DNA of 33,029 nucleotides, taken from contig NZ_MJEI01000056.1 of assembly GCF_002095395.1 (NCBI RefSeq), forward strand, positions 1 through 33,029, read 5' to 3'. Source of the DNA: Williamsia sp. 1135. Lineage in GTDB: Bacteria > Actinomycetota > Actinomycetes > Mycobacteriales > Mycobacteriaceae. The translations under genes and the position numbers were made by a program. Each line of letters opens with the position of its first letter. The first letter of the stretch is position 1. This document shows positions 1 to 33,029 of this stretch, one piece after another. The notes below the pieces were generated by a model. It made no database searches. It saw only the letters and a list, made by a program, of their open reading frames with translations, and was not told where the DNA came from.

Positions 1-2
1 GT

Positions 3-46
3 GGTGCTGCCGCCCGGCCCATCCGGGCGGCAGCACCTTGCGTTTC
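3..46. terminator. Strong 15-bp hairpin, probable intrinsic terminator
   Basis: Bases 3-17 pair perfectly with bases 23-37 around a 5-nt loop, giving a very GC-rich 15-bp stem. On the plus strand it is followed by TTGCGTTT. It could end a plus-strand gene lying left of the window, the minus-strand HNH gene that stops at 141, or both. The lack of a long T tract is usual for actinobacterial terminators. Confidence 0.7.
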
Positions 47-140
47 ACACTGTGGAATTGTCAATCTGCGTGCGCGGTCCCGAAGCGTTCTCGGGTACGC
101 GGGGGGTCGAGCGGTCTGAGAGTTGCTGTCAGAAAGTAGA

Positions 141-1355
141 TCAGGCTGCGAGTGTCATGGTTCGCCTGTTGTAGGCGGGTAAGGGTCTTCGTTGCGGGTC
201 GATATCGGCCGGCGGAATCAGCCACGGATGCCCATCGGACCCCATACTGATCTCCCATCCGGTGTTGTGGATTGCGCGGTGGCAGGTCCGGCACAGTAGG
301 CAGCCATTGCCCAATGTTGTGGTGCCACCGTCGGACCAGTAGATGATGTGGTGGCAATCAGACCAGGACGCTGATCCGCCGCATTTAACACAGCATTGGT
401 CGCGGATGATGATCGCTTTGCGGACAGCGCCGGTGAACAGGCGTTTCGAAGGTCCGACGTCGATCGGCACCCCGTGCTGGTCGAGGATGACCGATGCCAT
501 CGAGGAATCGCACGCCAGCAATTTCGCGAGGTGCTCGGTGATCGGTCCCATCCACTCCAGCGTCGCCCGGTCGGGGTGGTCGGCGGGTACGGATACGTTC
601 ACCTCGGTCCGCGGCGCCGACACGAATCCATCGCCGCCGCCACCGCCGCAATCGAGCAACTGATGCAACGCGTCAGCGCGGCGCTGGGTGTCACTGCGGG
701 CATCATCAGATCCATCGGGCTCTGGGCGTGGCCGGCTCCACAGGTCCAGCGCGGCGTGCAACTTCTCCCCGATCTGCGCATCCACATCGAACCGACCCAC
801 CAACCGTCCCTCACTGAACGCGTAGTCGAGTTTGTTGAGTGAGGGATCCTCAGCCGGGGTGGGTCCGCCGGTGTCGTGGGCGACCTGGTTTCCCAGACCT
901 TGGGCGATCTTCTCGATCTCGGTGGGTCGCGCTCCGGAGATGGCGTGACTCAACAATTTTCCTTCGAAGACGACTCGTTCCTCGTCGGTGATCCCGACGT
1001 CCGACCTGTCGTTGATCTGCTTGATCCCTTTGACCACGGCGTCGACATGCTCGGTGGAGAGGAATCCATCCCGGAAGTACCCGGCGGTGCGATCGAGCTT
1101 CGCGACGCCGGCGCCGATACGTAGCCAGCGCGATGCTGGTGCTGGGGCGGCGCCGTTGTCTTGCAGCCACTTCGACGGTGTGGTGCCGGCTTTCTTCGCG
1201 AACCCGAGCCGGTCGATCATCGCCGCACAGACCGACAGCTGCGACTCGGTCGCATTGCGCAGGGTGATCAGGTCTTTCGTCAGTGAAGCCAGGTCACCGG
1301 GATCGTCTGATACCACCAGACCGATCATGTCTTCAGTAGTGGCGCGGATGTTCAT
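141..1355 (-). CDS. DUF222 / HNH endonuclease domain protein (13E12 family)
   Basis: The protein has about 404 residues. The N-terminal two thirds is the helical DUF222 region typical of the actinobacterial 13E12 repeat family. The C-terminus carries an HNH nuclease module: a CVKCGG knuckle, the DCHHI core with catalytic histidines, a second cysteine pair (CLLCRTC) and HRAIH. A low-complexity run of glycines sits between the domains. The ATG at 1355 is chosen because GGGGAGGG lies 6 nt upstream; a longer frame to 1439 would run through the LexA-like operator. These proteins are presumed DNA nucleases, often multicopy, with unknown targets. Family members in M. tuberculosis are known LexA-regulon genes, which fits the box at 1398. 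Nothing indicates truncation. Confidence 0.93.
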   Translation of the reverse strand: MNIRATTEDMIGLVVSDDPGDLASLTKDLITLRNATESQLSVCAAMIDRLGFAKKAGTTPSKWLQDNGAAPAPASRWLRIGAGVAKLDRTAGYFRDGFLSTEHVDAVVKGIKQINDRSDVGITDEERVVFEGKLLSHAISGARPTEIEKIAQGLGNQVAHDTGGPTPAEDPSLNKLDYAFSEGRLVGRFDVDAQIGEKLHAALDLWSRPRPEPDGSDDARSDTQRRADALHQLLDCGGGGGDGFVSAPRTEVNVSVPADHPDRATLEWMGPITEHLAKLLACDSSMASVILDQHGVPIDVGPSKRLFTGAVRKAIIIRDQCCVKCGGSASWSDCHHIIYWSDGGTTTLGNGCLLCRTCHRAIHNTGWEISMGSDGHPWLIPPADIDPQRRPLPAYNRRTMTLAA

Positions 1356-1397
1356 CGAACCCTCCCCAGGTCGATCGACTAACACCAATCTAACCGT

Positions 1398-1413
1398 TCG
1401 AACAGGTGTTCGC
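1398..1413. promoter_or_regulatory. LexA (SOS) box upstream of the HNH gene
   Basis: The site reads TCGAAC-AGGT-GTTCGc. It matches the Gram-positive/mycobacterial SOS box (TCGAAC-N4-GTTCGA) at every position except the last. It lies 43 bp upstream of the ATG of the HNH gene, where a repressor would block its promoter. The inference is DNA-damage induction of the HNH gene. Confidence 0.75.
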
Positions 1414-1576
1414 AAGTAGTCTGAACGAACTAATAGCACTGGTAGTCAATGGATTCCAAGTCACCACGGACCAACTCGACTCGGACACAGTGTCTTCGAT
1501 TGAAGGCTACCAGCGACCCCTGACAGAGCGACCAGTTGTTTGCACGGGTAATTGGTTGCGCTGCTGCATGAATCGC

Positions 1577-1613
1577 AAAGGCACGATCGACGGTCGGAAA
1601 GGCACGATCGACG
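1577..1613. repeat. Two-copy 16-bp direct repeat, 21-bp period
   Basis: AAAGGCACGATCGACG occurs at 1577-1592 and again at 1598-1613. The 21-bp period is two helical turns, as for a pair of protein-binding sites. It lies between the HNH gene promoter and the LuxR-type remnant. No coding sequence is evident in 1440-1640. Confidence 0.55.
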
Positions 1614-1640
1614 CGGTTATCGGCACAGTCGGCGGAGGGC

Positions 1641-1845
1641 TCAGGCGTCTCCGCCACCGATGCCGGCATCACGGGCCCGGGCCACGGCTTCGACGCGGGT
1701 CCGGGCCCGCAATTTGGCCAGGATCTCACTGACCCGGTTGCGGACAGTCTTCGCCGACAGGAACAAGCGCCGGGCGATACTGGCGTGCCCAGGCCACGGG
1801 CCATCATCTCGAGGACCTCGCGCCCTCGCGCAGTGAGACGGCGGC
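1641..1845 (-). pseudogene. LuxR/NarL-type HTH C-terminal fragment, frameshifted
   Basis: Reading on the minus strand from about 1845, one frame gives the start of a LuxR HTH (RLTARGREVLEMMARGLG). After a 1-nt loss near 1780 the next frame continues with the recognition helices (IARRLFLSAKTVRNRVSEIL) and the usual tail ending AVARARDAGIG. Together they are a standard NarL/LuxR DNA-binding domain of about 65 residues. No ATP-binding, receiver or other N-terminal region can be found upstream, where unrelated sequence begins. It is therefore a gene fragment that is also frameshifted and should not be functional. It may be the scar of a deletion that removed the rest of a response regulator or LAL regulator. 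Confidence 0.7.
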
Positions 1846-2245
1846 AATGAGGACGAGACGTTCGACAAGGCCGGCCTGTACGTGCTCTACGTCCTCAACG
1901 ACTCCGGGCCGTTCATCAATTATCTCGGCGTGACGGTCGCCGCGGGTGCGATCGCCAGGATGGCCTTCGGTGAGTTCTTGGTCTTCCCGCTGGATCGGGG
2001 TCGTGAGCGTGCTGGCCGCCCTCCCGGTCATCGTGACGGTCGCAGCATCCGGCCTGCCCGGCTTCCCCGGCGTGGTCAGCGGCCTGTGGCTGGCTACCCC
2101 ACACCAAACCTTTGCTAACGAAAGGAGGTAGATATCTCCGATCGGGGTCGGGCGTAGAGTGACGCGCGCCACACTGGTTTACACACGCCACGACGGCAGC
2201 AGCCCGGACGACAAGTCCTCCTACCGCCCACAATGCACAGGAGCC
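1846..2245. other. Unassigned stretch with possible membrane-protein debris
   Basis: About 400 bp lack a convincing gene. On the plus strand 1882-1975 reads as a hydrophobic segment (LNDSGPFINYLGVTVAAG), and another frame, 1995-2131, reads as a second hydrophobic segment ending at TAG 2131. They look like pieces of a decayed membrane protein, but I cannot name the family. A near-perfect Shine-Dalgarno match, AAAGGAGGT at 2121-2129, has no start codon at a usable distance. The last part must hold the cstA promoter, which I could not pinpoint. Confidence 0.35.
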
Positions 2246-4510
2246 ATGGTGACCGTTACCAAGGAACGCGACTCGGATCCACACATCGATCTGATCAAAA
2301 CCGACCCCGATCTTCCCCCCGTCGCGATCATCGATCGCAGCCCGATGACCGTCGGCAAGCGCATCATGTTCGCTGTCATCGCGGTCATCGGCGCCATCGC
2401 CTGGGCCATCATCGCCTTCGTCCGCGGTGAGACCGTCAACGCGATCTGGTTCGTGATCGCTGCGCTGTGTACCTACGTGATCGGCTACCGCTTCTACGCG
2501 CGGCTGATCGAGATGAAGATCGTCAAGCCCCGTGACGATCAGGCCACCCCGGCCGAGGTCCTCGACAACTCGCAGGACTACATGCCGACCGACCGCCGCG
2601 TGCTCTTCGGGCACCACTTCGCCGCGATCGCCGGCGCAGGCCCCCTGGTCGGTCCGGTACTCGCCGCGCAGATGGGATACCTGCCGGGAACGATCTGGAT
2701 CATCATCGGCGCCGTGTTCGCCGGATGTGTCCAGGACTATCTGGTGCTCACCATCTCCACGCGACGTCGCGGCCGCAGCCTCGGGCAAATGGCGCGCGAC
2801 GAACTCGGAGACGTCGGCGGGTTCGCCGCACTCATCGCGGTGTTCGTCATCATGATCATTCTCATCGCCGTCCTCGGACTCGTCGTGGTCAACGCCCTGG
2901 CTGAAAGCCCCTGGGGCGTCTTCTCCCTGGCGATGACCATCCCGATCGCGCTCTTCATGGGCGTCTATCTGCGGTTCCTCCGACCCGGCAAGGTCTCCGA
3001 GGTGTCGCTGATCGGATTCGCGCTGCTGATGCTCGCCATCGTCATGGGGCGGTACGTCGGCGAATCGAGCTGGGGCTCCGACTGGTTCAGCCTGTCCCCC
3101 GTCTTCCTGAGCTGGGCGATCATCATCTACGGTTTCGCTGCCGCAGTGCTACCTGTGTGGTTGCTGCTGGCTCCGCGCGACTACTTGTCGACCTTCATGA
3201 AGGTCGGGACCATCGCGCTTCTCGCCCTGGGTATCGTGATCGCCCGGCCCGTGATGCAGGCACCCGCGGTCAGCGAGTTCGCGCACAACGGTCAGGGCCC
3301 CGCCTTCGCCGGTTCGCTGTTCCCGTTCCTGTTCATCACAATCGCCTGCGGCGCGCTCTCGGGCTTCCACGCGCTGATCGCCTCCGGCACCACGCCGAAG
3401 CTTATGGAGAAAGAGAGTCAGGCCCGCATCATCGGCTACGGCGGCATGCTCACTGAATCGTTTGTCGCGATCATGGCGCTGATCACCGCATGCATCCTCA
3501 ACCAGCACCTGTACTTCGCTATGAACGCACCCAAGGGCGTCACCGGCGGAACAGCCGAAGGCGCCGCCGAGTACGTCAACACCAAGCTCAACCTGTCGGG
3601 TGACCCGACGACCGCGGCATCGCTCGACGCCGCCGCCAAGGCCGTCGGCGAGGAATCGATCATCTCCAAGACGGGTGGCGCTCCGACGCTGGCGATGGGT
3701 ATGGCCGACACCATGCAGAGTGCGTTCGGCGGCGAATCCCTCCGATCGTTCTGGTACCACTTCGCGATCATGTTCGAGGCGCTGTTCATCCTGACCACGG
3801 TCGACGCCGGTACCCGTGTGGCGCGGTTCATGCTCTCGGACGGACTGAGCAATGTGAAGGGCGGCAAGCGCTTCAAGGATCCGTCGTGGAAGCCCGGTGC
3901 CTGGCTGTGCACGCTCATCGTCGTCGGCCTGTGGGGTTCCATCCTGCTCATGGGTGTCACCGACCCGCTCGGTGGCATCAACACGCTGTTCCCGCTCTTC
4001 GGTATCGCCAATCAGCTGCTGGCCGCCATCGCGCTGACCCTGATCCTGGTGGTCGTACTCAAACGCGGCCTCCTCAAGTGGGCGTGGATACCCGGTATCC
4101 CGCTGGCCTGGGATCTGACGGTGACCATGACCGCGTCCTATCAGAAGATCTTCTCGAACAATCCCGCGATCGGTTACTGGCAGCAGCACAGCGACTTCAA
4201 GAACGCCAAGGATCAGGGGCTCGGCGAGTTCAAGACGGCCTCGACCCCGGACGCGATCGATGCGGTGATCCGCAACACGTTCATCCAGGGAACGCTGTCG
4301 ATCGTCTTCGCGGTTCTCGTGCTCATCGTTGCGGCCGCGGCCGCGGTCGTGTGCGTCAAGGCCATTCGCAAAGGCGGGCTTCCGACCACCGAGGACGAAC
4401 CGGTGGAGTCGAAGATCTTCGCGCCGAGCGGCCTGATCGCGACCAGTACCGAGAAGGAGGTGGAGAAGGAATGGGAGAAGATCGGCAGACCGGAAAGGAC
4501 GTCCCACTGA
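2246..4510 (+). CDS. cstA: CstA family carbon-starvation / pyruvate-peptide transporter
   Basis: The protein has 754 residues and many membrane segments. It carries the CstA signature: HHFAAIAGAGPLVGPVLA, then an AQMGYLPG segment and a VQDYLVL stretch. E. coli CstA has about 700 residues. This one adds a charged cytosolic tail rich in Glu and Lys. CstA-family proteins import peptides and/or pyruvate when carbon is limiting and work with a small YbdD partner, which follows here. AGGAG (2239-2243) precedes the start. ATG 2246 leaves only 2 nt of spacing, so GTG 2249 is an equally good start. An upstream in-frame GTG at 2159 would add 29 residues of poor quality. The end overlaps the next gene by 40 nt, implying translational coupling. 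Confidence 0.95.
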   Translation: MVTVTKERDSDPHIDLIKTDPDLPPVAIIDRSPMTVGKRIMFAVIAVIGAIAWAIIAFVRGETVNAIWFVIAALCTYVIGYRFYARLIEMKIVKPRDDQATPAEVLDNSQDYMPTDRRVLFGHHFAAIAGAGPLVGPVLAAQMGYLPGTIWIIIGAVFAGCVQDYLVLTISTRRRGRSLGQMARDELGDVGGFAALIAVFVIMIILIAVLGLVVVNALAESPWGVFSLAMTIPIALFMGVYLRFLRPGKVSEVSLIGFALLMLAIVMGRYVGESSWGSDWFSLSPVFLSWAIIIYGFAAAVLPVWLLLAPRDYLSTFMKVGTIALLALGIVIARPVMQAPAVSEFAHNGQGPAFAGSLFPFLFITIACGALSGFHALIASGTTPKLMEKESQARIIGYGGMLTESFVAIMALITACILNQHLYFAMNAPKGVTGGTAEGAAEYVNTKLNLSGDPTTAASLDAAAKAVGEESIISKTGGAPTLAMGMADTMQSAFGGESLRSFWYHFAIMFEALFILTTVDAGTRVARFMLSDGLSNVKGGKRFKDPSWKPGAWLCTLIVVGLWGSILLMGVTDPLGGINTLFPLFGIANQLLAAIALTLILVVVLKRGLLKWAWIPGIPLAWDLTVTMTASYQKIFSNNPAIGYWQQHSDFKNAKDQGLGEFKTASTPDAIDAVIRNTFIQGTLSIVFAVLVLIVAAAAAVVCVKAIRKGGLPTTEDEPVESKIFAPSGLIATSTEKEVEKEWEKIGRPERTSH

Positions 4511-4701
4511 TCGAGACCCTGCGGCGTGGAGCCGGCGCGCTCCGCTGGTATGTCGGTTCCGTCATGGGCGACAACCACTACCGGCGGTACGTGATGCACC
4601 AGTCGGCACAGCACCCCGACGTCCTACCGCTGAGCGAGAGCGACTACTGGCGGATGCGCTACCGGAACCAGGACGCGAATCCGCAGGGGCGTTGCTGCTG
4701 A
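4471..4701 (+). CDS. YbdD/YjiX family (DUF466) small protein
   Basis: This 76-residue protein contains RWYVGSVMGDNHYRRYVMH, an ESDYWRMRY segment and the terminal NPQGRCC typical of the YbdD/YjiX family. Members are encoded directly after cstA or btsT-type carriers and are needed for their uptake activity. The ATG at 4471 lies inside the end of cstA in another frame, with AAGGAGG at 4454-4460 and a closer AAGGA before it. The overlap means it is translated from the cstA mRNA. A likely role is a cytosolic or membrane-associated accessory subunit of the transporter. It would be easy to miss because it is short and overlapping. Confidence 0.9.
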   Translation: MGEDRQTGKDVPLIETLRRGAGALRWYVGSVMGDNHYRRYVMHQSAQHPDVLPLSESDYWRMRYRNQDANPQGRCC

Positions 4702-4733
4702 ATCCCAGGGCCGGCGTGCGGTCGAGCGAAGTT

Positions 4734-5303
4734 TCAGTCGGGCAGGGTGGCGAAGAAGCGGCGCAGACTCTCGGTCCAGTAGTGCTCTTGGCGACGCTCG
4801 AGTAGTTGCCGAGAGCGCTCGCGTGCGACTGCGATCAGCAGCATCGTCAAGAACACCGAGAGCACCACGGCCGCCGTCGTGCCGTACATCCGCTTCTCGG
4901 CGGCCGACACCTCGCCGGCCCAGTCACCGTTTTCGTCGACGTTGATGGTTATGCCCGCTCCCGCCGCCGTGCCCGTGGGGACCGCGATCACGCCATCGTG
5001 CCGGCGGCCGTTCCACTCCCAGTGCGCTTGCACCGACACCAACGGTGCGCCCATGGTCTGTGCCGTGATCGGTGGGGCGGGCGTGTCGACCACTGCCCGG
5101 GCCTGGGAGATCATCATGGGCGAACCCGCCGGATCAGCAGCTTTCCAGACCATCACCCCGGCCAGCACCGGGATGGCGGCGGCGAGTGCAACGATCAGGA
5201 TCAGCCATCTGCGGAGCCGGATTTCGTAGCGATCGACTGGTCTGCTGAGCGCACCCGCCGGTGCGGCACGCTTGCTGTGCCCCATGTGTCTTCTACTGCG
5301 CAT
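4734..5303 (-). CDS. Two-TM membrane protein of unknown function
   Basis: The protein has 189 residues: a basic cytoplasmic N-terminus, a membrane segment at about 33-52, an extracytoplasmic domain of about 80 residues, a second membrane segment at about 140-160, and a basic tail (ARERSRQLLERRQEHYW). The outer domain contains a WEWNGRRHDGVI segment and a glycine-rich beta-like part. The layout and composition resemble the conserved two-helix membrane proteins common in Mycobacterium and Rhodococcus (Rv-type conserved membrane proteins). I do not recognise an assigned function. A GAGGGG sequence lies upstream of the ATG at 5303; a second ATG at 5285 is possible. The gene converges on the cstA-ybdD pair and diverges from the cupin gene. 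Confidence 0.82.
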   Translation of the reverse strand: MRSRRHMGHSKRAAPAGALSRPVDRYEIRLRRWLILIVALAAAIPVLAGVMVWKAADPAGSPMMISQARAVVDTPAPPITAQTMGAPLVSVQAHWEWNGRRHDGVIAVPTGTAAGAGITINVDENGDWAGEVSAAEKRMYGTTAAVVLSVFLTMLLIAVARERSRQLLERRQEHYWTESLRRFFATLPD

Positions 5304-5342
5304 CCCATCGACCCCTCGTCCGCGGCGGCCCGGCCGTCAATT

Positions 5343-5368
5343 CGATTGTCGCGACATTTGACGATTGT
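5343..5368. promoter_or_regulatory. Palindrome and direct repeats between divergent genes
   Basis: The gap between the membrane-protein gene and the cupin gene contains the perfect palindrome TGTCGCGACA (5347-5356). It also has two copies of CGATTGT, at 5343-5349 and 5362-5368, with a 19-bp period. This is plausible operator architecture, but the binding protein is unknown. Confidence 0.35.
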
Positions 5369-5436
5369 GCAACCGGCCGCGGCGCCGCCGTTAGTGTGGG
5401 CCTGCGCATCGGCAACCGAGGGAGCGGGACAAACAC

Positions 5437-5763
5437 GTGAGTCGACTGATCGAACTATGGACCGGCGAGGACGGCGAAAGTCACTACGCCGAACGCGAAT
5501 TCGACATACCCATCCAAGACGCGTTGCGCGTCCACGCCACCGTCACCCCCGCGGGCGGAACATACGAGTGGCACACTGCCCCGCACCGTCAGTACGTGAT
5601 CACGCTCACCGGCACCCTGCGTTTCACCACTCGGGGTGGCGACGAGTTCGTCGTGACCCCGGGCGACGTGCTCCTCGCCCACGACACCGTCGGCGGCGGC
5701 CACCGCTGGGAGCTGATCGACGACCAACCGTGGACCCGCATCTACGTCGAGCTGCCCCAGTAG
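5437..5763 (+). CDS. Small cupin-domain protein
   Basis: The 108-residue single-domain protein has a cupin-2 pattern. The first motif region is around GGTYEWHTAPHRQYVITLTG, and the second around GDVLLAHDTVGGGHRW. The first motif has a reduced histidine set (H46, H50) with Gln where a metal ligand is usual, so metal binding is uncertain. The GTG at 5437 follows a GGGAGCGGGA stretch. Proteins of this type are annotated as cupins of unknown substrate, close to small ectoine-synthase-like or RmlC-like folds. It is transcribed alone, convergent with the flavin reductase gene (7-bp gap). Confidence 0.85.
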   Translation: MSRLIELWTGEDGESHYAEREFDIPIQDALRVHATVTPAGGTYEWHTAPHRQYVITLTGTLRFTTRGGDEFVVTPGDVLLAHDTVGGGHRWELIDDQPWTRIYVELPQ

Positions 5764-5770
5764 AGGCAGA

Positions 5771-6862
5771 TCATCTATCCCGCCACGCACCGCGAACATA
5801 TTGCGGGCGATAGGGAGCGTCGTTTCGGCTGACCCCGAGTTCGTGCGCGGCCCGCAGCGGCCAGGCCGGCTCTCGGAGAGCTGCACGCGCGAGCAGGATC
5901 GCGTCGGCGGCTTCGGAGGTGAGGATCTTCTCGGCCTGCCCGGGCTCGGTGATCAGACCCACTGCTGCGGTGGGGACCCCCGACTGCTCGCGGATGCTCT
6001 GCGCGAACTCCACCTGGTATCCGGGGCCGACCGGGATCTCTGCGAGTACGTTGCCGCCTGTCGACGCGTCAATGAGGTCGACTCCGTGTGGTGCCAGCGT
6101 CGACGCCAACTCTGCGCTCTCCTGGGCGGTCCACCCACCGTCGGCCCAGTCCGTTGCCGAGAAACGTACGAACAGGGGTTTGCCCTCTGGCCATACCGCT
6201 CGGACAGCGTCGACGACCTCGACCAGGAAACGGGTTCGGCCCGCGAAATCTCCGCCGTACTGGTCATCACGCTGATTGGACAGCGGCGAGAGGAACTCGT
6301 GCAGCAGGTAGCCGTGGGCAGCGTGGATCTCGACGACGTCGAATCCGGCGTCGTCCGCGCGGCGAGCGGCATCAGCGAACGCACCGACGAGGCCGGCGAT
6401 CTCTGTGACGCTCAGCGCAGTAGGGACGTCGTAGCCCTCGAATGCGATCGGCGACGGGGCGCTGGTCGCCCAGCCTCCCTCTGCTGCAGGCAGGGAGCCA
6501 TCCTTGTCTGCGAAGGGTGAGTAGGTCGACGCCTTGCGGCCTGCGTGCGCCAGTTGAACGCCGATTGCCGAGTCCTGGGCGTGTACGAAGTCCACGATGC
6601 GCTTCCAGGCGATCGTCTGCTCCTCGTTCCAGATACCGGCGTCCTGCGGACTGATCCGACCCTCCGGGACCACTGCAGCGGCCTCCGTCAAGATGAGCCC
6701 GAAGCCGCCGGTGGCGTGCGAGCCGAGATGGACCAGGTGCCAGTCGGTGGGTACGCCGTCTTCGGCGAAGCAGCTGTACTGGCACATCGGCGCCAACCAG
6801 ACTCGATTCGCAATGGTCAGGTCGCGCAGGGTGATGGGTTCGAAGAGGGCGGGAGTACTCAT
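5771..6862 (-). CDS. Old-yellow-enzyme NADH:flavin oxidoreductase (YqjM-like)
   Basis: The 363-residue TIM-barrel flavoenzyme has the features of the YqjM/thermophilic-like OYE group. These include LAPMCQYS, where Cys and Tyr tune FMN, QLAHAGRK, and the substrate-binding HAAHGYLLHEFLSP with its histidine pair. The NQRDDQYGG loop and a C-terminal LLARAALREPAWPLRAA segment are also present. These enzymes reduce activated C=C bonds of enones, maleimides and nitro compounds with NAD(P)H. ATG 6862 begins the family-typical MSTPALFEP; the frame extends to 6940 but those residues are not conserved. The 111-bp gap from the acyltransferase gene suggests it may have its own promoter. Function is clear by family; the substrate is not. 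Confidence 0.95.
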   Translation of the reverse strand: MSTPALFEPITLRDLTIANRVWLAPMCQYSCFAEDGVPTDWHLVHLGSHATGGFGLILTEAAAVVPEGRISPQDAGIWNEEQTIAWKRIVDFVHAQDSAIGVQLAHAGRKASTYSPFADKDGSLPAAEGGWATSAPSPIAFEGYDVPTALSVTEIAGLVGAFADAARRADDAGFDVVEIHAAHGYLLHEFLSPLSNQRDDQYGGDFAGRTRFLVEVVDAVRAVWPEGKPLFVRFSATDWADGGWTAQESAELASTLAPHGVDLIDASTGGNVLAEIPVGPGYQVEFAQSIREQSGVPTAAVGLITEPGQAEKILTSEAADAILLARAALREPAWPLRAAHELGVSRNDAPYRPQYVRGAWRDR

Positions 6863-6973
6863 GCCATCGTCCAACCGACAACCGCGTCGATAGATTCCAT
6901 GCACTGCATCAGCGGTGGTTGATGGCCTGCTCACCGACATCTGTACCGCTGAGCTGACCGATCCGCTCGTGGA

Positions 6974-9001
6974 TCAGGTGTCCGCCCTGACCACGCAACC
7001 CGCGGGTTCATGATCGGTCGCCGGGAAGGCGGTGGCCAATGCTGTCGCGAACCGGCGGCCCCGCTCGGTATAACCGGCCGCGGTGTAGTGGATCCCGTCG
7101 GTGAACCACGCCGGATCGGTTTCGGCCGCCCAGTCGTAAAGCCGCAGATTCGGATATCGCTCGCAGGCCCGCAGCAGTGCGAGGTTGAACTTCTCCATCT
7201 CGCCGTTGTCGTACGCCGGGTTGGCGTTGAGTTCGGTCGTGCGCACCGTCGGCCACAGCACGGGCTGGTCGCCGAGGGGCTTCAGCAGCCGATCGATTCT
7301 CATGTCCACCGGACCCAGGCCGCCGACCACGACATTGGCGGTGTCGTTGATACCCATCGCCATCACCCAGCAGCCGGACTCGCCTCTGGCGATGTGCCCC
7401 TTGATGGCATCGACGGCATTGGGCTCTCCGGCGACCTCTTCCAGACTCGACCTCGCGCCCGAGATGTCGGTGATGACCGTCCTCGCGCCAACGCGCTCGT
7501 ACTGCGCCGGCACCCTGGTGATCGGATTGGGCAGGGTCTCCTCGCTGATCATCCCCACCGAGGTGGAGTCGCCCACGTGGATGACCGTGGCGCACTCGGT
7601 GCGGCGTTGCCCGATGGGTACGGTCGGCCCGGTTGAAACCTTCTCGGGAACAGTCGATACCGGGTCGACGGGCAGCGCGTTCATCGACGTCGTCGCCGGA
7701 CCGGAGCCGGGAAGCGCGTTCACGAAGGCGGTGTCGGTGTTCAGCCCACTCAACCCGACCATCGCCCCGGCGGCGAGCGTCAGCACCAGCGCGCAGCTTC
7801 CCACGATGGACCACCTCTGCCGACGAACGCGGGGCGCTCTCAGCCTCTCGAGTGCTGCGATGATTTTGTCGACCAGCGAAGCGATGAGTGGGCGTTCGCG
7901 CTCGACGCCGAGACGCCATGCCCCTGCGAATCCGTGGGTACGGATCGGATTCTCGACGAACCGCCACGACAGCGCGGCGAGGACCACCGTCGCGACGATG
8001 ATCACCACAGAACTGATGGGACGCGAGTAGGCCCGAAAGGCCATCGGCGTGAACGCGATCAGCGGCATGTGCCAGAGATAGATCCCGTACGACCGTTCCC
8101 CGATCCAGCGGAGCGGTGCCAGACCGAGCACCGTCGCTACGAGCGTCGCCGGGACGACGGCGGCGATCAGCACTGCTGCCGTGGCGATGCTGAGCAGCGC
8201 AATTCCGTAGGTGTACAGGCCGGCTCCGCCATCAGGCATCGTCGTCACCAGCACCGTGACTGTGACCAGACCCACCAACGCCGCGACATCGAGGCCGCAT
8301 CTGCCGTTGTGCGACACGGTCGTCGAGCGGGCGGGCCACCACATCGCGACCGCGGCGCCCACCAGTAGTCCACCCGCGCGCGTATCGGTTCCCTCATATG
8401 CGCGCGTGTTGTCGAAGCCCGCCACCGAGAGGTCGTAGAGGAGATAGAACGAGAGGAGCGCGAGCGCGACGGTCGCCAGGGTGATCAACACGCGCCGCCG
8501 CACGACGAAGAACACCGCCGCGAGCACCAGTGGCCAGATGAGATAGAACTGTTCCTCGATCGACAGCGACCACATGTGACCGAGCGGACTCGGTGGGCCG
8601 AAGCGATCGAAGTAGGAGGTCTCGGCAAAGATGTTGTGCCAGTTGTTGACATAGCCGAGCGAGCTCAAGGCCTGCCAGGCGTATTCGCCGATCCGGCCGG
8701 GTTGGGCAATCGCGGCGGCGGCGAGCGTGGCCGCCAGCACCAGTACGACGGCAGGCACCAGCCGGCGCAAGCGTTTGATCCAGAAGGTGCCGAGGTGCCA
8801 CTTGCCGGACTTCTCTTTACCGGAGATCAGGATCGAGGTGATCAGGTAACCCGACAGGGTGAAGAAGACCCCGACCCCGAGCAATCCACCGGTGAAACCG
8901 GGGATTCCGAGGTGGTAGAGCACGACGAACGCGACTGCGAACGCGCGGATTCCGTCGAGGGCGGGCAAGTAGGTCGCGTCGGTCTCAACTGGACGTGGCA
9001 T
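6974..9001 (-). CDS. Acyltransferase-3 membrane protein with C-terminal SGNH domain
   Basis: The protein has 675 residues. The N-terminal half is an acyltransferase-3 (OafA/YrhL/PatA-type) membrane domain of about ten helices. It contains the conserved R-x10-H element (R19, H30), FFTLSGYLI, the KRLRRLVPA arginines and the SLSIEEQFYLIWP motif. After a linker, residues about 470-660 form an SGNH hydrolase-like domain with HVGDSTSVG (nucleophile Ser), GINDTANV and DGIHYT (catalytic Asp/His). Such fusions move acyl groups across the membrane and place them on cell-wall polymers or glycans; the periplasmic SGNH domain performs the second transfer. Mycobacterial relatives exist for envelope glycolipid acylation. 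The next gene upstream encodes a free copy of the same SGNH domain. AAAGGAA lies 14 nt before the ATG, a rather long distance. Confidence 0.94.
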   Translation of the reverse strand: MPRPVETDATYLPALDGIRAFAVAFVVLYHLGIPGFTGGLLGVGVFFTLSGYLITSILISGKEKSGKWHLGTFWIKRLRRLVPAVVLVLAATLAAAAIAQPGRIGEYAWQALSSLGYVNNWHNIFAETSYFDRFGPPSPLGHMWSLSIEEQFYLIWPLVLAAVFFVVRRRVLITLATVALALLSFYLLYDLSVAGFDNTRAYEGTDTRAGGLLVGAAVAMWWPARSTTVSHNGRCGLDVAALVGLVTVTVLVTTMPDGGAGLYTYGIALLSIATAAVLIAAVVPATLVATVLGLAPLRWIGERSYGIYLWHMPLIAFTPMAFRAYSRPISSVVIIVATVVLAALSWRFVENPIRTHGFAGAWRLGVERERPLIASLVDKIIAALERLRAPRVRRQRWSIVGSCALVLTLAAGAMVGLSGLNTDTAFVNALPGSGPATTSMNALPVDPVSTVPEKVSTGPTVPIGQRRTECATVIHVGDSTSVGMISEETLPNPITRVPAQYERVGARTVITDISGARSSLEEVAGEPNAVDAIKGHIARGESGCWVMAMGINDTANVVVGGLGPVDMRIDRLLKPLGDQPVLWPTVRTTELNANPAYDNGEMEKFNLALLRACERYPNLRLYDWAAETDPAWFTDGIHYTAAGYTERGRRFATALATAFPATDHEPAGCVVRADT

Positions 9002-9105
9002 GTCGTACTGACGGTTCCTTTGATCGACTCTTCAGATCGCGTCGGTCACAAGGTGTGCAGCCACCCACCATCTGTGGGAATCACATGTTCTACCCCGCCC
9101 CGAGG

Positions 9106-9121
9106 CCGCCCAGGAGGGCGG
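9106..9121 (-). terminator. Short GC hairpin between the two SGNH genes
   Basis: CCGCCC (9106-9111) and GGGCGG (9116-9121) form a 6-bp stem with an AGGA loop, about 70 bp after the stop of the free SGNH gene. No T tract follows. It may end or attenuate that transcript before the acyltransferase gene. The rest of 9002-9192 shows no gene. Confidence 0.35.
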
Positions 9122-9192
9122 ACAGGTGGCCAGCCTATCCCGGCGAGAGCACCGGCAGTATCGTCCGATTACGCTACATCAGCCGCGCGATG

Positions 9193-10059
9193 TCACCGGT
9201 CGGTCGCGGAAGACGAACCGAAAGCTGTTGTCGGTAAACAAAAATCTACGATCGGGGCGAAGCAGATCTGGCCGTTGCCGGGGAGAGGTGCGGCAATCGG
9301 GCCCGGCGAACCCTCCGGTGAGGAGCTGGGAACTGCCGGCCCCACCATGCATCCGGGTGCGGGGTCAGAGGCTGCCGGGTAGGCGGAGGCAAGAGCGCCT
9401 GCGATACCGCCGGCGAACACTTCCGAACCCGCGCCCGTGTGATGGATTCCGTCGACGAACGCGGTGTCTGGAAGATCCGCTGCGGCGTCGTAGATCCGCA
9501 GGTTCGGATACCGCGTGCAGGCCTCCATGAGGGCACCGTTGTACGCGACCATCTTTTCCGGCTCGTAGTGCGTCGGCGCAGATGCGAGCGTCTTGAGATT
9601 CGGCCACAGCACCGGTTCGCCGCCGACCACCTGCATCAGTTGGTCGATGCGAGCGGTCGCGTCGATCTGAGACCCGGCGGAGATGTTGGCAGCGTCATTG
9701 GTGCCGATCTGCAGCACCCAGCACCGGCCCGCAGCGGGGTGCGTGCGACTCAGTTCTTGCGCGGCAGAGACGGCGTTCGGCTTGTCGTCCACTGTTTCGA
9801 CACTCGATCGTCCGCCCGCGACGTCGAAGAACGAGGTCGTCACGCCGGCGGCCTCGTACTGCTGTGCGACGTCGGCGCCCGGGCTGTCCGCCTCGTCCGT
9901 GATGCCCAGCGACAGCGAGTCACCGACATGCAGCACGCTCTGGCACGACGTCTGGGGGTGCTGCTGGTCAGCGGTCGCATCGGACGTGCAGGCAACTACG
10001 GCAGCCACACACCCAACTGTTACCAAAGTTGCCAATGGGGCTGATGTGGATAGTCGCAC
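9193..10059 (-). CDS. Secreted SGNH-hydrolase-like protein, probable lipoprotein
   Basis: The 288-residue protein begins with a signal peptide that may end in a lipobox (AAVVAC, Cys24). It then has an SGNH fold: HVGDSLSLG with the nucleophile Ser, QIGTNDAAN with the Asn of block III, and DGIHHT with the catalytic Asp/His. It aligns along its length with the C-terminal domain of the neighbouring acyltransferase-3 protein, including EPVLWPN, ACTRYPNLRIYD and the PAPGCMV end. One gene probably arose from the other, or both came from a shared two-part system. The start is GTG 10059 with no clear ribosome-binding site. A periplasmic O-acyl transfer or removal partner to the acyltransferase is a reasonable inference; the substrate is unknown. 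Confidence 0.88.
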   Translation of the reverse strand: MRLSTSAPLATLVTVGCVAAVVACTSDATADQQHPQTSCQSVLHVGDSLSLGITDEADSPGADVAQQYEAAGVTTSFFDVAGGRSSVETVDDKPNAVSAAQELSRTHPAAGRCWVLQIGTNDAANISAGSQIDATARIDQLMQVVGGEPVLWPNLKTLASAPTHYEPEKMVAYNGALMEACTRYPNLRIYDAAADLPDTAFVDGIHHTGAGSEVFAGGIAGALASAYPAASDPAPGCMVGPAVPSSSPEGSPGPIAAPLPGNGQICFAPIVDFCLPTTAFGSSSATDR

Positions 10060-10115
10060 GCGGCTGATCGTAACCGTGTTCGCCTTGGCGTCTGGTCACG
10101 ATCGGGTGCCGAAAT

Positions 10116-11063
10116 TCAGGCGGAGTCCCGCTCGAATACGCCGAGGTCTTCTGCGGTGACACTGTCGAGCGTCTTCCACAGCTCCCGGGCGAGATCCTCG
10201 TCCGCGCCGCGCCCGACGAACTCATCGCTCCACAGTCGCTTGTCGGACCGGCGCGTGTGCCAACCGAGGAAACGCATCGAGGGTGCCTGCTCACTGGTCG
10301 CGGCGAACAGCAGCGGCAGTACACCCTCTTCTGCATCCCGCGAGATCAGAGCATGCGCGAGACCCATCACCGACTTCTGGACGAACCCGGTGACATTGTC
10401 GTGCATCGGCGTTGTGCTCATCCCCGGGTGGGCGATGAGACTGCGCACCGGCGACTCCACGGACCGTAGGCGTCGCTCGAGCTCGGCGGCGAACAACACC
10501 GTGGCGACCTTCGATCGGACATAGGACCCCTGCGGTGAGTAGTAATCACCGAACGCGAGGTCGTCGAATGCGAGGTCGGCGCGGAAGCGGCGATACAGGT
10601 TGGATCCCACGCTGACCACGCGGGGATCTCCGCCCATCTCGAGCAGCGGGAGCAACAGGTTGGTAAGTGCGAAGTGTCCGACGATGTTGGTGGCGAACGT
10701 CTTCTCGATGCCGTCGCCGGTGAACGAGTAGGGCTGATTACTGACGCCGGCGTTGAGGAGCAGGACGTCGACTGGCTCACCGGCGGCGAGCATTCGATCG
10801 GCGAATGCTCGAACCGACGACAGTTCAGCCAGGTCGAGGTGCTCGACACGGCATACCGCTCCCGGGCTGCCCGCCCGGATGCTGGTCGCGACACGATCGC
10901 CTTTTTCGAGGTCACGGACCGCGAGGATCACATGGGCGCCGGCGCCGGCCAGCTCGCGAGCCGCGATGGCACCGAGACCGCTGCTGGCACCGGTGACGAT
11001 GATCCGGCGGCCGACCTGGGACGGCATGTCGGCACGCGTCCAGTGGAAGTAGTTGTCGCTCAT
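10116..11063 (-). CDS. Short-chain dehydrogenase/reductase (retinol-dehydrogenase-like)
   Basis: The 315-residue SDR has the NAD(P) loop TGASSGLG, LLLNAGVS, the catalytic serine region VVSVGSNLY and the YVRSK catalytic Tyr/Lys pair. A longer C-terminal part (FLGWHTRRSDKRLW) is typical of the RDH/protochlorophyllide-reductase-like group. NADP preference is suggested by basic residues after the second strand (AVRDLEKG). The ATG at 11063 is preceded by GAGGAGA at a proper distance, so the longer in-frame extension to 11426 is rejected. It is divergent from a TetR gene with a 105-bp shared promoter region, so control by that repressor is likely. The substrate is unknown. Confidence 0.93.
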   Translation of the reverse strand: MSDNYFHWTRADMPSQVGRRIIVTGASSGLGAIAARELAGAGAHVILAVRDLEKGDRVATSIRAGSPGAVCRVEHLDLAELSSVRAFADRMLAAGEPVDVLLLNAGVSNQPYSFTGDGIEKTFATNIVGHFALTNLLLPLLEMGGDPRVVSVGSNLYRRFRADLAFDDLAFGDYYSPQGSYVRSKVATVLFAAELERRLRSVESPVRSLIAHPGMSTTPMHDNVTGFVQKSVMGLAHALISRDAEEGVLPLLFAATSEQAPSMRFLGWHTRRSDKRLWSDEFVGRGADEDLARELWKTLDSVTAEDLGVFERDSA

Positions 11064-11124
11064 CGCTTCTCCTCGGTCTGTCGAATCGGATAGCAAATCC
11101 GGTTGACCAAACAGTAGCAGAAGT

Positions 11125-11168
11125 GGATAGATCATCCGAGTCGATGAACGTTCCGGTATACTCGCGGT
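11125..11168 (+). promoter_or_regulatory. Leaderless TetR promoter with inverted repeat
   Basis: The hexamer TATACT at 11157-11162 is a good -10 element. A start site 7 nt downstream would fall on the G of GTG 11169, giving a leaderless mRNA, which is common in Mycobacteriales. The inverted repeat GGAT-AGATC-ATCC at 11125-11137 overlaps the -35 zone. It may be part of the operator for the divergent TetR/SDR pair, though it is short for that family. Confidence 0.5.
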
Positions 11169-11741
11169 GTGGACGACAGCTTGCATGCGCGGAGCCCGGC
11201 GGGGCTGAGGTCGGACGCTGTCCGGAACCGCGACGCGTTGCTCACGGTGGCGCGTCGTAGCCTCGCGGCCGGCGACGACACCCTCGCGATGAACGCGCTG
11301 GCGAAAGAGGCCTGCGTCGGCGTCGGCACCGCCTATCGCCACTTTCCTTCCCGACAGGTGCTGCTCGAGGCGCTCGCCGTGGACTCGTTCGACAAGCTGG
11401 TCGTCGAGGCACGCGACCTCACACACGACCCGGATACCGCGGGTGCGCTACACCGCCTGATCGTCGCCGAGATCGAACTCCAGCTCGACGACGCCGGCCT
11501 GAGCGCGGTGCTGGCGTCCGAGACCTGCGCCTGCACCGACACGATGGCGATCATCGGAGAGCTCGGGGAGCTCACGTCACAACTGCTCGAGCGCGGCGTC
11601 CGAGAAGGCATCGTGTCAGCCGAACTCGACGCCGACGACATCCGGCACCTCATCTGCGGTACCGCCTTCGCAGTCCGGGCGGCCGGCCGCGAATCCCTGG
11701 ACAGCTACGTCCGGGTGCTGGTCAACGGGCTGCGCCCCTAG
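11169..11741 (+). CDS. TetR family transcriptional regulator
   Basis: The 190-residue protein has an N-terminal HTH: RNRDALLTVARRSLAAG is helix 1, and the recognition part is MNALAKEACVGVGTAYRHFPSR. The C-terminal helical ligand domain is unassigned and contains an unusual CAC pair (ETCACTD). It is divergent from the SDR at 10116-11063, the classical arrangement for a repressor of the neighbouring gene and itself. Start GTG 11169 has no ribosome-binding site but sits at the predicted transcription start. The inducer is unknown, probably a substrate of the SDR. Confidence 0.92.
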   Translation: MDDSLHARSPAGLRSDAVRNRDALLTVARRSLAAGDDTLAMNALAKEACVGVGTAYRHFPSRQVLLEALAVDSFDKLVVEARDLTHDPDTAGALHRLIVAEIELQLDDAGLSAVLASETCACTDTMAIIGELGELTSQLLERGVREGIVSAELDADDIRHLICGTAFAVRAAGRESLDSYVRVLVNGLRP

Positions 11742-11846
11742 CACTGCGGCGACACCTCGCCCGCCCCGCACCGAATCCGGGTGCTGCGCCCACCCGCCAC
11801 CGCGCCAGGCGACAGATACCATCGACTGTGATCAACGATGATCACC

Positions 11847-11888
11847 CCGGACGATCGAAACCGTACCCGGACGCCGACAAGACGGTAC
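11847..11888 (+). ncRNA. Guanidine-III riboswitch (ykkC-III)
   Basis: The stretch matches the ykkC-III consensus closely. It opens with CCGGACGA, has the conserved CCGTACCCGG in the middle and ends with ACAAGACGGT. These are the elements that make the pseudoknot and the guanidinium pocket. It ends 8 nt before the ribosome-binding site (GAAGGAG, 11896-11902) of a SugE-type gene, the expected target. Class III switches act by exposing the ribosome-binding site when guanidine is bound. A possible -10 (TACCAT, 11817-11822) and a separate hairpin (GTGATC/GATCAC, 11828-11845) lie just upstream. Confidence 0.92.
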
Positions 11889-11908
11889 TTCCCGCGAAGG
11901 AGTACATC

Positions 11909-12223
11909 ATGGCATGGCTGGTACTGGTTGCCTCCGGTGTTTTCGAGGCCGTCTGGGCCACTGCCCTCGGTCGATCCGAAGGTTTCAGCAAGCTCACACC
12001 GACCATCGTCTTCGTCGGCGGTTTGGTCATCTCGATGCTCGGGCTCGCCTACGCGATGCGGACCCTCCCCACCGGGACGTCATACGCGATTTGGGTGGGG
12101 ATCGGTGCTGCGCTGACAGTCTCGTACGCGATGATCACCGGCAGCGAAACCGCATCTGTTCTGAAGATCGTCTTGATATTCGTCATCGTCGGCGTGGTCG
12201 TCGGTCTGAAACTGTCTCACTGA
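11909..12223 (+). CDS. sugE: SMR family guanidinium exporter (SugE/Gdx)
   Basis: The 104-residue four-helix protein belongs to the small multidrug resistance family. Glu13 in GVFEAVWATALGRSEGF, with the Trp three residues later and the Gly-Phe after helix 1, is the SugE/Gdx pattern rather than the EmrE/Qac one. Family members are antiparallel dimers that exchange guanidinium for two protons. The guanidine-III riboswitch in its leader strongly supports that function. ATG 11909 is chosen because GAAGGAG lies 6 nt upstream; an in-frame ATC extension would run through the riboswitch. It is transcribed singly. Confidence 0.96.
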   Translation: MAWLVLVASGVFEAVWATALGRSEGFSKLTPTIVFVGGLVISMLGLAYAMRTLPTGTSYAIWVGIGAALTVSYAMITGSETASVLKIVLIFVIVGVVVGLKLSH

Positions 12224-12314
12224 CCAACGGCCGTGCCCGGCTCACAGCTCCATCATCAGCCAATTCTCATGAATTCGCGTGGACCATGCACACAATCGGT
12301 CCGTACCATCACTA

Positions 12315-13199
12315 ATGATGAGCATTCAGATGAAGGCACTGTCAGCGTTGCTGCGGTTCCAGACGTATCGCCGCGGGGACACCGCGGCGAGCGTGCATGC
12401 CTACATCAACCGCGCCAAGGTCGCAGCGACCCCACCGGCAGACTTGCGGGAAACACACATCGTCACCCGGCGCCTCATCGCCGGATTCCCCACCTATCGG
12501 GTGATCTCGCGTACCGCCAGAACCGACTCGACCGTGCTGTATCTGTACGGCGGCGGCTACGTCAGCGAGATCGGGCCGGGCCATTGGACGCTCATCAGCC
12601 AGCTCGCCGACGCCGGCATACAGGTCGAAGTGCCGATCTATGGCCTCGCCCCCCGCTACGACCACCACGACGCTCACGAGTTCCTGACCGCTGTCTATCA
12701 GCGAGTGATCGCAGAGAACCCCGGACAACCGATCTCGTTTGTCGGCGACTCAGCCGGTGGCGGACTGGCGCTGGCGCTGGCTCAGACAGCCGCCAAACTA
12801 CAGCTACCCCCACCCGATCGCCTGATACTCATCTCCCCCTGGCTCGACCTGTCTTTGAGTAATCCCCGTATCGGCCCGGTCGAACGTCGCGACCCTTGGC
12901 TCAGCCGCATCACACTCGACATGGCAGCCCGGGCCTGGGCGCCCAACACGATGCTCACCCACTCATCGGTCTCGCCGATCTACGGTGACCTGAGCAACCT
13001 TGCCCCGACAGATCTCCACATCGGCACACACGATCTGCTCTACCCAGACGCCATCCGTTTTCAGGGGCTGGCCGCGGCGGCGGGATCCGAGGTGCGGTTG
13101 CACACCTGCCCGTCAGGTCTGCACATCTTTCCCCTCACCCCCACCCCGGAGGGCCGGGCGGCAACTCGCGACATCATCGAATCCCTGCAGATCGCCTGA
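12315..13199 (+). CDS. Alpha/beta hydrolase (HSL/LipR-like esterase)
   Basis: The 294-residue alpha/beta hydrolase has the nucleophile elbow GDSAGGG, an acid in the HDLLYPDA segment, a catalytic His in SGLHIFPL, and SPWLDLS as in the hormone-sensitive-lipase group. The oxyanion motif normally written HGGG reads YGGGYV here. A -10-like TACCAT at 12304-12309 places the start site on ATG 12315, so I prefer a leaderless start there. No ribosome-binding site supports it or the longer start at 12279. Likely a carboxylesterase on short or medium acyl esters. It is a stand-alone gene, closed by a hairpin at 13202. Confidence 0.88.
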   Translation: MMSIQMKALSALLRFQTYRRGDTAASVHAYINRAKVAATPPADLRETHIVTRRLIAGFPTYRVISRTARTDSTVLYLYGGGYVSEIGPGHWTLISQLADAGIQVEVPIYGLAPRYDHHDAHEFLTAVYQRVIAENPGQPISFVGDSAGGGLALALAQTAAKLQLPPPDRLILISPWLDLSLSNPRIGPVERRDPWLSRITLDMAARAWAPNTMLTHSSVSPIYGDLSNLAPTDLHIGTHDLLYPDAIRFQGLAAAAGSEVRLHTCPSGLHIFPLTPTPEGRAATRDIIESLQIA

Positions 13200-13201
13200 C
13201 T

Positions 13202-13223
13202 CGAGATCGAGTCTGCGATCTCG
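13202..13223 (+). terminator. Hairpin after the esterase gene
   Basis: CGAGATCG (13202-13209) and CGATCTCG (13216-13223) form a perfect 8-bp stem with a 6-nt loop, starting 3 bases after the stop codon. CGTTTT follows about 10 nt later. A probable terminator. Confidence 0.5.
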
Positions 13224-13263
13224 ATCGCCACACGTTTTGATCACGGCAGGGTGTCTGCGCGTG

Positions 13264-13303
13264 GGCAAACAGTCAACCTCTACTTGAGGTGTATATGTTT
13301 GCC
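13264..13303. promoter_or_regulatory. Nested inverted repeat upstream of the GH43 gene
   Basis: The outer arms GGCAAACA (13264-13271) and TGTTTGCC (13296-13303) enclose inner arms ACCTC (13276-13280) and GAGGT (13286-13290) around TACTT, with nearly the same centre. The structure ends 35 bp before the GH43 start. It could be an operator for a sugar-responsive repressor or a leader RNA hairpin; the sequence alone does not decide. Confidence 0.5.
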
Positions 13304-13338
13304 TAGACCAAATGGGCAGCGCGGTGGCGAGGAGCAAC

Positions 13339-14757
13339 ATGCACGGGTATGGGGCTTCGGCCAGGGTGCGAGCGCGTCTGACCCTGGTTCCATTGCTGGC
13401 GGCGCTGATCGCCGTCGCCCTCGCACCCGCGCCCACCGCCGGCGCAGAGTCCATCGTCCGGCCTGTCGCCGCAGATCCCAGCGTGATTCGCGCCGACGAC
13501 GGCACGTACTACATGTATGCCACGGCGGACGACTGGGGCGACGGCCAAGGCGCTCACAACATGACGGTCTTCACCTCGTACGACCTCGTCGACTGGCGGT
13601 ACACCGGCGACGTCTTCCCGAACGCCCCCTCCTGGCATCGGCCAGGCAACCTGGCATGGGCACCCCACATCAGCAAATCCGCAGATACGTACTCGCTCTA
13701 TTACTCGCTGTACGACGCGACGAATCCGTGTGTCGGGCTTGCGACTTCGGCATCACCGACGGGCCCGTGGACCGACCTCGGCCATCCTGTGTTCTGCGCA
13801 AGAGACGTCGGTGTCAGCGGGACCATCGACCCCTATCTATGGGACGACGGTACCGCCAAGACGATGTTCGTCGGAAACTTCAAGGGCGTACACGCGATAC
13901 CCCTCAACGCCGAGGGAACAGCCCCGAGCGGCGCCCCGGTCACGACCATCGCCGACGACCGGTTCGAAGCGCCCGAAGTCGTCTTCCGCGGGGGCTACTA
14001 CTACCTGTTCGTGTCCGCGGGACATTGCTGCAACGGTCCCGACACGGCCTACCGAGTCCTCGCCGGCCGGTCCAAGTCACTAACCGGTCCGTATCTCGAT
14101 CGCAAGGGCGATGACCTGAACAAGGGTGGCGGCGCACTCCTGCTGGCGGGCAGCCAGGCGTGGGCAGGCCCCGGCCACAACACCGTGGTGACCGACGACG
14201 CGGGAGCCGATTGGATTGTCTATCATGCTGTTCCGCGTGCCGACCTGAAGCTGCCCAGCGGCGCACAACGACGCGAGGGCATGATCGACAAGATCGTGTG
14301 GGCGAACGGCTGGCCGGAGATCGGTGACGGTTCTCCGAACTCCACCCGGCCCGCGCTGCCCGACACGAAGCTCCCCGTGCGGGTGTCTCTCACCACCGAC
14401 AGCCCGGTGAAACTCACCGAGGCCGGCGGCCGCGTCACCGCGAAGCTGATGGTCACCGCACCTGCGGGCGCAGCGTACTCGGGTCAGGTCTGGGTCAACG
14501 TCGCCGTACCGGGAACCAGCACAGGGGCAACCATCGTCGGTCCGGAGACGGTGAACGTTCCTGCGGGACAGACCATCGAGAAGTCTGTCGAGTACGAGAT
14601 CACCCCCGATTCCACTGCAGGGATCTACGGCATCTTCGCCTGGGCAGGACCGTCCGTCGATGCCCCGGTCGAGATGGGGACCATCTCGGTCTGGAAGACC
14701 GGGCAGGTGATCACACCCGGGGTGGGCGGGATGTCATCCTCGTTCGATCGTCAATGA
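13339..14757 (+). CDS. Secreted GH43 arabinanase-like glycoside hydrolase
   Basis: The 472-residue protein has a signal peptide (hydrophobic core, then APTAGAES). Residues about 45-345 form a five-bladed propeller with all three GH43 acids: ADPSVIR (base Asp), GTIDPYLW (pKa-modulating Asp) and EAPEVV (acid Glu). The YYYLFVSAGHCC segment, GRSKSLTGPY and GPGHNTVV are typical of endo-alpha-1,5-L-arabinanase-like GH43 members. The last 110 residues form a beta-sandwich-like domain. AGGAG 5 nt upstream fixes ATG 13339. In a Mycobacteriales host the target could be plant arabinan or the cell's own D-arabinan polymers; GH43 membership alone suggests the L-arabinan type. It converges with the LLM gene, with 1 bp between the stops. 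Confidence 0.93.
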   Translation: MHGYGASARVRARLTLVPLLAALIAVALAPAPTAGAESIVRPVAADPSVIRADDGTYYMYATADDWGDGQGAHNMTVFTSYDLVDWRYTGDVFPNAPSWHRPGNLAWAPHISKSADTYSLYYSLYDATNPCVGLATSASPTGPWTDLGHPVFCARDVGVSGTIDPYLWDDGTAKTMFVGNFKGVHAIPLNAEGTAPSGAPVTTIADDRFEAPEVVFRGGYYYLFVSAGHCCNGPDTAYRVLAGRSKSLTGPYLDRKGDDLNKGGGALLLAGSQAWAGPGHNTVVTDDAGADWIVYHAVPRADLKLPSGAQRREGMIDKIVWANGWPEIGDGSPNSTRPALPDTKLPVRVSLTTDSPVKLTEAGGRVTAKLMVTAPAGAAYSGQVWVNVAVPGTSTGATIVGPETVNVPAGQTIEKSVEYEITPDSTAGIYGIFAWAGPSVDAPVEMGTISVWKTGQVITPGVGGMSSSFDRQ

Positions 14758-14758
14758 A

Positions 14759-15745
14759 TCAGCGCGGGCGCAACGCCTCGAGCATCGCAGCTGCCTCGCG
14801 TTTCGTTCTTGCGACGGGGTGAATCATGGGGATGTCGACGCCGGACTCCACGAAACGCGCAAGTTTCTCGCGGCATTCGGCCTCGTCACCGACGATGGCG
14901 AGGTCCGAGATCAGCTCATCGGTGACACCGGCGGCCAACCCTGCGCGGTCGCGATCGTCCCAGCCCGCCTTGATCTTCGCGGCCTCGGCTTCGTAACCGC
15001 ACGACGCGAGAAACGAGTTGTATGTCGGGGTCGCGAGGTAGGGCCCCATCAACGCTCGCAGTGTGTCCAACGCCGACGCCCGATCGTCCGTCACGATCGT
15101 CTGCAGTCTCACGACGAGAGGAAGCGAGGTCGTCTTCGCCGCGCGGGCGGCGCCGACCGCGACCGTCTGCTTGAAGGTCGGGACTGCCGATGCGGGAATG
15201 AAGTTACAAGCCACGCCATCCGCGAACTCGCCGGCGACCCCGGCCATGACCGGACGTTGCGCACCGATCCACAGCGGCACCTCACCGGCCGGCGGCACAC
15301 CGAGACGAAAGTTCCTCACCCGGGTCGTGGCCCCCGAGTAGGAGACCTTCGGTTCGGAGAACATGACCCGAAGTGCTTCCACGGTCTCGCGGACACGGGT
15401 CACGGGACGCTCGAACGGTATCCCGCACCAGTCCTCGACGATGGCCGGCGATGACGAACCCAGCCCCAGGATGAACCGATCGGGACCTGCGACCTGACTG
15501 ACCGACGCCGCCGCCGCGGCCAGCAGCGCCGGCGGACGGGTGAACACCGGCACGACCGCGGTTCCGATCCGCACCGTCGAGGTCGCGGACGCCACGAGCG
15601 CCGCCAGTACGAATACGTCGATGGTCGCCGTGTCCGCCAGCCATACGTCGTCGTAGCCGAGCTCTTCCCCGAGGCGGGCGAGCTCCAGGTTGTCGTCGAC
15701 CGAGCTGACCAGGGGCAAGCTGAAGGCTGACCGTACCGCCGTCAT
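14759..15745 (-). CDS. LLM-class flavin-dependent oxidoreductase
   Basis: The 328-residue protein is of the luciferase-like monooxygenase superfamily. It has the N-terminal ELGYDDVWLAD strand-helix, VRIGTAVVPVFTRPP, FILGLGSSSP (phosphate/cofactor-binding glycine stretch), WIGAQRPVMA and the C-terminal IVGDEAECREKL. In mycolic-acid actinobacteria most relatives use coenzyme F420, and the GLGSSSP form suits that group, but FMN cannot be excluded. ATG 15745 is preceded by GGGGAT. Substrate unknown. It lies 209 bp downstream of the monooxygenase operon and a hairpin, so it may be separately transcribed. Confidence 0.9.
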   Translation of the reverse strand: MTAVRSAFSLPLVSSVDDNLELARLGEELGYDDVWLADTATIDVFVLAALVASATSTVRIGTAVVPVFTRPPALLAAAAASVSQVAGPDRFILGLGSSSPAIVEDWCGIPFERPVTRVRETVEALRVMFSEPKVSYSGATTRVRNFRLGVPPAGEVPLWIGAQRPVMAGVAGEFADGVACNFIPASAVPTFKQTVAVGAARAAKTTSLPLVVRLQTIVTDDRASALDTLRALMGPYLATPTYNSFLASCGYEAEAAKIKAGWDDRDRAGLAAGVTDELISDLAIVGDEAECREKLARFVESGVDIPMIHPVARTKREAAAMLEALRPR

Positions 15746-15874
15746 CCGCTATCCCCTTACATCCATGATTGATCGCTCCACATACGCACCGTAGCCCGCG
15801 GTGTACGTGTGCCGACGCCGGTTTACCTCAGCTGGGGCCTTTGCAGGCCCTGCGATCCCCACCCACACCGCCTC

Positions 15875-15892
15875 CTCGGTCCACAGACCGAG
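15875..15892 (-). terminator. Hairpin downstream of the monooxygenase operon
   Basis: CTCGGTC (15875-15881) pairs with GACCGAG (15886-15892) around a CACA loop. Weaker flanking complementarity extends the fold to about 15860-15912. It lies 63 bp beyond the FMO stop and probably ends that operon. The remaining 15746-15954 shows no gene. Confidence 0.4.
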
Positions 15893-15954
15893 AATGAGGT
15901 CGGTGCGGTGGGCACCGCCGCGGACGCGAAGCCGGAACAGGCTGGTTTTCCCGG

Positions 15955-17460
15955 TCAGTTACTCCCGACCAGGACATCACCACCCACGCCGGCCGTGTTC
16001 GCGGCCGTCACCGAATAGTCCGGTAAGACAACCGTCTCGAGTTGTTTGACGTACTGCGTGGCGAAGCCGGGATACATGGTGGCGTTGAAACCGTCCTCGG
16101 TCAGGTACCAGCTCGAGCAGCCCGAGTTCCACGTGGTCTTGGTCAATCGTCGTTGCAGTTCTTCGTTGTACTGCGCTTGCACGTCCGCCCGGACGTCGAG
16201 GACGAAGTCCTGGTTCACAGCGGTGGCAATGGCGTCGACGATGTAGTCGATCTGCGCTTCCATGTAGACCAACGCTGAGCTGTGGCCCGGACCGGAGTTC
16301 GGACCGAACGTGAAGTACATGTTCGGGTACCCCGAAACGGCAACGGATTTGTAGGCGTAGGCGCCGGCGCTCCATTCCTCGGCGAGGACGCGGCCGCCGA
16401 GTCCGGTGATCGGAATCGGTGTGCCCGCCTTGGATACGTCGAATCCCGTCGCGAAGACAATGGCGTCGAACTGGTGCTCGATTCCCTCGACGGTGCGGAT
16501 GCCCTTCTCCGAGATACTGGCGATCGGCCAGGTCACCAATGTGCAGTTGTCTTTCCGCAGAGCCGGGTAGTACTGACTGGTCATCAACAACCGTTTGCAT
16601 CCGGCCCGGAACTCGGGCGTGAGCTGACGGCGCATCCACGGATCAGGCACCTGCGCGCGCAGGTGCAGCTTGGACACCCCCTCGACCACACGGGTCAACG
16701 GCGACTTCCACACCACACCCAAAGCGACTGACTCATGGCCCCAGAACCAGGCTTTGCGGGCGAGCGACTGCGTGAACGGCAGGCGCCGATACATCTCTCG
16801 CGTAACCCGGCGCGTACTCAAGTTGGTACGCGGAAGAACCCACCCGGGTGTGCGTTGGAAGACCTTCACCGAGTCCGCTACGCGCACCAATTCCGGCACG
16901 ATCTGCACGCCGCTCGCGCCGGTGCCCACGACGGCAACTTTCTTGCCCGCGAAGTCATAATCATGGTTCCACCGGGCGCTGTGGATCTTCTCGCCCTCGT
17001 AGGTTTCGATGCCGCGGATCTTCGGGAGGCTCACGTTGGCAAGGGGGCCCGACGCCATGACAACGGCGCGAGCGAAGACCGGCTCGCGGTCGTCGATGGT
17101 GATCTCCCAGAGAGACGAGTCCTCGTGCCAGGTCAGATCGGCCACGTTGTGTTCGAAACGGAAATACGGGCCCAGCTCGAACTTGTCGATCATCGAATCG
17201 ACGTAGGCGAGGATCTCTTCGCTGCCGGAGTAGGTGTGCGACCAATCCGGATTTGGTGCGAAACTGTACGAGTAAAGCCGCGAGGGAATATCGCACGCTG
17301 CACCGGGATAGGTGTTGTCGCGCCACGTCCCTCCCGGGCGGGTGCCACGCTCAAGGATGGCGATATCTTTGATCCCGCGTTGTTTGAGTCTGATCGCCGC
17401 GCCGACGCCGGCGAATCCGCCGCCGATGACCGCGACGGACAACACCTCCCGGCCGCTCAT
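15955..17460 (-). CDS. Flavin-containing Baeyer-Villiger-type monooxygenase
   Basis: The 501-residue class-B flavoprotein monooxygenase has an FAD loop (VIGGGFAGVG, 10-20), RPGGTWRDNTYPGAACD, an NADPH loop (VVGTGASGVQ) and the BVMO fingerprint at 154-165. The fingerprint reads YEGEKIHSARWN, with Tyr in place of the usual Phe and Asn after Trp. These enzymes insert oxygen next to ketones, or hydroxylate heteroatoms, with NADPH and O2. The relation to MymA (Rv3083) type FMOs fits the cluster: a hydrolase, an SDR and a diiron protein are encoded upstream. ATG 17460 overlaps the stop of the diiron gene by 4 nt, so it is translationally coupled. The gene appears intact. Confidence 0.94.
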   Translation of the reverse strand: MSGREVLSVAVIGGGFAGVGAAIRLKQRGIKDIAILERGTRPGGTWRDNTYPGAACDIPSRLYSYSFAPNPDWSHTYSGSEEILAYVDSMIDKFELGPYFRFEHNVADLTWHEDSSLWEITIDDREPVFARAVVMASGPLANVSLPKIRGIETYEGEKIHSARWNHDYDFAGKKVAVVGTGASGVQIVPELVRVADSVKVFQRTPGWVLPRTNLSTRRVTREMYRRLPFTQSLARKAWFWGHESVALGVVWKSPLTRVVEGVSKLHLRAQVPDPWMRRQLTPEFRAGCKRLLMTSQYYPALRKDNCTLVTWPIASISEKGIRTVEGIEHQFDAIVFATGFDVSKAGTPIPITGLGGRVLAEEWSAGAYAYKSVAVSGYPNMYFTFGPNSGPGHSSALVYMEAQIDYIVDAIATAVNQDFVLDVRADVQAQYNEELQRRLTKTTWNSGCSSWYLTEDGFNATMYPGFATQYVKQLETVVLPDYSVTAANTAGVGGDVLVGSN

Positions 17461-18389
17461 GCGACGGGCTCGTAGGTCAGTTCCTTCGACCAGGTGGGCT
17501 GGTCGCGGAGCAAGCGTTTGGGGTATTTGGCGGTCAGCGTGACCATGCCGTCTGCGAAGCGGTGATAGGGGTGGTTGCGGTTGATCACGACGGAGCCGTG
17601 CCAGCTGATGAAGCGGTACATGGGCAAGCGCTTCGGGAAGGGGGTGCGTTCACCGACCTTCTTGAATCGCTTCATGGCGGTGTAGAGACGCTCTTCATCA
17701 ACACCCATCTCAACGATGTTGTCGCGCATCTTGTTCAGCAACGGAATGTAACGCAGGGTGCCGATGATCAGCGACGGGTGCATCCAGGCGCCGACGGTCT
17801 CGACGATGATCTTGCGCATCTTCGCATGGCCGAGCAGCTCGATGACCTCGAAATCGACCGCGAGATGGCGTGACTCGTCGGCGTTGATGCGCTTGAACAC
17901 CTCTTGGCAGACCGGGTCGTCTATCTCATCGACGATGAACTTCACCAGCGCGCCGTCGAGAGCGACCTCGAGCATCGGAATGACAGTGCCGAGCACAGCG
18001 AGAGGCGTCTGATCGGAGTACTTGTCCAACCAGTCGATGATCAGTTTGACGTTGACGTTCGGCTGCGGGATCTCGTCGTTCGCGAGCATTCCCCACCGGC
18101 GCATCAGCGCCAGTTCGGCGTTGGCGTGCTTTTGTTCCTCGGCATGGAAGTGGCGGTAGATGTCTCGAAGCGTCTCGGTCGGGGCCTTGCGCGCCATGGC
18201 CGCGAAGCCGCGGGCACCGACGTTCTCGATCCACATCAGATCCGACATGAACGGCTTGAGTTTGGCGTGCAACTCGGGGCTGATCAACTCCGCACCCGGT
18301 GCGTCCCAGTCGATGTCGGCGAGGGCCCACTGTTTGTCCTTGATCTTGTCCAGCATGGCGCCGAAATCGACGTTTTGAGTCATCGTCAC
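17457..18389 (-). CDS. Ferritin-like diiron protein (putative oxygenase)
   Basis: The 310-residue helical protein has a complete diiron ligand set: E55, E85-x2-H88 (HAEEQKH), E141 and E172-x2-H175 (DESRH). Spacing fits a ferritin-like or AurF-like carboxylate-bridged diiron centre. Such proteins activate O2 for hydroxylation, desaturation or N-oxygenation and need an electron donor. The KshB-like reductase encoded divergently is the natural candidate. Start ATG 18389 overlaps the stop of the SDR gene by 4 nt, and its stop overlaps the FMO start, so it is locked into the operon. The exact reaction is unknown. The ligand set looks intact although neighbouring genes are broken. Confidence 0.88.
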   Translation of the reverse strand: MTMTQNVDFGAMLDKIKDKQWALADIDWDAPGAELISPELHAKLKPFMSDLMWIENVGARGFAAMARKAPTETLRDIYRHFHAEEQKHANAELALMRRWGMLANDEIPQPNVNVKLIIDWLDKYSDQTPLAVLGTVIPMLEVALDGALVKFIVDEIDDPVCQEVFKRINADESRHLAVDFEVIELLGHAKMRKIIVETVGAWMHPSLIIGTLRYIPLLNKMRDNIVEMGVDEERLYTAMKRFKKVGERTPFPKRLPMYRFISWHGSVVINRNHPYHRFADGMVTLTAKYPKRLLRDQPTWSKELTYEPVA

Positions 18390-19263
18390 TTTCCTGTCGT
18401 TGAAGCGGTTTGGAGGATGGTGGGCGAGGCCGGCTCATTCGGCATCAGCCGGTTGAGCAGGCCGGCGCCGCGTGCATAGAGGGCTGGAGCGAGTCGCTTG
18501 GCCAACCAGATCGCCTTGGCGTCAAGCTGCGGAACGACGTAGAGGCGGCCCTTGTCGAAAGCATCGAGCGTGCCGACGGCGACGCGCTCGGGCGAAAATC
18601 CGGTCCACCGCATCAGCTTCTGCGCGAGTTGAGACGACTGCGCGGTGATACGGCCGTCAACGGCCACGTTGGTCTTGACAAACGTCGGGCACAGTACGCT
18701 CACGCGCACACCGGTCCCCGACAACTCGGCCGCCAGGGTTTCCGAAAGCGACATGACTCCGGCCTTACCGACGTTGTACGGGCCCATGGTCGGCGCGGCG
18801 GCGAAGCCTGCGGCAGATGCGACGTTGATGACTCCCCCGCGCCCGGCCGCACGCAGCTGAGGAACGAACGTTTCACACCCGTGGATGACGCCCCACAAGT
18901 TGATGCTCAAAGCCCAGTTCCAGTTCTCGAGGCCGACGTTGCCCACCGGTTGTCCGCCGATACCGACGCCGGCGTTGTTGATGACCAGCGTTGGGGCGCC
19001 GCCGAATTCGAGTTCGGCGAACAAGGCGAGATCTTCCACTTGCGATCGATCGGCGACGTCGCACCGCACTGCACTGCATAGCCGGCGCCGGCAAGAAGCC
19101 GGACTGTCTCTTCGGCCCGTTCGAGTGAGATGTCGGCGCACACGACGCGGCCGCCGCGCCGGGAGAGTTCGATGGCAAAGGCGCGGCCGATACCGCTTCC
19201 CGCGCCAGTCACCACGGCGTCGGCGCCGTAGGACGGCGATGGGGTCGATCGGAATCCGAACAT
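18386..19263 (-). pseudogene. SDR dehydrogenase, frameshifted by a 5-bp duplication
   Basis: The first 66 codons from ATG 19263 give a normal SDR N-terminus (TGAGSGIGRAFA, VVCADIS). The remaining part is in another frame and gives VINNAGVG, the NVASAAGF serine region, the YNVGK catalytic pair and a full C-terminus ending at 18386. The switch is at 19066-19075, where GCACT is present twice in tandem. Removing one copy restores GYAVRCDVADRSQ, the expected SDR sequence. Repaired, the protein has about 290 residues. The SDR would oxidise or reduce an alcohol/ketone handled by the FMO. The 4-nt overlap with the diiron gene may compromise coupled translation downstream. Confidence 0.85.
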
Positions 19264-19290
19264 GATTTCTCGATTTCTCTTGTGGGCGGA

Positions 19291-20283
19291 CTAGTCAATG
19301 GAGGCTGCGCTGTGACCGAGTTCGGCGCGGAGGAACTGTGCTGCCCGCCGCAACGCCGGCGTCGCCTCCGGACAGATGCGATCAAGCGCCTGAAAGACAT
19401 GCATCTGATCGGGCCAGATTTCGAGCGTGCACGTACCCGCGTTGGCTTCGACCAGGTCGCGCAGATACTCGGCGTCGGCGACCAGCATCTCGGCGCCACC
19501 GGCCTGCACCAGGAAAGGCGGCAGCACCGTTCCGGCCTCGACCGCCAGTCGCAGGCGCGGGATATCGGGTTCGTGACCGGATGTGTAGAGGGTTGTCAGC
19601 GCCCGCGCACCGGCAGCGGAGATCATCGGATCGCGCCGCACGCGCTCGCGGCACTCGGCGAGATCAAACGTCAGGTCGATCAGTGGGGAGAACAGCGCCA
19701 CCGCAGCGGGCTGGGGTACGGACCGCCGCGCGTTGTCGATGACCAGGTCCAGCGCAAGGCGCCCTCCGGCGGAGTCTCCCGCAACGACGATGCTGCCGGA
19801 GTCATAGCCGCGGCCCAGCAGCCACCGATACGCCCGCTCGACGTCGTCCGCGGCAGACGGGAAGGGGTGCTCGGGTGCGAGTCGGTAGTCCACCACGAAC
19901 ACCGGCAGGCCCGCCTCACGTCAGAGTCGCGACGCCAGGCCACGGTGCGTGCGCGCCGAACAGATCGCGTAGGCGCTGCCGTGCAGGTACAGCACGACCC
20001 CGTCGGCTCCGCCCGACGCACTCTCGTCCGGGAATCCGGATCTTGTGGCATCCACCCACTCCCCGACGACACCGTCGTTGCTGACCACTGTGACCGTCGT
20101 TCCGCGCGAGCGTCTGTCGCACATACGCATTGCGACCTCGACGAGTACGCGCGCCACCCATACGCCACCCTTGTCGTACGGAAGCCGGGACGCGATCGGA
20201 CGTAGCATCGACGCAGTCATCCGCGCCGCACACCGGGACCGCCGGGATCCTCGCGGTGGCACGACGGCGCCTCTCGTTGTCAT
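19291..20283 (-). pseudogene. LipR-like alpha/beta hydrolase with in-frame stop
   Basis: One reading frame encodes both halves of a LipR/HSL-type esterase, interrupted by TGA at 19921-19923. Before the stop comes LYLHGSAYAICSARTHRGLASRL, containing the oxyanion motif (HGSA for HGGA). After it come VDYRLAPEHPFP, the GDSAGG nucleophile elbow and a DQMHVFQ histidine region. The TGA stands where Ser (TCA or TCG) would fit, so one substitution explains it. Repaired, the protein is about 330 residues. ATG 20283 is preferred: a TTGACA -35 and GATGCT -10 put transcription start on it, with no ribosome-binding site. TTG 20319 is an alternative. The SDR starts 27 bp after its stop. Confidence 0.85.
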
Positions 20284-20300
20284 AACCACAGCATCATCGG

Positions 20301-20330
20301 AAACTGTGCCATTTGTCAATGGTACGGTTT
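20301..20330. promoter_or_regulatory. 30-bp inverted-repeat operator between divergent units
   Basis: Two 13-bp arms (20301-20313 and 20318-20330) match at 11 of 13 positions around a TGTC spacer; the core is CCATT-TGTC-AATGG. On the minus strand the site contains TTGACA (20319-20314), a -35 element with an 18-nt spacer to GATGCT (20295-20290). A bound repressor would block the hydrolase-SDR-diiron-FMO operon and probably the reductase. No regulator gene lies in the cluster. It does not match the KstR core (AACnnGTT). Confidence 0.65.
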
Positions 20331-20414
20331 AGGAGACAGATCAGCGGACCTGATTCCACCGCAGCAAGCCGACCAGCGTTGGCCGAGTGCAGACAATGCA
20401 CGAAAGGATGCCTC

Positions 20415-21466
20415 TTGACCATCGATTCGGCCACCAGTGCACGAACCCTTCGACTGCAGGTCGAGAACGTCATCGAGGAAACGTCAGACGCCGTCACCCT
20501 CGTCTTGTCCACCCCCGACACCGACCGTCCGGCGCCGTTCGACTACCGGCCCGGCCAATTCCTCACCCTCGAGATCCCGCACGAGGAGGACCGCTCGGTA
20601 GCGCGGTGCTACTCGCTCTCGAGCAGCCCGGACTGCGACGATCGTCCGGCAATCTCTGTCAAACGCACCCCGGGCGGCTACGCGTCCAATTGGCTCTGCG
20701 ACAACGCCGCCGTCGGTTTGACCCTGTCGGCGCTTCGGCCCGCGGGCTCATTTGTACCGTCGCGGTGGGACAAGCCACTCGTCCTCGTCGCGGCCGGCAG
20801 CGGTATCACCCCGGTCCTGTCGACCCTCAAAACCGCCCTGGCAGTCCACCACGAGCGGGCGTGCTGATCTACGCGAACAGGTCGGCCGAATCGGTGATGT
20901 TTGCCGACACTTTGGACGACCTGGTCAAACGTCATCCAACCCGTCTCGAGGTGATCCACTGGCTGGAGTCCGACCGCGGTATGCCGACCGCCACCGGACT
21001 GCGCAACCTGATGCCTTCATCGCCCGCCTCGGATGCGTACCTGTGCGGCCCTGCGGTATTCATGGACCTCGCGCACGACGCCCTCGTCGCCGCGGGACTC
21101 TCCCCCGATGCCATCTACCGTGAGGTCTTCACCTCCATCCAGGCCAACCCGTTTCATACGTCGGTCACCGGTCCCCCCGCCGCGACGGACGTGGGAACGC
21201 CAGTCACCGCAGAGGTCGAGGGCGAGGACTACACCTTCCACTGCCCGCCCGACACCGTTCTCCTCGATGCGATGCTCGACCACGGCATCGACGCCCCCTT
21301 CGTCTGCCGCGAAGGCAACTGCGGTGCATGTGCTTTCACACTCAAAGCCGGTGAAGTCGAGATGCGTGTCAACGACACGCTCGACACCTACGAAATAGGA
21401 AAACGCGTACGGCTCGCATGCCAGTCCGTCCCGGTCTCCGGCAGCATCGACATGGTCATCGAGTAG
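20415..21466 (+). pseudogene. KshB-like ferredoxin reductase, frameshifted
   Basis: The N-terminal part carries the FAD/NAD domains: YRPGQFLTLEIP, RCYSLSSSP, VKRTPGGYASNWLCD and AAGSGITP. It stops at TGA 20865-20867. One nucleotide added near 20855-20862 joins it to the downstream frame, which continues VLIYANRS, YLCGPAVFM and a plant-type 2Fe-2S domain (CREGNCGAC plus a distal Cys). Repaired, it is about 350 residues, the size of KshB and Hmp/PaaE-type reductases that pass electrons from NADH to an oxygenase. TTG 20415 has AAAGGA 6 nt upstream. The natural partner is the diiron protein encoded divergently. The single-base loss could be real or a sequencing error. Confidence 0.85.
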
Positions 21467-21508
21467 CCATCTCGTTCCTGTGACTCACTCAGCGACGCGT
21501 CCGGCCTG

Positions 21509-21527
21509 ACGCCGCCGCCGGCGGCGT
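21509..21527 (+). terminator. GC-rich hairpin after the reductase gene
   Basis: ACGCCGCCG (21509-21517) and CGGCGGCGT (21519-21527) are perfect inverted arms, 43 bp beyond the reductase stop. The outer pairs can form a stem with a small loop. No T tract follows. The rest of 21467-21617 shows no gene. Confidence 0.4.
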
Positions 21528-21617
21528 GTGTCGGTTACACGCGGTGCGGTCGGCCCGTCGGCGGCATTTCAGCTGGGCTCAGAGTTTGCAAGCGTGTCGA
21601 GTGGGTAGTCCTCGCAG

Positions 21618-23162
21618 ATGGAACGTGTGGTCACCTCGCGGACACCGGCGCCGTGTGTGACCGTCGCCGACGTGTCTGCCTACTTGAACAGTCCTGTGGT
21701 GGGCGGGACCGCGCGAAATCACCTCGCTGTCGCCCACGACATCCGGGACGATTCACGGACGCTACGTCCAGGCGACGTGTATGTCGCTATGCGCGGTAAC
21801 AATTGGCACGGAATGGAGTTCGAAGCCGAGGCGGCGCACGCGGGCGCAGTGGTCATCATCAGCGATCGTCCATCGACCGTCTTGCCGACCGTGATCGTCA
21901 AAGATCCGCGGGAGATCGTCGGTCCTCTCTGTGCGTGGTTCTACGACACGTCATCGAACTCTCCCCGCGTGTTCGGAGTCACCGGCACCAACGGCAAGAC
22001 CAGCACCGCGCATTTCATGGACGCGGGTCTGTCCGCAGCGGGCGAGATGCCGGGGTTGATCTCGGGAGCTCGCATCCGGGGGCCCGGTTGCCAGTGGGTA
22101 CCAGAACGCACCACACCCGAGGCGGCAACGTTACACCAGACCTTGGCACACTTTCGCCGGTCGGGAGTCAGCGCGTGCGCAATGGAGGTCTCCTCACATG
22201 CCATTGCTCAGCGGCGCGTCGCCGGTATCCGGTACCGCGCGATGGCATTCACGAACCTTGCGCCCGACCATCTCGACTACCACGGCACGATGGAAAATTA
22301 CTATGCGACAAAGGCATCTATGTTCGAACCGGAATGTACCGAACTGGCCGTGATCAACACCTCCGACGAGTACGGACGCCGCCTGGCCGCCGCGGCCGGC
22401 GCCGAGGTGTGGACCTGCGGAAGACAGAGTCTCGCCGCAGATGTCTTCGCCGACAACGTCGTCTGCGACGCGACAGGGTCGCGTTTCGATGTGCACACGC
22501 CCAGCGGCCGCGCACACGTGCGCCTGCATGCGATGGGCGCATTTCAAGTCGACAACGCGCTCGTGGCCCTCACGGTTCTCGTCGCTGACGGAGTCGACCT
22601 CCACGCTGCCGCCGACGGGATGTCCTCGCTTACCGCAATCGCCGGCCGATGCCAACCGGTTCACGTTGGTCAACCCTTCACGGCCATCGTCGACTACATG
22701 CACAACACGGCTGGTCAGCGAGCTCTGCTGCCGTACCTGAGGTCTCTGACACCAGGCCGCATCATCGTGGTCGCCGGAGCCACGGGCGGCCGCGACCCGA
22801 ACAAGCGGCGCGCCTTGGGCAACTATGCCGCGTCGCATGCCGACGTTGTGATCGTGACGGACGAGAGTCCCGAGGACGAGGATCCCGCAGCCATTCGGTC
22901 ACAGGTTTTGCTCGGCGCCCATCAGGCCGACCGCGCAGAGGTCATCGAGAAACCCGATCGCCTCGCGGCCATCGAACACGCCGTTGCAATTGCCCAACCG
23001 AACGACTCACTGGTCGTCGCAGGCAGAGGCAGTGACCCGATCCAACGATACGGCGCCCGCACACTGCAGTTCGATGACCATGAGCAACTACGGAACGCCA
23101 TCGCATCATCCCTGAACGGCGCCCGTGCCCACGGGGATGCGCCTCGCCCGTCCCATTCCTAG
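21618..23162 (+). CDS. Orphan MurE-like Mur ligase
   Basis: The 514-residue protein has all three Mur ligase domains. These include GVTGTNGKTST (ATP loop, 120-130), ERTTPEA, the NLAPDHLDYHGTMENYY region, Lys232 in the ATKASMF segment (site of the carbamylated lysine) and VDYMHNTA. The MurE specificity motif normally DNPR (diaminopimelate) reads DESP at 415-418, and the usual GKGHE reads GRGSD at 469-473. Both positions contact the amino acid added in true MurE, so a different substrate is likely. It stands alone, not in a dcw cluster, with no murein genes nearby, and a terminator follows. ATG 21618 lacks a good ribosome-binding site. It could act in muropeptide modification or a secondary pathway. 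Confidence 0.9.
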   Translation: MERVVTSRTPAPCVTVADVSAYLNSPVVGGTARNHLAVAHDIRDDSRTLRPGDVYVAMRGNNWHGMEFEAEAAHAGAVVIISDRPSTVLPTVIVKDPREIVGPLCAWFYDTSSNSPRVFGVTGTNGKTSTAHFMDAGLSAAGEMPGLISGARIRGPGCQWVPERTTPEAATLHQTLAHFRRSGVSACAMEVSSHAIAQRRVAGIRYRAMAFTNLAPDHLDYHGTMENYYATKASMFEPECTELAVINTSDEYGRRLAAAAGAEVWTCGRQSLAADVFADNVVCDATGSRFDVHTPSGRAHVRLHAMGAFQVDNALVALTVLVADGVDLHAAADGMSSLTAIAGRCQPVHVGQPFTAIVDYMHNTAGQRALLPYLRSLTPGRIIVVAGATGGRDPNKRRALGNYAASHADVVIVTDESPEDEDPAAIRSQVLLGAHQADRAEVIEKPDRLAAIEHAVAIAQPNDSLVVAGRGSDPIQRYGARTLQFDDHEQLRNAIASSLNGARAHGDAPRPSHS

Positions 23163-23197
23163 GCGACACCTGTTCGCCGACAACAGCTGCCGAGGCG

Positions 23198-23225
23198 GCC
23201 CGGGCGGTGCCCCGGGCTAGGTTTT
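23198..23225 (+). terminator. Rho-independent terminator of the MurE-like gene
   Basis: GCCCGGG (23198-23204) and CCCGGGC (23211-23217) form a 7-bp stem with a 6-nt loop, followed by TAGGTTTT. It lies 35 bp after the stop codon. Confidence 0.7.
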
Positions 23226-23363
23226 GTAACCCGGGACACCTGAGTTAGTCGTGTAGCCATGGCCGCACGCCAACCTGTGTCCCAGGTACCGCAAGCGGTT
23301 GCTGGACAAACACCGTTCCCCAAGGTGGGGGTGGGCGCTGCGCGGTACGCTCACGTGAACCTG

Positions 23364-23393
23364 CGTTTGTAGGCTGAGCCCTCGTTTGCAGGC
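23364..23393. repeat. Two-copy CGTTTGYAGGC repeat before the ANTAR gene
   Basis: CGTTTGTAGGC (23364-23374) and CGTTTGCAGGC (23383-23393) are direct repeats with a 19-bp period, ending 26 bp before the GAF-ANTAR start. They may be a regulator site or -35-like elements. The rest of 23226-23363 has several small hairpins (e.g. CCCC-AAGGT-GGGG) and no gene. Confidence 0.35.
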
Positions 23394-23419
23394 GCACACC
23401 GACGACCGAAGGCGCGCGC

Positions 23420-24115
23420 ATGAGCAACGAGGTTCCCGACCTGGCCGCCACCTTGGCCGAGCTCGTTCGGACCATGGCCGACAAGCCCGAACTCGAGGAG
23501 ACCTTGCGCCTGATCACCGGCGCCGCCGTGGACCTGATCGAAGGCGCAGATTCGGCAGATATCCTACTGATTTCCAAACGCAAAGAGTTCCGCTCCCACG
23601 CTCCGACCAGCGACCTCCCGGTACGGCTCGACAGCATCCAGGAAGAACTCGGTGAAGGCCCTTGCATCGACGCCGCCTTCAACGAGCGGATCATTCACAC
23701 CGACGACCTGACCGCCGAACGCCGCTGGCCGAACTTTTGTCCGCGGGCCATTGCAGCCGGGGTCCACAGCAGCTTGTCGTTCCAGCTGTACACCGGCGGC
23801 GGCGCGATCGGTGCGCTCAATCTGTTCAGCTCTACCGCTGGGGCATTCTCGGCCGCCGACATCGAAGTGGGCCTGATGCTCGGCACCCACGCAGCGGTCG
23901 CCTTGCACGGAATCCGCAAGAGCGAACAGTTCGAGTCTGCGTTGGCCAGCCGCGATGTCATAGGTCAGGCCAAGGGAATGATCATGGAGCGCTTCACCGT
24001 TGACCCTGTGCAGGCATTCGAACTGTTGCGCAAGCTATCCCAAGACTCGAACGTCCCGCTGGTGCAGATCGCGGTGCAACTCGTCGAACGCGGATCAGCC
24101 AGCACCGGCACGTAG
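23420..24115 (+). CDS. GAF-ANTAR domain RNA-binding regulator
   Basis: The 231-residue protein has a GAF sensor domain at about 20-165 (GEGPCIDAAF, a WPNFCPRAIAAGVHSSLSF-type core, GALNLFS). A C-terminal ANTAR domain follows from about 170: LASRDVIGQAKGMIMERF, then a VDPVQAFELLRKLSQ segment. ANTAR proteins bind paired hexaloop RNA hairpins and stop premature termination. In Mycobacteriales many GAF-ANTAR proteins are stand-alone cytosolic regulators without a cognate kinase. A weak GAAGGC sequence precedes ATG 23420. The ligand of the GAF domain and the RNA targets are unknown. Confidence 0.93.
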   Translation: MSNEVPDLAATLAELVRTMADKPELEETLRLITGAAVDLIEGADSADILLISKRKEFRSHAPTSDLPVRLDSIQEELGEGPCIDAAFNERIIHTDDLTAERRWPNFCPRAIAAGVHSSLSFQLYTGGGAIGALNLFSSTAGAFSAADIEVGLMLGTHAAVALHGIRKSEQFESALASRDVIGQAKGMIMERFTVDPVQAFELLRKLSQDSNVPLVQIAVQLVERGSASTGT

Positions 24116-24177
24116 TCATCCACGGCCTCGCGGCCGTAGGTCACGGCCAACGCGCCGCGGCGAAACCCGCGCGGAGG

Positions 24178-24330
24178 CTACGGGTCTGCAACCGGTCTGA
24201 CTCGCTGGACGGTATGGAGGGGCATCACCCAGATTTTTCCGTCTCCGATCCGCCCGGTACGTGCTGTATCGACGACGGTGTTCACGATGTCCTCCACATC
24301 ACGGTCGTCGTCACCGACGGCGACTCCTAC
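24178..24330 (-). pseudogene. glnB: PII signalling protein (glnB/glnK) C-terminal fragment
   Basis: About 50 codons match the C-terminal half of a PII protein: a VEDIVNTVVDTARTGRIGDGK stretch corresponding to the ARTGKIGDGK hallmark, then IWVMPLHTVQRVR. The T-loop and N-terminal half are missing. Upstream in the reading direction (above 24330) the sequence is unrelated, and IS21-end-like repeats begin at 24386. The fragment cannot form the PII trimer sites and is a relic. It may have been cut by a mobile element. No amtB or glnD is present. Confidence 0.75.
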
Positions 24331-24385
24331 CGCATGAAACACCGAACGGAGGGCCCCACCACAACCTGAATTGCCCACACAGGGC

Positions 24386-24434
24386 GGGGACTTTTACCTG
24401 GCCACCAGTGGGGACATCAAACTGGCCGTTGACA
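24386..24434. mobile_element. Remnant of an IS21-family-like element end
   Basis: Two 18-bp units, 24386-24403 (GGGGACTTTTACCTGGCC) and 24410-24427 (GGGGACATCAAACTGGCC), recur with a 24-bp period and are followed by GTTGACA. Repeated transposase-binding units of this GGGGAC/CTGGCC kind are familiar from ends of actinobacterial IS21-type elements. No istA or istB is present in the window, so only an end is left. The family assignment is from memory and uncertain. The remaining 24435-24552 shows nothing recognisable. Confidence 0.45.
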
Positions 24435-24552
24435 GGTGAACGGCCGGATCACGGCCACTACCAGTTTCACGAAACGCTCCTTTTGCAACCCTCTGCGAAG
24501 ATCTCGATCTCTGACTCAGGTGTTTTTCTTCTCCGTGGAGGAGCGTGCGTTG

Positions 24553-25119
24553 TTACCGAGCCAGCCGTCTGATCGCGCCGCGCACGAGATAAGCGCCAAA
24601 GACCGCACTGGCAACCCAAGGGGCTCCCACCAGAATTGGATCGATCCACATGTGGTATTTGTCCACCCGCTTCGTGCCGGTCCGCGCGCTCGCACTCCGT
24701 CCGATCTCGCCGGCGATGCCGGTCTCGGTGATCGGGTTGTCCGGGCGCCCGCGCGCGAACGAGGCGAGGTGGCTTTCGGCGGCGTTCACGCGGTCAGCAG
24801 CCAGCAGCAGCAGCCAGTGAGCGGCGCGGGCTTCGCTGTAGCGGTAGGCGATGCGGCGCAGTTTTCCGGACAATCCGGTGGGAGGGGTGGAGGTCCCGAA
24901 TACGGGAGTCAGGAACTCGTGTTCGATTGAGCGTTCGCGCGGCCACTTTTCGCGTTGCCGCTCCGGGAAGTCCCAGTGTGCTCCGGTGGCGTCGGGGTCG
25001 AGTCGTTCCTGGGGAACCGATGGCCGGTCGGCGGGGTCGAGGTCGACGCCCCATCCGGGGATCCGGGCTTTGAGTTCCTCGCTGGAATAGCGGCGGGGTA
25101 TGTGCGCGGTGTACGGCAT
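24553..25119 (-). CDS. Conserved hypothetical protein beside the dehydrogenase gene
   Basis: The 188-residue protein is mostly soluble and charged, with a HWDFPERQREKWPRERS segment, a helical middle (AARAAHWLLLLAADRVNAAE) and a single hydrophobic segment near the C-terminus (PILVGAPWVASAVFGAYLV) before a basic end. ATG 25119 is preferred because AGGAG lies 9 nt upstream; a longer frame to 25167 overlaps the dehydrogenase stop. It starts 12 bp after the dehydrogenase stop and so was its operon partner. I do not recognise a function. Since the dehydrogenase gene is disrupted, its expression may now depend on the IS or on a new promoter. Confidence 0.75.
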   Translation of the reverse strand: MPYTAHIPRRYSSEELKARIPGWGVDLDPADRPSVPQERLDPDATGAHWDFPERQREKWPRERSIEHEFLTPVFGTSTPPTGLSGKLRRIAYRYSEARAAHWLLLLAADRVNAAESHLASFARGRPDNPITETGIAGEIGRSASARTGTKRVDKYHMWIDPILVGAPWVASAVFGAYLVRGAIRRLAR

Positions 25120-26009
25120 TGAAATGGCTCCTAGGTGGTGGCGGGAATGATGACGGGTTTGATGCACTCGTCGAGCTTGGCTGAGAAGATGTGGTACCCC
25201 TCAGCGATGTGGTCCAGCGGAATACGTTGGGTGATAACGTCACTGGGCTTGATGTGCCCGTTTTTGACATGTTCGAACAGTCGCGGCCATTGCCGTTTGA
25301 CCGGACACTGATTTATCTGAAGCGTCAGTCCCTTGTTCATCGCGTCGCCGAACTTCACGGCGCTGAACATCGGCCCGTACGCACCCAGGACCGCGACTGT
25401 GCCACCTTTGCGGACCGAGTCGATGGCCCAGTTCAGGGCGACCGGGGATCCGCCTTGCAGTTTGAACTTGGCTGCGGTGACGTGCTGGAGAAAGTTGCCG
25501 TCGGCCTCGGCGCCGACGGCTTCGATGACCACGTCCGCTCCGAGGTAATCGGTAGCCTTCTTCATCTGGACCACGATGTCGTCGTATTCGGCGAAGTTGT
25601 AGGTCTCGGCGTGGGCGAACGTCCGCGCCTTCTCGAGCCGGTATTCCAGGTGGTCGATGACGATGACCCGGCCAGCGCCCATGAACCAGGCTGATTTTGC
25701 CGCGAACAGTCCGACCGGGCCGGCGCCGAACACGGCGACGGTGTCTCCTTCGCTGATACTGCCCAGTTGGGCGCCGAAGTAGCCGGTGGCCAGGGCGTCG
25801 GTGAGCATCAGGGCGTCATCCTCGTCGAGCCAGTCCGGGATGATGGTGGGTCCGACGTCGGCGAAAGGGACGCGCATGAGCTCGGCCTGCCCGCCGTCGT
25901 AACCACCGCACGTGTGGGAGTACCCGTAGATGCCGCCGACAGCGGTGGCATTGGGGTTGACGTTGTGACAGTTCGAGTAGAGGCCGCGCACACAGAAGTA
26001 GCACGCCGG

Positions 26010-26853
26010 TGGCGTCGAGCGCCGCGCACCACACGTGTTCGGGCAGCAGGGCGATCGCGTTGCGGACCCGGGCATCGAGGTCGAAGCCGACCGAGTACTC
26101 CACGCTGAACCCGGTGCGGGCGTTCAGTGCGGTGATGTGGTCGAGCACATCGTGAGTCGAACCCGCGCCATCGATGGTGATCAGCAACCGCCGCCGGTAC
26201 TTCGCGGGGACCGCGGCGATGGCGGCGTCGATGATCGCGATGTGATCGGCTGCCGTGTTCGAACCCGCGCTGCCGGTACGGGGGATGATCGCCAGCAACT
26301 CGCCGGTGTTGTCGCACCACGCCGTCAACGGATGAAATCCGTAGCCGCCCTTGAAATTGCCTGCCGCGCACTGCTTGTCCGAGTAGGAGGTGACCAGGGT
26401 GGCGTCGATCCGGATCGCGATCACACCCTCGATATCGCCGTAGCAGGTGCCTACCGGCGCGATCTTGCCGTGCCGGGCCGCGATCAGCTGCCACACCCGG
26501 CGGCGGACCCGGTTACGTGCCGCGGTGAGATTCTTCAGCGCCTTCGCGTCGATCTCGTTCAGCGAACGCCACAGCGTGGACATCGAGGCCACCGGCCCGA
26601 ACACCCGCTGCTGGTCGCCGAGGACCACGATGTCGGACATGCAGGTAGCACCGTCGGCGATCGACACCGCCAGATCGCACACGACCCGGCCCCGGTCATG
26701 GATCACATCCGGGCGAACAAGGGCATCCGATAACGCGTTGGTCAGGCCCGTGGCGTCGGCGAGCATCCGAGTGACGACGCTGCCGCTGTGCGACACGACG
26801 TCGTCGCCGCGGACTTCGATGTCCAGGCCCCGGGACCAATTAGTATCCTGCAT
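26010..26853 (-). pseudogene. IS1380 family transposase, C-terminally truncated
   Basis: From ATG 26853 the protein starts MQDTNWSRGLDIEVRGD. It continues with an IS1380-type N-terminal region, MSTLWRSLNEID, the catalytic core IRIDATLVTSYSDKQ (first Asp) with NFKGGYGFHPLTAW, and LITIDGAGSTHDVLDHI (second Asp). At LLPEHVWCAALDATGVL the sequence runs into dehydrogenase DNA, and the open frame goes on meaninglessly to 25816. The usual length is about 450 residues, so roughly the last third with the catalytic Glu is missing. It is not active by itself. Confidence 0.82.
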
Positions 26854-26973
26854 GCGAGAAGTGCGCCCGTTCTGTGGATTGCGGAGTCGTCGAGAAACCC
26901 CATTATCCCTGAGCTGACGCACTTTTCGCGTACACGACACCACAGTCATGCCAACCCACGTGAATAATCCAGG
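26010..26973 (-). mobile_element. 3'-truncated IS1380-type element inside the dehydrogenase
   Basis: The element runs from a terminal end at about 26973 (minus-strand CCTGGATTATTCACG) to a junction with dehydrogenase sequence near 26010. It encodes the transposase start and about 280 codons. The distal transposase part and the second terminal repeat are gone. Loss of about 200 bp of dehydrogenase sequence at the same junction suggests insertion followed by an adjacent deletion. Exact ends are estimated to within a few bases. Confidence 0.75.
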
Positions 26974-27050
26974 TTGGGGTGTTCGATCGGAGGAATGGGC
27001 TTGTCCTCGACCCTGATTTTGTACGGACCTCGATAGACCATCGATTTCAT

Positions 27051-27612
27051 GTTCTCTCCCGCTGGATTTCTTGTGTGTACAGCCGCGGTGGTCTCGGCGG
27101 GTGTCACGCGTCGGTCACGTCTCGCGCTATGTGCGATGCATCGGCGATGGGTTATTGCTGCGCCCGGTATGACGAAACATGCTGGCTCCATTCACAAAAT
27201 AGCCACCAAATGTGTGCCCGCAAGCTGGAGACACCGATAGCGTGCACACGAGTGCATGGTTGGGAGGCGAGCCAGGGTCAGACCCGCGCCATGGCCGCCG
27301 TAGCGCACCTAAAGCACCCAAGAACACGAAACAGGACGATTCCCGACCGTCACTTGGGATGTCGCCAGTATCCCCCCGCCCCGGCGAGTTCAAACGCGAG
27401 TGAGCCATGAAGGTTTATCGCGCCTTGATGAAGGGCATTAAAAAACACAGCCATACAAAATGCCGTGGCATTCTCGCGTTCGATTACGTCGGCACCTCGT
27501 CGTGCCTGTGGCCGACTCAGTACGAGGAGCTACCCATGTACGTCGGCTGATCAGGTCCATCAACCTGGCCGAGCGTCAAGAGCTGCCCACAACTCGGGAG
27601 TCCTTCGCCTTC
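27051..27612. other. 562-bp intergenic region, no gene recognised
   Basis: This should hold the original dehydrogenase promoter next to 27050. It contains a lower-GC patch (27410-27475) with the palindrome AATGCC-GT-GGCATT at 27459-27472. It also has GAGGAG placed before an ATG at 27535 that encodes only four residues before TGA. The latter might be the start of a lost gene. I found no RNA gene or element ends. Confidence 0.4.
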
Positions 27613-28497
27613 TCAGCTGGGTTGGTTCTCGCGCTGTGACCGTTGGTAGCCGACTTCGGACGGTTCTCGCTCGCCGTATTTTCGGACTCCGAATGTGGAG
27701 ACCATGGATCGGTCGAGGTCGACCAGGCGCAGCGGCGTCGACCCGGCGTAAGTGGCAACTGCCACTCGGGTCGCGAGTTGCAGTGGCCGTGAGGGGTGCG
27801 GTAGGTCGTGAACCTGCCGGAGATTCGGTGGACAGAACGCCGAGATGATGTGGTCCGCGTACGGCCTCAGGAGTTTGGGCAGGACTCGCTCTGCGAACGC
27901 CTCGATCAGCGAGCGAGCCACGGCACGACCCTCAGTGGTCGGTGCGAACTCTTGTTGCTCGTAGGACCGTGCCCATCTCTCGAGCGCTTCGCGTGTTTCG
28001 GGCAGGCCGTCGAGACCCTGCAGTTCGGCCACCGAACGCCAGAAGCGCCACTGCGCTTCCAATTCTGTTGGGGTGAAGGGGGAGTGCGCGAGGTCCGAGG
28101 TGATCCGGTGTGGATCGAGTGCAAGGGTCGAGAGCGTATACAACGAGTCGTCGTTGCGGATCGGGAAATGCGCGTGGATCTGGTTCAGGCGCGCGATCCA
28201 GGCACGTCCGGTCGGCGACGTCGGTCCGTGATCGAGCAATTGCCCGAAGAACAGCAGGGTGTCGTCGTTGCGCCTCGCCGGGAACTGCATGATGTCCCCA
28301 CCTCCGCGGCGGTACAGGATTCGCGCCATGGTCGGAACCGCCACCTGTTTCATAAGCGCGACAGTGAACAGGGCGTAGGTGAGAGATGGATTGCCGTGCA
28401 AGGTGACCAGGGACAGCCGAGCTATTTCGGCGGCGTCGACGACCGGATCCAACGTGCTGATCCGTCGGGAGACGAGGTGACCGGGACGTAGTTTCAT
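27613..28497 (-). CDS. DUF2236 (MpaB/Lcp-type) oxygenase-like protein
   Basis: The 294-residue all-helical protein is of the DUF2236 family, which includes the rubber oxygenase Lcp and the fungal MpaB. Recognisable parts are RRNDDTLLFFGQLLDHG, GRAWIARLNQIHAHFPIRNDD (His in the family's conserved position), TLALDPHRI and WRFWRSVAELQGLDGLPETREALERW. Lcp cleaves polyisoprene double bonds with haem and O2, and MpaB cleaves a farnesyl chain. Function in most bacterial members is unknown. ATG 28497 overlaps the stop of the linalool-dehydratase-like gene by 4 nt, so they are co-translated. With that partner, a terpenoid or isoprenoid substrate is a reasonable inference. The extension to 28764 is noise. 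Confidence 0.87.
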   Translation of the reverse strand: MKLRPGHLVSRRISTLDPVVDAAEIARLSLVTLHGNPSLTYALFTVALMKQVAVPTMARILYRRGGGDIMQFPARRNDDTLLFFGQLLDHGPTSPTGRAWIARLNQIHAHFPIRNDDSLYTLSTLALDPHRITSDLAHSPFTPTELEAQWRFWRSVAELQGLDGLPETREALERWARSYEQQEFAPTTEGRAVARSLIEAFAERVLPKLLRPYADHIISAFCPPNLRQVHDLPHPSRPLQLATRVAVATYAGSTPLRLVDLDRSMVSTFGVRKYGEREPSEVGYQRSQRENQPS

Positions 28498-30421
28498 GAG
28501 GTGGGCTCCATTCGGACAACGGTGCGTCCTTCGATGTCGAGATCTATGCGTGCTCGGCCGTGGCGGTCTGTTTCGACCGTCGAGTCGAGGGTTCCCACCA
28601 CCGCGTATCGGCGGTCCAGCCGGAGTTGATCGATTACCAGCGTCGTGCGAACGCCACCATCGCCGGGATAGAGGACCAAGTCCAGCGCCTGACCATCGGT
28701 GACGGCGCGGGCCACCAGAACATCCGGGTATGCGGCCTCGGCGAGACAAGGGCCCGCGAGCCAATGGGCGGGTAGGCCCGCGCCGATCAAGTCTCGATTG
28801 GCCGCCGGCCGCGCGAACCGTGAGAGCAGCGAGTACAGGTTGCCCTGCGTGGACAATCCTTCATACCGTGCGACGCCCGCCTGGCGTTCGACGTGTTCCT
28901 TCGCATCGACGTACGCGAACGCGGAGTCTGCAACGTCGTCATCCCCCATCTCGCGAGCGGTCAGCGAGAGAAAAGTCTGGGCGAAAGAGTCACTACCGAA
29001 CGAGTAGTTGCCGACGTCGCAACGGTTGGCCGCCGTCCGCGGGAGAAGAAAACGCTCCCCATCGAACTCCAACGAGTTTCGTCTCGTCAGCCACCACGCC
29101 CGATGCGCCTGATCGGGCAGAAAGGCGTTCATCCAGTAGGTCGTCGGGAGACTGACGCCTTCGCTGGCCCAGATGTTCCATGACAGCCCCAGGCTCTCGT
29201 TGCGAACACCGATGAGTTTGCCGTCCGGGCGCGCGAACTCGTGTTCGTACGCTCGCGCGATCGCCGCGCTGAGATCGGCATGGAAGTCCGTACCGTGTAA
29301 CCGATCATGCGCGATGAGGGTGTTGACTCCGAAGGTGTTGCAGACGGGGTAGATCCAGCGTGGTTCGCAGGAGAACAGTGTGTAGGCCGACCGGCGCATG
29401 TTGCGGTGGATGGATTTTGCCAGGTCGTGGAAGTCGTGCCGATAATGTTGGCTGTCGGACCAGGTGTAGGTCAGGCCTCCTGGCCTGGAGAATCGGTTGT
29501 CGCCGAAGCTCTCGTACATCCCGACCGCGGCTCCTTGCCATCCGGTCAGCATCACGTTGTCGTTGTTGTCGACCGGATCGCGGCCGAGAGACAGTCGGCC
29601 CCAGGCATTTTCCATTGCCCAGTAACCCCAGACCCGCTTGTCCCCCATTTTGGGGATCGACCTCTCCTGCGCCTCGGCCAGATCCCCGGAGAACGCCGGT
29701 GTCCGCGTGTAGCGGTACATCGACAGCGCGTAGCCCAGTACACTGAGCTGATAGCGAAGTGCTGCCTCACGGAACTGGTCGCGGCGATCAAACCCGGCGA
29801 ACTCCGACAATGGTTGCAACGCAAGGTCGAGCGCAAAGCGAAAATGCGCCAGGTCATCTGCCGAAGCCTCCCCAACTGGCGGTTCGGGTGACGACGGCAC
29901 CGCAGTCTGAAAATACGTGACATCCGCCAGTTCGGCGTTCACCGACCGCGCAATTGCCACTTGATGACGGTGACGCAGGACGTGAACACCGAACGCAACC
30001 ACCACCACACCCGGAACCAGGCCGGCGGTGACAGCGATCCAAGTGACCGACAGGTGAGTATGAGAATGAGTGACAGCCGCTTCGAGCAGAAACGCCAACC
30101 ATACGATGATCGGGGCGATGACCGCACCGATCATCCACCACACCAGAACAGCGAGCCCAAACGCGGCCACTGCCATCGCCGCGTGCGCGACATGCCCCGA
30201 TGCCAGGTGACCGCCGCCGGGAAACAGCAGCCCCATGGCCGCGACGCCCGCCACATGGTTGCCCATGGCGGTGACCAGTAGTCCACCGGTCCACAAAGTG
30301 CGTACACCGCAGCAACTCTGCGGAACTTTGCGCGGGTCACCGGAGTCAGCAACGGCCGCGACGTCGGCAAAAGACGCGCTGGAACCCACCGACCGGGCCG
30401 CACAACCGGCGTCGCCCTCAT
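28494..30421 (-). CDS. Membrane-anchored linalool dehydratase/isomerase-like protein
   Basis: Three or four N-terminal membrane helices precede a domain of about 430 residues like Castellaniella linalool dehydratase/isomerase: KMGDKRVWGYW, GRDPVDNNDNVMLTGW and DRLHGTD. CEPRWIYPVC keeps the two active-site cysteines at their 9-residue spacing, but the Ldi MYKGH histidine is Trp here. Ldi interconverts linalool, geraniol and myrcene without cofactor. The start is uncertain. ATG 30421 overlaps the small gene's stop as TGATG and reads KFRRVAAVYAL before the first helix, but needs one extra base near 30293-30297 to join the main frame. Without that, GTG 30458 begins in poor sequence. The likely full protein is about 642 residues. 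Confidence 0.85.
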
Positions 30422-30579
30422 CACCGGACCACCGAGATCTGCAGCTCCGGTGTGACAACCCGCCGTGCGGCCGGCGGCATCGCCGTCGCCGACGAGACCT
30501 CTCCCCCGGTGCACGAGGCGATGACGAAGAGTTTGCGCAGGCCGACCATCAGCAGCAGCAAGATCGTGCAACACAGCAT
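30421..30579 (-). CDS. 52-residue membrane peptide heading the Ldi operon
   Basis: The peptide starts MLCCTILLLLMVGLRKLF, a single membrane helix followed by a basic turn, then a polar tail of about 30 residues ending ISVVR. GGAGG lies 5 nt before ATG 30579, an excellent ribosome-binding site. Its stop overlaps the ATG of the next gene by one base (TGATG), giving tight translational coupling. The predicted transcription start is about 34 nt upstream. I know no family; a small subunit or membrane chaperone of the Ldi-like protein is one guess. The two cysteines at positions 3-4 are close to the membrane face. Confidence 0.7.
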   Translation of the reverse strand: MLCCTILLLLMVGLRKLFVIASCTGGEVSSATAMPPAARRVVTPELQISVVR

Positions 30580-30593
30580 CGGGACCTCCATCT

Positions 30594-30648
30594 GAAACCG
30601 CATCGTTTCGGTTTCGGTTAGCCTAGGTGGGACGCCGCTCGCCGTCAA
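30594..30648 (-). promoter_or_regulatory. Promoter and overlapping operator of the Ldi operon
   Basis: On the minus strand TTGACG (30648-30643) and TAGGCT (30625-30620) are a -35/-10 pair with 17-bp spacing, so transcription should begin near 30613. The inverted repeat GAAACCG (30594-30600) / CGGTTTC (30609-30615), 8-bp spacer, covers that start point. This is classical repressor placement, and the divergent TetR gene is the obvious source. Confidence 0.65.
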
Positions 30649-30699
30649 CGTTCGGACCGGCACAGGACAGCGGGTCACCGGCACTGGCACTATGAGCAC

Positions 30700-31341
30700 G
30701 TGACGCCGACCACCGAGCCCGCCGGGCGACACTACGGTGGGCAAAGCGCTACAGAGCGCCGACTATCGCGCAGACATCGGCTGATTGAAGCCGTCCTCGA
30801 CCTCGTCCACGAGGGCGGTATCGAATCGCTGAGCATAGGAGCGATCTGTGAGCACGCATCGGTCTCCAAACGGCATCTCTACCTGAGCTTTTCCAATCTC
30901 GACGAGCTCACCGGAGAGGCACTGACCGACGTGCTCACACAGGCGGCCGATCGAATCGCCGCGGCAACCGCGAAACTCGACAGGGAAGCGTCGAGAACCC
31001 GACTGATCGAAGTCGCGGTCGAAGAGATCCTCATCGCGTTCGACGATCCACGGGTCGCACGTCTGTATCTCGAGGCGCCCGGAAACCGCGGGCTCCGCGC
31101 AGCGCGAGACCATGCGGTGGCCCGTTTCGTGAGCCAACTGCTGACCCTCCTCGCCAGCGACCGTGCCGATCACCCGCGAGCTCAGCTCATCGCCCGCGTG
31201 CTGGTCGGAGGTACCACCGAGGGGGTCGCGCTCTGGCTGCGCGGCGACGTGACGCTCGAACGCGGGGAGCTGGTGGCGACACTCGCCGCCCTGGGCGTCG
31301 ACGCGGTCAACCGTATCCTCGAGTTGGACCCACCACGCTGA
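30700..31341 (+). CDS. TetR family regulator of the Ldi operon
   Basis: The 213-residue protein has the TetR HTH at about 25-70 (RHRLIEAVLDLVHEGGIESLSIGAICEHASVSKRHLYLSFSN is split over helices 1-4; SKRHLYLSF is the recognition end). A typical helical ligand-binding domain follows. It is divergent from the Ldi-like/DUF2236 operon and separated by 120 bp containing the inverted repeat at 30594-30615. The inducer would be the pathway substrate. GTG 30700 has no ribosome-binding site; CACTAT at 30688-30693 would start a leaderless mRNA on that codon. Confidence 0.92.
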   Translation: MTPTTEPAGRHYGGQSATERRLSRRHRLIEAVLDLVHEGGIESLSIGAICEHASVSKRHLYLSFSNLDELTGEALTDVLTQAADRIAAATAKLDREASRTRLIEVAVEEILIAFDDPRVARLYLEAPGNRGLRAARDHAVARFVSQLLTLLASDRADHPRAQLIARVLVGGTTEGVALWLRGDVTLERGELVATLAALGVDAVNRILELDPPR

Positions 31342-31394
31342 ACCAGCCGACTTGGGCCATCTCCAGGGAGCACGTCCTGCCGTCGCCTTGGCTT

Positions 31395-31423
31395 AGTGGT
31401 CTGAGCCGTTAGTTCGTCGGGGG
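31395..31423. repeat. Left terminal inverted repeat of the IS630 element
   Basis: The 29 bp beginning AGTGGTCTGAGCCG are the exact reverse complement of the last 29 bp of the window (33001-33029). The first base is the A of a TA that IS630-type elements duplicate on insertion (TA at 31394-31395), so the element proper probably begins at 31396. Confidence 0.9.
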
Positions 31424-31424
31424 G

Positions 31425-32567
31425 TCATGCCGCCTCGCTGCTTTGATCGATCAGTTTGAGTTGGCGGTGGAGGTCCCGGCGGGTGTATTTCCAGGCGAAG
31501 GGTTCGGCGGTGCGGTTGTAGCGTTCGGCGAAGGTGTGCAACCGGTTCTCGACTGAGGTGAGGTCGGGAAAGTCATTGGGCGTGAGGACTTTGCGTTGGA
31601 CGATGGAAAAGTAGATCTCGACTTGGTTGAGCCATGATGCGTGCACCGGGGTGTGCACCATGACCGCGTTCGGGTATCGGGCGGTGAGGCGGTCGATCGA
31701 TGCTTGTCCGCGGTGCGAGGAGCCGTTGTCGACGACCCAAAACACCCGGTCGGCGGACGCGTACGGTTCGCTCGTCATGACCTGATCGACGAGGGCGGTG
31801 AACTCGGTGATGCCGGTGCTTTGCTCGCAGCGGCCGAAGACCCGTGCGGTGTGGACGTCGTAGGCAGCGAGGTAGGTGAGCGCGCCGCGGCGGCGGTAGT
31901 CGTGGCTGACGCGCATCGGGCGACCTGGTGCGGCGGCGGTGGTGCGGTGGCAGCGGTCGCGGGCTTGGATCGACGGCTTTTCATCGGCCGAGATCACAAA
32001 CTCGTTGCTGCCCAACGGTTTGCCTGCGTAGCGGCGTGCGTACAGGTCGAGAACGACAGATGCTCTCATCTCGAAGTTCGGGTCGCGGGCGGCGATCCAG
32101 GAGCGATGCTGCCACGGTTTGAGCGCATCCTCGTCCAGCCACCGGCGCACCGTCGACACCGAGACGGTCATGCCGTCGCGTGCGAGTTGGGCGGCGAGTT
32201 CCGGGGTGGACCACCGTGCGATCGGAATATCGTGATCGGCCGGGATCTGACACGCCCACGCTTTCACTGCAGCGATGTCAGCGGGGGTGTAGATCGGTGG
32301 CCGGCCCGACCGTGGTGCGTCGGCGAGGGCATCGATACCGTGATGGTGGAACCGGCTGCGCCACTTACGGACCGTGTCGGGATGAACGTCGAGTTCGATG
32401 GCGATACTTGCGTTGGTGCAGCCGTCCGCGGCGAGCAGCACGATCAGAGACCGCAGCACTGTCTTCTGCGGTGTCGACCCACACCTCACCCATGTTTCGA
32501 GAACCTGACGGTCGCTGGTGGACAGGACGATCACGCAGGCCGAGGGTCGAGCGGTTTTGTCACTCAT
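31425..32567 (-). CDS. IS630 family transposase
   Basis: The 380-residue DDE transposase has an N-terminal winged/HTH part (TNASIAIELDVHPDTVRKWRSRF, DALADAPRSGRPP) and a second HTH (WSTPELAAQLARDGMTVSVSTV). The catalytic triad is Asp in SADEKPSIQ, Asp in VVDNGSSHRG and Glu in WLNQVEIYFS. The frame is intact from ATG 32567 to a stop next to the left terminal repeat, and nothing suggests inactivation. Its promoter must lie in the 100 bp shared with the passenger gene. Confidence 0.95.
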   Translation of the reverse strand: MSDKTARPSACVIVLSTSDRQVLETWVRCGSTPQKTVLRSLIVLLAADGCTNASIAIELDVHPDTVRKWRSRFHHHGIDALADAPRSGRPPIYTPADIAAVKAWACQIPADHDIPIARWSTPELAAQLARDGMTVSVSTVRRWLDEDALKPWQHRSWIAARDPNFEMRASVVLDLYARRYAGKPLGSNEFVISADEKPSIQARDRCHRTTAAAPGRPMRVSHDYRRRGALTYLAAYDVHTARVFGRCEQSTGITEFTALVDQVMTSEPYASADRVFWVVDNGSSHRGQASIDRLTARYPNAVMVHTPVHASWLNQVEIYFSIVQRKVLTPNDFPDLTSVENRLHTFAERYNRTAEPFAWKYTRRDLHRQLKLIDQSSEAA

Positions 32568-32667
32568 GCCTCAAAAGGACACCTGAGTCACACCTGTCTC
32601 GGGCCGCGGCACGCCGATGATCCGCGAAATGTTGGGTGGACCACACGGATCGGGCACGATCGGATGC

Positions 32668-33015
32668 GTGCCGACACCACCGGAATCGACGAAAAGCTCA
32701 CTGCGCCTCAAGCTCAGCGGCCACGCCCGAACGAGGTGGCCGCAACTCGCGCGAGTCAACGTCCGATTTCGTGGCGCGTTCGCCTACGTCGACGGTGTAC
32801 TACCGGACGAGTCGGTCCTGGTGTTGATGCGGCTGCGATACAACGGCTCCGCTAGCAGATGGGGCTTCGCGATCCACCTCGCGTCCAAGGGCAAGTACGA
32901 AGATTCGCTGCTGCCTACAGGCGACTTCACCGGCAGCCCTGAAGACGCACTCGACACCGCATGCGGGCTCTACCTCGGCGACCCGACAGCCTGGCAAATA
33001 CCCCCGACGAACTAA
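32668..33015 (+). CDS. Passenger protein of the IS630 element, unknown function
   Basis: The 115-residue soluble protein has an N-terminal helix (SLRLKLSGHARTRWPQL), a beta-rich centre (VNVRFRGAFAYVDG, LMRLRYNGSASRWGFAIHLAS) and an EDALDTACGLYLGDPTAW end. Very similar small proteins are common hypothetical proteins in actinobacteria; I know no function. GTG 32668 is the likely start; ATG 32617 would add 17 residues. The stop TAA at 33013-33015 is inside the right terminal repeat, so the gene moves with the element. It could assist or restrain transposition, or be a captured host gene. Confidence 0.75.
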   Translation: MPTPPESTKSSLRLKLSGHARTRWPQLARVNVRFRGAFAYVDGVLPDESVLVLMRLRYNGSASRWGFAIHLASKGKYEDSLLPTGDFTGSPEDALDTACGLYLGDPTAWQIPPTN

Positions 33016-33029
33016 CGGCTCAGACCACT
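33001..33029. repeat. Right terminal inverted repeat of the IS630 element
   Basis: It begins CCCCCGACGAACTAACGG and is the perfect 29-bp reverse complement of 31395-31423. The window ends on its last base. The passenger gene ends within it. Confidence 0.9.

Follow-up and report, generated by a model that had tools for sequence, protein, structure and literature searches.

A TetR-linked operon of a dicysteine peptide, a membrane-anchored Ldi-like protein and a DUF2236 protein, conserved in several actinobacterial genera

Pairing of a linalool dehydratase/isomerase (Ldi) with an oxygenase that cleaves C=C bonds would point to a path from an alcohol to carbonyls encoded within one operon. A locus of Williamsia sp. 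1135 raises the question of whether such a pairing is a conserved unit and, if so, what it might do. The window analysed here is the whole 33,029-base contig of a 5.98-Mb genome. Its minus strand carries three genes at 27613-30591, encoding a small dicysteine peptide (CC-peptide), an Ldi-like protein and a DUF2236 protein, and a TetR-family gene is transcribed divergently from them. A sequence-only reading had proposed that these genes form an undescribed, membrane-bound route by which a terpenoid or polyisoprenoid is isomerised or dehydrated and then cleaved oxidatively; what it observed was confirmed in part, and its interpretation was supported in part.

The CC-peptide gene (30421..30579, minus strand) encodes 52 aa counted from its MLCC start, an alternative upstream ATG at 30591 being likewise open, and the window peptide matched no Pfam or NCBIfam model. 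The membrane-anchored Ldi-like gene (28494..30421, minus strand), which is frameshifted in the window, has a domain frame ending at 28494 that matches PF18566 with E 9.1e-78 and 262.4 bits against a curated cut-off of 26.1 (269.9 bits for the orthologue in locus L010), and both CEPRWIYPVC and DRLHGTD, as read from the letters alone, are present in the domain. It is followed by the gene for an oxygenase of the DUF2236 or MpaB-Lcp family (27613..28497, minus strand, 294 aa; PF09995, E 1.8e-15, 58.1 bits against a cut-off of 23). The divergent regulator (30700..31341, plus strand, 213 aa) has a TetR_N domain at 29 bits against a cut-off of 24 (PF00440, E 9.3e-07). Two overlaps had been claimed to lock the three genes together. 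The 4-nt ATGA overlap of the Ldi stop with the DUF2236 start is found at 28494-28497. The 1-nt TGATG overlap (30423-30419) was rejected as a start for the window Ldi: its ATG opens a frame that ends after 96 codons, and the Ldi domain is read in a different one. The same junction works in L010.

Two short peptide patterns were used in one scan of a collection of genomes, which would miss relatives lacking them; it returned 25 Ldi relatives. Twelve named loci (L010-L021), from Williamsia, Rhodococcus, Nocardia and Aeromicrobium, are termed type A and the other 13 type B; the two types each fall on one side of a branch in a tree that includes an artefact row (L026b, a wrong-frame stretch), omits L048 and has unsettled bootstrap values. 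Matches to TetR, Ldi and DUF2236 were found in 12/12 type-A loci, in the order divergent TetR facing the MxCC peptide, membrane-anchored Ldi and DUF2236, so that the co-occurrence in other genomes on which the sequence-only reading had staked its case held. At the CC-Ldi junction a start overlapping by 4 nt is available in all twelve, with an additional 1-nt ATG in L010. At the Ldi-DUF2236 junction a start with a 4-nt overlap is present in 11/11 parsed loci, with an additional start at +2 in L013; in the twelfth, L014, which the script left unparsed, the junction sequence is GTGA, and its 4-nt start was taken for the DUF2236 alignment. Judged from these alignments and gene orders, this is a genuine operon that has been conserved across several genera, and the coupling of its genes in type-A loci is not a product of chance.

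No gene cluster in the type-A flanks recurs in more than 3/12 loci, the commonest being an MFS transporter cluster. With the window DUF2236 protein as query no match was obtained in the 13 type-B loci at E 1e-4, and the oxygenase is thus not obligatory for Ldi. Among 20 further regions (330 kb), hand-picked from other Ldi genes found in the genome scans, a DUF2236-like gene stands beside Ldi in three, with varying gene order or orientation. The sole hint of isoprenoids among the neighbourhoods is a distant Aureimonas relative that overlaps a gene annotated uppS.

The TetR relatives of the type-A loci are 40-97% identical and lie on the strand opposite to the operon in 12/12 cases. In the window a palindrome, GAAACC...GGTTTC (30594..30615), lies 36 nt 5′ of the MLCC start, and a common form, G[GA]AAC-N12-GTT[CT]C, precedes the CC-peptide start in 11 of 13 type-A regions (the window and the 12 named loci), seven times at -36 and otherwise at -39, -61, -61 and -62. 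L013 and L014 lack the exact motif but have imperfect palindromes of related sequence at -36 and -37. The 12 named loci, 166,782 bases in all, contain the motif ten times, always at this place before the CC-peptide. Since the palindromes alone are not remarkable everywhere (depending on the locus, 0 to 89 of 500 shuffles did as well, and only some loci stood clearly above shuffled sequence), the argument rests on their common sequence, position and uniqueness. The TetR switch that had been proposed is therefore represented in type-A loci by a TetR gene and a common operator-like palindrome, a candidate binding site. Taken together, the comparison of loci establishes a dicysteine peptide, a helix-borne enzyme of predicted Ldi fold and a DUF2236 protein as an apparently translationally coupled set behind that palindrome.

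The model of the intact L010 orthologue (pLDDT 90.0, pTM 0.90) has a predicted Ldi fold, which supports the sequence-only reading on this point; its best 27 PDB matches are all Castellaniella defragrans Ldi (TMt 0.72-0.80). In that Ldi, His129 has a catalytic role and Asp39 a role in the linalool dehydratase/isomerase. Type-A proteins share the fold of the C. defragrans enzyme (5hlr, 5g1u) at about 20% identity and keep both of its catalytic cysteines and M125: C352 and C361, invariant in 25/25 named proteins, align with C171 and C180 of 5hlr, and M291 aligns with M125. A further relative, L048, lacks the cysteine motif in the form searched. The position of His129, in a register taken from the HMM alignment to 5hlr and with four listed loci not fitting the pattern, is Trp in 12/12 type-A and Tyr or Phe in 13/13 type-B named loci, and D199, a candidate counterpart of Asp39 that is invariant in the 25 proteins, falls outside the HMM alignment to 5hlr. 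With His129 replaced by Trp in type A the chemistry may differ, which warns against assuming linalool chemistry. The type-A model also has an added predicted C-terminal beta region, and where the C. defragrans Ldi is a secreted soluble protein the type-A proteins have membrane helices instead.

In the L010 model four long N-terminal helices (27-53, 78-98, 102-118 and 126-165) precede the Ldi domain, and hydropathy alone detected three or four segments in Ldi of L010-L021. The same hydropathy scan detected no membrane segment in the 13 type-B Ldi, yet all of these have a membrane partner nearby, so that helices on Ldi or a nearby membrane partner occur in 25/25 named loci. The partner is an adjoining DUF5134-like gene in 9/13 (seven of the nine built the model used, and the L031 copy is split between two frames; the Pfam scan covered L034 only) and in the other four a CC-protein with a long extension, judged hydrophobic by eye. 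Some other clades have Ldi helices and a CC extension together. Homology among the Ldi helices, the CC-protein extension and DUF5134 found no support (hhalign probabilities <1%), and Pfam searches of two CC-protein extensions returned no family. Fusion of Ldi to membrane helices had been read as new, a claim that we reject: in the published description consulted, Lis of Thauera linaloolentis 47Lol (PMC4791888) likewise has an Ldi domain behind predicted N-terminal membrane helices, is 644 aa long compared with 642 here, and has the cytoplasmic domain in common. The lis gene is described there as isolated from its neighbours, whereas the Ldi-like gene here is coupled to the CC-peptide and DUF2236 genes and stands beside TetR.

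As for the third gene, its family assignment stood (PF09995), but Lcp, named by the sequence-only reading, is not the nearest solved relative; trans-anethole oxygenase (TAO) is closer by both HMM and fold. The L010 DUF2236 model (pLDDT 86) is closest to TAO of Stenotrophomonas maltophilia (8s1j; TMq 0.80-0.82), with the same fold over the whole length, an HMM match at E 2e-21 and R..DT and IH motifs in common; identity is 21%. Lcp (5o1l, 5o1m) belongs to the same Pfam family and comes second, with TMq 0.52-0.63 and no HMM match up to E 10 against the operon protein. R76, T80 and H108, invariant in 13/13 DUF2236 proteins, align with R, T and H of TAO; the haem-site residues of Lcp, given as R164, T168 and H198 in the text consulted, fit by spacing only. 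Of three orthologues scanned against Pfam, L016 and L018 match PF09995, and for L019 no family was obtained at E 0.001. The operon protein begins MKLRPGHLVSRR and, compared with Lcp, has no secretion signal evident by eye.

The distribution of the CC-peptide was followed beyond the type-A loci. When 24 short copies were aligned, M-x-C-C and P-x-A proved invariant, CC by construction because the rows were chosen by the CC pattern (the alignment excluded longer copies, of which some begin with V); the cysteines are followed by a hydrophobic stretch and often by Arg-rich residues. A CC-peptide occurs in 24/25 named loci, the exception being L031. An HMM of 22 named CC-peptides, searched against the 20 further regions, gave 14 matches at E<=3.1e-5, each lying directly before Ldi (in L086 as judged from the ORF position), and a next match at E 0.027. 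The six remaining wide loci, from other clades, gave no match, and universal association with Ldi is thereby rejected; nor was a convincing CC-peptide seen near Ldi in small loci such as L035-L037, L043, L054 and L057.

Among 401 genomes of the family, 34 are Ldi-positive, and a CC match at E<1e-5 was found in 20 of these 34 compared with one of the 367 others. The former count is not independent, because 12 of the 20 genomes had supplied a row to the HMM; the latter is unaffected, and in its lone match the contig ends inside the CC gene. Matches weaker than E 1e-5 were discounted as noise, among them three that adjoin Ldi (G329, 8.5e-5; G343, 1.2e-5; G387, 4e-4). Of the strong matches 23/25 adjoin Ldi. 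In Skermania the CC-peptide lies about 14 kb from Ldi, beside a gene judged TetR-like by eye, and no CC-peptide was found near the Skermania Ldi itself.

A search of the PMC literature for papers mentioning 'linalool dehydratase' together with 'latex clearing protein' or 'MpaB' returned none, and the operon therefore looks undescribed within the literature searched, in which DUF2236 is named by 12 papers. Besides the Lis study, PMC6600392, PMC5522427, PMC6311187 and PMC3774712 were drawn on in part.

The copy in the window is probably FRAMESHIFTED. DNA alignments place a single missing base at 30295..30296: the window is one base shorter there than its sisters L010 and L011, in both of which (L006/L010 and L008/L011) the Ldi gene is open for 642 codons. 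Among the copies found, Williamsia soli C17 has the closest, its Ldi being 92% identical to that of the window. Because of the base that it lacks relative to L010 and L011, the window Ldi is, as read from the assembly, frameshifted at about codon 43, whether by a real lesion or by an assembly error; it is likely a pseudogene and possibly an assembly error, and because of the frameshift the module of the window strain is probably non-functional. The operon here may accordingly be a dying remnant, with Ldi lost and only TetR and DUF2236 possibly still useful, an explanation that we favour for this copy with some reserve. In keeping with it, over the last 595 codons of Ldi the window branch has 11 synonymous to 14 nonsynonymous changes compared with 24:9 on the L010 branch (Fisher p 0.033), the window protein has Y247D where Tyr stands in 30/30 parsed relatives (the script was given 50 loci, of which it left 20 unparsed), and transposase genes flank the operon on both sides. 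One missing base would also arise by assembly error, however, the frame of the Ldi domain is open apart from it, and neither DUF2236 (8:7 compared with 17:5, p 0.16) nor TetR (7:4 compared with 10:4) shows a clear excess of changes on the window branch.

For intact copies, we tentatively propose, with a little less than even confidence, a self-contained, TetR-controlled membrane module that would isomerise or dehydrate a hydrophobic allylic alcohol and then cleave the alkene, the CC-peptide being a dedicated subunit. The alcohol would arrive at the membrane, relieve the TetR repressor and enter the Ldi domain at the cytoplasmic face, where the C352/C361 pair could isomerise the alcohol as Lis does or dehydrate it; the DUF2236 protein would then use O2 to split the C=C so formed into carbonyl products. 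In the sources consulted, the catalytic cysteines of Ldi act in reduced form and Lis has no activity unless a reductant is present; as a small Ldi subunit the CC-peptide may place or protect the membrane module, and possibly hold the catalytic cysteines reduced. The description of TAO as flavin-dependent, in the text consulted, counts against this proposal, as do the Trp at the His129 position, the lack of a recurring neighbour beyond 3/12 loci, the type-B loci without a DUF2236 match, the six wide loci and the Skermania Ldi without a nearby CC-peptide, and L048 with its missing cysteine motif in the form searched. Two other substrates were weighed, each of which we consider improbable. In the first, the protein would isomerise, in the manner of Lis, a polyprenol or another membrane lipid made by the cell itself, and the operon would serve the turnover of envelope lipids and not the breakdown of plant terpenes. 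The membrane helices or partners at all 25 named loci are consistent with such a role, as is the fact that no other cluster recurs at type-A loci beyond the three of twelve given above; the Aureimonas relative, plasmid-borne, shares a 4-nt overlap with its annotated uppS, and a gene annotated diacylglycerol kinase family comes next, but it is a single case at only 30.5% identity, and a distant R. opacus plasmid relative has genes for ADH, ALDH, P450 and ferredoxin around it, a setting typical of catabolism. It is similarly doubtful that the substrate is of phenylpropanoid type, an alcohol dehydrated to a conjugated aryl alkene that would undergo TAO-like cleavage to an aldehyde. Here the argument comes from TAO as the nearest solved relative of DUF2236 (by the HMM match and the upper TMq value above) and from its conversion of propenyl aromatics into aldehydes, as described in the text consulted; set against it are the low identity to TAO and the monoterpene alcohols that the characterised Ldi and Lis are described as using.

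The self-contained module could be part of a wider pattern, although this extension is a speculative one that we hold unlikely: actinobacterial Ldi would be two-subunit membrane enzymes with an MxCC...PxA micro-protein partner supplying or guarding thiols, the three sequence-unrelated modules (Ldi helices, CC-protein extension and DUF5134) would anchor them alike, and in the DUF2236 branch the complex would first dehydrate isoprenoid alcohols and then cleave the product. A small dicysteine partner dedicated to Ldi and accompanying its genes across actinobacteria would, if true, be a new and testable component of this enzyme class.

Insertion sequences were found around the Williamsia operon. 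In the window, a zinc alcohol/formaldehyde-dehydrogenase-like gene (25131-27191) appears split, with an apparent N-terminus, recognized by eye, at 26946-27191, the remaining part at 25131-26075, and an IS1380-family transposase ORF (25816-26949) between the two. An IS630-family transposase gene (31425-32567) lies directly behind the TetR gene, and insertion elements are therefore present on both sides of the operon.

Relatives of the operon's small MxCC membrane peptide (CC-peptide) and of its Ldi-like protein were examined at loci in other genomes. In the long CC-proteins, a D-x-H motif and FHG are often kept, by eye, in the helices of the C-terminal extension (L038:183-830, L051:1765-2457, L066:278-838, and others); Pfam returned no match for this extension in either of the two tested, L051 and L065. 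In Skermania, the CC-peptide (L104:2605-3440) adjoins a TetR-like gene and has no neighbouring Ldi, and no CC-peptide was found beside the Skermania Ldi located ∼14 kb away. Directly 3′ of Ldi genes without membrane helices of their own are genes for DUF5134-like membrane proteins (L034:6897-8009, with matching genes in L022-L027, L030 and L031), which by eye are rich in His and Met.

Ldi relatives also occur on plasmids. On a Rhodococcus opacus plasmid (L062:1-13821), a distant relative adjoins a gene annotated as a cytochrome c oxidase assembly protein and is surrounded by genes for MFS proteins, alcohol and aldehyde dehydrogenases, P450 and ferredoxin. On a plasmid of Aureimonas sp. AU20 (L063:5234-8383), the Ldi-like gene and a neighbour with the annotation uppS (polyprenyl diphosphate synthase) share a 4-nt overlap. 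A gene annotated as diacylglycerol kinase family follows the Ldi-like gene; these surroundings hint at polyprenol substrates.
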